Part shown: positions 1 through 17,592 of the stretch, piece by piece | How positions within the stretch are numbered: the first letter of the stretch is position 1 | Layout of the letters: every line of letters begins with the position of its first letter | Source of the DNA: Aurantiacibacter poecillastricola | GTDB lineage: Bacteria > Pseudomonadota > Alphaproteobacteria > Sphingomonadales > Sphingomonadaceae | DNA length: 17,592 nt | Assembly: GCF_030730945.1 (NCBI RefSeq) | Contig: NZ_JAVAMS010000012.1 | Span: forward strand, 1-17,592 | Reading direction: 5' to 3' | The notes under the pieces: generated by a model | The model's database searches: none | Told to the model about the DNA's origin: nothing | Seen by the model: only the letters and a program-made list of their open reading frames with translations | Program-made: the position numbers and the translations under genes

Positions 1-2172
<2,172 letters not shown>

Positions 2173-2187
2173 ACAGCTTTGATGCGT

Positions 2188-2207
2188 CGGCGCGAACAAA
2201 CGCGCCG
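2188..2207 (+). terminator. Hairpin just after gyrB
   Basis: A perfect 7-bp inverted repeat, CGGCGCG / CGCGCCG, has a 6-base loop and starts 16 bases after the gyrB stop. It is GC-rich but has no downstream T run on the + strand, so it may be a weak or Rho-assisted terminator, or only an mRNA 3' stabilising hairpin. Confidence 0.45.
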
Positions 2208-2218
2208 CGTCAGGACAG

Positions 2219-2256
2219 CAAAAAGGGCGGGCCAGCCATAGTGCTGAACCCGCCCT
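2219..2256 (-). terminator. Rho-independent terminator of the leftward lig operon
   Basis: An 8-bp perfect stem (AGGGCGGG at 2224-2231, CCCGCCCT at 2249-2256) encloses a second 4-bp stem (CAGC/GCTG). On the minus strand it is followed by a short T run (the A run at 2220-2224 on the plus strand). It lies about 20 bases after the ligC stop, so it fits termination of the ligC end of the operon. It may also stop gyrB readthrough, though no T run follows on the plus strand. Confidence 0.7.
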
Positions 2257-2274
2257 CGTTATGTGTCAGTCAGA

Positions 2275-4520
<2,246 letters not shown>

Positions 4521-4524
<4 letters not shown>

Positions 4525-4820
4525 TGGTCCGTCCATTCATATGTCAGCGGCGCTTCACGGAAGGCGAAGCGATCAATGTGACGTTCGATCACGCCGCGCA
4601 TCCTCTCATTTTCTTCTGCATCAGCCGTCGTCAGCGTGATGGCGATGCCGCCAGCTTTTGCGATCATCTCGGCATTGGTCTGATCCGAGAAGGGAAACTG
4701 GCCCATGCCATCCCCTTCATCATAGCATGCCGCCATCTTGTGACCCCAATGCTTGACGAGCTGCTGGATATAGCGCTCGGGCTTTTCGCAGGCCGCAAAT
4801 CCGGTGGCGGTGGTGCTCAC
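4521..4820 (-). CDS. DUF2218 family small protein of unknown function
   Basis: The predicted protein is 99 residues with no signal peptide or membrane segment. It resembles the DUF2218 family: an N-terminal ARYxxQLxxHxGHK-like stretch (here RYIQQLVKHWGHKM), a central basic/acidic strand region, and the C-terminal pattern ERHIDRFAFRE followed by L-T-Y-E-W. The family has no established biochemical role that I know of. It sits between ligJ and ligA with 4-base overlaps on both sides, so it is translated as an integral part of the protocatechuate operon. A helper role for the dioxygenase or for iron handling is speculation. The family assignment is from pattern memory and is fairly secure. Confidence 0.85.
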
Positions 4821-5842
4821 AGCCCGCGCTCTTTCAGGATCGCGTCGAGCCGCGGATAAACCTTGCGCGCATTCCCTTCGAAAATGGCGTGCTTTTCGTC
4901 CGCCGGGATATCCAGCGCATCGATATAGCGCTTGGTATCGTCAAAATAATGGCCGGTCTGCGGATCAATGCCGCGCACCGCACCCACCATTTCGCTGCCG
5001 AACAGGATGTTCTTGTTCTCAATCACATCGGCCAGCAGATTGATGCCCGGCTGGTGATAGACGCAGGTGTCGAAGAACACATTGTTCATCAGCAGCTCGT
5101 CAAGGCTGGGCTGTTTCAGCATATCGGCCAGCCCGCGATAGCGACCCCAGTGATAGGGCACCGCGCCGCCGCCATGCGGGATGATCAGCTTCAGATCGGG
5201 AAAGCGGCTGAACAGATCGCCCTGCAGCAATTGCATGAAGGCCACCGTGTCGGCAGCAAGGTAATAGCCGCCCGTCGCGTGCATGGCCGGATTGCAGCTG
5301 CCCGAAACGTGGATCATAGCGGGCACGCCCAGCTCGCACATCGCCTCGTAAATCGGGAACCAATATTCGTCGGTCAGCGGCGGATGCGTAAAGTGGCCAC
5401 CACCCGGATCAGGGTTGAGGTTGCAGACGACGAAGTTCAGTTCCTCGACGCAGCGGCGCAGCTCCTTGACGCTTTCTGACAGGTCCGATTTGGGGCTCTG
5501 CGGCAGCATGCAGCCTCCGATGAAGGTGTCGGGAAACAGCTGCGTCACGCGATAGATCAGATCGTTGCAGCGGCGCGCCCATTCGCTCGCCACCGCCTGA
5601 TCCCCCACATGCGGGGCCATGGCCGATGCGCGCGGTGAAAAAATGGTGAAGTCAGCGCCGCGTTCCTTGATCAGCTTGAGTTGGTTCTGCTCGATCGTTT
5701 CGCGGATTTCCTCATCCGAAATCTCAGGGTATGGCGGGCATTCAGTGCCATTTTTATAGGCCGCCTTCTGCTCTTCGCGCCATGCATCATGCCCTTTGGG
5801 CAGCACCGTGTAATGGCCGTGGCAGTCGATAATCAGGCTCAT
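4817..5842 (-). CDS. ligJ: 4-oxalomesaconate hydratase (LigJ)
   Basis: This cytoplasmic amidohydrolase-superfamily zinc enzyme hydrates 4-oxalomesaconate to 4-carboxy-4-hydroxy-2-oxoadipate, the LigK substrate. The 341-residue length is that of Sphingobium LigJ. Visible metal-site residues are H8 and H10 in DCHGH, H178 in MIHVSGSC, and the glutamate in FGSEMVGAVRG (E284). H223 in IPHGGGAVPYHWGR matches the proposed catalytic histidine of LigJ. The start ATG overlaps the stop of the upstream DUF1932 gene (ATGA), and the stop overlaps the DUF2218 start. It is unrelated in sequence to the PIG-L type GalB hydratase, which catalyses the same step in pseudomonads. Confidence 0.95.
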   Translation of the reverse strand: MSLIIDCHGHYTVLPKGHDAWREEQKAAYKNGTECPPYPEISDEEIRETIEQNQLKLIKERGADFTIFSPRASAMAPHVGDQAVASEWARRCNDLIYRVTQLFPDTFIGGCMLPQSPKSDLSESVKELRRCVEELNFVVCNLNPDPGGGHFTHPPLTDEYWFPIYEAMCELGVPAMIHVSGSCNPAMHATGGYYLAADTVAFMQLLQGDLFSRFPDLKLIIPHGGGAVPYHWGRYRGLADMLKQPSLDELLMNNVFFDTCVYHQPGINLLADVIENKNILFGSEMVGAVRGIDPQTGHYFDDTKRYIDALDIPADEKHAIFEGNARKVYPRLDAILKERGL

Positions 5843-6648
5843 GCAGCGTTCCTTGCAGTCTTGTTATTGGTTGCAGCTTCGCGTTGGCGTTGCACCGTGC
5901 CGCGCGTCATCGCTGGGTCCACGCCAAGCTGTTGCAGCATCTTGGCAGCTTCATCCATTTCGGCCGCGCGGCGCAGGCCATGCGTTGCCATGCGTTCCAG
6001 ATTATAGGCAGCGCGGTCAGCCCAACGCATCGGCTTGTCGCTGGCATCGAGCGACGCGAGCACATCATCAGTCACGCCAGCCGCAGCAGCGGCCGCCATC
6101 ATTTCATCGCTCAGCGCCTCGATCCCTTTAACCATGATCGATCGGCACAGTTTGATCGCGCTGGCCCGGCCAATTTCCTCGCCCGCTTCGCGCACATTGG
6201 TAAAGCCGATATCGCGCAGGTTCTGCGCGGCATCGGCAGCGCTCAATCCCGAAACCAGCAGCGGCGCAGCCAGCCGTGCAGGATCAACCGGAGACAGCAC
6301 AGCGACATCCACATAGCGCCCACCAGCCGCCTCAATCGCCTTTGCCGCGGCCCGCTTGGTGTCGGGCGCGACCGAATTCATGTCGCACCAGATTGCGCCC
6401 GGCGCGATCAGCGGGGCGTAATCTATTGCCGCCTGGAGCGCCTGATCGGCAGTTACCAGCGATAAGATAAGTTGCGCATTGGCCAGCGCGTCTACGGCAT
6501 TGTCGCAGCTCTTCACGCCCGCTTCGCCCATGGCCGCACGGCGAGCCGGAGACAGGTCATAGGCGCAGGCAGTGCCGCGCCAGTCCGCTGCCCCGGCAAA
6601 GGCCGCGCCTGCCTCGCCAAATCCAATAATGGCCATGCATCCTGTCAT
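5839..6648 (-). CDS. NAD(P)-dependent oxidoreductase, 6-phosphogluconate-dehydrogenase-like with DUF1932 C-terminal domain
   Basis: The predicted protein is 269 residues. An N-terminal Rossmann domain shows GFGEAG (residues 9-14) and a substrate-region motif around DMNSVAP (89-95). The alpha-helical C-terminal part has K166 in GRASAIKLCRS, which corresponds to the catalytic lysine of 3-hydroxyacid dehydrogenases, then KGIEALSDEMM. This architecture fits the DUF1932 branch of the beta-hydroxyacid dehydrogenase superfamily. The exact substrate is unknown. It is the first gene of the lig operon and is coupled to ligJ by a 4-base overlap. I chose ATG 6648 because GGAGG lies 5 bases upstream and the Rossmann strand begins at once; ATGs at 6660 and 6684 are possible. 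Confidence 0.85.
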   Translation of the reverse strand: MTGCMAIIGFGEAGAAFAGAADWRGTACAYDLSPARRAAMGEAGVKSCDNAVDALANAQLILSLVTADQALQAAIDYAPLIAPGAIWCDMNSVAPDTKRAAAKAIEAAGGRYVDVAVLSPVDPARLAAPLLVSGLSAADAAQNLRDIGFTNVREAGEEIGRASAIKLCRSIMVKGIEALSDEMMAAAAAAGVTDDVLASLDASDKPMRWADRAAYNLERMATHGLRRAAEMDEAAKMLQQLGVDPAMTRGTVQRQREAATNNKTARNAA

Positions 6649-6701
6649 GGCCGCCTCCATGCCGGGCCAACCCCATCTGGGCAAATCGGATTGGCCGGTT
6701 G

Positions 6702-6730
6702 GGCATAAGCTTAGCCTAATTCTTGTTCAA
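6702..6730 (-). promoter_or_regulatory. Candidate promoter/operator of the leftward lig operon
   Basis: On the minus strand, TTGAAC (6730-6725) and TATGCC (6707-6702) are spaced by exactly 17 bases, a plausible -35/-10 pair, about 54 bases before the DUF1932 start. The spacer holds AAGCTTAGCCTAA on the plus strand, which contains the near-palindrome TTAG-C-CTAA. A related sequence with the same CTTAGCC core is found at 9246 in the LysR/ligK intergenic region, so this may be a binding site for the LysR regulator. The -10 match is weak. Confidence 0.4.
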
Positions 6731-6841
6731 TTCATGCGCCTGCAGCCGGTGCTGGGCACATTTTGACACGGATCAAAGAGTGGCGCGTGGATTGGCGCGA
6801 TGCCCCTTTCTGCACGCCAGATCGAAGATGGGAGAATGGAT

Positions 6842-7204
6842 ATGACAATTGCTGGAATGACCGGGGAGGCAGGGCAGCCCATACCGGGCACGCATCTGTT
6901 TGACGGGGATGCGGCGAAGAAGGGCTATGCCATCAACGCCATGTGCTTTTCCTTCAATCACGATGAAAACCGCAAGGCATTTCTGGAAGACGAAGCCGCC
7001 TATTGCGCCAAGTTCAATCTGACGCCTGATCAGCTGGAAGCAGTCGCCAATCGCGATGTGCTGGGCATGATCGCTGCCGGCGGCAACATCTATTACCTCG
7101 CCAAGCTGGCCGGAATTTTCGGGCTGAATGTGCAGGATGTGGGCGCGCTCCAGACCGGGCTCAGCCTCGATGAATTCAAGCAGCGCCTGCTCGACCAGGC
7201 ATAA
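6842..7204 (+). CDS. Second LigA-type extradiol dioxygenase small subunit
   Basis: The predicted protein is 120 residues and clearly homologous to LigA. It has PGTHLFDGDAAKKGYAINAM aligning with the LigA PGTRV...ARKGYHINQFAM region, and AGGNIYYLAKLAGIFG aligning with LGGNVYFLSKLFSTDG. It lacks the LigA C-terminal RSIKGGY tail and is about 20 residues shorter. I chose ATG 6842 because GGAG at 6831-6834 is 7 bases upstream; ATGs at 6800 and 6836 are in frame but worse placed. It is followed after 22 bases by the second LigB-type gene, so the two should form a complete alpha/beta enzyme. Substrate is not determined by the sequence. Confidence 0.88.
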   Translation: MTIAGMTGEAGQPIPGTHLFDGDAAKKGYAINAMCFSFNHDENRKAFLEDEAAYCAKFNLTPDQLEAVANRDVLGMIAAGGNIYYLAKLAGIFGLNVQDVGALQTGLSLDEFKQRLLDQA

Positions 7205-7226
7205 GAAGAACGTAAGGGAGATTACC

Positions 7227-8066
7227 ATGGCCGAGATTGTTGGCGCCTATTTTACCAGTCATGTGCCCGCCATTGGCGGTGCCATTGCCCGCGGGGATCA
7301 GGGCGATCCCTATTGGAAGCCGTTTTTCGATGGCTTCCCCAAGGTTCGCGAATGGCTGAATGAAGTGAAGCCCGATGTGGCGATAACTTTTTCAAACGAT
7401 CATGGGCTGAACTTCTTCCTCGACAAGATGCCAACCTTTGCCGTGGGCGCAGCCGAGCAATACACCAATGCCGATGAAGGATGGGGGCTGCCTACCTATA
7501 AGCCGATGCAGGGTTTTCCTGAATTGAGCTGGCACATCATCAACAATCTGGTCGAAGATGAATTCGATCCGGTGTCCTGCCAGGAAATGCTGGTCGACCA
7601 TGCATTGTCGATTCCCTTCGAACTGGCCTGGCCCGATGCTGATGCATGGCCCGTGCGCGTGGTGCCGATTGGCATCAACACGGTGCAGCACCCGCTGCCA
7701 TCAGCCAAGCGCTGCCTGGCCTTGGGGCGCAGCGTGCACAAGGCGGTGACGAGCTGGCAGGGCAATGAGCGCATTGTGGTGATCGGCACGGGCGGATTGT
7801 CGCACCAGCTTGATGGCGAACGCGCCGGTTTCATCAACAAGGATTACGATGCCTTTTGCATGGATAGCCTGGCATCTGATCCTGACGCCATGACGCGCGA
7901 TTCAATTCACGAGATTGTGCGGCTGGCCGGGACACAAGGCGTGGAAATCCTCAATTGGATCGCGGCACGCGGGGCGCTGGGCCCGGCTGCGCGCGAAATA
8001 CACCGCAATTACCACATCCCCATTTCCAACACGGCGGCAGCCACCATGGTGCTGGAAGCGGCCTGA
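7227..8066 (+). CDS. Second LigB-type class III extradiol dioxygenase catalytic subunit
   Basis: The predicted protein is 279 residues. It keeps every catalytic residue at the same numbering as the LigB in this window: H12 and H59 plus E240 (iron ligands), H193 in GTGGLSHQ, and H125 in VDHA. It should therefore be an active ring-cleavage enzyme. It diverges clearly from the first LigB elsewhere: the segment after H12 and the stretch FSNDHGLNFFLDKMPTF are different. It is not fused to its small subunit, unlike the gallate dioxygenases DesB/GalA. Ribosome-binding site AAGGGAG lies 6 bases before the ATG. Substrates could be protocatechuate, gallate, 3-O-methylgallate or another substituted catechol carboxylate; the sequence cannot decide. 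Confidence 0.92.
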   Translation: MAEIVGAYFTSHVPAIGGAIARGDQGDPYWKPFFDGFPKVREWLNEVKPDVAITFSNDHGLNFFLDKMPTFAVGAAEQYTNADEGWGLPTYKPMQGFPELSWHIINNLVEDEFDPVSCQEMLVDHALSIPFELAWPDADAWPVRVVPIGINTVQHPLPSAKRCLALGRSVHKAVTSWQGNERIVVIGTGGLSHQLDGERAGFINKDYDAFCMDSLASDPDAMTRDSIHEIVRLAGTQGVEILNWIAARGALGPAAREIHRNYHIPISNTAAATMVLEAA

Positions 8067-8087
8067 AGCAGCCTCACCACAGAGCGA

Positions 8088-9236
8088 TCATTGCGATTGC
8101 GCAGCCTTGTCCAGCAGGCTGAGAAATTCGCGATGGACCTCTGTGGGATGCCAGGATGCGCGGGTGGTGACCCCGATCGTGCGGCCAAATTCGGCCGGCA
8201 AACGCGCGATCAGGGTCAGCCATCCCGCCTCCAGCTCCACCCGCACCTGATCAGGGGATAGCAGGGTGAGAAAATCGCTGCCCATCAGCATTTCGCGAAT
8301 GGTCATGACCGATCCCGATTCCACCGGAACCTTGGGCGGGGGTACTCCGCAAGCTTCGAAATAGCGTTCAAACACATCGCGCAATGGGGCACCTGGTCCC
8401 GCGAGCACCCAATCATAGTGCGCCAGTTCGGCCGGCTGCGGCGCCGCATTATCCAGCGGGTGGCCCTTGCGACCCACCACCACCGGCACATCGTGAAATA
8501 ATTCGCGCTGATCCAGATCGGGTTCGATCAATGGCTGGCGCAACGCCCCCACCATCATGTCAATCGTGCCGCTGCGCAAAGGTTCAACCAGTTCAGCCCG
8601 ACTGCCTTCCAGAATGGTCAGCTGCACTGCCGGGCGCTGGCGAATGAACTGAGTGACGGCAGCGGGTAAAACGCGCGCGCGCGACAAGGGCATCGCCCCC
8701 ACCGCAATCGCACGCGTTTCCAGCCCTCGCAGCGAAGCAAGTTCAGCAAGCCCGGTCTGCAATTCCTTTTGCGCCAGGCGAAATGCGCGCGCCATGGCCT
8801 GCCCCGTATCGGTTAGCGCCACCGCCTTGCCGCGCCTTTCCACCAGCTTCTTCTTGCCCGACAATGCCAGATCACCAACCGAGCGGTGGAGCGATGGGAG
8901 CGACAGCCCGGTCAACGCGCTGGCCCCGCTATAACTGCCCGTTGCTGCCAGCGCGATCAGCGCCCGCATGCGCGACATGGTGACATGCGGGCTGGCGATA
9001 TGCGACAGCGCCGCCTCTATCCGTGGCACAAACAGATCGGCCGCAGGGGTCGGCACCATGCCATCATGGCGCCGTTCAAACAGTTGGTGGCCAAGCAGCT
9101 CTTCCATCCGCTTTAAAGCCTGCGTTATCGCCGGTTGCGTCAGATTGACTGAGCTCGCCGCCCGTTTCACCGTTTGCAAACGGGCAATTTCAGCCACCGC
9201 CTGAAGGTGCCGCAGGTTGAGATGCCAGATATCCAT
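8088..9236 (-). CDS. LysR-type transcriptional regulator with two tandem N-terminal HTH domains
   Basis: The predicted protein is 382 residues, about 80 longer than a normal LysR regulator. Residues 6-66 form a first LysR HTH (LRHLQAVAEIARLQTVKRAA ... LTQPAITQALKRMEE). Residues 88-147 form a second (RALIALAATGSYSGAS ... LSLPSLHRSVGDLA ... LTDTGQAMAR). From about 172 comes the periplasmic-binding-protein-like effector domain, beginning RAIAVGAMPLSRARVLP, similar to the GbpR/PcaQ branch. The TTG-initiated extension to 9254 is less likely than ATG 9236. It is divergent from ligK and convergent with the second LigAB pair with only 21 bases between. By position it is the probable activator of the lig genes, responding to protocatechuate or a related acid (inference). 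Confidence 0.92.
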   Translation of the reverse strand: MDIWHLNLRHLQAVAEIARLQTVKRAASSVNLTQPAITQALKRMEELLGHQLFERRHDGMVPTPAADLFVPRIEAALSHIASPHVTMSRMRALIALAATGSYSGASALTGLSLPSLHRSVGDLALSGKKKLVERRGKAVALTDTGQAMARAFRLAQKELQTGLAELASLRGLETRAIAVGAMPLSRARVLPAAVTQFIRQRPAVQLTILEGSRAELVEPLRSGTIDMMVGALRQPLIEPDLDQRELFHDVPVVVGRKGHPLDNAAPQPAELAHYDWVLAGPGAPLRDVFERYFEACGVPPPKVPVESGSVMTIREMLMGSDFLTLLSPDQVRVELEAGWLTLIARLPAEFGRTIGVTTRASWHPTEVHREFLSLLDKAAQSQ

Positions 9237-9340
9237 CGACCTATACTTAGCCAAAACTAATCACCAGACCAAGTATTGCGACTTCACACTCATGCGAAGT
9301 GGGCACATGCCCGAACTCCATCAGAACAGGAGTGGTGTGC
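9237..9340. promoter_or_regulatory. Divergent LysR-regulator / ligK control region with inverted repeats
   Basis: This 104-base spacer holds three inverted repeats: TTAG-N6-CTAA at 9247-9260, ATACTT-N22-AAGTAT at 9243-9276, and ACTTC-N10-GAAGT at 9281-9300. LysR regulators usually bind such interrupted dyads between divergent genes, so this is the expected place for autoregulation and ligK-ligU-ligI activation. The CTTAGCC core recurs at 6709-6715 in the other lig control region. I could not settle convincing -35/-10 boxes. The ligK ribosome-binding site AGGAG is at 9328-9332, 8 bases before the ATG. Confidence 0.5.
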
Positions 9341-10015
9341 ATGTCGGCTGTAGTGGTCCAGAATATCGAGCGGGCTGATCCGGAAGTGATTGACGGGCTG
9401 GCCGCCTGCGGCGTTGCCACCGTGCATGAAGCGCAGGGCCGCACTGGCTTGCTCGCCAGCTATATGCGCCCGATCTATACCGGCGCTCGGATCGCGGGCA
9501 GCGCGGTGACCATCAGCTCCCCTCCCGGTGATAACTGGATGGTGCATGTCGCCATCGAACAGTTGAAGGAAGGCGATGTACTGCTGCTGGCACCGACCAG
9601 CCCTTGCGAAGATGGCTATTTCGGTGACCTGCTCGCCACCAGCGCGCAGGCGCGCGGCTGCCGTGGCCTGATCATCGATGCCGGTGTGCGCGATGTGCGC
9701 GATCTCACCGAAATGAACTTCCCTGTGTGGTCCAAGGCGATTTACGCACAGGGGACGGTCAAGAACACGCTGGGCAGTGTCAACGTGCCGGTCGTCTGCG
9801 CCAATTGCGCGGTCAATCCGGGTGACGTGATCGTGGCCGATGATGATGGCGTGGTCTGCGTTCCGCGTGAAAAGGCCGCTGAAGTGCTGGAGAAAGCCCG
9901 CGCGCGTGAAGCCAATGAAGGCGAAAAGCGCGAGAAGCTGGCATCGGGCGTGCTCGGCCTCGACATGTACAAGATGCGCGAACGGCTCGAAGCCGAAGGG
10001 CTGAAATATGTGTGA
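9341..10015 (+). CDS. ligK: 4-carboxy-4-hydroxy-2-oxoadipate aldolase (LigK), RraA fold
   Basis: This cytoplasmic metal-dependent class II pyruvate aldolase of the HMG/CHA aldolase family cleaves 4-carboxy-4-hydroxy-2-oxoadipate to pyruvate and oxaloacetate, and usually also decarboxylates oxaloacetate. The protein is 224 residues, near the usual length. The family signature is clear: [20 protein letters not shown] followed by IDAGVRD, with R117 and D118 at the usual substrate- and metal-binding positions. The upstream GTG at 9299 is rejected because AGGAG precedes ATG 9341 at good spacing. It is first gene of the rightward ligK-ligU-ligI unit and divergent from the LysR regulator. Confidence 0.95.
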
Positions 10016-10030
10016 GACAGGGATCCTTCC

Positions 10031-10119
10031 CGCTCGCCCTGAGCCTGTCGAAGGGCCGCCTTTTTTGAGATTTGCGCTGCCGAAGAAAATGCAGGGCTTC
10101 GACAAGCTCAGCCCGAACG
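10031..10119. repeat. Inverted pair of REP-like palindromic elements
   Basis: Copy A (10031-10059) and copy B (10091-10119, opposite strand) are 29 bases long and match at 22 positions by my alignment. Each carries the core TGAGC(C/T)TGTCGAAG, common as an extragenic repeat in sphingomonad genomes (known from general experience). In A the hairpin arms are GCCC/GGGC; in B they are GGGC/GCCC. The changes are compensatory, which supports selection for the folded form. The pair separates ligK from ligU by 114 bases and ends 10 bases before the ligU start codon. No other copy was seen in the window. Confidence 0.85.
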
Positions 10120-10129
10120 GACTTTCTAG

Positions 10130-12071
<1,942 letters not shown>

Positions 12072-12093
12072 GCCGACAAGTTCGAGACTTTGC

Positions 12094-12130
12094 GCGATGG
12101 GGCGGACCGTCTGCCCGGCCACCCCATCGC
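12094..12130. terminator. Bidirectional hairpin between ligI and nadC
   Basis: A perfect 9-bp stem, GCGATGGGG (12094-12102) and CCCCATCGC (12122-12130), has a 19-base loop. It fills most of the 66-base gap between the convergent ligI and nadC stops. There is no clear T run on either side, so termination strength is uncertain, but its position fits a shared terminator. Confidence 0.6.
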
Positions 12131-12137
12131 ACTAAGA

Positions 12138-13004
12138 TCAGGCATTCGCGTAATCGAGGCCGATATCGGCCGCAGGCGCGCTCTGCGTAATCCGCCCGAC
12201 CGAGACAAAGTCCACGCCGGTTTCCGCAATCGCGCGAATGGTGTCGAGCTGCACCCCGCCCGATGCCTCTATCGGCACGCGGCCTGCCACCAGCGCCACG
12301 GCTTCACGCAGCATGTCTGGCGTCATATTATCGCAAAGCAGACGTTCAGCCCCGGCAGACAGCGCCGGTTCGATCTGGTCTATCCGGTCAACTTCAACCT
12401 GCACTTCCAGCCCGGTTTTGGCCGCAACCGCACCGCGCACCGTTTCTTCCAGCGATCCGACAATGGCGATGTGATTATCCTTGATCAGGATGCCATCATC
12501 CAGGCGCAAGCGGTGATTGGTCGCCCCGCCGACATGCGATGCGTATTTTTCCAGCACACGCAGGCCGGGAATGGTTTTGCGGGTATCGAGCAGCGTGCAG
12601 CCGGTACCTTCAATCGCATCGGCATAGGTACGCGTCAGCGTGGCAATACCGCTCAGATGCTGCAGCGTGTTGAGCGCTGAACGCTCCGCTGTCAGCATGG
12701 GTCGCCCTGCCCCTTCCAGCCGCAGGATTGGCGTGCCGGGCGCCAGCTTTGCGCCATCTTGCGCAAGCCGCTCCACCACTACATCGCCATCCAGCCGCCG
12801 GAAGAATTCTTCCGCCAGTTCGACGCCTGCCAGGACGATTTCCTGCCGAGTGGCAATTTCTGCTTTCAGTCTCGCAGCAGCAGGCACCGTCACCTCGCTT
12901 GTAACGTCACCGCCCTTGCCGAGATCTTCGGCAAGGGCGGCGGTTACGAAGCGATCAAGCTCTGCTGCATCAAGGCCTGAGACAAGCCCTGTTTGCTGAT
13001 TCAT
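12138..13004 (-). CDS. nadC: Nicotinate-nucleotide pyrophosphorylase (quinolinate phosphoribosyltransferase)
   Basis: This is the de novo NAD synthesis enzyme: quinolinate plus phosphoribosyl pyrophosphate gives nicotinate mononucleotide, CO2 and pyrophosphate. The protein is 288 residues, the normal length. Signature segments are AERSALNTLQHLSGIAT, LLDTRKTIPGLR, KYASHVGGATNHRLRLDDG with ILIKDNHI, and EASGGV / VDFVSVGRIT at the C-terminus; all catalytic basic residues in these motifs appear intact. Its ATG overlaps the stop of the upstream Rieske oxygenase gene by 4 bases (ATGA), so it appears co-transcribed and translationally coupled with it. No nadA or nadB is nearby. A ModD-like role is unlikely given the canonical NadC motifs. 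Confidence 0.94.
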   Translation of the reverse strand: MNQQTGLVSGLDAAELDRFVTAALAEDLGKGGDVTSEVTVPAAARLKAEIATRQEIVLAGVELAEEFFRRLDGDVVVERLAQDGAKLAPGTPILRLEGAGRPMLTAERSALNTLQHLSGIATLTRTYADAIEGTGCTLLDTRKTIPGLRVLEKYASHVGGATNHRLRLDDGILIKDNHIAIVGSLEETVRGAVAAKTGLEVQVEVDRIDQIEPALSAGAERLLCDNMTPDMLREAVALVAGRVPIEASGGVQLDTIRAIAETGVDFVSVGRITQSAPAADIGLDYANA

Positions 13005-14335
13005 TCGGCGGGCTCTGTCGCCGCAGTCTTGGACGCACTGGCGCTGTCGCGCAGCGCCTGTTCTTCAGCGCTGATATTCCGCTCTTTCCAATCTTCACCC
13101 TTGGGCACCATGCCCTGGAAAGAGATGAGCTTGGACTGCGGCAATACATCACCTGCTGTGCCAATGGCCGGTTCACCCTTGGCCACAGCCTGCGCGGCGC
13201 GATACATCTGGGTGCGGAAGGTGAAGATCGCCTTGTCGCTGGTGCCCAGATTGTCTTCACTGCGATCGGCAATTTTGCCCATCGATTCCCACATCGCCAT
13301 ATCCTGGCAGGGAATGCCGTAAATGCCGGTGAAATCGCCTGCCTTCATGGCTGCGCGATCCTGCAGGTAGCCATTCTCGTAATTGCGGACCTTCTTGTAG
13401 GTGACAGGCTCCACATCCTTGCCAACTTCAGCACCGCAGAACTTGCGCCACGCATCCTGCGTGATGCCCTTTTCCGGGTCTTCGCTCCAGGCGATCCAGT
13501 AGAAATAGGTGTTCTCATCATCCACCGGGATCAGCAGCTGGCTGAGGTGGTATTGATCGTTTGACGGGATCACCGCAGTGAACGGCGCAATGAACAAGGT
13601 CGTGCGCACATAATCCTGCTTGTCTGCATCGACCAGCGGCTTGCGGATCGCGGCATAGCGGAAACCAAACGGTGTCTTTTCCACTTCGATGCGCGGCGAT
13701 TTGTCTGCTGATGGCCGCAGCCATGCAGTTTCGGTCGCGGTAGATCCGCTGACATCGGTCGCAGCCGGCATGTTGCTGGAATGCAGGCTGGAGCTGTGCG
13801 AGCTGTCGATCGCACCTTCCAGGATCTGCGCCCAATTGCAGGCACCGTGGATCTTCATGATCGAAATCTTGCCTTCGGCAGCGGTCGACCAGTTGGGCGC
13901 GTTGAATTCCGCGACATTGTCAGGATCGCCCATCCAAACCCACACAAAGCCCGAATTCTCGATGACCGGGAAGGCGCGCGTCTTCATCTTGGAATGCATG
14001 TGCGAACCATCAGGCTCTGACGACATGTCGACGACATTGCCGTTCACGTCGAACTTCCAGCCGTGATAGAGGCAGCGCAGGCCACATTCTTCGTTACGAC
14101 CGAACACCAGCGATGCGCGGCGGTGCGGGCACAGCTCGTCAAGCGCGCCAACCTTGCCTTCCGAATCGCGGAAGACGACCATGTTTTCGCCCAGCAGGCG
14201 CACGCGCAGCGGCGTGCCATCGGGCTCGGCCACTTCTTCGATCATGCAAGCAGGAATCCAGTGCTGCCGCATCAAAGTGCCCATCGGGGCATCGCCCTCG
14301 ACACGGCAAAGAAGATCATTTTGTTCAGGTGTCAT
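13001..14335 (-). CDS. pht3: Rieske oxygenase, phthalate 4,5-dioxygenase oxygenase-type
   Basis: This is the terminal oxygenase of a ring-hydroxylating system, predicted to convert phthalate to cis-4,5-dihydroxy-4,5-dihydrophthalate. The protein is 444 residues. The Rieske [2Fe-2S] ligands are C69-x-H71 and C88-x2-H91. The mononuclear iron motif shows N167, D177, H180 and H185 (GAIDSSHSSSLH). The N-terminus MTPEQNDLLCRVEGDAPMG...R.HWIPA resembles the phthalate/isophthalate dioxygenase and LigXa demethylase branch. That branch has several substrates; phthalate is inferred from the divergent pht4 and pht5 genes. The start at 14335 is supported by AGGAGA 8 bases upstream. Its reductase partner is not in the window. 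nadC follows with a 4-base overlap. Confidence 0.88.
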   Translation of the reverse strand: MTPEQNDLLCRVEGDAPMGTLMRQHWIPACMIEEVAEPDGTPLRVRLLGENMVVFRDSEGKVGALDELCPHRRASLVFGRNEECGLRCLYHGWKFDVNGNVVDMSSEPDGSHMHSKMKTRAFPVIENSGFVWVWMGDPDNVAEFNAPNWSTAAEGKISIMKIHGACNWAQILEGAIDSSHSSSLHSSNMPAATDVSGSTATETAWLRPSADKSPRIEVEKTPFGFRYAAIRKPLVDADKQDYVRTTLFIAPFTAVIPSNDQYHLSQLLIPVDDENTYFYWIAWSEDPEKGITQDAWRKFCGAEVGKDVEPVTYKKVRNYENGYLQDRAAMKAGDFTGIYGIPCQDMAMWESMGKIADRSEDNLGTSDKAIFTFRTQMYRAAQAVAKGEPAIGTAGDVLPQSKLISFQGMVPKGEDWKERNISAEEQALRDSASASKTAATEPAE

Positions 14336-14419
14336 CGCCAGTCTCTCCTGCCTTTCAACAGCAAGCCCCGCAGCTGCACCGCAGGGCCGACTAAATTTTT
14401 CCATACCGGTCTCGCCGGG

Positions 14420-14457
14420 TTGCAATTGCTTCTATATCGAAGTATTCCATTTTGCAA
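14420..14457. promoter_or_regulatory. Candidate divergent promoters and MarR operator between pht3 and pht4
   Basis: A 22-base imperfect palindrome (14425-14446) has arms ATTGCTTC and GAAGTATT around TATATC, with 6 of 8 arm positions complementary. It is flanked by two TTGCAA hexamers (14420-14425 and 14452-14457). Read rightward, TTGCAA with a 17-base spacer gives TATTCC; read leftward it gives TATAGA or TAGAAG at 15-17 bases. So two overlapping divergent promoters may share one central operator. MarR proteins often bind palindromes of this size. The boxes are weak and the regulator link is inference. Confidence 0.45.
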
Positions 14458-14503
14458 GAGAGCACTTATGATTGTGCTGGCAAACCGGGCAGAAATAATC
14501 GTT

Positions 14504-15685
14504 ATGACGAGTGTAAACCTCGCAATTGTGGGACTTGGGCGTGGATTTATGCTGACCCTGCCGGCGTTGCGCGATAATCCAGCGGTCAGGTTGCGCGCCG
14601 CCTTTTCGCTGCGGACGGAACCGCGCGAACATTTTGCCAAGCAATTTGACGCCATTGCCTGCGACAGTTTCGAATCGCTGTTGGCGCTCGATGAGATCGA
14701 CGCCGTCTACATCGCCACGCCGCATGAAATTCATGCCGAACAGACCATCGCTGCCGTGCGCGCGGGCAAGCACGTGCTGGTCGAAAAGCCGATGGCGATC
14801 GGCCTGAAGGATTGCATGGCGATGGAGGCAGCCGCGCAGGAAGCCGGGAAGATCATCATCGTCGGGCCCAGCCATGGCTTCGACGCACCTATCCAGAAGG
14901 CCGCCGAGCTGGTCGCCTCGGGCGAATTCGGCGCTTTCCGGATGATCACCACCTTCAACTTCACCGACTTTATGTATCGTCCACGCCGCCCGGAGGAACT
15001 CGATACATCGCGCGGCGGGGGCGTGGTCTATAGTCAGGCGGCACATCAGATCGATCTGGTCCGGCGGATCGCCGGCCTGCCTGTTTCCTCGATCCGGGCG
15101 ACCGCCGCGAACTGGGACCCGAAGCGGCCCAGCGAAGGGGCCTACTCCGCCCTGATGACCTTCGAAGGCGGTGCATGGGCCACCATGACCTATAGCGGTT
15201 ATGCCCATTACGATGTCGACGAGCTGGTCGGCTGGATCTCCGAACTGGGCTTTGACAAGGATCCGCAGGCCTATGGTGCCGCCCGCCGCAGGCTGGCCAA
15301 TATGAGCCCGGAAGATGAGATCGCCGCGAAGGTCAGCCGCACTTATGGGCCGGGCAGCGAATCCGACAGCCCGCCGCGCGCGCCGCATCACGAGCATTTC
15401 GGCTACCTGCTTGTCAGCTGCGACAAGGCCGACCTGAAGGTGACGCCGACTGAGATTACCGTCTATGGCAATAGCGAACGGCAGGTGATCGACATCCCGC
15501 CGCCACGGCTGCCGCGTGTCGAGGTGATCGACGAATTCGTTGGCGCCATTACCGGCGAAATTACCCCGGTCCACAATGGCCGCTGGGGCGTCGATACCAT
15601 GGCCTGCTGCGAGGCCCTGCTCGAATCGAGCCGCACGGGAGAGGAAATCTCGCCCGGCGCTATCATCAACAACCTATCGTTTTGA
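14504..15685 (+). CDS. pht4: Phthalate 4,5-cis-dihydrodiol dehydrogenase (Gfo/Idh/MocA family)
   Basis: This NAD-dependent cytoplasmic dehydrogenase is predicted to oxidise cis-4,5-dihydroxy-4,5-dihydrophthalate to 4,5-dihydroxyphthalate. The protein is 393 residues from ATG 14504. It has an N-terminal Rossmann strand with GLGRG (residues 10-14) and the family's catalytic E-K-P motif (94-96, in GKHVLVEKPMA). The C-terminal oxidoreductase domain includes GGGVVYSQAAHQIDLVRR. Pht4-type enzymes belong to this family, and the downstream decarboxylase supports the call. The start is not certain: ATG 14468 has a better GAGAG site and would add 12 residues, whereas 14504 gives a typical N-terminus. 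The gap to the next gene is 22 bases. Base composition here looks more GC-rich than in the oxygenase gene. Confidence 0.85.
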   Translation: MTSVNLAIVGLGRGFMLTLPALRDNPAVRLRAAFSLRTEPREHFAKQFDAIACDSFESLLALDEIDAVYIATPHEIHAEQTIAAVRAGKHVLVEKPMAIGLKDCMAMEAAAQEAGKIIIVGPSHGFDAPIQKAAELVASGEFGAFRMITTFNFTDFMYRPRRPEELDTSRGGGVVYSQAAHQIDLVRRIAGLPVSSIRATAANWDPKRPSEGAYSALMTFEGGAWATMTYSGYAHYDVDELVGWISELGFDKDPQAYGAARRRLANMSPEDEIAAKVSRTYGPGSESDSPPRAPHHEHFGYLLVSCDKADLKVTPTEITVYGNSERQVIDIPPPRLPRVEVIDEFVGAITGEITPVHNGRWGVDTMACCEALLESSRTGEEISPGAIINNLSF

Positions 15686-15707
15686 AAACTTCGGAGAGAA
15701 ATCCAAC

Positions 15708-16700
15708 ATGACCCGTCTTAATCTTTCAATGGCCTGCTGGGGATATGACCGCACAGAAGCCCTGCAGACCGGCGAGGTCCGCCCCGACGGGATCGATCTC
15801 AACTTCCAGGCGCTGGAGGTTGAGGAAACCTTCTTCCGCCAGGCCAAGTTTCAGGAATTCGACGTTTCGGAAATGTCGATGTCATCCTATTGCGTGACGC
15901 TGGGCCGCGACAATCCCCCCTTCATCGCCATCCCTGTCTTCCCTTCACGCTTCTTCCGCCATTCCTGCATTTTCGTTTCGACCAAAAGCGGGATCGAAAA
16001 GCCGTCTGATCTGGTCGGCAAGCGCATTGGTGTGCCCGAATATCAGATGACCGCGCCGGTCTGGATTCGCGGCATCTTGCAGGATGAATATGGCGTCGAT
16101 CCATCCTCTGTCACCTATGTGACGGGCGGCGAAGAATCGCCGGGGCGCGAGGAGAAGCTGAAGCTGGACCTGCCGGAAAAGTTCAAGGTGGAACCGATCG
16201 GCCCTAACGATACGCTCACCCGGATGCTGGCCGATGGCGAGATTGACGCGCTCCACACCGCCCGCGCACCCTCGACCTTCTACAGCGAGCCCGAAAACGT
16301 GCGCCGCCTGTTCCCCGACTTCGTCGAGGTGGAAAAGGCCTATTACAAGAAGACCGACATCTTCCCGATCATGCATGTGGTGGCCATCCGCCGCGAAACC
16401 TATGAAAAGAACCGCTGGATTGCGCAGGCGCTGTTCAAGGCCTTTAAGGAAGCGCAACAGCTGACCTATGAGCAGCTTAAGGTCACAGCTTCTCTCAAGA
16501 CCATGCTGCCATGGCAGGTCGCCTCACTGGAAGACACGATTGCGACCATGGGCGACAGCTGGTGGCCCTATGGCGTTGAGCCCAATCGCCACGTGATCGA
16601 GACCTTTACCCGTTATCACCACGAACAGGGCCTTTCACCGCGGCAGCTGACGGTGGAAGAAATGTTCGCGCCCGAAACCTTTGCTGAATTCGTGATCTGA
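15708..16700 (+). CDS. pht5: 4,5-dihydroxyphthalate decarboxylase
   Basis: This enzyme removes one carboxyl from 4,5-dihydroxyphthalate to give protocatechuate, linking the phthalate branch to the lig pathway. The protein is 330 residues, the usual size. It has the periplasmic-binding-protein-like fold of this family without a signal peptide, so it is cytoplasmic. Recognisable stretches are the N-terminal ACWGYDRTEALQTGEVRPDG, EFDVSEMSMSSY near residue 47, LVGKRIGVPEYQMTAPVWIRG near 105, and DGEIDALHTARAP. The start ATG is supported by GGAGAG at 15693-15698 with a 9-base spacing. Confidence 0.93.
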   Translation: MTRLNLSMACWGYDRTEALQTGEVRPDGIDLNFQALEVEETFFRQAKFQEFDVSEMSMSSYCVTLGRDNPPFIAIPVFPSRFFRHSCIFVSTKSGIEKPSDLVGKRIGVPEYQMTAPVWIRGILQDEYGVDPSSVTYVTGGEESPGREEKLKLDLPEKFKVEPIGPNDTLTRMLADGEIDALHTARAPSTFYSEPENVRRLFPDFVEVEKAYYKKTDIFPIMHVVAIRRETYEKNRWIAQALFKAFKEAQQLTYEQLKVTASLKTMLPWQVASLEDTIATMGDSWWPYGVEPNRHVIETFTRYHHEQGLSPRQLTVEEMFAPETFAEFVI

Positions 16701-16769
16701 TTGATCCGGCCGTGCTGCCCTGTTGGGGCGGCGCGGCTGGCCGATTGCCTTTGCGCGGCAAATGGCAAT

Positions 16770-17312
16770 ATGCTGGCTGGCAGCAGGGGCGCTTTGCCCC
16801 AGAGCGAAGTTGCGGAGCCAGAAATCTTGCCGGCCAAGCCCCGTTATATCAAACCGCAAGATAGTGCGGGCTATCAGGTGCGCCGCGCCCATCGCCGGTT
16901 TGACCGGCTGCTCAGTGCCTTTCTGTCACAGCATGGGCTGAAAACCGGGCACTGGTATTATCTGCGCGTCTTGTGGAATGAAGATGGCGTCACGCAGAAA
17001 TATCTCAGCGACATGACCAATGTGGCGGAGAACACCACCGCCACGCTGATCAATTCCATGGTGCAGGAAGGGTTGGTGACTCGCCAGCGAGACCCGCATG
17101 ACCGGCGCAAATTTGCAATTCTGCTGACCGAGCGCGGGCGCGCGCTGGAAAGCGAATTGATGGGCTATGCCGCCCAGATCAATGCGATTGCAGGGGCAGG
17201 CATTGACCAGACAGAAATCGACACTTGCCTCAGCGTCCTTGAACGCATGTCAGGCAATCTGGCGCAAGCTTTTGGCGATCTGCAAAAAGGCACCGCCGCC
17301 AGCGAGGGCTGA
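16770..17312 (+). CDS. MarR family transcriptional regulator
   Basis: The predicted protein is 180 residues from ATG 16770. It has a winged-helix domain at about residues 61-120 (YYLRVLWNEDGVTQKYLSDM ... TTATLINSMVQEGLVTR) with the MarR wing D-x2-D-R-R at 108-113, flanked by dimerisation helices. The start is uncertain: TTG 16827 has GGAG 9 bases upstream and would give 161 residues, nearer the usual MarR length; TTG 16701 abuts the pht5 stop. It lies 69 bases after pht5 on the same strand and probably forms part of that unit. By position it is the likely repressor of the phthalate genes, acting at the palindrome between pht3 and pht4 (inference). Confidence 0.88.
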   Translation: MLAGSRGALPQSEVAEPEILPAKPRYIKPQDSAGYQVRRAHRRFDRLLSAFLSQHGLKTGHWYYLRVLWNEDGVTQKYLSDMTNVAENTTATLINSMVQEGLVTRQRDPHDRRKFAILLTERGRALESELMGYAAQINAIAGAGIDQTEIDTCLSVLERMSGNLAQAFGDLQKGTAASEG

Positions 17313-17337
17313 AAACGAAACCCGAATTGCGTTCTGG

Positions 17338-17592
17338 TCAGGACCAGAAATCATCCCAGGCATTCTGGTCTTCCACGCTTTCCCAATGCGCACCCAGCAT
17401 GCCATCGCGGAACTGGAACAGCCCAAAACCAAACATTGCCAGCTTTTTGCCCTCGCGCTCACCGCGCATATTGTGGACCACCATTCCCCAATTGTCGTCG
17501 GCAAGGAATGTCTCCTGCACGTCATGGTTGAACGTCCCTCCGCTCAGCTCGTGCATCTTTGCAAAGTGTTCGCGCGTACCCTCTACCCCGTG
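17338..17592 (-). CDS. NTF2/SnoaL-like protein, C-terminal part, truncated by the window edge
   Basis: The frame is open to the right edge, so the start lies beyond the window; 84 residues are visible. They resemble the C-terminal half of the NTF2/SnoaL-like cone fold: HFAKMHELSGGTF, then a beta-rich stretch with WGMVVHNMRGEREGKKL, and the F.DGMLGAHWESVEDQ..WDDFW ending typical of SnoaL-like proteins. Such proteins are polyketide cyclases, isomerases or non-enzymatic binders, so no function is assigned. It converges with the marR gene with a 25-base gap and no clear terminator. Confidence 0.75.
   Translation of the reverse strand, partial: HGVEGTREHFAKMHELSGGTFNHDVQETFLADDNWGMVVHNMRGEREGKKLAMFGFGLFQFRDGMLGAHWESVEDQNAWDDFWS

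What the first reader, a model, noticed from the sequence alone, without database searches (positions are those of the whole stretch)
12138..14335. nadC translationally coupled to the phthalate dioxygenase gene: possible relief of NAD-synthesis inhibition by phthalate
The nadC start overlaps the Rieske oxygenase stop (ATGA), so the two share a transcript controlled at the phthalate promoter. Quinolinate, the NadC substrate, is pyridine-2,3-dicarboxylate, the aza-analogue of phthalate. Phthalate is a known active-site ligand and inhibitor of quinolinate phosphoribosyltransferase and has been used in crystal structures. Co-inducing NadC with phthalate attack could compensate for this inhibition, or this copy could be a phthalate-tolerant version. 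A simpler alternative is higher NAD demand from the dehydrogenases, or chance adjacency.
Basis: partly seen in the sequence, partly recalled or inferred. Interest (0 to 1): 0.75.

Follow-up and report, generated by a model that had tools for sequence, protein, structure and literature searches.

The report
Spare NAD gene inside phthalate operon
A sphingomonad carries extra copies of an NAD-making enzyme gene built into its phthalate-degradation operons, most likely because phthalate mimics that enzyme's substrate and jams it; the idea was published for Burkholderia in 1999, and here different bacteria appear to have found the same fix several times.

Summary
[quoted passage not shown] The genome has three nadC: one housekeeping, two in phthalate clusters, both overlapping a PDO gene. 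Added here: (1) in 51 Sphingomonadaceae searched, all 10 extra nadC lie next to a PDO; none of 38 genomes without PDO has an extra copy. (2) nadC lies within 10 kb of PDO in 21 of 44 PDO-bearing genomes from four surveys, in several layouts. (3) A tree rejects a single origin of the linked copies. (4) A palindrome, TACTTCnATATnGAAGTA, precedes the operon whichever gene is first; its only three close matches in this genome are in phthalate clusters. Tested active-site residues are kept. Four sphingomonad-specific changes fall in or beside the active-site lid, so a phthalate-tolerant variant is possible but unproven. In some other genomes the phthalate-cluster nadC is the only one found, four times of foreign (alphaproteobacterial) type.

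The parts
12138..13004 (-). nadC: quinolinate phosphoribosyltransferase, phthalate-cluster copy (288 aa)
   Evidence: TIGR00078 above cut-off; QRPTase_N/C; residues 107, 108, 142, 143, 164, 165, 175, 204, 225 (active-site assignment partly recalled) identical in all 47 phthalate-linked rows; dN/dS 0.07-0.12 among five linked pairs
13001..13004 (-). ATGA: start of nadC overlapping the stop of the oxygenase gene
   Evidence: sequence
13001..14335 (-). [quoted passage not shown]
   Evidence: Rieske + LigXa_C; 7fjl E 6.7e-160; 74-79% identical to oxygenases of Sphingobium, Novosphingobium and Porphyrobacter plasmids
14427..14444 (.). palindrome TGCTTCTATATCGAAGTA (consensus TACTTCnATATnGAAGTA), probable operator between the divergent pht4 and PDO-nadC units
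   Evidence: 1 match in the window, 0.07 expected; at most 2 mismatches in all 29 related loci with PDO of 71% identity or more; only 3 sites with at most 2 mismatches in the genome, all in phthalate clusters
14504..15685 (+). pht4-like Gfo/Idh/MocA oxidoreductase (phthalate dihydrodiol dehydrogenase by position)
   Evidence: GFO_IDH_MocA; same place in the clusters
15708..16700 (+). pht5-like 4,5-dihydroxyphthalate decarboxylase
   Evidence: 82% identical to the protein annotated 4,5-dihydroxyphthalate decarboxylase on plasmid pCAR3
16701..17312 (+). MarR-family regulator, candidate reader of the palindrome (start codon uncertain; homology begins near residue 54)
   Evidence: MarR_2/MarR; several MarR-type models match from residue 53-64 on; a relative lies in most clusters
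12088..12136 (.). inverted repeat (18-nt arms, 83% complementary) between the convergent ends of nadC and the amidohydrolase gene 11169-12071; possible shared terminator
   Evidence: the T-run terminator scan found nothing there

Best explanation
An extra quinolinate phosphoribosyltransferase (NadC), made together with phthalate dioxygenase, keeps de novo NAD synthesis running while the cell holds phthalate. Phthalate is a carbon analogue of quinolinate and occupies the NadC active site as a dead-end competitor. With nadC in the oxygenase operon, behind a phthalate-cluster operator and overlapping the oxygenase gene, the cell would make more NadC when phthalate is present. SHOWN here: gene identities, overlap, extra copies, their restriction to phthalate clusters in this family, conserved operator-like site, intact active-site residues, purifying selection, more than one origin. 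SHOWN elsewhere: phthalate binds the human enzyme like quinolinate (PMC4726147); ophE in B. cepacia DBO1 (recalled). INFERRED: co-transcription, induction by phthalate, inhibition of this genome's housekeeping NadC, growth benefit.
For: Three nadC in the genome, two overlapping PDO genes, one (C1) housekeeping. In 51 Sphingomonadaceae (13 PDO+, 38 PDO-) all 10 extra full copies have their C-terminal domain 71-405 bp from a PDO match; 0 of 38 PDO- genomes has an extra copy. nadC within 10 kb of PDO: Sphingomonadaceae 7 of 13, order of Halomonas 10 of 12, Hyphomicrobiales-type order 3 of 10, Burkholderiales 1 of 9 PDO+ genomes (recount). More than one nadC over 150 bits: 17 of 44 PDO+ against 1 of 98 PDO- genomes (for the 44; the 98 counted by hand). 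Tree: the phthalate-linked label needs 8 changes, 8 of them forced by supported branches in the careful 99-row tree, 5 in the quick 151-row tree; one clade rejected, p-AU 6e-58. The palindrome precedes the unit whichever gene is first and is near-exclusive to phthalate loci in this genome. Human QPRT: Kd phthalate 5.2 uM, quinolinate 4.8 uM (PMC4726147). nadA was not recruited: the only nadA match in the genome lies on C1, 650 kb from the C1 nadC.
Against: 23 of 44 PDO+ genomes have no nadC within 10 kb, among them all five Sphingomonadaceae genomes with a PDO of 67-71% identity and G302 with an 84% PDO (some of the 23 are fragmentary or gave no nadC at all), so it is helpful, not required. 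The palindrome also precedes PDO in 4 of 29 loci without a nadC match (L082, L083, L122, L129): it is the oxygenase's site, which nadC shares. In the human enzyme phthalate affinity falls about 6-fold when PRPP is bound, so inhibition in cells may be milder. No expression or enzyme data here. The sigma-70 scan found no promoter at the oxygenase, which is uninformative for this group.
Confidence: 0.8

Rival explanations
1. The copy is a phthalate-tolerant NadC: changes in the active-site lid let it tell quinolinate from phthalate, so quality rather than quantity of enzyme is supplied.
For: 12 near-fixed differences (80% or more on both sides) separate sphingomonad housekeeping (39 rows) from linked copies (19 rows, some near-identical); four sit at alternate positions just after His164-Arg165: G167R, W169D, A171G, M173L. 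By the constant spacing to human H160/R161/K171, positions 167, 169 and 171 are in loop L, described as a lid over the substrate, and 173 matches human M169, which contacts the nicotinate moiety (PMC4726147 passages). All 47 linked rows have Leu at 173; housekeeping rows Leu 60, Met 40.
Against: Leu173 and Asp169 are common in ordinary NadC of other groups; R167 also occurs in four housekeeping rows (L052, L058, L077, L341), and L052, the only nadC of G197, has R167, D169, G171 and L173 without linkage; among linked rows R167 is confined to the sphingomonad ones. So these may be inherited from the donor. The charged residues tested are unchanged.
Confidence: 0.25
2. The oxygenase or transporter draws down quinolinate (PDO co-metabolises the aza-analogue), and extra NadC outcompetes that drain.
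For: Recalled abstract of Chang & Zylstra 1999 says that the phthalate pathway co-metabolises quinolinate; would explain linkage to the oxygenase itself. No call bears on it.
Against: Not testable here; does not exclude competitive inhibition.
Confidence: 0.3
3. General NAD(H) demand during aromatic degradation favours an extra nadC.
For: The pathway has NAD-dependent dehydrogenases (inference from gene families).
Against: Other Rieske-oxygenase places of the same family have no nadC within 10 kb (0 of 26 tested); nadA is not co-recruited in this genome.
Confidence: 0.07
4. Chance adjacency, or an ancestral nadC position that the phthalate genes moved into.
For: In G401, G403-G406 and G409 (Hyphomicrobiales-type MAGs) and in G936, G986, G1066, G1122 the linked nadC is the only full one found.
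Against: Linkage recurs in different orders and orientations, in 7 of 16 opened plasmid records; PDO- relatives have one nadC; seven nadA regions of the single-copy genomes hold no nadC; in G936, G986, G1066 and G1122 the linked nadC is of alphaproteobacterial type although they were drawn from the order of a Halomonas genome, so it moved in.
Confidence: 0.02

Closest known systems
ophE of Burkholderia cepacia DBO1 (Chang & Zylstra 1999, J Bacteriol 181:3069; text not held, content recalled, title seen in a reference list)
   Same: Second quinolinate phosphoribosyltransferase gene tied to phthalate genes, beside a separate housekeeping copy; proposed to offset phthalate inhibition.
   Different: Here nadC overlaps the oxygenase gene and is present twice; sphingomonad linked copies group with alphaproteobacterial nadC, while the three beta-type linked copies (L043, L044, L218) group with beta nadC. 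ophE itself was not in the tree; G470 (linked copy 7.0 kb from PDO) stands in for that arrangement.
phtD of Sphingobium yanoikuyae SHJ plasmid pSES189 (PMC6051330, passages seen; L038)
   Same: Same gene order pht5-pht4 / PDO-nadC-ferredoxin-reductase as the C12 copy; nadC start overlaps the PDO stop by 1 nt; same operator-like site with 1 mismatch.
   Different: The window cluster has no ferredoxin and reductase after nadC and lies next to a lig-type (protocatechuate 4,5-cleavage) set on a contig that begins inside gyrB.

Membership tests
NadC (quinolinate phosphoribosyltransferase) | Full-length two-domain enzyme above curated cut-off | tested here: met
   TIGR00078 288.7 bits vs 198.4; QRPTase_N and _C
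NadC (quinolinate phosphoribosyltransferase) | Conserved catalytic and substrate-clamp residues | tested here: met
   E107, R108, R142, K143, H164, R165, K175, E204, D225 in 47 of 47 linked rows; functional assignment partly recalled, partly PMC4726147
NadC (quinolinate phosphoribosyltransferase) | Enzyme activity | not testable with these tools
   no assay
ophE-type phthalate-linked nadC | Extra nadC beside an intact housekeeping copy | tested here: met
   three copies in G000
ophE-type phthalate-linked nadC | Located with phthalate 4,5-dioxygenase, dihydrodiol dehydrogenase and decarboxylase genes | tested here: met
ophE-type phthalate-linked nadC | Induced by phthalate | tested here: inconclusive
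   shared operator-like palindrome only
ophE-type phthalate-linked nadC | Loss slows growth on phthalate only | not testable with these tools
   needs a mutant
ModD (molybdenum-operon paralogue) | modD model above its cut-off | tested here: not met
   TIGR01334 62.1 bits vs cut-off 178.85

The most novel reading that the evidence does not exclude
Phthalate-cluster NadC proteins are a recurrent, convergently evolved class of phthalate-resistant quinolinate phosphoribosyltransferases: the sphingomonad class is tuned by lid-loop changes (R167, D169, G171, L173) that favour quinolinate over phthalate, and in other lineages the phthalate-cluster enzyme, sometimes acquired from another class of bacteria, has replaced the housekeeping one altogether, so that all de novo NAD synthesis depends on a gene in a catabolic cluster.
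Probability: 0.2. Interest if true: 0.72.

Novelty: new member of a known kind. Interest (0 to 1): 0.48.

Why it matters
A pollutant that mimics a vitamin precursor seems to select for a protective duplicate of the enzyme it jams, more than once. That would make a linked nadC a practical marker for phthalate operons, help explain why some phthalate degraders do better than others (useful for bioremediation strains), and offer natural pairs of enzymes for asking whether an active site can learn to tell quinolinate from phthalate. The conserved palindrome gives a directly testable phthalate regulon.

Tried and rejected
Literature: the 1999 ophE paper is not held, so its content is recalled. Searches that could have shown earlier reports of repeated recruitment brought up only PMC6051330 as relevant by title and listing; the library lacks most subscription journals, so this says little about what is in print.

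Universal tolerance signature: I looked for columns where at least three linked lineages depart from the housekeeping majority. Most of those found look like plain alpha/beta/gamma differences; I found no signature shared by all linked lineages. The lid-loop differences are sphingomonad-specific and partly donor-like (L052), so they are a rival, not the main explanation.

Promoter and terminator scans gave nothing beyond chance. TTGCAA pairs flanking the palindrome occur in 3 of 11 loci and were dropped in favour of the palindrome.

Rows dropped: of 152 extracted nadC proteins, one fragment (L302) was left out of the 151-row tree; 53 names (near-copies, thinned housekeeping rows, fragments and six long branches) were left out of the 99-row careful tree; five rows were left out of the residue counts (47 linked, 100 housekeeping). 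I assigned the labels linked/housekeeping from coordinates; 'housekeeping' means only 'not near a PDO'. L237 and L215 (G558, two copies, PDO on another contig) and L188 (third copy of G407) carry that label without proof.

Samples: 16 of 46 plasmid hits were opened, 7 of 16 with nadC within 6 kb. Of 80 kept genome loci (best of 587), 34 had a nadC match (flanks up to 9 kb, many contigs shorter). PDO- control genomes were the first listed handles plus, in the family, the same-genus ones and some with other Rieske matches; not a random draw. PDO+ means E <= 2e-134 for the places in the family survey and E <= 1e-100 in the three order surveys, with a different PDO as query in each order.

No structure prediction was run; loop positions rest on residue spacing to the human enzyme as described in PMC4726147.

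Full report
WHAT IS THERE. The window is a whole 17.6-kb contig (G000:C4). On its minus strand, 14335-13001 encodes a Rieske oxygenase of the phthalate 4,5-dioxygenase kind and 13004-12138 encodes NadC. They overlap by ATGA. Divergently, pht4- and pht5-like genes and a MarR regulator follow (14504-17312). The contig begins inside gyrB and carries lig-type genes for protocatechuate 4,5-cleavage, among them two LigB-type subunits, so phthalate to protocatechuate to ring cleavage could run here. Ferredoxin and ferredoxin-reductase genes are not seen after nadC here but follow nadC in the second cluster on C12.

COPIES. The genome has three nadC genes: C1 (neighbours a LytTR response regulator and a ribonuclease T2-family gene), the window copy, and C12, where a second oxygenase and nadC also overlap by 4 nt, with GTG as start. 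The only nadA match is on C1, 650 kb from the C1 nadC.

SURVEY, SPHINGOMONADACEAE. Of 397 genomes of the family, 47 match the oxygenase at E <= 1e-60; 18 places in 13 genomes lie at E <= 2e-134 (called PDO+), the remaining 47 places at E >= 1e-95. I searched nadC in 51 genomes: the 13 PDO+ and 38 others, 11 of them of the same genus. All 38 have one nadC (in G007 one gene in three pieces). Seven PDO+ genomes have 2 or 3, and all 10 extra full copies have their C-terminal domain 71-405 bp from a PDO match; one more PDO (G178:C23) has a nadC cut off by the contig end (L096/L166). Six PDO+ genomes have one unlinked copy: G302 (PDO 84%) and the five with PDO of 67-71% identity. Control: 0 of 26 other Rieske places have a nadC within 10 kb (26 of 47, those in genomes with nadC searched).

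SURVEY, OTHER GROUPS. Burkholderiales: 9 of 399 PDO+ at E <= 1e-100; 1 of 9 linked (G470, 7.0 kb, with a second unlinked copy); four of the nine gave no nadC at all. Order of Halomonas: 12 of 390 PDO+; 10 of 12 linked within 10 kb, six of these with a second, unlinked copy. Hyphomicrobiales-type order: 10 of 347 PDO+; 3 of 10 linked. Together 21 of 44 linked and more than one nadC above 150 bits in 17 of 44; among the 98 PDO- genomes searched, 1 (G428) has more than one above 150 bits (counted by hand). Layouts differ: PDO-nadC overlapping (sphingomonads), nadC-PDO (L036, L037), PDO-pht5-transporter genes-nadC (L134, Halomonas), pht4-nadC with PDO divergent (L331-L333, L336), nadC divergent or further off (Acidovorax, Polaromonas, Thalassospira plasmids).

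ORIGINS. In a quick 151-row tree and a careful 99-row tree linked copies form several groups. The label needs 8 changes; supported branches force 5 in the first and 8 in the second tree; holding all linked rows of the second tree together is rejected (p-AU 6e-58). Changes may be gains or losses, so 'several recruitments' is the safe wording. Sphingomonad, beta and Halomonas-type linked copies sit beside ordinary nadC of their own class. Others do not: G936, G986, G1066 and G1122 were drawn from the order of a Halomonas genome, yet their linked nadC groups with alphaproteobacterial rows (best unlinked matches 55-59%, all in the Hyphomicrobiales-type sample), and the linked copy of G402 and G1456 is nearest to sphingomonad-type rows and apart from those genomes' own second copy. 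So clusters with nadC also move between groups. Within sphingomonads the linked copies are one group apart from L193, sister to the sole nadC of G197 (L052) and distinct from the family's housekeeping genes; identical copies occur on plasmids and in different genomes (L038 = L056 = L057).

FUNCTION KEPT. dN/dS in five pairs of linked sphingomonad copies is 0.07-0.12, in two housekeeping pairs 0.10-0.11 (Nei-Gojobori, dS high in several pairs). The tested active-site positions are unchanged.

CONTROL REGION. A palindrome, consensus TACTTCnATATnGAAGTA, lies between the divergent units (window 14427-14444). It occurs with at most 2 mismatches in all 29 loci whose PDO is at least 71% identical: in 27 it lies 42-116 bp before the PDO match, and in the two with nadC first it lies before nadC (many loci are near-copies). 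Four of the 29 have no nadC match (L082, L083, L122, L129), so the site belongs to the oxygenase promoter and nadC has been placed under it. Shuffled loci gave 1 hit (up to 3 mismatches) in 1.46 Mb. In this genome only three sites have at most 2 mismatches: the two PDO-nadC promoter regions and one next to an MFS transporter gene on C12; four further sites have 3 mismatches, against 1 for the reversed control pattern. The C1 nadC locus has none. This is the best evidence here that nadC is put under phthalate control; which protein binds the site is not known.

MECHANISM. Phthalate binds human quinolinate phosphoribosyltransferase in a highly similar mode and with the same affinity as quinolinate and cannot go on to product; with PRPP bound its affinity is about 6-fold lower (PMC4726147, passages). 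A cell full of phthalate would therefore be short of NAD unless NadC rises. That is the 1999 explanation for ophE (recalled); the 2018 paper cites it for phtD, saying that the gene enhances growth of strain DBO1 on phthalate. The sphingomonad copies also differ from housekeeping NadC at four positions in or beside the lid, including the counterpart of human M169, which contacts the nicotinate moiety. These could give tolerance, but descent from a donor with the same residues (L052) explains them as well.

SINGLE-COPY LINEAGES. In G403-G406 and G409 (Hyphomicrobiales-type MAGs) and in G936, G986, G1066 the only full nadC found is in the phthalate cluster, while nadA is present elsewhere; the seven nadA regions examined (not that of G409) contain no nadC. 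G401 and G1122 also have a single linked copy, but no nadA was found. In G936, G986, G1066 and G1122 the sole copy is of foreign type. These appear to be drafts (many contigs), so replacement of the housekeeping gene is likely, not proven.

VERDICT. Real, well explained, and already known in kind. What is added is the breadth, the repeated origin, the conserved start-stop overlap, the operator-like site and the hint that the phthalate-cluster copy can become the only one.

Noticed in passing
window 8088-9254 (-): LysR regulator (PcaQ-like) with two HTH_1 stretches by Pfam, i.e. apparently a duplicated N-terminal DNA-binding domain.
   Followed up: no
window 3231-4536 (-) and 6800-8066 (+): Two divergently oriented LigA/LigB-type ring-opening dioxygenase gene pairs in one contig.
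   Followed up: no
L004 (G000:C12:5000-24000): Second phthalate cluster in the same genome, with ferredoxin and reductase after nadC and an MFS transporter gene beside its own copy of the palindrome.
   Followed up: partly
L188 (G407:C21:42799): A third, very divergent nadC in a Marinobacterium lutimaris genome that already has a phthalate-linked and a further copy.
   Followed up: no
L052 (G197:C1:804349): Sole nadC of a sphingomonad-family genome without PDO that groups with the phthalate-linked copies and shares their lid-loop residues; possible donor lineage.
   Followed up: partly
L274 5393-6307 (G470): Linked nadC in a Burkholderiales genome 7.0 kb from the oxygenase, an arrangement resembling the recalled ophE locus.
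   Followed up: partly
L331-L333, L336 (G986, G1066, G936, G1122): Alphaproteobacterial-type nadC as the only nadC in small genomes drawn from the order of Halomonas, inside their phthalate clusters.
   Followed up: partly
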